This document shows positions 1 to 35,510 of a stretch of DNA of 35,510 nucleotides, piece by piece. A model generated the notes under the pieces. It was given only the letters and a program-made list of their open reading frames with translations, was not told the origin of the DNA and made no database searches. The position numbers were made by a program, and so were the translations under genes. Location of the stretch: positions 1-35,510 of the forward strand of contig JACSSA010000076.1 in assembly GCA_014879465.1 (NCBI GenBank), given 5' to 3'. Each line of letters begins with the position of its first letter. Position 1 is the first letter of the stretch. Origin of the DNA: Rhodothermales bacterium. Its GTDB lineage: Bacteria; Bacteroidota; Rhodothermia; Rhodothermales; BA12.

Positions 1-2
1 GG

Positions 3-1112
3 GCTGACCTCGGCTTTCAGGTGTTTCGCTTCATCACCGTGCGCGCGAGCCTTGCCGCGATCACGGCGCTGCTGATTGCGCTGGTGGTTGGGCGGCGCAT
101 CATCCGCTGGTTGCAAGCGCAGCAGATGGGCGAGCGCGTGCGCGAAGGCGTCGATGCCGGAGCCGTTAACCACGCCCACAAGGCCGGCACGCCCACGATG
201 GGCGGCGTCATCCTCCTGCTGGCCGTGCTCGGCTCGGCGCTGCTGTGGAGCGACCTCACCAACCTTTACGTCTGGCTTCCCATTCTGGCCACCGCGCTGA
301 TGGGAGCCGTAGGCTTCGCCGACGACTACATCAAGGTCGTCATGAAAGACAAAAAGGGCCTTGCGCCCCGCGTAAAGATCATCGGGCAGGTGGGTGTGGG
401 GCTGCTCGTGGGGCTGACGCTCTACTTCTTCGCTCCGACGCCGGCGGCCCGTACCCTCACGCAGCTGCCCTTCTACGGCACGTTCGACTTTGCGGTGCTG
501 ACCGATTGGATCGCGCCGGGTTTGGGGTGGATCGTGTACGTCCCGATGGTCGTCTTCGTGATGACGGCCATGACCAACGCCGTCAACCTCACCGACGGCC
601 TCGACGGGTTGGCGACGGGCGTGACGGCCTTCGTGGCGCTGGGCCTACTGGCGCTCGTGTACGTCTCCGGCAACGCCATCGCCGCCGATTTTCTCAACGT
701 GCTGTACCTGCCCGGAACCGGCGAACTGACGATTTTCGCCGCCGCGCTCGCGCTCGCGTGCTTCGGGTTTTTGTGGTTCAACGGCTACCCGGCAAGCGTT
801 TTTATGGGCGACACCGGCAGCCTCGCCCTCGGTGCGGCGGTGACGACGCTGGCGCTGTGCGTGCGCAAGGAGCTGCTGCTTCCCATCATGGGCATCGTCT
901 ACGTCGCCGAGACGCTGTCGGTCGTCCTTCAGACGTCCTACTTCAAGTACACGCGCAAGAAGACCGGCACGGGCAAGCGGATTTTCAAGATGGCGCCGCT
1001 GCACCACCACTTCGAGGCGTCGGGCCTGCACGAGGCCAAGATCGCCACGCGCTTCTGGATCGTCACCGCCATCGCCACCATCGCGGCCCTGCTCACGCTC
1101 CGGGCGCAGTAA
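3..1112 (+). CDS. mraY: MraY, phospho-N-acetylmuramoyl-pentapeptide transferase (5' end outside window)
   Basis: Transfers phospho-MurNAc-pentapeptide from UDP to undecaprenyl phosphate, making lipid I on the cytoplasmic side of the inner membrane. Visible signatures are the GTPTMGG stretch, the FADDYIKVV loop with the paired catalytic Asp residues, NAVNLTDGLDGLA, the VFMGDTGS loop and the PLHHHFE histidine triad near the C terminus. About ten hydrophobic segments fit the family. The frame is open to the left edge, and residues encoded before the GTG at 21 (GFQ, then VFRFITVRAS) align with the E. coli segment GFNVFSYLTFRA. So the GTG at 21 is probably internal, and roughly 15-20 residues lie upstream of the window. 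It is the first visible gene of the dcw cluster; murD starts 28 bp after its stop. Identity is certain from the motifs; only the start is missing. Confidence 0.97.
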   Translation, partial: ADLGFQVFRFITVRASLAAITALLIALVVGRRIIRWLQAQQMGERVREGVDAGAVNHAHKAGTPTMGGVILLLAVLGSALLWSDLTNLYVWLPILATALMGAVGFADDYIKVVMKDKKGLAPRVKIIGQVGVGLLVGLTLYFFAPTPAARTLTQLPFYGTFDFAVLTDWIAPGLGWIVYVPMVVFVMTAMTNAVNLTDGLDGLATGVTAFVALGLLALVYVSGNAIAADFLNVLYLPGTGELTIFAAALALACFGFLWFNGYPASVFMGDTGSLALGAAVTTLALCVRKELLLPIMGIVYVAETLSVVLQTSYFKYTRKKTGTGKRIFKMAPLHHHFEASGLHEAKIATRFWIVTAIATIAALLTLRAQ

Positions 1113-1140
1113 AGCCCATCCGTTTCCCCCGATTTCGTCC

Positions 1141-2529
1141 ATGACACCCTCCCAGCTTCAAGGCCAATCCATCACCGTCGTCGGCGCGGCGCGGTCGGGG
1201 CTTGCCGTGTCGCGGCTGTTGGCACGGGCGGGGGCGAAGGTGTTCTTGACCGATCGCGACGCCGCTGCCGAGGGCGTAGAAGCCGCCTTGGCCGCCGAGG
1301 GCATCGCCTACGAATTCGGCGGACACACCGAGCGGGCGCACCGCGCCGACCTTGCCGTCGTGTCGCCGGGCGTGCCCAGCACCGCGCCGCTCGTCGTCGC
1401 GCTTGCGCAGTCGGGCATCCCGGTGGCGAGCGAGATCGAGGTGGCGTCGTGGTTCTGCCGCGCGCCGATCGTAGCCATCACCGGCACCAACGGCAAGACC
1501 ACCACCACGAGCCTCACCGGCTACATCTTCCAGCAAGCCAGCACCGCCGACGGCCGCCCGCGCCGCGTCGCGGTGGCAGGCAACATCGGCTACCCGTTTG
1601 CCGACTCTGTGGACGACCTCACAGAAGACGACCTCGTGGTGCTGGAAGTGTCGTCGTTCCAGCTGGATCACATCCACACCTTCCGCCCGAAGGTGGGCGT
1701 GCTGCTCAACCTCACGCCCGACCACCTCGACCGTTACGGCTACGACTTCGCCCAGTACGCAGCGGCCAAGTACCGGCTGTTTGAAAACATGGGGCCGGGC
1801 GACACCCTGATCTACAACGCCGACGACGAGACCCTTGCCGGGATTGTGCCCGGTGCGGCGGCCTCGCGTGGCCTCCGCCTCGTTCCGATTTCGCTCGACG
1901 CCGACCCCGGCGGCGCGGACGCCGCCTTCGTGCGCGACCGCACCGTCGTGCTTCGCCTTCACGCCACCGAAGACGCGATCATGCCCACCGCTCAACTTGC
2001 CCTGCCAGGCCGTCACAACCTCTACAACAGCCTTGCCGCCGCCGTGGCTGCGCGGGTGATGGAGGTGCGCTCCGACGTGGTGCGCGAAAGCCTTGCCTCG
2101 TTCGAAGGCGTGCCGCACCGGCTGGAGTTCGTCCGTGAACTCGACAACGTGCGCTACATCAACGACTCCAAGGCCACGAACGTCAACGCCGTCTGGTACG
2201 CGCTCGAATCCTTCGACCAGCCCATCGTGCTCATCGCCGGGGGACGCGACAAAGGCAACGACTACGCCAGCCTGCGTCCGCTGCTGCGCGAAAAGGGCCG
2301 TGCCGTGATCGCACTGGGCGAGAGCGCGGCCAAGGTGGCCGAGGGACTGGGATCGGTGGTTCCGGCGGTGGAGATGGCCACGTCGATGGAAGAGGCCATC
2401 CGCCTCGCCCAAAAGCACGCCCAGCCCGGCGATGTGGTGCTGCTCAGCCCGGCCTGTGCCTCGTTCGATCTGTTCGACAACTACGAACACCGCGGCGACA
2501 CCTTCAAACGCCTCGTCCACGCGCTGTAG
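1141..2529 (+). CDS. murD: MurD, UDP-MurNAc-L-alanine--D-glutamate ligase
   Basis: Adds D-Glu to UDP-MurNAc-L-Ala with ATP in the cytoplasm, the second amino-acid step of the peptidoglycan precursor. At 462 residues it has the normal length. The N-terminal Rossmann-like domain opens with TVVGAARSGLAVS. The Mur-ligase P-loop GTNGKTTTT lies near residues 115-123, followed by VLEVSSFQLDHI and LTPDHLDRYG of the central ATPase domain. The third domain carries HRLEFV, YINDSKATN and LLSPACASFDLFDNYEHRGDTF, the MurD-specific ending. The ATG at 1141 is chosen because the homologous N terminus begins right there; no clear ribosome binding site is visible. It sits between mraY and ftsW, the classic dcw order. 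Confidence 0.98.
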   Translation: MTPSQLQGQSITVVGAARSGLAVSRLLARAGAKVFLTDRDAAAEGVEAALAAEGIAYEFGGHTERAHRADLAVVSPGVPSTAPLVVALAQSGIPVASEIEVASWFCRAPIVAITGTNGKTTTTSLTGYIFQQASTADGRPRRVAVAGNIGYPFADSVDDLTEDDLVVLEVSSFQLDHIHTFRPKVGVLLNLTPDHLDRYGYDFAQYAAAKYRLFENMGPGDTLIYNADDETLAGIVPGAAASRGLRLVPISLDADPGGADAAFVRDRTVVLRLHATEDAIMPTAQLALPGRHNLYNSLAAAVAARVMEVRSDVVRESLASFEGVPHRLEFVRELDNVRYINDSKATNVNAVWYALESFDQPIVLIAGGRDKGNDYASLRPLLREKGRAVIALGESAAKVAEGLGSVVPAVEMATSMEEAIRLAQKHAQPGDVVLLSPACASFDLFDNYEHRGDTFKRLVHAL

Positions 2530-2578
2530 GAGAAGGTCTTCGACCCTCCTTCGTCCCCTGGACTTCTCCCTTCGTCCG

Positions 2579-3727
2579 ATGTCCCTCGCCCTTCCGATCA
2601 AGAACCAGCCTACCGCCGACCGCACGGTCGTGCGGATCGTGTTTGTGCTGGCGGTCATCGGCATTATGGCGGTCTACAGCGCCCTCGCGTTTCTGGCCGA
2701 GACCAAGGCCGGCGGCGACCTCAACCGGCTGCTGCTGCGCCACGTCACGTTCGTCGGCGGCGGCCTTGCGGCGATGCTGGTGCTGAGCCGGATCGATTAC
2801 AAGTGGACGGAGCGCTTCGCCAAGATCGGCCTCATCGGCTCGATTTTGCTGCTTGTGGGCGTTCTGATCACCGGTGTGGCTGCCAAGGGCGCGACGCGCT
2901 GGATTCGGTTTGGGACGGTCGGCTTCCAGCCGTCGGATTTTGCGCGGTTCTTTCTCATCTGCTATGTGTCGGTGCTCGTGGCCCGCAAGCAGACCTACAT
3001 CAAGGACTTCAAGCGTGGTTTTCTGCCCATTCTTGCATGGATCGGCGTAACCGTGGCGCTCATCGGCTCGCAAAACCTCTCAACCGCGCTGCTGCTGCTC
3101 GCCACCACGCTCACCATCTGCTTTATTGGGCAGGTGAGTCTTCCTCAGTTGAGCCTGCTTGTCGTGGGCGGCCTGCTGCTTGGCGGGACGATGCTGATGT
3201 TCTCACCGGCGCGCGCTGCCCGGGTGGAGAACCAGTTGGGCATGCGCATCTTCTCGCATACGGACTCCACCCAAGTGTTTGACGACGCGGGCGAGGGGTA
3301 CCAAGGGCGGCAGGCCGAGATCGCCTTTGCCATGGGAGGCCTGGGCGGCGTAGGGCCGGGCAAGGGCATTCAGCGCGACTTCCTCCCCGAGGCCTACAAC
3401 GACTTCATCTATGCCATCATCGGCGAGGAGTACGGCAGCGTGGTGGCCGTCGTGCTGCTGACGATGTTCCTGCTGCTGCTCTACCGAGGCTTCCGGCGGA
3501 TCGCCTTCGTCGCCCGCGATCCGCTCGGCTATTTCCTCGCCATCGGATTGACGACGACGCTCGTGCTCTACGGGTTCGTCCACGCAGGCGTCAACCTCGG
3601 GCTGTTCCCCGTCACCGGGCTTCCGATGCCGTTCGTGTCGTTCGGCGGCTCCTCGCTCGTCACGTCTGGGGCGATGGTGGGCGTGCTGCTCAACGTTTCG
3701 CGCCATCGCGTCCAAGCTGCTTCCTAA
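2579..3727 (+). CDS. ftsW: FtsW, SEDS-family septal peptidoglycan glycosyltransferase
   Basis: SEDS protein that polymerises lipid II into septal glycan strands together with a class B PBP. From the ATG at 2579 it is 382 residues, typical for FtsW. The frame is open further upstream into murD, but that extension is a shadow of murD and has no FtsW homology. Visible family signatures: ATRWIRFG and FQPSDFAR after the early membrane helices, SQNLSTALLL, GYQGRQAEIAFAMGG, the DFIYAIIGEEYG loop with the SEDS Asp near residue 275, and the C-terminal block LPMPFVSFGGSSLVTSGAMVG. About ten hydrophobic helices are present. Location between murD and murG, and the length, favour FtsW over RodA. murG follows after 7 bp. 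Confidence 0.96.
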   Translation: MSLALPIKNQPTADRTVVRIVFVLAVIGIMAVYSALAFLAETKAGGDLNRLLLRHVTFVGGGLAAMLVLSRIDYKWTERFAKIGLIGSILLLVGVLITGVAAKGATRWIRFGTVGFQPSDFARFFLICYVSVLVARKQTYIKDFKRGFLPILAWIGVTVALIGSQNLSTALLLLATTLTICFIGQVSLPQLSLLVVGGLLLGGTMLMFSPARAARVENQLGMRIFSHTDSTQVFDDAGEGYQGRQAEIAFAMGGLGGVGPGKGIQRDFLPEAYNDFIYAIIGEEYGSVVAVVLLTMFLLLLYRGFRRIAFVARDPLGYFLAIGLTTTLVLYGFVHAGVNLGLFPVTGLPMPFVSFGGSSLVTSGAMVGVLLNVSRHRVQAAS

Positions 3728-3734
3728 TCGACCC

Positions 3735-4907
3735 TTGCCTCCTTCCCTGTCCTCTGCCCTGCTCGCTCCTGCGGCTCCTGCGCCGACCGGCTCTGCCGGC
3801 CGGCCGGTGCGCGTGCTGTTTGCGGCAGGCGGTACGGGCGGGCACGTCTACCCGGCCATTGCCATCGCCGACGCGCTGCGCGCGCTGCGCCCCGACGCCG
3901 ACATTCGGTTTGCGGGAACGGAGGGGCGGATGGAGGCCGAGGCGGTTCCGAAGGCGGGCTATCCGCTCGACTTCGTCCCGGCGGTGCCGCTGCCGCGTTC
4001 GCTCTCGATGGATCTCGTGCGCTTTCCGGGGCGGCTCTTCGGTGCGCTGCGCAAGGCCCGAGCGCTGGTGCACGGCTTCCAGCCGGATGTGGCCGTCGGG
4101 ACGGGCGGCTACGTTTCGGGGCCGGTGCTCTGGGCAGCCCATCGGGCAGATGTGCCGGTGGTGATCCAAGAGCAAAACGCCTATGCCGGACTGACCAACC
4201 GGCTGCTCGGACGGATTGCCACCGAAGTCCACGTCGCCTTTGAGGAGGCCGCTGCCGCCTTCGCTCACGACAAGGTGACGGTGAGCGGCAATCCGGTGCG
4301 CGAGATGCTGCTCGACGGCGACCGTGAGGCCCGCCGCGCCGAGGGCCGTGCGCTCTTTGGCATTCCCGACGAAGCCCCGGTGCTGCTGGCGTTTGGCGGA
4401 AGCCTCGGGGCGCAGCGCCTCAACGAGGCGTTTGTGGACGCTTTTCCTCGCCTGCTCGATGCCTTGCCCGATGCGCACATCGTCTGGGCCACCGGCCCGC
4501 GCTACTTCGACCGCGTCAACGCGGCGGTGCAGCACCCGCGCTTGCACGCGGTGGCCTACCTCGACCGGATGGATCTCGCCTACGCCGCCGCCGACCTCGT
4601 CGTGGCGCGGGCGGGGGCCATCACCTGCTCGGAACTGATGGTGACGGGCACGCCGTCGGTGCTTGTGCCCTCGCCCAACGTGGCCGACGACCATCAGACG
4701 CACAACGCCCGCGCCCTCGAACGCGCCGATGCGGCGGTGCTGCTGCCCGAAACGGCCTTGCATCACCTCGTCGAGACGCTCGCCGCCTTGCTGGTAGACG
4801 ACGCTCGCCGCGTCCACATGAGCCGTTCCGCTCGCGGCCTCGCCCGCATCTCCGCTGCCCGCGTCATCGCCTCCCGCATCCTTGCGCTGGCCGACGCCTC
4901 CCGCTGA
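3735..4907 (+). CDS. murG: MurG, undecaprenyl-PP-MurNAc-pentapeptide GlcNAc transferase
   Basis: Adds GlcNAc to lipid I, producing lipid II at the inner face of the cytoplasmic membrane (GT-B fold). Three glycine-rich loops are clear: GGTGGHVYPA, TGGYVSGPV and FGGSLGAQRLNE. EQNAYAGLTNRLLGR and the DDHQTHNARALE motif complete the family pattern. The start is uncertain. The longest form begins with TTG at 3735, 7 bp after the ftsW stop, and gives 390 residues with a Pro/Ala-rich 24-residue leader. A GTG at 3807 would start directly before VLFAAGGTGGH and give 366 residues, closer to usual MurG length. No Shine-Dalgarno sequence decides between them. murC follows almost directly. Confidence 0.97.
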   Translation: MPPSLSSALLAPAAPAPTGSAGRPVRVLFAAGGTGGHVYPAIAIADALRALRPDADIRFAGTEGRMEAEAVPKAGYPLDFVPAVPLPRSLSMDLVRFPGRLFGALRKARALVHGFQPDVAVGTGGYVSGPVLWAAHRADVPVVIQEQNAYAGLTNRLLGRIATEVHVAFEEAAAAFAHDKVTVSGNPVREMLLDGDREARRAEGRALFGIPDEAPVLLAFGGSLGAQRLNEAFVDAFPRLLDALPDAHIVWATGPRYFDRVNAAVQHPRLHAVAYLDRMDLAYAAADLVVARAGAITCSELMVTGTPSVLVPSPNVADDHQTHNARALERADAAVLLPETALHHLVETLAALLVDDARRVHMSRSARGLARISAARVIASRILALADASR

Positions 4908-4923
4908 TTTTCTGCCCGAACCC

Positions 4924-6345
4924 GTGTCTCAACCCCTTCGCTCGCTTCCGTTTGGCCGCACCCGAACCCTCCACATGGTGGGCATCGGCGGCATCGGCAT
5001 GAGCAGCATCGCGCAGGTGCTGCTGGCCCGCGGCTACACCGTCACCGGGTCGGACGCCAAGAAGTCGGACGTCACCGACCGCCTCGAACAGCTGGGCGCG
5101 ACGGTCTACGAAGGCCACGACGCCGCGCACGTGGGCGATGCCGACGTCGTCGTCTATTCGTCTGCCGTCAAAGTCAACGACAATCCGGAGACGCTGGAGG
5201 CGCGCCGCCGCCGCATTCCGCTCATCGGCCGGCCCGTGATGCTCGGCGAGCTGATGCGCCTCAAGCAAGGCGTCGGCATTGCCGGTACGCACGGCAAAAC
5301 GACGACCACGAGCATGGCCGGGCTGATGCTCTCGAAGGCAGGCTTCGACCCGACCATCATCGTCGGCGGCAAGGTGGCGGCCTTCGGCGGAAGCAACGCC
5401 GTGGCAGGCGAGGGCGACCTGATCGTGATCGAGGCCGACGAGTACGACCGCACCTTCCTGCGCCTCACGCCGGTGTACGCCGTCGTCACCAACATCGAGG
5501 CCGATCACCTCGACATCTACCGCGACCTCGACGACATCAAGGACGCCTTTGCGCAGTACGCCGCGTCGGTGCCGTTCTTTGGCGCGGCCATTCTGTGCCT
5601 TGACGACGCGAACGTGCAGGATCTGATCCCGCAACTCGCCGACCGGCGGGTGATCACCTACGGCACGACCCGGCAGGCCGATCTCCGCGCCGACCGCATC
5701 CGCCGCGAAGACGACCGCACCCGCTTCGACGTGCTCTGGCACGGCGTGAGCCTCGGGGAAGCGGCGCTGCACGCGCCCGGTCTCCACAACGTCCGCAACG
5801 CGCTGGCCGCCATCGCCGTGGGCCTCGAACTCGAAGTGCCGTTCGCCACCATCGCCGAGGCGTTGGAAGCGTTCACCGGCGTCGAGCGCCGTTTCCAAGT
5901 GATCGGCGAAGCCGACGGCGTGCTCGTCGTGGACGACTACGCGCACCACCCGACCGAAATCCGCGCCACGCTCGACGCCGCCACCACCGCCTACCGCGAC
6001 CGGCGCATCGTGGCCGTCTTCCAGCCGCACCTCTACAGCCGCACCCGCGACCTGCTCGACGACTTCGCCCACGCCTTCGGCGACGCCGACGTGCTGGTGA
6101 TGACCGACATCTATCCGGCTCGCGAGCAGCCAATTCCGGGCGTGACCGGCGCAGGCTTGGCCGAGCGCACCCGCACGCTCGGCCACCGCGACGTGCGGTT
6201 CGTGGAAGACAAGGCCGCGTTGCCCGCCTACCTCGCCGAAATCTGCCGCGAAGGCGACCTGGTGGTTACCATGGGCGCGGGCGACATTCACCGCTACGGC
6301 AAGCAGTTTCACCAGCAGCGCCTTGCGGGCGGAGGCACGCCATGA
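4924..6345 (+). CDS. murC: MurC, UDP-N-acetylmuramate--L-alanine ligase
   Basis: Attaches L-Ala to UDP-MurNAc with ATP, the first peptide step of precursor synthesis. The N-terminal nucleotide-binding loop HMVGIGGIGMSSIA, the SSAVK segment, the P-loop GTHGKTTTTS (near residues 121-130), the IEADEYDRTFL acidic block, VTNIEADHLDIY and the third-domain VVDDYAHHPTEI and FQPHLYSRTRDL motifs are all present. The GTG at 4924 (473 residues) is preferred because it lies 16 bp after the murG stop and gives a normal N terminus. A TTG at 4882 would overlap murG and add 14 unconserved residues. The stop overlaps the ftsQ start as ATGA, so translation of the two is probably coupled. No murB or ddl gene separates murC from ftsQ, unlike E. 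coli. Confidence 0.98.
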   Translation: MSQPLRSLPFGRTRTLHMVGIGGIGMSSIAQVLLARGYTVTGSDAKKSDVTDRLEQLGATVYEGHDAAHVGDADVVVYSSAVKVNDNPETLEARRRRIPLIGRPVMLGELMRLKQGVGIAGTHGKTTTTSMAGLMLSKAGFDPTIIVGGKVAAFGGSNAVAGEGDLIVIEADEYDRTFLRLTPVYAVVTNIEADHLDIYRDLDDIKDAFAQYAASVPFFGAAILCLDDANVQDLIPQLADRRVITYGTTRQADLRADRIRREDDRTRFDVLWHGVSLGEAALHAPGLHNVRNALAAIAVGLELEVPFATIAEALEAFTGVERRFQVIGEADGVLVVDDYAHHPTEIRATLDAATTAYRDRRIVAVFQPHLYSRTRDLLDDFAHAFGDADVLVMTDIYPAREQPIPGVTGAGLAERTRTLGHRDVRFVEDKAALPAYLAEICREGDLVVTMGAGDIHRYGKQFHQQRLAGGGTP

Positions 6346-7157
6346 AGATCAAAACCCGTCGCTGGATTTGGGCGGTTGCTTCGGTGCTGGCTGTGGCTGC
6401 GCTGACGGGCGGAGGCGTCTATCTGTGGACGCGCCCGGTGGTGCGGGTGGAGGTGCGCGGGGCCTCGCACGCGCTGCCCGGCGAACTGGTCCGGCTGGTG
6501 GACGTGCGCGTGGGCGAGCGTCTCTACGGCCTCAACCCCGAACGGCTGGCCGACCGCGTGATGCGGCATCCGTGGGTGCGCACCGCCGACGTGCTTCGGC
6601 TGCCCAACGGCGTCGTCCGGATTGCCGTTGAAGAGCGTACGCCCGTGGCACTCGTGTACGAGGGCAACCGCCCAGCCGCCTACCTCGACGCTGCCGGGTA
6701 CGCGATGCCCGTTCTGCGCGTGGAGCCGTACGACGTGCCGCTCGTGCGCGGACGCATTCTTCCGGCCAATCTTACCCAGCCAGCGCCGCTCGTGCCCGTG
6801 CGCGACCTCGCCGCGAGCCTCGCCACCCTCTCGCCCGACGCCAATGCCCTCGTCTCCGATCTGTTGGTGGATGCACGCGGCGACGTGACGCTCCGCACCG
6901 TGGCCGCTCCGGGCGGCGATCCGCTGCGTGTGCGGCTTGGCCGCGGCGACTACGATGCCAAGTTCGACGCGCTCGTGCGCTTCTGGCACCGCGCCGTTCT
7001 CACCCGCCCCACCCGCCGCTTCGACGTTGTGGACCTGCGCTTCGCCGGGCAGATCGTCACCCGCGAGGCGGAGCGTGGCACGCCCTTTCCCGATAGTCTC
7101 CGCGCCGACAGCGCCGCGGTTGCTCTTCCTTCAACTCCTCCCCTTTCCTCACCCTGA
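6342..7157 (+). CDS. ftsQ: FtsQ/DivIB-type cell division protein
   Basis: Bitopic divisome scaffold linking the FtsB/FtsL complex to the septal synthases. The 271-residue protein has a short basic cytoplasmic tail (MKIKTRR), one membrane helix at about 8-28, then a POTRA-like segment starting VVRVEVRGASHALPGELV and running through GERLYGLNPERLADRVMRHPWVRTADV, and EERTPVALV, which match the FtsQ pattern. Sequence conservation in this family is low, so the call rests on topology, the POTRA pattern and the position between murC and ftsA. The ATG overlaps the murC stop (ATGA). The C-terminal 30 residues are Ser/Pro/Ala-rich and probably disordered. Downstream is a 115-bp gap with a hairpin before ftsA, the first sizeable gap in the cluster. 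Confidence 0.88.
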   Translation: MKIKTRRWIWAVASVLAVAALTGGGVYLWTRPVVRVEVRGASHALPGELVRLVDVRVGERLYGLNPERLADRVMRHPWVRTADVLRLPNGVVRIAVEERTPVALVYEGNRPAAYLDAAGYAMPVLRVEPYDVPLVRGRILPANLTQPAPLVPVRDLAASLATLSPDANALVSDLLVDARGDVTLRTVAAPGGDPLRVRLGRGDYDAKFDALVRFWHRAVLTRPTRRFDVVDLRFAGQIVTREAERGTPFPDSLRADSAAVALPSTPPLSSP

Positions 7158-7238
7158 CGCGAACGCGGGCTCCTCGGCTTGGCCATCGAACGCCCACCCG
7201 GAAGCCCCTGTGCGCGCCAACTCGCTCCCCATCCATCC

Positions 7239-7254
7239 ACGCCGCCTGCGGCGT
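7239..7254 (+). terminator. Short hairpin in the ftsQ-ftsA gap, possible attenuator
   Basis: ACGCCG (7239-7244) and CGGCGT (7249-7254) form a 6-bp stem with a CCTG loop, followed by CTTTCC. It sits 81 bp after the ftsQ stop and 18 bp before the ftsA ATG. The stem is short and the tail only weakly T-rich, so partial termination or an RNA-processing signal is possible but unproven. Confidence 0.3.
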
Positions 7255-7272
7255 CTTTCCCCACCTGTTGTT

Positions 7273-8613
7273 ATGAGCGAACGTATCGTTGTCGGTGTCG
7301 ACATCGGCACCACCAAGATCTGCGCCATCGTCGCCTCCGCCGACGAGACCGGGCGTGTCAACATTCTCGGCGTCGGCATGGCCGAGTCCGATGGCATCAA
7401 CCGTGGCGTTGTGGTCAATATCGACCGCACCGTCGAGTCGGTTAAGAAGGCCGTGTCCGAGGCCGAGCGCGTCGCGGGCGTGCAGGTCAAGAGCGTGATC
7501 GTTGGCATCGCCGGCGACCACATCCACTCCGACCAGAGCCGAGGCGTCATCACCGTGTCCAACCGCAACGGCGAAATCACTACCGCCGACGTGCACCGCC
7601 TCATCGAGGACACGAAGAACGTGGCGATGCCGTCCGACCGCAGCATCCTCCACGTCATCCCGCAGGAGTTCATCGTGGACGGCCAAGACGGCGTGGCCGA
7701 CCCGGTCGGCATGTCGGGCGTGCGCCTTGAGGCCAACGTCCACATTATCACCGGGCTGATCTCGGCGGCCAAGAACATTCACCGCTGCATCGAAAAGGCG
7801 GGCTACGAAGTGGCCGACCTCGTGCTCGAACCGCTGGCCTCGTCGTACGCCGTGCTGCATCCCGACGAGAAGGAAGTCGGCGTGGCGCTCATCGACATCG
7901 GCGGCGGCACCACCGACGTGGCCGTGTTCGAAGACCACACGATCCGTCACACCGCCGTGATCGCCGTGGCGGGCAGCAAAGTCACCGACGACATCCGCAA
8001 GGGGCTTGGCGTGATGCGCGATCAGGCCGAGCGACTCAAGCATCGATTTGGAAGTGCGTTGGTTGACCGGACGCCGGACGAAGAGATTATGATTCCCGGC
8101 ATCGGCGGGCGTCCCGAGAAGACGGTGTCGCGCACGGTGTTGGCGCAGATCATCCAGCCGCGTCTCGAAGAGATCCTCGAAATCGCCGCGCACGAGATCA
8201 AGCGCTCCGGATACGGGCGTCACCTGTCGGCAGGTGTGGTGCTCACCGGCGGCGGCTCGCTCATCCCCGGCACCGCCGAACTGGCCGCCGACATTATGGG
8301 CATCGAAGCCCGCGTGGGCCAGCCGATGGGGCTGACCGGCGGGATGGTGGCCGAAGTGTCGGATCCCAAGTTCGCCACGGCCGTCGGCCTCATCCTCTAC
8401 GGCCTGCGTCCGGAGGCCATCGGCGGCGCGCCGATTGATCGGGTGATGGGGCTGCGCGAGGAGCGGCCTGCCGCGCCGACGCGTGCGACCGTTTCGCAGC
8501 ACGACGGCGAGCACGAGCTGTACGACGAGGAGGGCGAGGCGCAGGCCGCTGAGGGGCGCACCAAGTTCGCCAACCTGATGGACCGCTTCCGCGGGTTTAT
8601 GGACGAGTTCTAA
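7273..8613 (+). CDS. ftsA: FtsA, actin-like membrane tether of the Z ring
   Basis: Actin-fold ATPase that anchors FtsZ filaments to the inner membrane and recruits the divisome. From the ATG at 7273 it has 446 residues. N-terminal phosphate-1 loop VVGVDIGTTKICAIV, the LHVIPQEF and GMSGVRLEANVHIIT segments of the 1C domain, phosphate-2 loop LIDIGGGTTDVAVFEDHTI, and the adenosine motif GVVLTGGGSLIPG are all clear. The last 15 residues (FANLMDRFRGFMDEF) form an amphipathic helix, the expected membrane-targeting sequence, after an acidic variable linker. The frame is open upstream into ftsQ, but that part is a shadow. No Shine-Dalgarno sequence is seen. It lies directly before ftsZ, with a 104-bp regulatory-looking gap between them. 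Confidence 0.98.
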   Translation: MSERIVVGVDIGTTKICAIVASADETGRVNILGVGMAESDGINRGVVVNIDRTVESVKKAVSEAERVAGVQVKSVIVGIAGDHIHSDQSRGVITVSNRNGEITTADVHRLIEDTKNVAMPSDRSILHVIPQEFIVDGQDGVADPVGMSGVRLEANVHIITGLISAAKNIHRCIEKAGYEVADLVLEPLASSYAVLHPDEKEVGVALIDIGGGTTDVAVFEDHTIRHTAVIAVAGSKVTDDIRKGLGVMRDQAERLKHRFGSALVDRTPDEEIMIPGIGGRPEKTVSRTVLAQIIQPRLEEILEIAAHEIKRSGYGRHLSAGVVLTGGGSLIPGTAELAADIMGIEARVGQPMGLTGGMVAEVSDPKFATAVGLILYGLRPEAIGGAPIDRVMGLREERPAAPTRATVSQHDGEHELYDEEGEAQAAEGRTKFANLMDRFRGFMDEF

Positions 8614-8621
8614 CCCGTTAT

Positions 8622-8644
8622 GCCCTGCGGAGGCCCCGCAGGGC
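8622..8644 (+). terminator. Perfect 9-bp hairpin after ftsA
   Basis: GCCCTGCGG (8622-8630) pairs perfectly with CCGCAGGGC (8636-8644) around a 5-nt loop, beginning 8 bp after the ftsA stop. No run of T follows, so it is a weak intrinsic terminator at best; it may be an attenuator or an RNA-stability hairpin isolating ftsZ expression from the upstream cluster. Confidence 0.45.
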
Positions 8645-8650
8645 CGTCAC

Positions 8651-8699
8651 TTATCCACAATCGCTCGCAGCGCATATCTGCACGGTTACCTTATCCACC
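8651..8699 (+). promoter_or_regulatory. Two DnaA-box-like 9-mers upstream of ftsZ
   Basis: TTATCCACA at 8651-8659 matches the consensus DnaA box exactly. TTATCCACC at 8691-8699 differs only at the last base. They are in the same orientation, 40 bp start to start (about four helical turns), and lie 67 and 27 bp before the ftsZ ATG. The second overlaps the candidate -10-like TTACCTT at 8686-8692. DnaA is known to act as a transcription factor elsewhere; binding here is inference. Another exact copy occurs on the other strand inside a coding region at 22552-22560, so a match alone is not proof. Confidence 0.45.
8686..8692 (+). promoter_or_regulatory. Candidate core promoter element of ftsZ (TTACCTT)
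   Basis: TTACCTT ends 25 nt before the ftsZ ATG at 8718. The same heptamer stands 25-26 nt before two other start codons in this window (11732 minus and 11828 plus). It resembles the first six positions of the Bacteroidota -7 consensus TAnnTTTG. No convincing TTG-type upstream element is visible at the expected distance, so this is a weak call. Confidence 0.35.
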
Positions 8700-8717
8700 T
8701 TCGCATTTTTGGGGCAG

Positions 8718-10163
8718 ATGGACAACTTCGCTTCGCAATTCACCTTCGATGACGCGCCGACGCAAGGCGCGAAAATCGCCGTCGTGGGCGTCGGCGGTGG
8801 CGGCGGTAACGCTGTCAACAACATGATCGAAAAGGGCATCCAAGGGGTGTCGTTTCTCGTCATTAATACCGACAACCAGGCGCTTGCCAACAGCGGTGCG
8901 CAAACGCGCATTCAAGCTGGGCGCAACCTCACATCGGGCCTTGGCGCGGGCGCACGCCCGCAGATCGGCGCGGAAGCCGTTGAGGAAAGCCGCACCGATA
9001 TCGAGCAGGCCCTGCAAGGCCTTGATATGGTGTTTATCACCGCCGGGATGGGCGGCGGCACCGGCACCGGCGGCGCACCCGTCGTGGCCCAAATCGCCCG
9101 CAAACTCAACATCCTCACGGTCGGTGTGGTCACCAAGCCGTTCGTGTGCGAGGGGACCAAGCGTCTCAGCGCGGCGCATCAGGGCATTGCCTTGCTCAAG
9201 CAGCAGGTGGACACGATCATCGTCATTCCCAACGAAAGCCTGCTCGAAGCCTATCCGGATGCCTCGCTCATCGAGGCCTTCGGCAAGGTGGACGATGTGC
9301 TCTACGAGGCCACGCGTGGCATCTCGGATTTGATCACCACCCACGGCCTCGTCAACCTTGACTTCGCCGACGTGAAGACGACGATCAAGGACGGTGGCCT
9401 TGCGCTGATGGGGTCGGCCACGGCCACGGGCGAAAACCGCGCTGAAAAAGCCGCGCTCGCGGCCATCTCCAGCCCGCTGCTCGACGGCATCTCGATCTCG
9501 GGGGCGCGCAACGTGCTGGTGAACATCACCGCCGGGCGCAACCTCGGCGTTCGCGAGGCCACGCAGGCCACGCAGGCCATCCACCACAAGGCGGGTGACG
9601 ACGTGGAGGTCATCCTCGGCACCGTGATCGACGATGCGCTCGGCGACGAGATGCGCGTGACGGTGATCGCCACCGGCTTCGACCGTAGCCCCGACATGCC
9701 CGTGATTTCGCAGGGGCCGCCGCGCATCGCCGAGCAGTTCGCACAGTCGGCGGCTTCGCCTGCCACCGTTTCAGCGACGCCGCCGGTAGCTGTCGCGCCC
9801 GAGTCGCCTGTGGCACCGCCGACCGCGCATGTGGTGCTCACTACGCCGGTGGCCATCCCGCAGGCACCTGCTACCGCACCTGTCAAGCCCGGCAACTACA
9901 CGCGTCGTACCGAACCCCTCGGCGACGTGCGCTACCTCGCCGAGGAAAACATTGCGTTCCTTGACACGCCGGCCTATACGCGCCGAACCCCCAGCGGCCC
10001 TGGGGTGTCGTTGTCTGCCCCGGACGCGGAGTATCGTCGCGTGGACGCAGCCGAGCCGACGGAGCCGCCGTCTCGCCTGCGTCGCAGCTTGGATGAGGTC
10101 GACCGGACGACGCCTGGACGTTCGGTTGAAGAGCCGGCGTTTATGCGCAAGATTATGGACTGA
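8718..10163 (+). CDS. ftsZ: FtsZ, tubulin-like division GTPase
   Basis: Polymerises with GTP into the Z ring that organises septation. The GTPase core contains VVGVGGGGGNAVNNMI, the tubulin signature GMGGGTGTGGAPVVA, and the T7 loop NLDFADVKTTI that completes the active site of the neighbouring subunit. Core length is about 320 residues, followed by a Pro/Ala/Val-rich linker of roughly 130 residues. It ends in a recognisable C-terminal peptide VEEPAFMRKIMD (470-481). An earlier FLDTPAYTRR (about 414-423) also looks like that peptide. The ATG at 8718 gives 481 residues; a TTG three codons upstream is possible but less likely. It is separated from ftsA by a 104-bp gap with a hairpin and DnaA-box-like sequences, suggesting its own promoter. 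Confidence 0.98.
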   Translation: MDNFASQFTFDDAPTQGAKIAVVGVGGGGGNAVNNMIEKGIQGVSFLVINTDNQALANSGAQTRIQAGRNLTSGLGAGARPQIGAEAVEESRTDIEQALQGLDMVFITAGMGGGTGTGGAPVVAQIARKLNILTVGVVTKPFVCEGTKRLSAAHQGIALLKQQVDTIIVIPNESLLEAYPDASLIEAFGKVDDVLYEATRGISDLITTHGLVNLDFADVKTTIKDGGLALMGSATATGENRAEKAALAAISSPLLDGISISGARNVLVNITAGRNLGVREATQATQAIHHKAGDDVEVILGTVIDDALGDEMRVTVIATGFDRSPDMPVISQGPPRIAEQFAQSAASPATVSATPPVAVAPESPVAPPTAHVVLTTPVAIPQAPATAPVKPGNYTRRTEPLGDVRYLAEENIAFLDTPAYTRRTPSGPGVSLSAPDAEYRRVDAAEPTEPPSRLRRSLDEVDRTTPGRSVEEPAFMRKIMD

Positions 10164-10170
10164 CCTCCCT

Positions 10171-10210
10171 TTGGCCCATCGGGCGTTCTTGTGAGCACGC
10201 GGTGGGCCGA
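10171..10210 (+). terminator. Imperfect hairpin after ftsZ
   Basis: TTGGCCCAT (10171-10179) pairs with GTGGGCCGA (10202-10210) using two or three G-T wobbles; inside it GCGT (10183-10186) pairs with ACGC (10197-10200). It starts 7 bp after the ftsZ stop and lies in the convergent space before the peptidase gene, so it is a reasonable end of the dcw transcript, though no T tract follows. Confidence 0.4.
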
Positions 10211-10291
10211 TGTGTAGCACGATGCTGCTGCCCCCAGCTTCTGGCAGGGGCGGCGGCGCGGTGCCTGTGGCGTTTTGCGTACCCGTCGAAG

Positions 10292-10307
10292 GCCAGCGTT
10301 CGCTGGC
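10292..10307 (-). terminator. Hairpin downstream of the secreted M23 peptidase gene
   Basis: GCCAGC and GCTGGC form a perfect 6-bp stem with a 4-nt loop, 18 bp after the minus-strand stop codon. On the minus strand it is followed by CTTCG, a tail also seen after stronger terminators in this window. Confidence 0.4.
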
Positions 10308-10325
10308 AGGCTCAGGCGGTGTGCG

Positions 10326-11732
10326 TCAGCGGCGGACGCCGAGGCGCGTCGTCGTAGCGCGGTCGGTGGCGATGTGCAGCACATACGCACCCGGCGCGAG
10401 CGAGCGCGTGTCGAGCGTCAAGGTGCCTTCGCCGCCAGCGCGCCCGTTGAACAGCAGCGCCGCGCGTCGCCCGATCAGATCGAACGCCTCCACGCGCACG
10501 CGCAGGCCCGGGGCGAGCGTCGCCCGCAGCGTGGCGGTTTCGGCGAACGGATTGGGGTAGAGCGTGCCCATCGCCTCGTCCAGCCGCCGATCGTCGTCGG
10601 AAGCAAGCGGTTCGCCCACGGCAAACGTGCGGGTTAGGAATTGATCTTTGTAGGTGATCTCCACGCGCCATTGCCCGGTCGGTGCGTCGGCGGGAAGGTA
10701 GCGGGTGTAGTACCAGTGCGTGCTGCGTCCGCCGCTGGACGGCGCGTGCGTCCATTCCGACATCGGCGTGCCGTCGGAGTGTCGCACCGTGGCGGGTTGG
10801 CCGTCGGGGCCGATCACGCGCCAGCGAATCTCGTCGCCCGCGGCTTGATCGCGGAAGTAGGCGGAGAAGACGATTGCCTCGTTGGGGGCAAACGACCGTT
10901 TTTCGTTGGGCTGCTCCGGGTTGGGGCAGGTGCGCACCACCGGCGCGGCGCTGCCGGTGCGGACGGCGTGCAGGCGCGGGTTGGAATACGGCTCTTGCGC
11001 GGCCCACCACGACGTTTGGCCGTTGAGCCGGTTGCACGATCCGGCGTAGGGGTCGATGAGGTTGCCGCTGGGATCGTACACTTCGAGGTGCAGGTGCGGC
11101 CCGGTGGATCGCCCGCTCGACCCGACGATGCCCAGAAGCTCGCCCAATGCCACGCGCTCGCCGACGGTTTTGGGCGTGAGCGATCCGCTCTTCATGTGCC
11201 CGTACCACGCCACGCTGCCGTCGTCGTGCTGGACGTACACGGCGTTCCATTGCGCACCCGCCACCGCCGAACAGTTCAGGTCGAAGTTGCCGTCGCGCTT
11301 ACCGACGATCGTGCCGGCAACGGCGGCCACAATTTGCGTTTCGTTTTGCTGCATCCGCAGCACCGGGAAGGGCCACGGCGCAAAGTCGGTGCCTTCGTGC
11401 TGGTCGTAGGTGCGCGTGCCGCAGGCGAAATCTTGCGTGACGCCCGTCGTCCGGTCGTGGTCGTAATGGGCCGAGACCGTGGCGAGGCCGAGGTCGGGAA
11501 TCGACGGCGGCAGCGTGAGCGGCCACGCAAACGCCACGGCCTGCGTCTTGCCCGCCTGCGCACTTGGCTCCGGGATGCCGTGGGCGGTGCGGTTGGCGGC
11601 GAGTTCGGCGCGGATGGCTGCGCGGTCGGCCTCGGTGATCTCGTCGGTGGGGAGCGGAACGTCGCCGCCACCGTCTTGGGCGCGCAGCGGCACGGCAAGA
11701 GCGAGCCATCCCAGAAGCCAAAGTCTACGCAT
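10326..11732 (-). CDS. Secreted M23 (LytM-like) peptidase with type IX secretion sorting domain
   Basis: A 468-residue exported protein. Residues 1-19 form a signal peptide ending LRAQ. The central M23 metallopeptidase domain (about 105-230) has the zinc ligands of the HxxxD motif (HEGTD, H112 and D116) and the GPHLHLEV motif (H213, H215), plus H179 in WYGHM, so it looks catalytically complete. M23 enzymes usually cut glycyl or peptidoglycan cross-links. A middle region (about 240-385) has no family I recognise. The final 80 residues, starting near LYPNPF and ending with RSLAPGAYVLHI and RLGVRR, fit the Por-type (T9SS type A) C-terminal sorting domain, so the protein is probably exported to the cell surface. 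It is transcribed divergently from the RNase-like gene. Substrate is unknown. Confidence 0.92.
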   Translation of the reverse strand: MRRLWLLGWLALAVPLRAQDGGGDVPLPTDEITEADRAAIRAELAANRTAHGIPEPSAQAGKTQAVAFAWPLTLPPSIPDLGLATVSAHYDHDRTTGVTQDFACGTRTYDQHEGTDFAPWPFPVLRMQQNETQIVAAVAGTIVGKRDGNFDLNCSAVAGAQWNAVYVQHDDGSVAWYGHMKSGSLTPKTVGERVALGELLGIVGSSGRSTGPHLHLEVYDPSGNLIDPYAGSCNRLNGQTSWWAAQEPYSNPRLHAVRTGSAAPVVRTCPNPEQPNEKRSFAPNEAIVFSAYFRDQAAGDEIRWRVIGPDGQPATVRHSDGTPMSEWTHAPSSGGRSTHWYYTRYLPADAPTGQWRVEITYKDQFLTRTFAVGEPLASDDDRRLDEAMGTLYPNPFAETATLRATLAPGLRVRVEAFDLIGRRAALLFNGRAGGEGTLTLDTRSLAPGAYVLHIATDRATTTRLGVRR

Positions 11733-11755
11733 ACCGATTCAGGATAACGACCGAC

Positions 11756-11803
11756 AGAAGGTAAGGGCAGGCAGTCATCCAACCGTCAATCCCCTTACCT
11801 TCT
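11756..11803. promoter_or_regulatory. Perfect 12-bp inverted repeat between divergent genes, likely paired promoters or operator
   Basis: AGAAGGTAAGGG (11756-11767) and CCCTTACCTTCT (11792-11803) are exact reverse complements separated by 24 bp. Read outward, each strand shows CCCTTACCTTCT; the right copy ends 24 nt before the plus-strand ATG (11828) and the left copy ends 23 nt before the minus-strand ATG (11732). This symmetry suits two divergent core promoters, or a dimeric regulator's operator spanning both. On the minus strand TTGACG lies 20 bp before TACCTT. Confidence 0.5.
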
Positions 11804-11827
11804 ACCCTTCGACCCACGACCTACTCC

Positions 11828-13225
11828 ATGCTCTCCGTCACCTTCTGGGGCGCGGCCCAAACCGTCACCGGCTCCAAGCACCTGCTCGACATTGCCGGCA
11901 AGCGGCTGCTGCTCGACTGCGGCCTCTTCCAAGGCCCTCGCGACGAGTCCGACCGTCTCAACCACGATTTTGGCTTCGATGCGGCGTCGGTGGATGCCGT
12001 CGTGCTCTCGCACGCGCACATCGACCACATCGGCCTGCTGCCCAAGCTCTGGAAAGAGGGCTTTCGGGGCCGCGTGTACGCCACGCCGGCCACCCGCGAC
12101 CTCGCCGCGCTGATGCTGCTCGATTCGGCACACATCCAAGAGAAGGACGTCGAGTTTGTCAACAAGCACCGCGCGCGCCGGGGCGAGAAGCTTCGCGAGC
12201 CGCTCTACAACGCCGACGACGCCGAGGCCGTGCTCAAACGCTTCGTTTCGGTCGACTACGGCGAGACGTTCGATCCGTTGTCCACGGTTTCCTGCACCTT
12301 CCGCGATGCCGGGCACATTCTCGGATCCGCCACCGTCAACCTTGCCCTGCGCGAGGGTGGGCGCACCGTGCGCCTTGGCTTTACCGGCGACGTGGGCAAC
12401 CCCGACCGCCCCATCCTCCGCGATCCGGAGCCGATGGACGACTGCGACTACCTCATCACCGAGTCCACCTACGGCGGTTCTGTTCACGAGCCGGTTGCGC
12501 CCACCGAAGAGCGCCTCGGCGAACTCATCCGCCGAGCTGCGGATCGGGGCGGCAAGGTCATCATTCCCGCCTTTGCCGTCGGACGGACGCAGGAGATCGT
12601 CCACGCCCTCGACCAGTTGTGGAACGCGGGCAAACTGCCGCGCATCCCCGTGTATGTGGACAGCCCGCTGGCCGTCAACGCCACCGGCGTCTACCTCGCC
12701 CACCCCGAGTGCTTCGACCGAGAGACGCGCGAACACCTTCGCACCGACGGCTCGTTCCTCGGCTTCGACAAGCTCACCTACGTCCGCGAGGCGTCGCAGT
12801 CGAAGGCGCTCAACGACGACCACCAGCCGATGGTGATCATCTCCGCGTCCGGGATGGCCGAGGCCGGGCGGGTGCTGCACCACCTGCGCAACAACATCGA
12901 GGATCCGCGGGCGATGGTGCTGATCGTCGGCTACTGCGCCGAGGGGACGCTGGGCCGCAAGCTGGTGGAGAAGCAGGAGGTGGTGCGCATCTTCGGCGAG
13001 GAGCACCGCCGCAAGGCCGAGGTGGAGGTGATGAACAGCCTGTCGGCCCACGCCGACCAGCCGGGGCTACTCCACCTGCTCACCCAACTCGACGTGCCGC
13101 GTCTGAAGCAGACGTTCCTCGTCCACGGCGAGATCGAGCGGCAGGAGAAGCTGCGCACGGCGCTGGCCGAGCACGGCTTCCAGAACATCGCCATCCCCGC
13201 CCGCGGCGACACCGCCGTGCTGTGA
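11828..13225 (+). CDS. MBL-fold / beta-CASP RNA-processing metallo-hydrolase
   Basis: A 465-residue cytoplasmic metallo-beta-lactamase-fold protein of the YSH1/CPSF73-like group. The zinc motif HAHIDH (H62, H64, D66, H67) is complete. The GFTGDVGN segment follows. The beta-CASP insert is marked by STYGGSVHEP, FAVGRTQEIVHAL and ISASGMAEAGRVLHHL, and the C-terminal RNA-specificity motif by LSAHADQPGLL and FLVHGE. Such enzymes cleave RNA as endo- or 5' exonucleases; the exact substrate cannot be told from sequence. The ATG at 11828 fits the family N terminus (SVTFWGAAQTVTGS). It is monocistronic: divergent from the secreted peptidase and followed by a hairpin shared with the convergent tRNA-Ser. 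Confidence 0.93.
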   Translation: MLSVTFWGAAQTVTGSKHLLDIAGKRLLLDCGLFQGPRDESDRLNHDFGFDAASVDAVVLSHAHIDHIGLLPKLWKEGFRGRVYATPATRDLAALMLLDSAHIQEKDVEFVNKHRARRGEKLREPLYNADDAEAVLKRFVSVDYGETFDPLSTVSCTFRDAGHILGSATVNLALREGGRTVRLGFTGDVGNPDRPILRDPEPMDDCDYLITESTYGGSVHEPVAPTEERLGELIRRAADRGGKVIIPAFAVGRTQEIVHALDQLWNAGKLPRIPVYVDSPLAVNATGVYLAHPECFDRETREHLRTDGSFLGFDKLTYVREASQSKALNDDHQPMVIISASGMAEAGRVLHHLRNNIEDPRAMVLIVGYCAEGTLGRKLVEKQEVVRIFGEEHRRKAEVEVMNSLSAHADQPGLLHLLTQLDVPRLKQTFLVHGEIERQEKLRTALAEHGFQNIAIPARGDTAVL

Positions 13226-13230
13226 AACGA

Positions 13231-13268
13231 AAGCGCCCCGCCCGGACGATAGTCCAGACGGGGCGCTT
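13231..13268 (-). terminator. Strong terminator of tRNA-Ser, touching the encoded CCA
   Basis: AAGCGCCCCG (13231-13240) and CGGGGCGCTT (13259-13268) are a perfect 10-bp inverted repeat; inside it GGAC and GTCC (13244-13247, 13252-13255) form a second stem. On the minus strand the stem is followed by TCGTTTCA. The hairpin's first base is the last A of the tRNA's CCA end. It can also stop plus-strand transcripts of the MBL gene, 5 bp after its stop codon. Confidence 0.75.
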
Positions 13269-13359
13269 GGCGGAGGGGGAGGGATTCGAACCCTCGGTAC
13301 GCTTTGACACGTACGGAGCTTTAGCAAAGCCCTGGTTTCAGCCGCTCACCCACCCCTCC
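13268..13359 (-). tRNA. tRNA-Ser (anticodon GCT)
   Basis: On the minus strand the acceptor stem GGAGGGG (13359-13353) pairs with CCCCTCC (13278-13272), followed by discriminator G and an encoded CCA ending at 13268. The anticodon stem GGGCT/AGCTC (one G-T pair) encloses the loop TTGCTAA, giving anticodon GCT, which reads AGC/AGU serine codons. A long variable arm with a GTACG/CGTAC stem marks a class II tRNA, as expected for serine. The T arm is GAGGG-TTCGAAT-CCCTC. The total of 92 nt including CCA is normal. It lies between the MBL gene and atpG. Confidence 0.97.
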
Positions 13360-13388
13360 GAGATGGCCTGCGGGCTGCAGCAGGATCG

Positions 13389-13420
13389 GCAAGATACGCA
13401 CGAGAAACGCCGAATGCCAA
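13389..13420 (-). promoter_or_regulatory. Probable promoter of tRNA-Ser
   Basis: On the minus strand TTGGCA (13420-13415) is followed after 18 bp by TATCTTGC (13396-13389), which resembles both a sigma-70 -10 and the Bacteroidota TAnnTTTG element. The predicted start lies about 23 nt before the mature tRNA 5' end. The position, directly upstream of the only gene it could serve, supports it. Confidence 0.4.
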
Positions 13421-13476
13421 GCGTCAAGGGCCACAAGGCCTTGTTTCGCGCTGGGCGGCGGACGCTTCAACGTTTC

Positions 13477-14397
13477 TTACGCGTCGGCGAGGGCGTTGGC
13501 ACCGGACACGATCTCGTTGAGCTCGGTCGTGATGGCCGCCTGACGGGCTTGGTTGTACGAGAGACGAAGGGCTTTGAGCAAATCGTCCGAGTTGTTCGTC
13601 GCGTTGTCCATCGCCACCATCCGCGCTCCGTTCTCGGACGCCACCGACTCCAGCAGCGCGCGCCAGAGCTGATACGTCAAGAACTGCGGCACGAGCGCGT
13701 TGAGGATGGCCTCCGGCCCCGGCTCGAAGAGGTAGTCGACGCCGGCCTCGGACTTGGTCGGTTCGGGTGCGCCGGCCTCGGCAGACTCCATCACGGGCGT
13801 GAGGAACCGTTCGGTGGGAATCGGCAGCAGCGGCTCGACGATGCGGTTTTGCGAGATCGTGTTCTTGAACTCGTTGTAGACGAGCACCACTTCATCCCAC
13901 TCCCCAGCTTCAAAGCCGCGCACCGCCTCGCCGACGACCGCGTCGGCGATCGGAACGTCCAGCTTGTCCATCACCCCGACCTGTTGCCCCGCCATCGCGT
14001 AGCCGCGTTTGGCGAAGTACTCTGCGCCTTTGCGGCCCAGCGCGTAGATCTGCACTGCGCCGGCGGGCAGATGGGCATACCGCTCGCGCAGGGTCTGCTC
14101 GGCGGTCTTGATGGCGTTGGCGTTGAACGGCCCGGCGAGGCCGCGGTCGCCCGTCACCACGATCACGAGCGCCTTCGTCACCTCACGGGCGGCGAAGAGC
14201 GGGTGCTGGCTGGGATCGACGTGGCCGCGCAGGTGCTGGGTGACGTCGCGCAGCTTGTAGGCATAGGGGCGCGTGGCGAAGATGCGCTCCTGCGCCCGGC
14301 GCAGCTTGGCGGCGGCCACCATCTTCATCGCGCGCGTCACCTGCTGCGTGTTCTGCACCGACGCGATGCGCGTGCGAATGTCGCGGAGAGAAGCCAT
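13477..14397 (-). CDS. atpG: ATP synthase F1 subunit gamma
   Basis: Central rotor stalk of F1, which couples c-ring rotation to catalysis in beta. The 306-residue protein starts MASLRDIRTRIASVQNTQQVT and continues RAMKMVAAAKLRRAQ, the highly conserved N-terminal coiled-coil half. VTGDRGLAGPFN is the conserved core strand. It ends in a matching helix with SENGARMVAMDNATNNSDDLL and YNQARQAAITTELNEIVSGANAL. It is last in the minus-strand atp cluster: downstream is only the tRNA-Ser promoter and gene, so atpD (beta) and atpC (epsilon) are not adjacent. I see no strong terminator between its stop and the tRNA promoter. A 79-bp structured gap separates it from atpA. Confidence 0.98.
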   Translation of the reverse strand: MASLRDIRTRIASVQNTQQVTRAMKMVAAAKLRRAQERIFATRPYAYKLRDVTQHLRGHVDPSQHPLFAAREVTKALVIVVTGDRGLAGPFNANAIKTAEQTLRERYAHLPAGAVQIYALGRKGAEYFAKRGYAMAGQQVGVMDKLDVPIADAVVGEAVRGFEAGEWDEVVLVYNEFKNTISQNRIVEPLLPIPTERFLTPVMESAEAGAPEPTKSEAGVDYLFEPGPEAILNALVPQFLTYQLWRALLESVASENGARMVAMDNATNNSDDLLKALRLSYNQARQAAITTELNEIVSGANALADA

Positions 14398-14415
14398 AGG
14401 AAAACGTCGAAGTGC

Positions 14416-14468
14416 GAACGGGGAGCGACGAGCAGAAAGACAGCCTTTTCGCTCGCCCCTTGCCGTTC
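14416..14468 (-). other. Nested inverted repeats in the atpA-atpG gap
   Basis: GAACGG (14416-14421) pairs with CCGTTC (14463-14468), and inside it AGCGA (14424-14428) pairs with TCGCT (14449-14453), with GGGG/CCCC between them when a small bulge is allowed. The 79-bp gap is almost filled by this potential RNA structure. Confidence 0.4.
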
Positions 14469-14476
14469 AGCGTTCG

Positions 14477-16066
14477 TCAGTTGTATTGGTTGGCGAGGCG
14501 CGAGGCGGCGTCCTTGAACGCGGCAGCGCCTTCGTCCGAGAGCTTGCCCGTCGTGCGGATCGCGTCGAGGTGCTGGCCCTGCGTGGCGCGAAGCGTGTCG
14601 AGGTACTCGGCCTCGAAGGCCTTCACCTTCTCCACCGGCACGGCGTCGAGAATGCCGCTGGTGGCGGCCACGAGCACGGCCACCTGCTCTTCCACCGGCA
14701 CCGGCTGGAACTGGCCCTGCTTGAGCACTTCCACGAGGCGCGCGCCGCGGGTGAGCTGGCGCTGCGTGGCCGGGTCGAGGTCGGAGCCGAACTTGGCGAA
14801 CGCCTCCAGCGACCGGTACTGCGCGAGGTCGAGGCGGAGCGTGCCCGCCACCGACTTCATCGCCTTGATCTGCGCGTTGCCGCCCACACGCGACACCGAG
14901 ACGCCGACGTTGATGGCCGGGCGCACGCCGGAGTTGAAGAGGTTGGATTCGAGGAAGATCTGGCCGTCCGTGATCGAGATCACGTTGGTCGGGATGTAGG
15001 CCGACACGTCGCCCGCCTGCGTTTCGATCACCGGGAGCGCCGTGAGGCTGCCGCCGCCCTTGACGCGGCTCTTGAGGCTCTCGGGCAGGTCGTTCATCTG
15101 CGCGGCCACGCCGTCGTCGTTGATGATCTTGGCGGCGCGCTCGAGCAAGCGGCTGTGGAGGTAGAACACGTCGCCCGGGTAGGCTTCGCGGCCCGGCGGA
15201 CGGCGCAGCAGCAGCGACACTTCGCGGTAGGCCACGGCCTGCTTCGAAAGGTCGTCGTAGATCACGAGCGCGGCCTTGCCGGTGTCGCGGAAGTACTCGC
15301 CGATGCACGCGCCCGCAAACGGGGCGATGTACTGGAGCGGGGCCGGGGCCGACGCCGGGGCGTTCACGATCACCGTGTAGTCCATCGCGCCCGCTTCTTC
15401 AAGCGACCGCTTGACCTGCGCCACCGTCGAGGCCTTCTGCCCGACGGCCACATAGATGCAGTAGACCGGCTGGCCCGTGCCGTCGTGCGTGCGCTTCTGG
15501 TTGATGATGGCGTCGAGCAGCACCGCCGTCTTGCCCGTCTGACGGTCGCCGATCACGAGTTCGCGCTGGCCGCGGCCAATCGGCACCATCGTGTCGATGG
15601 CCTTGATGCCCGTTTGCAGCGGCTCGGTAACCGGCTGGCGGTAGATGACGCCGGGGGCCTTGCGCTCCAGCGGCATCTCGAGCAGTTCGCCGGAGATGGG
15701 GCCGAGGCCGTCCACCGGGTGGCCCAGCGGGTCGACCACGCGGCCCAGCATGCCTTCGCCCACGGCGATGGACGAGATGCGGCCGGTGCGGCGGGCTTCG
15801 TCGCCTTCCTTCACCTCGTTCGAGGAGCCGAAGAGCACCGCGCCCACGTTGTCTTCTTCGAGGTTGAGCACCATGCCGGTCACGCCGGAGGCAGGGAACT
15901 CGATGAGTTCGCCGGCCTGCACGTTCGAGAGGCCGTAGAGACGAGCGATGCCGTCGCCCACTTGGAGGACGGTGCCCACTTCGTAAACACCGGTGGAGGC
16001 GTCGAAACCGCCCAGCTCACGCTGGAGGACGGACGTGACCTCGTCGGGCCGGATGGCGCTGGACAT
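14477..16066 (-). CDS. atpA: ATP synthase F1 subunit alpha
   Basis: Non-catalytic nucleotide-binding subunit of the F1 hexamer. From the ATG at 16066 it has 529 residues, close to the 513 of E. coli. The N-terminal beta-barrel shows [14 protein letters not shown]; the P-loop GDRQTGKT is at 173-180; then [19 protein letters not shown], the [32 protein letters not shown] block (quoted here in part of its length as [13 protein letters not shown] and [10 protein letters not shown]) and [10 protein letters not shown] follow, all diagnostic. The frame is open upstream through atpH, but that part is antisense or out-of-frame shadow. The start fits the family N terminus [15 protein letters not shown]. 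No Shine-Dalgarno sequence is present. Confidence 0.98.
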
Positions 16067-16138
16067 AGAGGAGAAGGGTTCGGTTTGGAAAATCGGATCG
16101 GGGACGTGTGCACATCCCGATGGAAAGCGTCGTCGGTT

Positions 16139-16166
16139 GTAGGAGCCGTTTGCGAACGGCCCGCTC
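16139..16166 (+). repeat. GTAG-headed REP-like palindrome in the atpH-atpA gap
   Basis: GTAG (16139-16142) is followed by GA, then GCCGTT (16145-16150), loop TGCG and AACGGC (16155-16160); outer GAG/CTC can pair across a CCG bulge. It ends 4 bp before the atpH stop codon. A GTAG tetranucleotide at the foot of a bulged hairpin is the layout of REP elements used by RAYT transposases. As an intercistronic hairpin it may also protect mRNA. Confidence 0.45.
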
Positions 16167-16170
16167 AAGT

Positions 16171-16713
16171 TCAGTTCACGAATGCCCCGTCGAGCAGACG
16201 ATCGCGCAGCGCGTCGAGGCGGAAGCGGACGGAGCCGTCGTACACGGTGTCGCCGATGCGCACCACAAGGCCGCCGATCATCGCTGTATCGACCGCCACC
16301 TCGAGGAGGAGCGTCTTGCCGGTTTGGGCTTCGAGGGCAGCGCGGAGACGGTCGGCCTCGGCCTTCGAAAGCTCGGCGGGCACGCGCACCTGTGCCACCT
16401 CGATGCCCTGCTGCTCGTTGCGCAGGTCGGCGTAGGCCTCGGCCACGTCGGCGAGCAGCGCCTCGCGCTCCTTGTCGAAGAGAAACCCGACGAACTGCTG
16501 CGCTCGGGCACCGATCTTGCCGCCGAAGAGCGCGTCGACGACGCGGCGCTTCTTGTCGCGGGAAATGACCGGGCTGGCCAGCATCAGGCGAAGGTCTCGG
16601 CTTTCGCGCACGGTCGCGGCGATCAGCGCAAAGTCGGCATCCACCGCGGCCACGTCGTTCCCCGCATCGGCGAGAAACGCTTGGGCGTAGCGGCGGGCAA
16701 CGGGAGAGGACAT
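16171..16713 (-). CDS. atpH: ATP synthase F1 subunit delta
   Basis: Part of the peripheral stator, binding the top of alpha and subunit b. The 180-residue protein begins [16 protein letters not shown], the typical delta N terminus, and ends with [27 protein letters not shown], the conserved C-terminal block. The family's six-helix N-terminal domain is followed by a variable region, as seen here. It lies between atpF and atpA in the usual order. The 75-bp and 104-bp gaps on each side contain inverted repeats. The ATG at 16713 fits the family N terminus; no ribosome binding site is seen. Confidence 0.96.
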
Positions 16714-16720
16714 AGCGAAG

Positions 16721-16774
16721 GCTGCTGGCTACAGGCATTGGGTCCCGGAGGGCTGCCAGCGAGGGGCCAGCAGC
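16721..16774 (-). other. Inverted repeat in the atpF-atpH gap
   Basis: GCTGCTGGC (16721-16729) and GCCAGCAGC (16766-16774) are perfect 9-bp reverse complements. Inside, GCTGCCAGC (16752-16760) could compete for the same partner, and GGGTC (16740-16744) can pair with GACCC (16779-16783). Several mutually exclusive RNA folds are therefore possible in this 75-bp gap. Confidence 0.4.
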
Positions 16775-16788
16775 GAGAGACCCGGCGC

Positions 16789-17292
16789 TTAGTTCTTCGA
16801 CGGAAGCGTGTTGATGAAGTCGTCCACGAGGCGGCGGTTGGCGTCGCCGTCGAGGTTGGCGCGGAGCACCTTTTCGGCGGCCTGCACGGCCAGCGTGGCC
16901 ACTTCGGAGCGGAGTTCTTCGCGCAGGCTCGTCTTCTGGCGTTCGAGGTCGGCTTCGGCCTGCTCGCGGCGTTGCGCGAGTTCGGCGTTCAGCTCGTCCA
17001 CCCGCTGGGTGCGGGCGCGGTCGGCAGCCTCGTTGGCATCGGCGAGGAGCTTGCGGGCGTCGGCCTCAGCGGCGCGGCGGGCCGCGTCGTTGTCGGCCTG
17101 CAGCTGCTTGGCTTCGGCCAGCGCCAACTCGGCGCGGCGGATCGAGGCGTCGATCGTCTGTTCACGCTCGGCGAGAGCCTTCGTGACAGGGCCCCACGCG
17201 AACTTGCTCAGCAGGAAGAGCAGCAGCGTGAAGATGATGGCCGTCCAGAAGATCAGCCCGGCATTGGGAGCGAGGAGGTTCGCGGCAAGCAT
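16789..17292 (-). CDS. atpF: ATP synthase Fo subunit b
   Basis: Peripheral stalk subunit anchoring F1 delta/alpha to the membrane sector. The 167-residue protein has one N-terminal membrane helix (about 10-30, [21 protein letters not shown]), then [16 protein letters not shown] and a long Ala/Glu/Arg-rich coiled coil (about 40-150), the standard b architecture. Only one b-type gene is seen, so the stalk is probably a b homodimer. The ATG at 17292 places the membrane helix correctly. It lies between atpE and atpH; the 137-bp gap from atpE contains a long hairpin. Confidence 0.96.
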
Positions 17293-17339
17293 CGGAAAGC
17301 GGCGAAAGGAAGCGGCAAGGGAAGGTCACGGACGAAGCC

Positions 17340-17385
17340 GTTCCGGGTGCGCCACCTGCGGGTGAACAGGGGGCACATCCGGAAC
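17340..17385 (-). terminator. Long interrupted hairpin after atpE, possible attenuator
   Basis: GTTCCGG (17340-17346) pairs with CCGGAAC (17379-17385), extended by GTGC (17347-17350) with GCAC (17373-17376) across a 2-nt bulge. On the minus strand the stem is followed by GGCTTCGTCC, like the tails of other terminators here. It lies between the c-subunit stop and the b-subunit start, where partial termination would lower downstream expression relative to c. Confidence 0.4.
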
Positions 17386-17429
17386 GACCGGGCGCGCGGG
17401 CAAGCCGAGCGGCCAGCCGTCCGGCACGT

Positions 17430-17657
17430 TCACTTGATCGCGAGGAGGATGCAGATCACGAGGCCGAAGAGCGCCACGCCTTCGATGAGGGCGGCGGCGA
17501 TGATCATCGACGTCCGGATATCGCCGACGGCTTCGGGCTGACGGGCCGAGCCTTCCATGGCCGAAGCGGCGAGACGGCCGATGCCGAGGCCCGCGCCGAG
17601 GGCGACGAGGCCAGCGCCGATGCCGGCGCCGAGGTACGCGAGAGCGGTGGGTTCCAT
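17430..17657 (-). CDS. atpE: ATP synthase Fo subunit c
   Basis: Rotor-ring proteolipid. From the ATG at 17657 it is 75 residues, two membrane helices joined by the polar loop ARQPEA (about 38-43). The first helix has the GAGIGAGLVALGAGLGIG glycine pattern; the second holds the ion-binding carboxylate Glu59 (ALIEGVALF). Sodium-type rings carry a Gln in helix 1 and Ser/Thr after the Glu; here the residues are Gly/Arg and Gly, so proton coupling is expected. An open frame extends 39 codons further upstream but lacks family similarity. It sits between atpB and atpF with structured gaps on both sides. Confidence 0.97.
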   Translation of the reverse strand: MEPTALAYLGAGIGAGLVALGAGLGIGRLAASAMEGSARQPEAVGDIRTSMIIAAALIEGVALFGLVICILLAIK

Positions 17658-17696
17658 ACGAGGAGGTTGGGTTGAGAGAAACGAAGAGCGAAAGAC

Positions 17697-17720
17697 GCGC
17701 CGAAGCCACCGGCCCGGCGC
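17697..17720 (-). other. Hairpin in the atpB-atpE gap
   Basis: GCGCCG (17697-17702) and CGGCGC (17715-17720) form a 6-bp stem with a further GCC/GGC pair inside. On the minus strand it is followed by GTCTTTCGCTCTTCGTTTC, a T-rich stretch leading to the atpE start. It could act as a partial terminator or processing site. Confidence 0.4.
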
Positions 17721-17736
17721 ACGGTTTGCAAAAGAA

Positions 17737-19020
17737 TCAGGCGGTGAGCGCCATCTGTCCGTTGAGCTGGTCAACGTCGCCCGCCGGGTGCAGGTCGTGG
17801 CGTGCGCCCGGCCCGTGGTCGTGGTCGTGCCCGTGGTCGTCGTGCGAGGCCACGGCCATCCCGATGAAGATGGCCGAGAGCATCGTGAACACGTACGCTT
17901 GCAGGAACGCGACGAGGATTTCGAGCAGGTAGATGAACAGCGCCATCGCCACGCTCACCGGCGCTACGCCGAGGCCCGCGCCGGTGCCGAAGAGGTTCGA
18001 GAAGACGAAGATCAGCCCGATCAGGTTGAGGATCACGAGGTGCCCGGCCGTCATGTTGGCGAACAGACGAATGGCGAGGGCGAAGGGCTTGGTGAAGAGG
18101 CCCATCACTTCCACCGGAATCAGGATCGGCTTGACGAACGTGGGCACGCCCGGCGGCCAAAAGATGTGCTTCCAGTAGTCCTTCGACGCGAACAGGTTGG
18201 TGGCGAAGAAGGTGAAGAGCGCCAGCACCGCCGTCACGGCGATGTTGGCCGTGGCGGTCGCCCCAAACGGAAGCAGCCCGAGGAAGTTGAGAATCAGAAT
18301 GAAGAAGAACGCCGTGAGCAGGTACGGGACGAACTTGTCCGCCTTCTCGCCGATGTTGGGCTGGGCAATGTCGTTGCGCACAAACTGGACGAGCGCCTCG
18401 AAGGCGTTCTGGAGTTTGCCACGCGGGGCGCTCGTGCGGCCCGTGCCTGCCCGGTAGCGGCGAGACATGGCCAAGGCCCACACGAGCAGCAGCGTGCTGC
18501 CGATGAGCATGAAGAGCAGGTGGCGCGTGAACGACAGGTCGAGCACGATCTTTCCGCCGTCGGCGGGCGAGAGCGTGGCGTCGAGGTGCTGGTGGTTGGC
18601 GATGAGCGCCTCGGCAGTGGTAGACGTGGCGGCGTGGCCGTGGTCGTTGGTGCCGTGCTCGGCCGCCGCGGCCGCGTGGGTCGTATCAGCAGGCGACGTG
18701 TGATCGACCGCGTGAGGCGCTGCTTCTTCGTGGGCTGCGCCGTGGCCTTCGAGCGTTCCGACGTAGCGGTGGGAAAGGAGGGCAGCCTTCGTCGAGGCGA
18801 ACGCGTCGAAGCCGAGGCTGCCGTCGGCGCGGCGCACCACGAACAGGCGCGGCAGCTCCCATGCCCCAAACGGCGAGAAGTCGACGTAGTAGCCGTCGGA
18901 CGTGTGGTGGAGCGCGTCGAGCTTCTCCTCGTCGCCGCTGGCGTGCGCCGCCGGAGCAGCCACGACGAGCAGAGCGATCAGAAGCGAGATGCCCCGAAGG
19001 GACGCAAGCAGGCGGTTCAT
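17737..19020 (-). CDS. atpB: ATP synthase Fo subunit a with signal peptide and His-rich segments
   Basis: Stator half-channel for protons against the c ring. From the ATG at 19020 it has 427 residues, much longer than the 271 of E. coli. A signal peptide (about 1-28, ending AHAS) and a long extracytoplasmic N-terminal region are usual for Bacteroidota AtpB. The conserved transmembrane core includes LNFLGLLPFG, the essential Arg in FALAIRLFANMTAGH, and a C-terminal LEILVAFLQAYVFTMLSAIFIG (given in part). Unusual are a His-rich linker at about 90-150 and a C-terminal tail with seven His within 20 residues (about 392-411). The ATG overlaps the upstream gene's stop as ATGA, so translation is probably coupled. 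Confidence 0.96.
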   Translation of the reverse strand: MNRLLASLRGISLLIALLVVAAPAAHASGDEEKLDALHHTSDGYYVDFSPFGAWELPRLFVVRRADGSLGFDAFASTKAALLSHRYVGTLEGHGAAHEEAAPHAVDHTSPADTTHAAAAAEHGTNDHGHAATSTTAEALIANHQHLDATLSPADGGKIVLDLSFTRHLLFMLIGSTLLLVWALAMSRRYRAGTGRTSAPRGKLQNAFEALVQFVRNDIAQPNIGEKADKFVPYLLTAFFFILILNFLGLLPFGATATANIAVTAVLALFTFFATNLFASKDYWKHIFWPPGVPTFVKPILIPVEVMGLFTKPFALAIRLFANMTAGHLVILNLIGLIFVFSNLFGTGAGLGVAPVSVAMALFIYLLEILVAFLQAYVFTMLSAIFIGMAVASHDDHGHDHDHGPGARHDLHPAGDVDQLNGQMALTA

Positions 19021-19319
19021 ACAGGAGACGAAGGCGGCTCGTGCCGATGCCGGGCCAGTGCGGCAACCTCGCGGGCGAGGCCGACGGCAAAGACGGCGGC
19101 AAACGTGCCGATGAACATCCCTCGGTGAAGCGGGACGGCGACCAGCACGGTGGCGACGAGAGCGAGCGTAAAGAGCAGACGCACCCCCAGCCCGCCCAGC
19201 GCGATCTCGACGAACCGCTTCGGAAACCGGTAGGCGAGGCGGTGCGTGGCGGCGGTCGCCAGCGCGTAGCCCATCCCAAGGACGGCTCCCAATGCGGCAC
19301 TCCATCCGATTCCGAGCAT
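19017..19319 (-). CDS. Small membrane protein, AtpI-like (ATP synthase subunit I)
   Basis: A 100-residue hydrophobic protein with about three to four membrane helices (roughly 4-24, 38-60 and 66-86), a central GLGVRLLFTL and a basic C-terminal tail. Sequence match to AtpI is weak. The call comes mainly from its position: it directly precedes atpB with an ATGA overlap and follows an AtpZ-like gene, the usual site of atpI, whose product helps c-ring assembly. The ATG at 19319 is preferred over a TTG 20 codons upstream. If not AtpI, it is an uncharacterised protein tied to Fo by translational coupling. Confidence 0.6.
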   Translation of the reverse strand: MLGIGWSAALGAVLGMGYALATAATHRLAYRFPKRFVEIALGGLGVRLLFTLALVATVLVAVPLHRGMFIGTFAAVFAVGLAREVAALARHRHEPPSSPV

Positions 19320-19442
19320 AGCGTGCGGGTCGTAATGGCGAGCATCGTGCTGCCACGCGGGTGCGAGGTAGCACAGCAAATTACGGATTTCGCCCGTGCA
19401 GAGGCCAGTAAGGGCGGGTGAATACGAGGCGAATCGCCGGTC

Positions 19443-19721
19443 TCAGCCCAGGCCGATCTTGCCGTCGCCGTTGTAATCTTTTTGGGGCTTGGCCGTCTGT
19501 TTCGCCAGGCGGTAGAGCAGTGCGCCGATGCCAAGGAACGCCACCACGATGCCCGCGAGCATCAGCCACGGGCGCGTGCCCAGCCGTCCGTCGAGCCAGT
19601 AGCCCAGCAGCGTTAGGCCGGCGAGCGTGCCCGCAATCTGCGCGCCGAGGCTGAAGTACGGGCCAGCCTCGGCGAGGCCTCGGTACGGGTTCGCGCTTTT
19701 GCGTTGAGGAGAGGAGGGCAT
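19443..19721 (-). CDS. AtpZ/AtpI-family small membrane protein
   Basis: A 92-residue protein with two membrane helices (about 26-44 and 52-70). The pattern GPYFSLGAQIAGTLAGLTLLGYWLD (seen in part) followed by a second helix and a charged tail fits the AtpZ/AtpI family, often encoded ahead of ATP synthase genes and linked in some species to magnesium or calcium transport with AtpI. The start is ATG at 19721; a longer frame upstream lacks homology. The last 11 residues, DYNGDGKIGLG, look like the first part of an EF-hand or dockerin calcium loop but lack the position-12 acid. A 123-bp gap separates it from the AtpI-like gene. Confidence 0.72.
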   Translation of the reverse strand: MPSSPQRKSANPYRGLAEAGPYFSLGAQIAGTLAGLTLLGYWLDGRLGTRPWLMLAGIVVAFLGIGALLYRLAKQTAKPQKDYNGDGKIGLG

Positions 19722-19761
19722 CGGATTGGAATGGGCCAAGGCCGTCAAGCTACGCCTGCCG

Positions 19762-20358
19762 TCACCACGGCGCAAGAAACGGCTTGGGGTCTACCGGCTC
19801 GCCGTCCTGCCATACTTCGTAGTGCAGGTGCGGGCCGGTCGTCCACTCGCCCGTGTTGCCCGAAAGCGCCACGATGGTGCCTGCCCGGACGCGCTCGCCC
19901 GTGCGCACGAGTAGCCGTTTGTTGTGTTTGAAAACGGTGGTGAGGCCGTATGCGTGTTGCAGTACCACCGTCTTGCCGCCGGTAACCGTCTCGTCGGCCA
20001 AGACGACCACGCCATCAGCAGGGGCCGTGACGGCGGTGTTTTCGGGCACGGCAAGGTCTACGCCCCAATGGTTGATGGTGGGGTCGAACTCGCGCGAGAC
20101 AAACCCGGTGAGCGGCGGCAGCAGGGCTGCTGAGGTCAGCGAGTCGGAGGGCGGCACCGCTGGCGATACCGTAGCGACGGGTAGCGCTGAAGAGGGTGGC
20201 GACCACGACGTGGCTTGGTAGACGGCCACGGCCAAAAGCGCCACAATGCCCAAGGCTCCGGCGAGCAACGCGGCGGCGACCCGTCGCGCACGCCGGGCCT
20301 GCAACGTTCCGCGCGGAACGTCGGCGGACGAGGAAGCCGAGCGAGGTAAAGCCAGCAT
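19762..20358 (-). CDS. Membrane-anchored M23 family metallopeptidase
   Basis: A 198-residue protein with a basic N-terminus, one membrane helix at about 26-47, a Pro/Ser-rich linker, and an M23 (LytM/lysostaphin-type) domain at about 85-195. Zinc ligands are H97 and D101 (NHWGVD) and H179 in GPHLHYEVW, with H145 and H177 as further active-site histidines, so it appears catalytically competent. The domain should lie in the periplasm and act on peptidoglycan. It starts with ATG at 20358; the longer upstream frame is antisense to rpsT. Its stop is 40 bp before the atpZ-like start on the same strand, so co-transcription with the atp genes is possible but not shown. It is divergent from rpsT. Confidence 0.9.
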   Translation of the reverse strand: MLALPRSASSSADVPRGTLQARRARRVAAALLAGALGIVALLAVAVYQATSWSPPSSALPVATVSPAVPPSDSLTSAALLPPLTGFVSREFDPTINHWGVDLAVPENTAVTAPADGVVVLADETVTGGKTVVLQHAYGLTTVFKHNKRLLVRTGERVRAGTIVALSGNTGEWTTGPHLHYEVWQDGEPVDPKPFLAPW

Positions 20359-20460
20359 AGAGGGGAGCAAACGAGACGCCGGATGCGTAGCAGAGACGCG
20401 TGAACCTACTGTTTCGGCTGTTCGGGTTCGGTGTGAACGGTGTGAAACTGCAGGGTTGGG

Positions 20461-20490
20461 TTGATCTATCCCGAAGCATAGCCGTACCAT
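20461..20490 (+). promoter_or_regulatory. Possible rpsT promoter
   Basis: TTGATC (20461-20466) is followed after 18 bp by TACCAT (20485-20490), placing the transcript start about 20 nt before the rpsT ATG at 20518. The TACC core resembles the TTACCTT element seen before three other genes at nearly the same distance from the start codon. Confidence 0.3.
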
Positions 20491-20517
20491 ACCCCACTTT
20501 CCTTTCGACCAACAACT

Positions 20518-20769
20518 ATGCCGCAGCACAAGTCCGCTGAGAAGCGCGTTCGTCAAACCGAGAAGCGCCGCACGCGCAACCGTCTTCACCGCAGCCGGAT
20601 GCGGACGCTTCTCAAGAAACTTGTTGCCACCACCGACAAGGCGGAGGCCACCGATCTGCTCAACACCGCCAAGGCCTACCTCGACCGGCTGGCCGCCAAG
20701 GGCATCATCCACAAGAACAAGGCTGCTAACACCAAGAGCACCCTTGATCGGAGCGTCGCAGCCCTTTGA
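20518..20769 (+). CDS. rpsT: Ribosomal protein S20
   Basis: Small-subunit ribosomal protein that binds 16S rRNA early in assembly. The 83-residue, strongly basic helical protein has the family N terminus PQHKSAEKRVRQTEKRRTRN (20 residues), an SRMRTLLKK segment and the C-terminal GIIHKNKAANTKSTLDR. The ATG at 20518 gives the standard start. It is monocistronic: divergent from the M23 gene and followed by a short hairpin. S20 genes are often autoregulated at translation; nothing specific to that is seen here. Confidence 0.97.
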   Translation: MPQHKSAEKRVRQTEKRRTRNRLHRSRMRTLLKKLVATTDKAEATDLLNTAKAYLDRLAAKGIIHKNKAANTKSTLDRSVAAL

Positions 20770-20772
20770 TGC

Positions 20773-20786
20773 GGCGCTGAAGCGCC
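20773..20786 (+). terminator. Short terminator-like hairpin after rpsT
   Basis: GGCGC (20773-20777) and GCGCC (20782-20786) form a 5-bp stem with loop TGAA, extendable to 6 bp with a 2-nt loop. It starts 3 bp after the rpsT stop and is followed by CGTTGCTTGTCT. Confidence 0.4.
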
Positions 20787-21069
20787 CGTTGCTTGTCTAA
20801 CGTGTGAAGAATACAAATCTTGAAACGGCACGACGAGCAGAGTGGCGCAGGCCTTAAGTCATTGAAAATGGGGATCTTGTGTGATTTTGTGCAGATGGTG
20901 GATATGTCTCAGTCTTGTAAGGACGCCGATGGGGCTTGACTTCGGGGCGTCTAAGTGCCGAAACTTCTTTCGAATCCCTTGGGGAAATTGCGTTTCTTGT
21001 CGTCTGTGCCGTGTGCTCGGAGGCGCGTCTCGATATCCCCTTCCACCCTCACCCCTGCAACCCTACTGC
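20787..21069 (+). promoter_or_regulatory. Long relatively AT-rich leader upstream of the OmpA/PKD gene
   Basis: This roughly 280-bp stretch has no gene I can support. It is visibly richer in A and T than its surroundings. One candidate promoter is TTGCTT with TACAAA 17 bp later near 20788-20816, which would give a leader of more than 250 nt; other weak TTG elements occur near 20936. I found no long hairpin or recognisable riboswitch in it. Abundant outer-membrane proteins often have long regulated leaders, so this is the best place to look for control of the downstream gene. Confidence 0.25.
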
Positions 21070-21074
21070 GGAGG
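21070..21074 (+). promoter_or_regulatory. Canonical ribosome binding site of the OmpA/PKD gene
   Basis: GGAGG lies 5 nt before the ATG at 21080. It fixes this start rather than the longer open frame reaching back to 20936, and it stands out because the other starts I examined lack such a sequence, as is normal for Bacteroidota. Confidence 0.6.
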
Positions 21075-21079
21075 CTTTT

Positions 21080-22669
21080 ATGAATATCCCTACCAAGCGT
21101 AGCGTAGCTTTTGGCGTGCTGGCTCTGTCGATGGCCGCTCCGGCGGTGGCGCAGAACTTGCGCCCGGAGAAGACGCTTTACATCCTGCCGCGCATCGGCA
21201 TCACCAGCTACTACGGCGACTTCGACCAGAATCTCTTCGACTTCAACGATTGGGGTCAAGACACGCAGTTCCCGACGATTCCGGTAGGCCTTGCCGTCGA
21301 GCTCGGCTACCAGTTCACCCCAGCGGTTGCGTTGGGTCTCTCCGGCCAGTTCGGCAACTTCCCGACCATCTACTCCGATCTGAAGGCCAACGGCGCGATA
21401 CCGTCGCACGCCGAGAAGGAGTACACGCACCGGTACACGGGCGCGGCCGTCCTCCGTTTCACGGCGGGCGCTCGCTCGTCGAAAGTTGCTCCGTACCTCG
21501 AACTCGGTGGTGCAGTCGTGACGGGCAACTCGTGCGAAGCTGGCACAACGCGCACCTGTGCGACGGGCAATGAGCAGTATGGTTTCGGCCCCCGTGTCGG
21601 TCTGGGTCTCGACATCGTGATGAACCGCCGCACGTCGCTGATCTTCGGCCTCGCGTCGGATATCATTCTCGACGACAATGCCGCGGACGGTAGCGATATG
21701 CCGGCTGCGAATCCGACGGACGTGAACCCGGCCGACTCGCCCAGCTTCGACGTGCTGAGCATGCTCAGCCTTGGCCTGAAGATCAACTTCAAGCCGGCCT
21801 TCTCGCCGGTGGACGTGATCGCCATCGATGGCCCGGCTGCGCTGCAGACCGGCCAGACGGGCAACTACTCGGCCACCACCAACGACGGCATGGCGACGCT
21901 CCCGGTGTCCTACATGTGGGACTTCGGTGACGGCTCGACGGCGGAAGGTCTCTCGGCTTCTCACGGCTACAATGCTTCTGGCGTTTACAACGTGACGTTC
22001 ACGGCCTCGAACAGCGGCTCGACCGACTCGGCGACGATGACCACCACGGTCACCAACCCGCCGGTGCCGGCCGAAATCCTGTCGAACACGGCTACGCCGG
22101 CCACGCAGTGCATCAACCAAGCCGTTCGCTTCTCGGCGACGGGCCGTGGCGATGCGCCGGTGTCCTACACATGGAACTTCGGCGACGGGTCGACGGGCAC
22201 GGGCATGACCCCGAGCCACACCTACACGCGCCCCGGCACCTACACGGTGACGGTGACCGGCTCCAACGCCTCGGGCAGCAACAGCCGCTCGACGACGGTG
22301 ACGGTCAACTCGTGCGAGCAGCCGCCGGTGGTTGACAACTGCGCCCTCAGCATCTCCGAGCTCAACTCGTCGTACTTCGACCGCAACAGCTCGGTGATCA
22401 CCGAGCAGGGCCGGATGCGCCTGATGGAGAACGTGGACGTGATGCGCCGCTGCTTGCCGCTGCGCGCCAACCTCGTCGGTTACGCCTCGCGTGGCGAGGT
22501 CAACCCGCAGGAGCTTTCCGAAGCCCGCGCTCGCTCGGTCATGCAGTTCTATGTGGATAACGGCATCGATGCCTCGCGCCTGACGATGGAAGGCCGTGGC
22601 ATGATGGGCGGCTCCAAGAAGGACGACGTGAACCAGTACCGCCGCGTGGACACGCTGCCGGTTCGCTAA
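21080..22669 (+). CDS. OmpA-family outer-membrane protein with two PKD domains
   Basis: A 529-residue exported protein. The signal peptide (1-25, ending PAVAQ) precedes a predicted outer-membrane beta-barrel (about 27-245) rich in alternating aromatic residues such as GITSYYGDF and LGYQFTPAVALGLSGQF. Two PKD beta-sandwich repeats follow, marked by WDFGDGS (W280) and WNFGDGS (W365). The C terminus (about 420-529) is OmpA-like, normally binding peptidoglycan. There the usual GHTD motif reads GYAS, with Ser470 where the diaminopimelate-binding Asp is expected, while Arg483 is kept. Binding may be weakened or different. A good ribosome binding site and strong downstream terminator suggest high expression. 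A second OmpA gene follows on the same strand. Confidence 0.88.
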   Translation: MNIPTKRSVAFGVLALSMAAPAVAQNLRPEKTLYILPRIGITSYYGDFDQNLFDFNDWGQDTQFPTIPVGLAVELGYQFTPAVALGLSGQFGNFPTIYSDLKANGAIPSHAEKEYTHRYTGAAVLRFTAGARSSKVAPYLELGGAVVTGNSCEAGTTRTCATGNEQYGFGPRVGLGLDIVMNRRTSLIFGLASDIILDDNAADGSDMPAANPTDVNPADSPSFDVLSMLSLGLKINFKPAFSPVDVIAIDGPAALQTGQTGNYSATTNDGMATLPVSYMWDFGDGSTAEGLSASHGYNASGVYNVTFTASNSGSTDSATMTTTVTNPPVPAEILSNTATPATQCINQAVRFSATGRGDAPVSYTWNFGDGSTGTGMTPSHTYTRPGTYTVTVTGSNASGSNSRSTTVTVNSCEQPPVVDNCALSISELNSSYFDRNSSVITEQGRMRLMENVDVMRRCLPLRANLVGYASRGEVNPQELSEARARSVMQFYVDNGIDASRLTMEGRGMMGGSKKDDVNQYRRVDTLPVR

Positions 22670-22703
22670 GCGCCAGCACCGATTGGCTCTGCCGATCCGA
22701 CGA

Positions 22704-22730
22704 GGGCGGCCCTGCGACGCAGGGCCGCCC
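22704..22730 (+). terminator. Strong intrinsic terminator of the OmpA/PKD gene
   Basis: GGGCGGCCCTGC (22704-22715) and GCAGGGCCGCCC (22719-22730) form a perfect 12-bp stem with a 3-nt loop, 34 bp after the stop codon, extendable outward by A-T and CGACG/CGTCG with one bulge. The tail is TTCGTCGTT. Confidence 0.85.
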
Positions 22731-22875
22731 TTCGTCGTTAAAAGCACGCGGTAGGGCGCATCTACGTCATCCACCGGCCGTCGCCATTTGAGACGAGCAC
22801 GGTTTGCGCCGATTCCTTTTGGTGTGGCAACGTTTTTGCGGCTGTCCGTTTTTGTCTCCCGTCTTCCTCTAACCG

Positions 22876-24039
22876 ATGCGCTTGCCCCTTTTCAAGCCTC
22901 TGCTGCTCGTCGCGCTGGCCCTCGCCTGCGTGGGCGTTGCCGCACCTGCCACTGCCCAGAGCAATGCGTTCCGCGCCAGCAAAGTCCACCTCGGGGCGGG
23001 GCTGGGTTATTTCTCCTATTACGGCCCACGCGACCTCACGCAGGCACGTTCGCGCTCCAACGACATCACGCGCTCGTCGTCGGCAGGTGTGCTGCTGGGG
23101 TCGTTCCCGCTCAATCGCCACTTGTTCTTCCGAGGCATGGTGGGCACGACCAGCCTAAATGCCGACAGTCTGCTGGGCACGGCCGAGACCAACGAGTTTC
23201 TCACCGAGCGTCTCTACTTCTTTGAGCCGGAAGTGGTGTATGTGCCGGGGGCGCTGCGCGAAAGCCGGGTGATGCCCTACATCTACACCGGCTTCGGGGC
23301 GCTAATGGCCGATCCTTTCCGCCGTCGCCAGCAGCCGAACACGCCAGGCACGGGCCAGATTGGGCCGGAACGCACCGTGTGGGCGCTGCCCATTGGCGCA
23401 GGGTTGGACGTGGCGTTCACGCCGCGTGTCTCGGCGTTTGTGGACGCGAGCTACCGCTTCAACTTCTCGTATGTGGCCAACACCGAGAGCCGGGTGCATG
23501 ACATCAATCCGCACAACACAAGCCTCGTAATGGCCGGCCTGCGTTGGGGACTTGGTGCGCGGAGGGTGCGCGTGCCCATCGCACAGGCCCCGCCGCCGCC
23601 GCTGCCGCCCGCCATCGAGATTCCACCGTATCAGCCGCCGATCACCCGGCCCGATCCGCGTCCGCGTCGCTGCGAGCTGACCGAGCTGAACACCATCTAC
23701 TTCAACGTCGGCCAGATCGTGATTGCCGGGCAGAGCCGTGGCTTGCTCGACGCCAACGTGCAGGCGATCAAGCTCAATGCGGGCTGCTGCATCGAGATCG
23801 TGGGCTACACCGACACCGAAACCGGCGCGGAAGCCGTGCGCGTGTCGCAAGCTCGGGCGCAAGCCCTCTACGACGCCTATGTGCAGGCGGGCGTCGATCC
23901 GTCGAAGCTGCGCTTGCGGGCAGGCGGTATCGGGCCGAACTCGTGCTCCAAGGGCGAAGGCCCCGGCTGCCCGCGCAACCGCCGCGTGGAGAGCCGCCCG
24001 GCCGCCTGCCAGGCCGTGCAGGACGTCGGCAACAACTGA
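22876..24039 (+). CDS. OmpA-family outer-membrane protein
   Basis: A 387-residue exported protein. The signal peptide (1-28, ending PATAQ) is followed by a predicted beta-barrel (about 35-230), a Pro-rich linker (APPPPLPPAIEIPPYQPP), and a C-terminal OmpA-like peptidoglycan-binding domain (about 270-370). In that domain GYTD carries Asp313 and VSQARAQ carries Arg327, the pair expected to bind diaminopimelate, and NRRVES matches the terminal family motif. It therefore looks like a normal tether between outer membrane and cell wall, unlike the gene before it. The start is ATG at 22876, 145 bp after a strong terminator, so it has its own promoter; I could not identify it. A 13-bp hairpin follows. 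Confidence 0.88.
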   Translation: MRLPLFKPLLLVALALACVGVAAPATAQSNAFRASKVHLGAGLGYFSYYGPRDLTQARSRSNDITRSSSAGVLLGSFPLNRHLFFRGMVGTTSLNADSLLGTAETNEFLTERLYFFEPEVVYVPGALRESRVMPYIYTGFGALMADPFRRRQQPNTPGTGQIGPERTVWALPIGAGLDVAFTPRVSAFVDASYRFNFSYVANTESRVHDINPHNTSLVMAGLRWGLGARRVRVPIAQAPPPPLPPAIEIPPYQPPITRPDPRPRRCELTELNTIYFNVGQIVIAGQSRGLLDANVQAIKLNAGCCIEIVGYTDTETGAEAVRVSQARAQALYDAYVQAGVDPSKLRLRAGGIGPNSCSKGEGPGCPRNRRVESRPAACQAVQDVGNN

Positions 24040-24060
24040 ACGGCGTGCCCGAACAGCTTC

Positions 24061-24092
24061 GCGGGGGCGTGCGTTTCGGCGTACGCCCCCGC
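24061..24092 (+). terminator. Strong terminator after the second OmpA gene, ending 8 bp before queG
   Basis: GCGGGGGCGT (24061-24070) pairs perfectly with ACGCCCCCGC (24083-24092), extended inward by a G-T pair and CG/CG to 13 bp, with loop TTTCGG. The tail is CTTTCGTT, which runs directly into the queG ATG at 24101. Confidence 0.85.
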
Positions 24093-24100
24093 CTTTCGTT

Positions 24101-25057
24101 ATGCCCGGATTTGACGCTTCCGCCCGTGCCCGTCTCACCGACGCGCTCAAAGCCGAGGCCCGCCGCCTGGGGTTCGACGGCTGCGGTGTGAGCGAGGCGA
24201 CGCAGCTGGACGAGGAGGCGCATCGACTCGAACGCTGGCTGGCGCAGGAGCGACACGCTTCGATGCGGTGGATGGAAAACCACTTCGACAAGCGGGTCGA
24301 CCCGAGGCGGCTGGTGGACGGGGCGCGGTCGGTGGTGTCGGTGATTCACAACTACTACCAACCGGCCTCGTCATCGCAGAACGATCCGGGTGTGGGGCGT
24401 ATCGCCCGGTATGCGTGGGGCGACGATTACCACGACGTGCTGCGGGAGCGGCTTGGGCAGCTCTTTTTCTGGCTTGAAGAGGCGGTGGGCGGAAGCCTCG
24501 GCGGCCGCGTCTTCACCGACTCGGCCCCGGTGCTCGATAAGGCGTGGGCAGAGCGGGGCGGCCTCGGCTGGATCGGCAAAAACGCCAACCTGATCAACCC
24601 GCAAATCGGGTCGTTCTTCTTCGTGGGAGAGATGGTTGTGGATGTGCCGCTCGCCTACGACGGGCCGATGACCGACCATTGCGGCTCGTGCCGCCGTTGC
24701 CTCGATGCGTGCCCAACCGAAGCCATCGTGGCTCCGTACCAGATCGACGCCAACCGCTGCATCTCGTACCTGACCATCGAACATCGCGGCGACTGGCCCG
24801 ACGATGCGCCTGTGGGCGAGATGGGGCGCTGGATTTTCGGATGCGACGTGTGCCAAGACGTCTGTCCGTGGACGAAGAAGTTCAGTCGTCCGACCGGCGA
24901 ACCGCGCTACGCCGCCCGCGACGGCGTGGCGGGCACGACGCTGGACGACTGGGCCGAGCTGGATGTGGAGGCGTTTCGGGCGCGGTTCAAGGGCAGTGCC
25001 GTCAAGCGTGCCAAGTACGAGGGATGGATGCGCAACGTCGAGCAGGCAAGGCGGTGA
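24101..25057 (+). CDS. queG: QueG, epoxyqueuosine reductase
   Basis: Reduces epoxyqueuosine to queuosine in tRNAs with GUN anticodons (Tyr, His, Asp, Asn), using cobalamin and two [4Fe-4S] clusters. The 318-residue protein has the N-terminal cobalamin-binding domain with ARYAWGDDYHDVL and FTDSAPVLDKAWA, then GLGWIGKN. The ferredoxin-like part has CGSCRRCLDACP (C194, C197, C200, C204) and C220 with CDVCQDVCPW (C248, C251, C255). It lacks the C-terminal HEAT-repeat extension of longer QueG proteins. The ATG at 24101 is the natural start, but it lies only 8 bp after a strong terminator hairpin. A DUF1801 gene follows after 58 bp. Confidence 0.95.
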   Translation: MPGFDASARARLTDALKAEARRLGFDGCGVSEATQLDEEAHRLERWLAQERHASMRWMENHFDKRVDPRRLVDGARSVVSVIHNYYQPASSSQNDPGVGRIARYAWGDDYHDVLRERLGQLFFWLEEAVGGSLGGRVFTDSAPVLDKAWAERGGLGWIGKNANLINPQIGSFFFVGEMVVDVPLAYDGPMTDHCGSCRRCLDACPTEAIVAPYQIDANRCISYLTIEHRGDWPDDAPVGEMGRWIFGCDVCQDVCPWTKKFSRPTGEPRYAARDGVAGTTLDDWAELDVEAFRARFKGSAVKRAKYEGWMRNVEQARR

Positions 25058-25115
25058 CGCGCAGATGGCGCAGGCCGTGCCGTAGGTTGGAACGTCTCGT
25101 TTATACCTCGCTGCA

Positions 25116-25538
25116 ATGCCCAAGAACGACTCCTCCGGATTCACCGCCGACGAACGCGCTGCAATGCGCGAACGCACCCGCGAACTCAAGGCCAGCGCCA
25201 AGCGCGAAGACGGCGAGCGCGATGTGCTGGAGAAGATCGCCGAGATGCCCGACGCCGACCGCGAAATGGCCGAGCGGCTTCACGCGCTCATCGCCAACGC
25301 TGCGCCGGGCCTCGCGCCGCGCACATGGTACGGGATGCCTGCCTACGCCCTCGACGGTAAGACCGTCTGCTTTTTCCAGAGTGCGGGCAAGTTCAAGACC
25401 CGCTACGCCACGCTGGGCTTCAGCGACGAAGCACGCCTCGACGACGGCGACTTCTGGCCGACCTCGTTTGCTCTTGTGGCGTGGACGACGGACGTGGAGA
25501 AGGCCGTTCGGAGGCTGGTGCTTAAGGCCGTCGGTTGA
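25116..25538 (+). CDS. DUF1801 / YdhG-like small protein
   Basis: A 140-residue soluble protein. The first 40 residues are charged and helical. The rest fits the DUF1801 (YdhG/YdeI-like) fold: [54 protein letters not shown] (both shown in part of their length), and [22 protein letters not shown] at the end. Members are small cytosolic proteins, some proposed to help in iron handling, but the function is not established. It follows queG on the same strand and may be co-transcribed. Its stop lies 5 bp from the stop of the convergent histidine kinase gene, with no room for a separate terminator. Confidence 0.78.
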
Positions 25539-25543
25539 CCGCG

Positions 25544-28138
25544 CTAAGCCGCCGGAAGCCAGACGGTGAAGGTGCTGCCCGCGTCTTTGACGCTCTCCAC
25601 TTCGATGGTGCCGTGCATCCGCTCGATGAGTCGCTTGGCGAGGGCGAGGCCAAGGCCGGTGCCGTTGTAGTCGCGGTTGAGGCGTTGGTCTTCTTGGACG
25701 AACGGGGTGAAGAGCCGCAGCAAGAAGGCCTCGCTCATTCCCACGCCCGTGTCTTCCACGCGCAGCGCCACCCGTTCGCCCGTCTGCCACACCCGCACCC
25801 GCACGACGCCCTCGTGCGTGAACTTGTAGGCGTTCGAGAGCAGGTTGTCGAGGACCGAGGCAAGGCGTTGCGGATCGGCCAAAACCGCCGGATCGCCCGT
25901 CACCTGCACGTCGGTGGCAACGGCTGGGCGGGCTTCGGTGCGGGCTTTTTCCACGGCAGCGTTCACGAGCGGGCCAAGCGGCACCGGGGTAACGTTGAGC
26001 GCGACGAGGCCGAGGTCGAGGTGCGAGAGGTCGAACAGGTCGTTGACGAGCGCAAGCGTCTGCCGGGCCTTGTCTCGGATCGTCTCAGCAAACTCGCGGA
26101 CGTCGGGCGAAGCGTCGGGGCTAAGCTCCATCGCGAGGAGGTCGGCAAAGCCATGGAGCGCCCCCAGCGGTGTACGCAGCTCGTGCGAGAGGGTGTAGAT
26201 GAAGGCCGACTTGTCGCGGCTGGCTTGCTCGGAGGCTTCAGCGGTGGCGCGAAGGGCATCTTCGGCCGTTCGCTGCTCGGTAACGTCGGTGAAAATGCCG
26301 GTGATCTGGATGCTGTCCGTTTCGTCTCTGGACGGAGAGGCGCGCTCGCGGATGAAGCGCACGTCGTTCGATGCGGTGCGAATGCCGAGGGTGACGTCGC
26401 TGTCCTTGCCGTGCAGAAGCCGTTGGAGATGCTCACCGAGGGCGGCGCGGTCGGCGTCGGTGGCGCAGAGGGCTTCCCAGGTACCGTCGTGGTGGAGAAA
26501 GTAGGTGGCGGCGTAGCCGGTGAGGCACTCGATCTGATCGGTGAGAAAGAGAAAACGACGTTGGGTGTTCTCGGTGAGCGAGTAGGCGAAGAGCGCGTCG
26601 TCGATGGTTGAGACGGTGACGCGGAAGCGGTTGGCAAGGCGCAGGCTGCCGAGCAGCGTGCCGACGGTGTGGGCAAACTCGGTGACGAGCGACGTGCGGA
26701 GGTCGTCCATCGGCGCATCCTGCGGAGCGAGCCGGTCCGTCACGATCATTCCGCTGAGCGTGTCGCCGTCGTAAAAGGGGACGAACGTGCGTTCGGCCAG
26801 CGCTTCCGCGTCGTGTTCGGAGGTCGTGTTGGTGAGCACCACCGCGTTGCGGTTGGCCACGGCGTGGGCGAGTTCGGGCACGCCGCTGGGCACAAACGCT
26901 TCGGCCTCAAACACCTCGGTCGTGTCGCCCCACGACGCGCGTACGGTAAAGGTATCGGGGTGCAGGGGGAGCGGGAGGAAGATGCCGGTACGGTGCACGC
27001 CCAAGGTCTCGGTGAGCGTGAGCGCAGCAGTGGCGAAGAATTCTGTCTCGTCCACCCCGTCCACCACGCGTTGCCGCAGCAGACCTTCGGCGCGGGTGAA
27101 GCGCTGCCGCAGCGCCGTTTCTTCGGCAAGGGCACGTTCTTGCGTCTCGTCGTGAATCATCAGCACCGCGCCAATAAGCGCGCCGTCTTCGTGGAGGATG
27201 GGGGCACCGTTGACCCGTAGGCAGCGCAGGTCGCCGGACGACGGGTGGTAGCACACGGCTTGGTCTTGCACCGCCTCGCCGCGAAGCACATGGCGTACGA
27301 GCGCGTGAAAGGGAGCGTCGGTGCCAGGGATGGCGAGGATCGTGCGGCCAATCCACGCGTCCTCGGCGTTTTCACCCACAATGGCGCGGAACCGAAGGTT
27401 CTCGAACGTCACCGTGCCTGTGGTGTCGAGGTGGACGAGGCCTACGGGGCTTTGTTCGAGGAAGGTGGCGTAGAGCGTTTCGGACTGCTGCAACTCCGCT
27501 TCCATCTCCGACTGGGTCGTCAGGTCGAGGAGCACGACCGAGAGCAGGTCGCCGTCGGAGTCGGGCACAAGGTGGGCTTGGATGACGCGGCTTCCGCCGT
27601 GCGAAGCATCGCGGCGGTAGGCAATGGGTGTGCGCCTGCCTGGGGTGCGAAGCGCCTCGGTGAGCCGCCAGCGGTCTTCCGGGTGTGTGCCGTTCGACCA
27701 CAGCAGCGTGCCGACGAGCGCGTCGGGCGACGTGCCCAGCAGCGCGGCAGCGGCAGCGTTGGCGTAGCGGATCGTGCCGTCGGGGGCGACGCGCAGCACG
27801 CCTACCGGGGCTAACCCAATGAGATGCGCGAACCGAGACGGGGAAGAGCGAGCGCCGAAGACGGCAAAGCCACCGCCCAGACGGGCCACCACCGCCAATC
27901 CTTCGTCTTCGCCCGAAAACGGCAGGAAGCATGCGTCGCCGGGGGGGCAGGCTCGCAGAAGCTCCTGCACGGCAGCCGGTGCCGGAGCGCCCGGCACCAG
28001 CCCGGCAAACGCCTCCGGTTCGGCCCGCTCCACCGTACCGTCTGCGGCCACCAACGCAACGAACAGCGTGGGAGGCCCAGTCGGTTGGGCAAGCGAAGCC
28101 AAGGGGTTCCAGATGGGACGGAGCATGGGGGTGGCCAT
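25544..28138 (-). CDS. Soluble hybrid-sensor histidine kinase with PAS and GAF-like domains
   Basis: A sensor kinase of 864 residues from the ATG at 28138. No membrane helix is evident, so it should sense a cytoplasmic signal. Domains in order: a short variable N-terminal part; PAS at about 103-220 (LIGLAPVGVLRVAPDGTIRYAN); PAS at about 235-350 (FLEQSPVGLVHLD); a GAF-like region at about 370-530; a third PAS-like region at about 560-640; HisKA with phosphoacceptor His652 in SHELRTPLG; and a HATPase_c domain (DNLLSNAYKFT, VEDTGVGM, TGLGLALAKRLIE). All catalytic boxes are intact. No receiver domain and no response-regulator gene adjoin it, so it is an orphan kinase. The start could be up to 31 codons earlier. 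It is not a hybrid despite the call's shorthand: there is no REC domain. Confidence 0.9.
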   Translation of the reverse strand: MATPMLRPIWNPLASLAQPTGPPTLFVALVAADGTVERAEPEAFAGLVPGAPAPAAVQELLRACPPGDACFLPFSGEDEGLAVVARLGGGFAVFGARSSPSRFAHLIGLAPVGVLRVAPDGTIRYANAAAAALLGTSPDALVGTLLWSNGTHPEDRWRLTEALRTPGRRTPIAYRRDASHGGSRVIQAHLVPDSDGDLLSVVLLDLTTQSEMEAELQQSETLYATFLEQSPVGLVHLDTTGTVTFENLRFRAIVGENAEDAWIGRTILAIPGTDAPFHALVRHVLRGEAVQDQAVCYHPSSGDLRCLRVNGAPILHEDGALIGAVLMIHDETQERALAEETALRQRFTRAEGLLRQRVVDGVDETEFFATAALTLTETLGVHRTGIFLPLPLHPDTFTVRASWGDTTEVFEAEAFVPSGVPELAHAVANRNAVVLTNTTSEHDAEALAERTFVPFYDGDTLSGMIVTDRLAPQDAPMDDLRTSLVTEFAHTVGTLLGSLRLANRFRVTVSTIDDALFAYSLTENTQRRFLFLTDQIECLTGYAATYFLHHDGTWEALCATDADRAALGEHLQRLLHGKDSDVTLGIRTASNDVRFIRERASPSRDETDSIQITGIFTDVTEQRTAEDALRATAEASEQASRDKSAFIYTLSHELRTPLGALHGFADLLAMELSPDASPDVREFAETIRDKARQTLALVNDLFDLSHLDLGLVALNVTPVPLGPLVNAAVEKARTEARPAVATDVQVTGDPAVLADPQRLASVLDNLLSNAYKFTHEGVVRVRVWQTGERVALRVEDTGVGMSEAFLLRLFTPFVQEDQRLNRDYNGTGLGLALAKRLIERMHGTIEVESVKDAGSTFTVWLPAA

Positions 28139-28231
28139 AGCCTGCACATCCACAAAAACGACGCCAGTCTTATCTGTTCCCCACACCTTTGAAGGGGGGC
28201 GGCGAGGCGTGCAGGCGGGGCACGAGTGCAA

Positions 28232-28275
28232 GCAGCCACAGGCTGCCGTGTCCCTTCAAGGACTTACTTCTTGAA
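28232..28275 (-). terminator. Two hairpins between lysS and the kinase gene
   Basis: GCAGCC/GGCTGC (28232-28237, 28241-28246) form a perfect 6-bp stem with a 3-nt loop, and TTCAAG/CTTGAA (28255-28260, 28270-28275) a second one. Both lie just downstream of the lysS stop on the minus strand. They probably end or attenuate lysS transcription before the kinase gene; neither has a strong T tract. Confidence 0.35.
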
Positions 28276-28285
28276 CGGGCAGCGA

Positions 28286-29842
28286 TTAGCCGCCTTCTTC
28301 CGGGCGAAGCAGCGGGAAAAGGATGACGTCGCGGATGGACGCTTGGTTGGTGAGGATCATCGTCAGCCGGTCGATGCCGATGCCAAGGCCCGCCGTGGGC
28401 GGCATGCCGTATTCGAGCGCCCGCAGGAAATCCTCGTCGATGTCGCCGGTGGCCTCGTCGTCGCCCGCAGCCTTGAGGCGCTGCTGCTCCTCAAACCGGG
28501 CGCGCTGATCGTCGGGGTCGTTGAGTTCGGAGAAGCTGTTGCAGATCTCCTTGCCGCCCACAATCGCCTCAAACCGTTCCACAAGGCCCGGCTCGCTGCG
28601 GTGGCGCTTGGCCAGCGGCGAAAGCTCGACGGGGTAGTCGGTGATGAACGTCGGCTGAATGAGCGTCGGCTCGACGAACGCGCCGAACAGCTCGTCGAGA
28701 ATCTTGCCCGCGCCCATCGTGGCATCCACCGCGACGCCAAGGGTTTGGGCGACGGCGGCCAGCTCCTCGCGGGTTTTGCCGCGCAGCGCGTGGCCGGTCT
28801 TGGCTTCGAGCGCGTCGAAGAGCGGAAGCCGCGCCCACGGACGCGCGAACGACACGGTGTGCTCGCCGAGCGGGATTTCGGTGGTGCCGTGAAGCGCAAG
28901 GCAGACCGTCTCGATCATCTCCTCCACCAGCTCCATCATCCATACATAGTCCTTGTACGCCACATAGAGTTCGAGCATCGTGAACTCCGGGTTGTGGAAG
29001 CGCGAGAGGCCCTCGTTGCGGAAGTCCTTGGCGATCTCGTACACGCCCTCGAAGCCGCCGACGATGAGGCGCTTGAGGTACAGCTCGTCGGCGATGCGGA
29101 GGAAAAGCCCCATGTCGAGCGCGTTGTGGTGCGTCGTGAAGGGGCGGGCGGCGGCACCGCCGTAGAGCGGCTGGAGCGCGGGCGTCTCGACTTCGACGTA
29201 GCCGCGCTCGTCGAGGAAGCGGCGGATCGTGGTGACGAGCCGGGCACGCTGCACAAACACGCGGCGCACGTCCGGGTGGAGCGCGAGGTCGGCGTAGCGC
29301 TGGCGGTAGCGGAATTCCTTGTCCGTGATCTCGTTGTAGACGCGGGTTTCGCCCGTGGCTTCGTCGACCACTTCCTTCTCAATGGGCAACGGTTTGAGCG
29401 CCTTGGCGAGCAGCGCGAGGCGTTGGGCGTAGACCGACACCTCGCCCGCATTGGTGCGGAAGACGTAGCCTTCGACGCCCACGAAATCGCCCAAATCGAG
29501 CCGTTTGCGCACGAGCGCGTCGTACAACTCCTCGCCGACGGCGTCGCGGCGGACGTACACCTGGATCCGCCCCGTCGCGTCTTCGACGTGCATGAAGGCG
29601 GTTTTGCCCTTGCTGCGCAGCGACATCACCCGCCCGGCGAGGGACACGCGGAAGGGCCCGTCTTCGCCCTCGGCGGGCGCGTGCTGGGCGTCGTCGTAGG
29701 TGGCGAGGACGGCGTCGGCGCGGTGCGTCACGTCCCACCCTTCCGACGGATACGGGTTGATGCCGGCCTCGTCGAGGGCGTGGCGGGATTCGCGGCGCTG
29801 GATCTCTTGGTCGGTGAGGCCGGGGCGAAGCGTGTCGGGCAT
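28286..29842 (-). CDS. lysS: Lysyl-tRNA synthetase, class II
   Basis: Charges tRNA-Lys with lysine. From the ATG at 29842 it has 518 residues, normal for class II LysRS. The N-terminal OB-fold anticodon domain shows VSLAGRVMSLRSKGKTAFMHV (in part) and GRIQVYVRRD. The catalytic core has RRFLDERGYVEVETPALQP (motif 1 region), FRNEGLSRFHNPEFTMLE (motif 2) and GLGIGIDRLTM (motif 3), ending ASIRDVILFPLLRPE, typical of LysRS. A much longer upstream open frame is antisense shadow. It lies upstream of the kinase gene on the same strand and is divergent from the cytochrome gene, with 202 bp between their starts. Confidence 0.98.
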   Translation of the reverse strand: MPDTLRPGLTDQEIQRRESRHALDEAGINPYPSEGWDVTHRADAVLATYDDAQHAPAEGEDGPFRVSLAGRVMSLRSKGKTAFMHVEDATGRIQVYVRRDAVGEELYDALVRKRLDLGDFVGVEGYVFRTNAGEVSVYAQRLALLAKALKPLPIEKEVVDEATGETRVYNEITDKEFRYRQRYADLALHPDVRRVFVQRARLVTTIRRFLDERGYVEVETPALQPLYGGAAARPFTTHHNALDMGLFLRIADELYLKRLIVGGFEGVYEIAKDFRNEGLSRFHNPEFTMLELYVAYKDYVWMMELVEEMIETVCLALHGTTEIPLGEHTVSFARPWARLPLFDALEAKTGHALRGKTREELAAVAQTLGVAVDATMGAGKILDELFGAFVEPTLIQPTFITDYPVELSPLAKRHRSEPGLVERFEAIVGGKEICNSFSELNDPDDQRARFEEQQRLKAAGDDEATGDIDEDFLRALEYGMPPTAGLGIGIDRLTMILTNQASIRDVILFPLLRPEEGG

Positions 29843-30044
29843 GGTGAGGGCGGGCAAGGTCGAATCAAGAAACGAAACGCGGGAGGCGGTGGGCGGTGGG
29901 TTGTGGGTGAAAAGGGCCGCCGCTGGCCGTTGCCCCATCGTGTTCAACCTTCGGCCCGTGCGGTTTGCCATTTGACCCTTGTTCCTCGACATTTTCCCCG
30001 TTGGATTTCCGTATCGTCCGGCATCCACTCCACCCGTTTTAGCC

Positions 30045-30644
30045 ATGCGCTTCCCGTCCGTCTTCGTGGCTGCCGTTTTCGTCGTTGCCTCGGGCGCGGC
30101 GCTGATGGCGTGCGAACACTCCCAGCCGGTGGCCTCCGTGCCGCCCGCGCCGACGCCGCCTGCCACCACGATGCCGGTGAACCCGCCGGTGGCCTCGGCA
30201 GGCGCGCTCTCGATGGCGATGCTCGTGGATCCGGTGACCACGCCTGACCCGCCGCCCATCGCGGAACTGCGGCAGCGCATCGCCGGGCGCGAGAACGAGT
30301 CGGCCGAGCGGGTCTTCGACAACGTCACGTCGCTCAAAACCCTGACGGCGTCGGAGCTGCTGGGCACGATGAAGGCGTTCAACGAAGCCTTGGGCGTGCG
30401 CTGCACGTTCTGCCACGAGGCCGGGCGCTGGGCATCGGACATGAACCGCCACAAGGCCATCACGCACGGGATGATCCAGATGACGCATCAGATCAACGCC
30501 GTGGATTTGGTGCGCGCCGAGGCCGATGAAGGGTCGCGCATCACCTGTTACACCTGCCACCGGGGCCGGACGCGCCCGCAGCTCAGCCCTGCCGACACCG
30601 TGCGCCGCCGCCCGCCGCCGCCGCCGAGCGGCAACAACCGCTAA
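30045..30644 (+). CDS. Di-haem c-type cytochrome lipoprotein, reaction-centre cytochrome-like family
   Basis: A 199-residue lipoprotein. The signal peptide ends in the lipobox LMAC (C23), followed by a Pro/Ala/Val-rich linker (about 25-75). The domain at about 88-178 has two haem c sites, CTFCH (C120, C123, H124) and CYTCH (C168, C171, H172). Between and around them, LGTMKAFNEALGVRC and HGMIQMTHQIN provide Met residues in the positions expected for axial ligands. This layout matches the photosynthetic reaction-centre cytochrome-like (CytoC_RC) family, which is widespread in non-phototrophs; it does not imply photosynthesis. It probably carries electrons at the membrane surface in the periplasm. 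The DUF4126 gene begins 4 bp after its stop, implying an operon. Confidence 0.88.
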   Translation: MRFPSVFVAAVFVVASGAALMACEHSQPVASVPPAPTPPATTMPVNPPVASAGALSMAMLVDPVTTPDPPPIAELRQRIAGRENESAERVFDNVTSLKTLTASELLGTMKAFNEALGVRCTFCHEAGRWASDMNRHKAITHGMIQMTHQINAVDLVRAEADEGSRITCYTCHRGRTRPQLSPADTVRRRPPPPPSGNNR

Positions 30645-30648
30645 GGCG

Positions 30649-31242
30649 ATGGATCTGATCTCGACGCTGTCGTTGGCGATGGGTGCGTCGTGGGCGTCGG
30701 GGCTTCGGCTCTATGCCACCGTGGCCACGCTTGGCCTGCTTGGACGCTACGCCGGTCTCGATCTGCCCGGTAACCTGGCGGTACTGGAGACGCCGTGGGT
30801 GATTGGCGTGGCGACGGCGCTGTTCGTCGTCGAGTTCTTCGCCGACAAGATTCCGTATGTGGACTCGGCGTGGGATACCGTGCAGACGTTCCTGCGCATT
30901 CCCGCGGGGGCGGTGCTGGCGGCGGGCGCATTCGGCAGTTTCAGCCCCGCCGTGCAGATGCTGGCGCTGCTCGTCGGCGGGAGTCTCGCGTTCTCGTCGC
31001 ACGGAATGAAGGCCGCCACGCGGGCCACGATCAACCTCAGCCCCGAGCCGGTGTCGAACGTGGTGGCAAGCACCGCCGAGGACGGCCTCAGCTTCGGCGC
31101 GATCCTGCTGGCGTGGCTGACGCCGGTGCTTCTGGTGGTGCTGGTCGTCGTCGCATTTATCGTGTCGATGGCGATGCTTCCCAAGATCTGGCGGACGTGG
31201 CGGCGCTGGCGACGGCCACGAACGGCAGCATCTGAAGGCTGA
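30649..31242 (+). CDS. DUF4126 membrane protein
   Basis: A 197-residue hydrophobic protein with about four to five membrane helices, basic C-terminal tail (RTWRRWRRPR) and the family pattern MGASWASGLRLYATV, EFFADKIPYVDSAWDTVQTFLRIPAGA (in part) and ATINLSPEPVSN. The DUF4126 family has no known function. It starts with ATG at 30649, 4 bp after the cytochrome c stop, so the two are almost certainly co-transcribed, although family members occur in many contexts and the link to electron transport is only inferred. A GTAG-headed palindrome lies between it and the convergent ABC-F gene. Confidence 0.85.
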   Translation: MDLISTLSLAMGASWASGLRLYATVATLGLLGRYAGLDLPGNLAVLETPWVIGVATALFVVEFFADKIPYVDSAWDTVQTFLRIPAGAVLAAGAFGSFSPAVQMLALLVGGSLAFSSHGMKAATRATINLSPEPVSNVVASTAEDGLSFGAILLAWLTPVLLVVLVVVAFIVSMAMLPKIWRTWRRWRRPRTAASEG

Positions 31243-31362
31243 CCTGTGGCCAGGGTTGCGAAGCGTCGTCGTTCACGAGGCAAGGAATGACCTCCCCATG
31301 CCTTGGAGACGGCTTGCACACCCTTGGGCCGCTGCTCAAAGCGCCCCGGCCCGAATGACAGC

Positions 31363-31391
31363 GTAGAGACGTCCCGCTGGGGCGTCTCTAC
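31363..31391. repeat. GTAG-headed REP-like palindrome, bidirectional hairpin
   Basis: GTAGAGACG (31363-31371) and CGTCTCTAC (31383-31391) are perfect 9-bp reverse complements, extended inward by a T-G pair and CCC/GGG around loop GCT. Because the ends are symmetrical, both strands start with GTAG. It sits between the convergent DUF4126 and ABC-F genes, 1 bp from the ABC-F stop codon, and can serve as a shared terminator. The sequence resembles GTAGAGACG-type interspersed palindromes that I recall from several phyla. Confidence 0.6.
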
Positions 31392-31392
31392 A

Positions 31393-33489
31393 TCACCCCA
31401 GTGCTTCGGCGGTCTTTTCCCAGTCGGCGTAGAGGCGGGCGAGGTCGGCTTCGGCTTGGGCGTAGGCGTCGGTGGCGGCGCGGAAGGCCTCGGCGTCGGC
31501 GTAGAGCGCGGGGTCGGACAGTTTGGCCTCCCATTCGGCTTTCTCGGCCTCCTTCGCTTCGATGGCCCGCTCGGTGGCGGCGTGCTGCTTTTGGAGGGCC
31601 TTGGCGTTGGCGGGGGAGGTGCCCCGGTGGGACGTCGACGCTTCGCGGACCTTCGGTTCTACAGGCTTTGCCGTTGGCGCTCCCGACTGCGCGGCGCGGT
31701 AGGCGGCGTTGCGCGCTTCGGCTTCGGCGCGCTTCTGCTCCTTGGTCTTTTTGCCGCCGGCGGTGGGCGGTGGGCTGCTGGCCGCGGGTTGCGCCTTGCG
31801 GCCCTCGTCGGGGGCCGTTCGCCCGTCGTCCTTCGCGCTGCGGCCGTCCATTTTTGCCGCCGTGCCGTGCTCGGCCAGCCAGAGGTAGTCGGTGTAGTTG
31901 CCCTTGTACGGCGTCACATGGCCGTCTTCCACCCGCCAAATCTCGGTGGCCACGCGGTCGAGGAAGTGCCGGTCGTGGGAGACGACGACGAACGTGCCCT
32001 CGTACGCCCGCAGTGCCTCCACGAGCACGTCGATCGATGCCATGTCGAGGTGGTTGGTCGGCTCGTCAAGGATGATGAAGTTGGCGGGCGTGAGCATCGT
32101 CCGCGCCAGCGCCACGCGGCTGCGCTCGCCGCCGGAGAGCACGCCGATGGGCTTGAACACGTCGTCGCCCCGGAAGAGAAACGCCCCGGCGAGCGTCCGT
32201 AGCTGGGTGTCAGACTGCCCGCGCGCCACCTCGCGGAGGCTCTCCAAGATGGTGTGGCGCGTGTCGAGCGTGTCGGCTTGGTGCTGGGCGAAGAACGTCA
32301 CCCGGACGTTGTGGCCGAGAGAGCGCGTCCCGTCGAAATCCTCTTCGCCCTTCAAGATGCGGGCGAGCGTCGACTTGCCCGCGCCGTTTTTGCCGATGAG
32401 TGCCACCTTGGCGCTGCGCTCCACATGCACCGGCCCCGCGCGGTCGAACACCTCAATCGGCCCGTCGGGGCTGGCGTACGTCTTGGAGAACTCGGACAGT
32501 TCGAGCACGACTTTGCCGGAGCGCTCGGGTACAGGAAAGCGGAAGTGCACCGTCGGCGCGTCGTCGGGCGGCGGCGGAAGGCGCTCCATCCGCTCCAACG
32601 CCTTGATGCGGCTCTGGGCCTGCGCCGCCTTCGTCGCTTTGGCGCGAAACCGCTCGATGAACCGCTCCATGTCGGCGATTTCCTTCTGCTGGTTCTCGTA
32701 GCTGGCCTTCTGAATGGCCCGCCGCTCTTCGCGGTTTTCGAGGTAGAACGTGTAGTTGCCCTCGTAGGTCGTCAGGTGGCCCATCACCAGTTCCGCCGTC
32801 TCGTTCACCATCCGGTCGAGGAAGTAGCGGTCGTGCGAGACGATCACGACGGTGCCGGGATACGCCTTGAGGTACTGCTCCAGCCACGCGATGGAGTCGA
32901 TGTCGAGGTGGTTGGTCGGTTCGTCGAGCAGCAGCACGTCGGGCCGCCGGAGCAGCAACCGCGCCAGCGCCACCCGCATCCGCCAGCCGCCGGAGAACGT
33001 TTTGAGCGGACGGTCGAGGTCCGCCGGGTCGAACCCGAGGCCGGTCAGCACGGCTTCGGTGCGCGGGCGGATCGTGTGCGCCTCCTTGGCGATGAGGCGC
33101 GTGTGGACGTCGTCGAGGTCGTGGAGGATCTGGAAGTAGTGCGCCGATTCGTGGTCGTGCTCGCCGTCGAGTTCGAGCGTCAAGCGCTGCTCCTCGCGTT
33201 CGAGTTCAAGCACGTCGGAGAACGCTTCGAGCGCTTCGGCGAGCACCGAGCGGTCGATCAGCGCCTCTTGCGTGTCCTGTTCGAGGTAGCCGACGGTCGT
33301 GCCGCCGGGAATGTCGAGGCTGCCGCCGTCCAGCTTCTGCCGCCCGGTGAGGACTTTGAGCAGCGTGGACTTGCCCGCGCCGTTGGGGCCGACCAGGCCG
33401 ATGCGCCGCCCGTCGCGCAGCGCCCAGGTGACGTCGTCGAGGATCGTTTGGCCGCCAAAGGCAAGCGAGGCGTTGACGAGTTGGATCAT
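31393..33489 (-). CDS. ABC-F family ATPase (Uup/YheS-type)
   Basis: A 698-residue soluble protein with two ABC domains and no membrane domain, the ABC-F pattern. Domain 1 has Walker A GPNGAGKST (near 35-43), signature FSGGWRMR and Walker B LLLDEPTNHLD. The inter-domain linker (about 240-320) is charged and helical. Domain 2 has GKNGAGKST, LSGGERSR and IILDEPTNHLD. ABC-F proteins act on ribosomes, easing stalled translation or, in some branches, protecting from antibiotics; nothing here points to resistance. A long C-terminal extension (about 550-698) is Ala/Lys/Glu-rich, first disordered, then a coiled coil, as in Uup/YheS relatives. It is single on the minus strand. Confidence 0.93.
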   Translation of the reverse strand: MIQLVNASLAFGGQTILDDVTWALRDGRRIGLVGPNGAGKSTLLKVLTGRQKLDGGSLDIPGGTTVGYLEQDTQEALIDRSVLAEALEAFSDVLELEREEQRLTLELDGEHDHESAHYFQILHDLDDVHTRLIAKEAHTIRPRTEAVLTGLGFDPADLDRPLKTFSGGWRMRVALARLLLRRPDVLLLDEPTNHLDIDSIAWLEQYLKAYPGTVVIVSHDRYFLDRMVNETAELVMGHLTTYEGNYTFYLENREERRAIQKASYENQQKEIADMERFIERFRAKATKAAQAQSRIKALERMERLPPPPDDAPTVHFRFPVPERSGKVVLELSEFSKTYASPDGPIEVFDRAGPVHVERSAKVALIGKNGAGKSTLARILKGEEDFDGTRSLGHNVRVTFFAQHQADTLDTRHTILESLREVARGQSDTQLRTLAGAFLFRGDDVFKPIGVLSGGERSRVALARTMLTPANFIILDEPTNHLDMASIDVLVEALRAYEGTFVVVSHDRHFLDRVATEIWRVEDGHVTPYKGNYTDYLWLAEHGTAAKMDGRSAKDDGRTAPDEGRKAQPAASSPPPTAGGKKTKEQKRAEAEARNAAYRAAQSGAPTAKPVEPKVREASTSHRGTSPANAKALQKQHAATERAIEAKEAEKAEWEAKLSDPALYADAEAFRAATDAYAQAEADLARLYADWEKTAEALG

Positions 33490-33666
33490 AGCGACGGCTA
33501 TTCGAGCTGCGGATTACGGTTTCTCCAACGCGCCGCGCGTCGTGGTGCGCCCGGCTCGCCCGGTTTTCACGGACGACCACTCGCGATGCGGATTTTTTCG
33601 CACGAGGCGTTCGTATCCTTCGCCGGTCGTCTACGGTCGGCCTCGTTTCGCTGCCGCCTCTTTTCC

Positions 33667-33690
33667 GGGCCGACCGTGGTCGGCCCCTAC
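33667..33690 (-). repeat. GTAG-headed REP-like hairpin upstream of the M28 gene
   Basis: On the minus strand GTAG (33690-33687) directly precedes GGGCCGAC, loop CACG and GTCGGCCC, an 8-bp perfect stem (33667-33674 with 33679-33686 on the plus strand). It ends 19 bp before the M28 ATG, so it would lie in that gene's leader or promoter. Nearby GGTCGGCC at about 33635 resembles one arm, perhaps a degenerate second copy. Confidence 0.5.
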
Positions 33691-33709
33691 GTTTATCTCC
33701 ATCTTCCCG

Positions 33710-35491
33710 ATGCGCCTTCGTTTGCTTGCTCCCCTTGCCGCCGTCGCGTGGGCCGGATGCCAGAGCGCCGCGCCCGTGGCCACCGCCCAGCGTCCCGCCG
33801 CGCCGTCGGTGGTGCCGGGCGTCACGCCCACGGTGTTCCAAGACTCGCTGCTGGCCCAGCGCTACGCCGCCACCATCACGCCCGAGCTGCTCGCCGCCCA
33901 CCTCTACACCTTCGCCTCCGACGCCTACGAGGGCCGCGAGACGTCGGCGCGCGGCCAGAAACTCGCCGCGCTCTACCTCGCCAGCCAGTACCGCCGCCTC
34001 GGCCTGCGCCCGATGGGCAACGCGCCGGGCGCGAACCCCGCCGCGCCGGAGCGCTACTTCCAGCCGTTCGCCGTCTACGGCCAGCGGATCGTGCGCGCCG
34101 AACTGGCCGCCACCCGCGGCGGGCAGACCGTGGCCACGGCGTCGTTCGGGCCGGGCCAGCAGAACCGCGACGCGATGCCGGTCTTCGCCTCTGCGCCGGG
34201 CGCGACGGGCGGCGTCGTCTTCGGCGGCTACGGCATCGCCGACTCGACGCTCGGCTACGACGACCTCGCCGCGCTTCGCCGCGAGGGCATCGCCGTGCAG
34301 GGCAAGTGGATCCTCATCTTGGGCGACGAGCCGATGCGCGACGCCTCGACGAGCCTGCTGCGCACCGCCGACGGCAAGCCGAGCCGCTGGACGACCGGCC
34401 CCTTCGACAAGATTCGCGGGCTGATTCCGGCGGGCGTGGCCGGGGTGCTCGTGGTGGGCGACCAAAGCCTCCGCCCCGCCGCGCCGTTTGCCGAGCGGGT
34501 CGCTTCCGCCGCCGACGCCAGCCAGCGCGCCGTGGGCAGCCTCAGCCTTAACCGTCCCGCCGAGGGCGCGCCCACGCGGCGCGGCTTCCCGCCCGTCTAC
34601 ACCGTCTCGTCGGCGTTCGCCAACGCGCTGCTGGCGGGCACGGGCCAGACGGTCGAAGGGCTGAAGCGCCGCATCGACACGTCGCTGCAACCGGCGGTGC
34701 TCGACGTGCCGGGCGTGACGCTCGCCAACGCTTACGAGCGCCGCGTCTTTGAGGCGTCGACGGAAAACGTGGCCGCGATGATCGAAGGCTCCGACCCGGT
34801 CTTGAAGAACGAAGTCGTGGTGATCTCGTCGCACTACGACCACATCGGCATCAACGCCGGGCTGCCGGGCGAGGACGTGATCAACAACGGCGCGGACGAC
34901 GACGGCTCGGGCACGGTGGCCGTGCTCGCCATGGCCGAGGCGTTCCAACGCGCCAAGGACGCGGGCTTCGGGCCGCGCCGCTCGATCCTGTTCCTCAACG
35001 TGGCGGGCGAAGAAAAGGGCCTGCTCGGCTCGGCCTACTACGCCGACGTCGACCCGCTCGTGCCGCTGGCCAACACCGTCACGAACCTCAACATCGACAT
35101 GATCGGGCGGTTTGACCCGACCGAGCCGAACCGCAGCGAGAACTACGTCTACATCATCGGCTCCAACCTGATCTCGCAGGAACTCGACGCCATCAACACC
35201 CGCGCCAACACCGCCATCGGCAGCCGTCTCGAACTCTCGCAGCGGTTCAACACCCGCGAGGATCCGAACCAGTTCTACCGCCGCTCCGACCACTGGAACT
35301 TCGGCAAGAAGGGCATCCCGTTCGTCTTCTACTTCACCGGCACGCACGAGGACTACCACGGCGTGGGCGACGAGCCGCAGAAGATCGAGTACCCGCGGAT
35401 GGCCCGGATCGCGCGCCTTGTCTTCGGCACGGCGTGGCAGGTGGCCAACCAGCCGAACCGCCCGGCGGTCTCCGGCACCGGCTTCAACTGA
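33710..35491 (+). CDS. M28 family zinc peptidase lipoprotein
   Basis: A 593-residue lipoprotein: signal peptide with lipobox WAGC (Cys near residue 17), then a helical N-terminal region with ASDAYEGRETSARGQKLAA, a protease-associated-like insert (about 155-260) and an M28 aminopeptidase domain (about 350-580). Zinc ligands are all in place: H375 in SSHYDH, D397 in GADDDGSG, catalytic E434 and E435 in GEEKGLLGS, D463 in NIDMIGR, and H550 in EDYHGVGD. It should be an active di-zinc aminopeptidase or carboxypeptidase on the cell envelope. The ATG at 33710 is chosen for the signal peptide; the frame is open upstream. It is divergent from the ABC-F gene and ends 19 bp before the window edge. Confidence 0.94.
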   Translation: MRLRLLAPLAAVAWAGCQSAAPVATAQRPAAPSVVPGVTPTVFQDSLLAQRYAATITPELLAAHLYTFASDAYEGRETSARGQKLAALYLASQYRRLGLRPMGNAPGANPAAPERYFQPFAVYGQRIVRAELAATRGGQTVATASFGPGQQNRDAMPVFASAPGATGGVVFGGYGIADSTLGYDDLAALRREGIAVQGKWILILGDEPMRDASTSLLRTADGKPSRWTTGPFDKIRGLIPAGVAGVLVVGDQSLRPAAPFAERVASAADASQRAVGSLSLNRPAEGAPTRRGFPPVYTVSSAFANALLAGTGQTVEGLKRRIDTSLQPAVLDVPGVTLANAYERRVFEASTENVAAMIEGSDPVLKNEVVVISSHYDHIGINAGLPGEDVINNGADDDGSGTVAVLAMAEAFQRAKDAGFGPRRSILFLNVAGEEKGLLGSAYYADVDPLVPLANTVTNLNIDMIGRFDPTEPNRSENYVYIIGSNLISQELDAINTRANTAIGSRLELSQRFNTREDPNQFYRRSDHWNFGKKGIPFVFYFTGTHEDYHGVGDEPQKIEYPRMARIARLVFGTAWQVANQPNRPAVSGTGFN

Positions 35492-35510
35492 GCCGCGCTT
35501 GCGCTTGAAC

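Follow-up and report, generated by a model that had tools for sequence, protein, structure and literature searches.

A mirrored 12-bp repeat between divergent beta-CASP and M23 genes of a Rhodothermales bacterium is probably a pair of back-to-back core promoters

Two divergently transcribed genes of a Rhodothermales bacterium, encoding a beta-CASP RNase-like protein and an M23 peptidase, are separated by a short region in which the same 12 bases occur twice, in mirror image. Does this repeat join the two genes in one regulatory unit, or does each copy serve only the gene that it precedes? The preliminary description of the locus had named both possibilities: two identical core promoters, or a single operator, bound by a dimer, through which an RNase and a surface hydrolase would be coordinated. 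We addressed the question in the window, i.e., the whole stretch of 35,510 nucleotides that was analysed, in the organism's own assembly, and in genomes of the same order.

The repeat and its flanking genes

The mirrored layout, with the repeat ending 24 and 23 nt before two divergent start codons, is exact in the sequence. Two identical copies of CCCTTACCTTCT lie on opposite strands (Table 1), 24 bp apart, within a divergent intergenic region of 95 bp; 24 nt separate the end of the first arm from its start codon (ATG, 11828), and 23 nt separate the end of the second arm from its own (ATG, 11732). Identity between the arms stops at 12 bases, and their centers are 36 bp apart, which corresponds to about 3.4 helical turns at the usual helical pitch. 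Each arm contains the hexamer TACCTT (11796-11801 on the forward strand, 11763-11758 on the reverse strand), the first T of which, at 11796 and 11763, is found 32 nt before the beta-CASP start codon and 31 nt before the M23 start codon, respectively. Taken with the bases that follow, both boxes read TACCTTCT.

The gene assignments made earlier hold as well, both for the RNase-like protein, with its beta-CASP metallo-beta-lactamase fold, and for the M23 peptidase. The N terminus of the peptidase resembles a signal peptide by eye, and its match to a type IX sorting domain (Por_Secre_tail) scores 24.9 bits (E 2.6e-5), just below the Pfam cut-off of 27. The beta-CASP protein also matched the NCBIfam model of type VII CRISPR Cas14 with 415.5 bits, under the 800-bit cut-off. 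This match looks like family resemblance, since near-full-length beta-CASP orthologues (best match, 59-67% identity) were found in 32 other genomes of the order.

Table 1. Features of the divergent region, in window coordinates
Feature	Position	Strand	Basis
Arm 1, CCCTTACCTTCT; TACCTT core is the likely beta-CASP promoter box	11792..11803	+	sequence, genome-wide enrichment and position
Arm 2, CCCTTACCTTCT; TACCTT core is the likely M23 promoter box	11756..11767	-	sequence, genome-wide enrichment and position
24-bp spacer; upstream parts of both promoters would overlap here	11768..11791	.	overlap suggested by geometry
Predicted 5' leader of beta-CASP mRNA, 20 nt, start near 11808	11808..11827	+	box set at -12 to -5 as in F. 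psychrophilum (available part of PMC9723704)
Predicted 5' leader of M23 mRNA, 19 nt, start near 11751	11733..11751	-	box set at -12 to -5 as in F. psychrophilum (available part of PMC9723704)
beta-CASP metallo-beta-lactamase-fold RNase-like protein, 465 aa (Lactamase_B, Beta-Casp, RMMBL)	11828..13225	+	domain matches
M23 peptidase, 468 aa, C-terminal type IX sorting-domain match	10326..11732	-	domain matches

A strand-oriented box upstream of genes throughout the genome

An unguided motif search covered 469 upstream regions in about 710 kb of the organism's own genome (674,755 bases in L150-L209 plus the window) in which genes had been called with a simple codon-based model. The top hexamer was TACCTT, present in 41 regions in the forward and in 17 in the reverse orientation, with 5.6 expected (the two arms studied here are counted in). 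TATCTT came second, with 30 regions forward, 7 reverse, and 4.2 expected. When a narrower upstream interval was ranked by forward versus reverse occurrence, TATCTT was first (25 versus 0) and TACCTT second (26 versus 2). Sites matching TAYCTT lay 20 to 39 nt before the start codon in 45 of 73 cases, and reverse-strand sites in 1 of 26. Between 18 and 45 nt before the start codon, TA(C/T)CTT was found in 47 of the 469 regions and its reverse complement in 1. The beta-CASP arm is one of these 47; the M23 arm is absent from them because the codon-based caller put the M23 start wrongly at 11693. Genome-wide, the box is enriched and strand-oriented at this distance from start codons, and the two arms, at 32 and 31 nt, both fall inside its peak.

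Because TACCTT is the top upstream hexamer and both arms lie in the distance peak, each arm most likely represents a common core promoter box of Bacteroidota-like type. Our main reading, to which we give a probability of about 0.88 on sequence evidence, is that the repeat consists of two distinct core promoters, both of the type that the organism mainly uses, standing back to back in the divergent region. That these two copies work as promoters, where their transcripts start, and which sigma factor they use are what we infer.

The broader pattern TANNTTG stood at promoter distance in 53 of 474 upstream regions and TANNTTTG in 3 of 474, with reverse counts of 8 and 0, respectively; the latter pattern is rarer by chance since it has one more fixed base. 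In an alignment of 68 sites, the base after TAYCTT was G in 46% and T in only 13%. Compared with the sigma-A box of Flavobacterium, the main box of this genome, TAYCTTG(C), appears to be shorter by one base. Favoured flanks in the same sites were C at -2 (60%), G at -1 (53%), and G at +6 (46%).

Bacteroidota sigma-A promoters carry a TTG-type element at -33. No conserved -33/-35 element was seen in the 68 aligned sites, where no column between -45 and -5 exceeded 0.12 bits, and the promoter model is to that extent incomplete. By eye, the 29 nt before the beta-CASP box hold no TTG, and upstream of the M23 box TTG stands 19 and 26 nt from the first T. TTGACA was counted once in each orientation and TATAAT in neither among 474 regions; the counting interval stopped 50 nt before the start codon and misses a -35 position at most sites, so that the TTGACA count was not relied on.

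Five other divergent pairs, of 76 in the sample, carry TANNTT 18 to 50 nt before both starts. One of them (L157, 5967-6061) has an identical 95-bp gap with boxes 37 nt apart and differing flanks; another (L193), with boxes 68 nt apart, was likewise counted as close. The spacing is 212 nt in L171 and 161 nt in L172, and in the remaining pair (L190) the boxes cross instead of facing away.

Relation to known promoters and to relatives

The available part of a study of Flavobacterium psychrophilum (PMC9723704) gives TAnnTTTG as the -7 box of the Bacteroidota sigma-A promoter, maps this box in F. psychrophilum at -12 to -5, and reports a median leader of 24. The same text describes SM5 promoters, with TAnnTTGY, as "most likely" under an alternative sigma factor, and SM4-6 together as a 7% minority of the start sites. 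The boxes found here are similar to the sigma-A promoter as presented there in having TA, two free bases, and TT, at a start-codon distance that gives short leaders. They differ from the sigma-A promoter in that the dominant box is TAYCTTG or TAYCTTC, that no -33 element was seen, and that both arms read TACCTTCT rather than the full TAnnTTTG. We take the arms to work like the sigma-A promoter and do not class them as members. Like SM5 in that account, the TAYCTTGC of this genome is one base shorter than the sigma-A box. However, SM5 is a minority class in F. psychrophilum, whereas the motif described here is the commonest one upstream of genes, and the sites at this locus read TACCTTCT, unlike the TTGY of SM5. 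Among the literature matches listed, the available texts contained no mapped promoter motif for this lineage.

In the mechanism that we propose, each TACCTT would be the melted (-10/-7-like) box for RNA polymerase with the main sigma factor. Transcription would begin about 12 nt past the box's first T and run outward, so that the leaders would measure roughly 20 nt; within the 24-bp spacer, the two promoters would overlap in their upstream parts. Given this overlap and a distance of only 57 bp between the predicted starts (Table 1), two polymerases would probably exclude each other. Such interference would be the sole coupling expected between the two genes. More tentatively, and with more doubt than confidence, we suggest that the main box of the lineage is TAYCTTG(C), one base shorter than TAnnTTTG, the box of other Bacteroidota, and similar to the one that in Flavobacterium appears to go with an alternative sigma factor, and that the locus harbors a closely spaced, mutually exclusive promoter pair. 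A data-derived promoter box for this high-GC lineage would aid promoter annotation, if start-site mapping confirms it.

Relatives appear to back the promoter-box reading in part. We examined 29 of the 32 near-full-length beta-CASP orthologues as loci, and in one of these (L102), which was left out here, the gene was not located by the search motif. TANNTT was present within a 40-nt interval that stops 10 nt short of the start codon in 11 of the other 28 (reverse control, 1) and was lacking at that distance in 17; one locus (L098) carries TACCTTCT at 31 nt. Near-full-length M23 matches, with 40-43% identity, were found in 4 of the 113 other genomes, among the matches listed. By eye, TANNTT precedes the likely start by 42 nt in one of these orthologues (L122) and by 37 nt in another (L123), and none was seen within 50 nt of the start in L121 and L124, the start of L124 being uncertain.

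In larger samples of two relatives, TANNTT was oriented in the same sense, with 29 forward versus 9 reverse in 295 regions of G018 and 42 versus 2 in 242 regions of G045. TACCTT itself was rare there (3 versus 1 and 4 versus 0, respectively), and neither TACCTT nor TATCTT was among the ten top hexamers of these genomes, the nearest being TAGCTT in G045. In 100-kb samples, the counts for TANNTT were 9 versus 1 of 50 in G037, 5 versus 0 of 52 in G018 (part of the larger sample), 5 versus 1 of 54 in G034, which is weak, and 3 versus 4 of 56 in G113, which is not enriched.

Alternative readings of the repeat

The arms could instead be half-sites of one operator at which a dimeric regulator controls both genes. 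This would account for the perfect 12-bp dyad, an inverted repeat of which (loop of at most 60) arose in 1 of 20,000 first-order Markov shuffles of the 95-bp region, and for the extension of identity past the promoter core on both sides. However, the 12-mer has no family of copies. The exact sequence occurs in the 2,969,890-base assembly only in its two copies here, and with at most one mismatch it was found in 8 places (the two arms included) versus 10 for the reversed control pattern, so that the genome does not reuse the full 12-mer as a recurrent word. Within the 35.5-kb window, 6 places matched with at most two mismatches, versus a shuffle mean of 0.85. Of the one-mismatch copies, one (L003) precedes a gene by 98 nt, beyond the distance peak of the box, and those in L004, L005, and L008 lie within called genes.

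The gene context lends an operator no support either. A beta-CASP match was obtained in 111 of 114 genomes of the order, its own included, most of those without a near-full-length orthologue having matches of about 30-35% identity only. The two genes were found together in no other examined locus: the M23 gene in 0 of the 29 beta-CASP loci and the beta-CASP gene in 0 of the 4 M23-orthologue loci (flanks of about 1.5 kb in both sets), and the beta-CASP gene in 0 of 80 M23-hit loci from a contig search (flanks of at most 5 kb). Some flanks are shortened by contig ends, the upstream sequence being, for example, 272 nt in L094 and 134 nt in L096. Among the 80 hits, 64 (L011-L074) match beyond the sorting tail, and 16 (L075-L090) match best on the tail or a short stretch. 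In addition, the arm centers are 36 bp apart, and the cores coincide with promoter boxes, for which no operator is needed. For want of further copies in the assembly and of a conserved gene context in the loci examined, we rejected the operator as quite improbable, and with it the idea that it coordinates the RNase and the hydrolase; the other proposal, two identical core promoters, is the one that the top hexamer and its typical distance uphold. The proposed regulatory link between the two genes gives way to an ordinary explanation, and most likely the repeat is nothing more special than that, rather than a switch joining them.

Could the inverted repeat be a chance product or a leftover, such as a small inverted duplication, with no role? 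Shuffles lead one to expect about 0.4 such repeats per 35.5 kb, and the identity does end at 12 bases. In the 710-kb sample, inverted repeats of at least 12 bp with loops of 3 to 40 numbered 45, versus 6, 8, and 8 in three shuffles. (Of these 45 perfect repeats, 37 are mostly intergenic, and many may be terminators.) Against chance, both cores are the top upstream hexamer of the genome in the correct orientation and at the correct distance, which makes a repeat without a role very improbable.

The two-promoter reading must still account for the identity of the flanks. Among 25 TACCTT sites in promoter position, a run of at least 12 bases was shared by 2 of 300 pairs and one of at least 11 bases by 8 of 300; for TAYCTT (48 sites), at least 12 bases were shared by 9 of 1128 pairs. 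As 2 of 300 TACCTT pairs have 12 or more bases in common, the extra flank identity of the arms amounts to modest luck, with a residual chance of about 0.7% per promoter pair. The arm flanks, CCCT and CT, differ from the favoured ones, so that the consensus leaves part of the identity unexplained, and this is the main residue against two promoters. The repeat is real and not a matter of composition alone, but most of the match between its arms is explained by each being a promoter box.

A single bidirectional promoter as Warman and Grainger use the term, with one pseudo-symmetrical -10 element read in both orientations, would fit the divergent, mirror-symmetric layout, and the locus resembles this type in its divergent transcription and possible polymerase competition. 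According to the available part of the E. coli study (PMC12825309), such promoters share one -10 element, and their starts are most often 18 bp apart, with 10 and 23 also common. In contrast, the locus has two separate boxes with predicted starts 57 bp apart, and on this geometry we rejected the shared element as very improbable. An RNA hairpin or terminator formed by the 12-bp stem was rejected, because each predicted transcript begins beyond the stem and leads away from it, so that neither would contain both arms.

Two further one-mismatch copies of the 12-mer, each at positions 1501-1512 of its locus, precede gene starts by 23 nt (L006) and 35 nt (L007, where the divergent gap measures 141 bp). 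Both of the proteins concerned have an N terminus that resembles a signal peptide, as has the protein downstream of the M23 arm; this may be chance.
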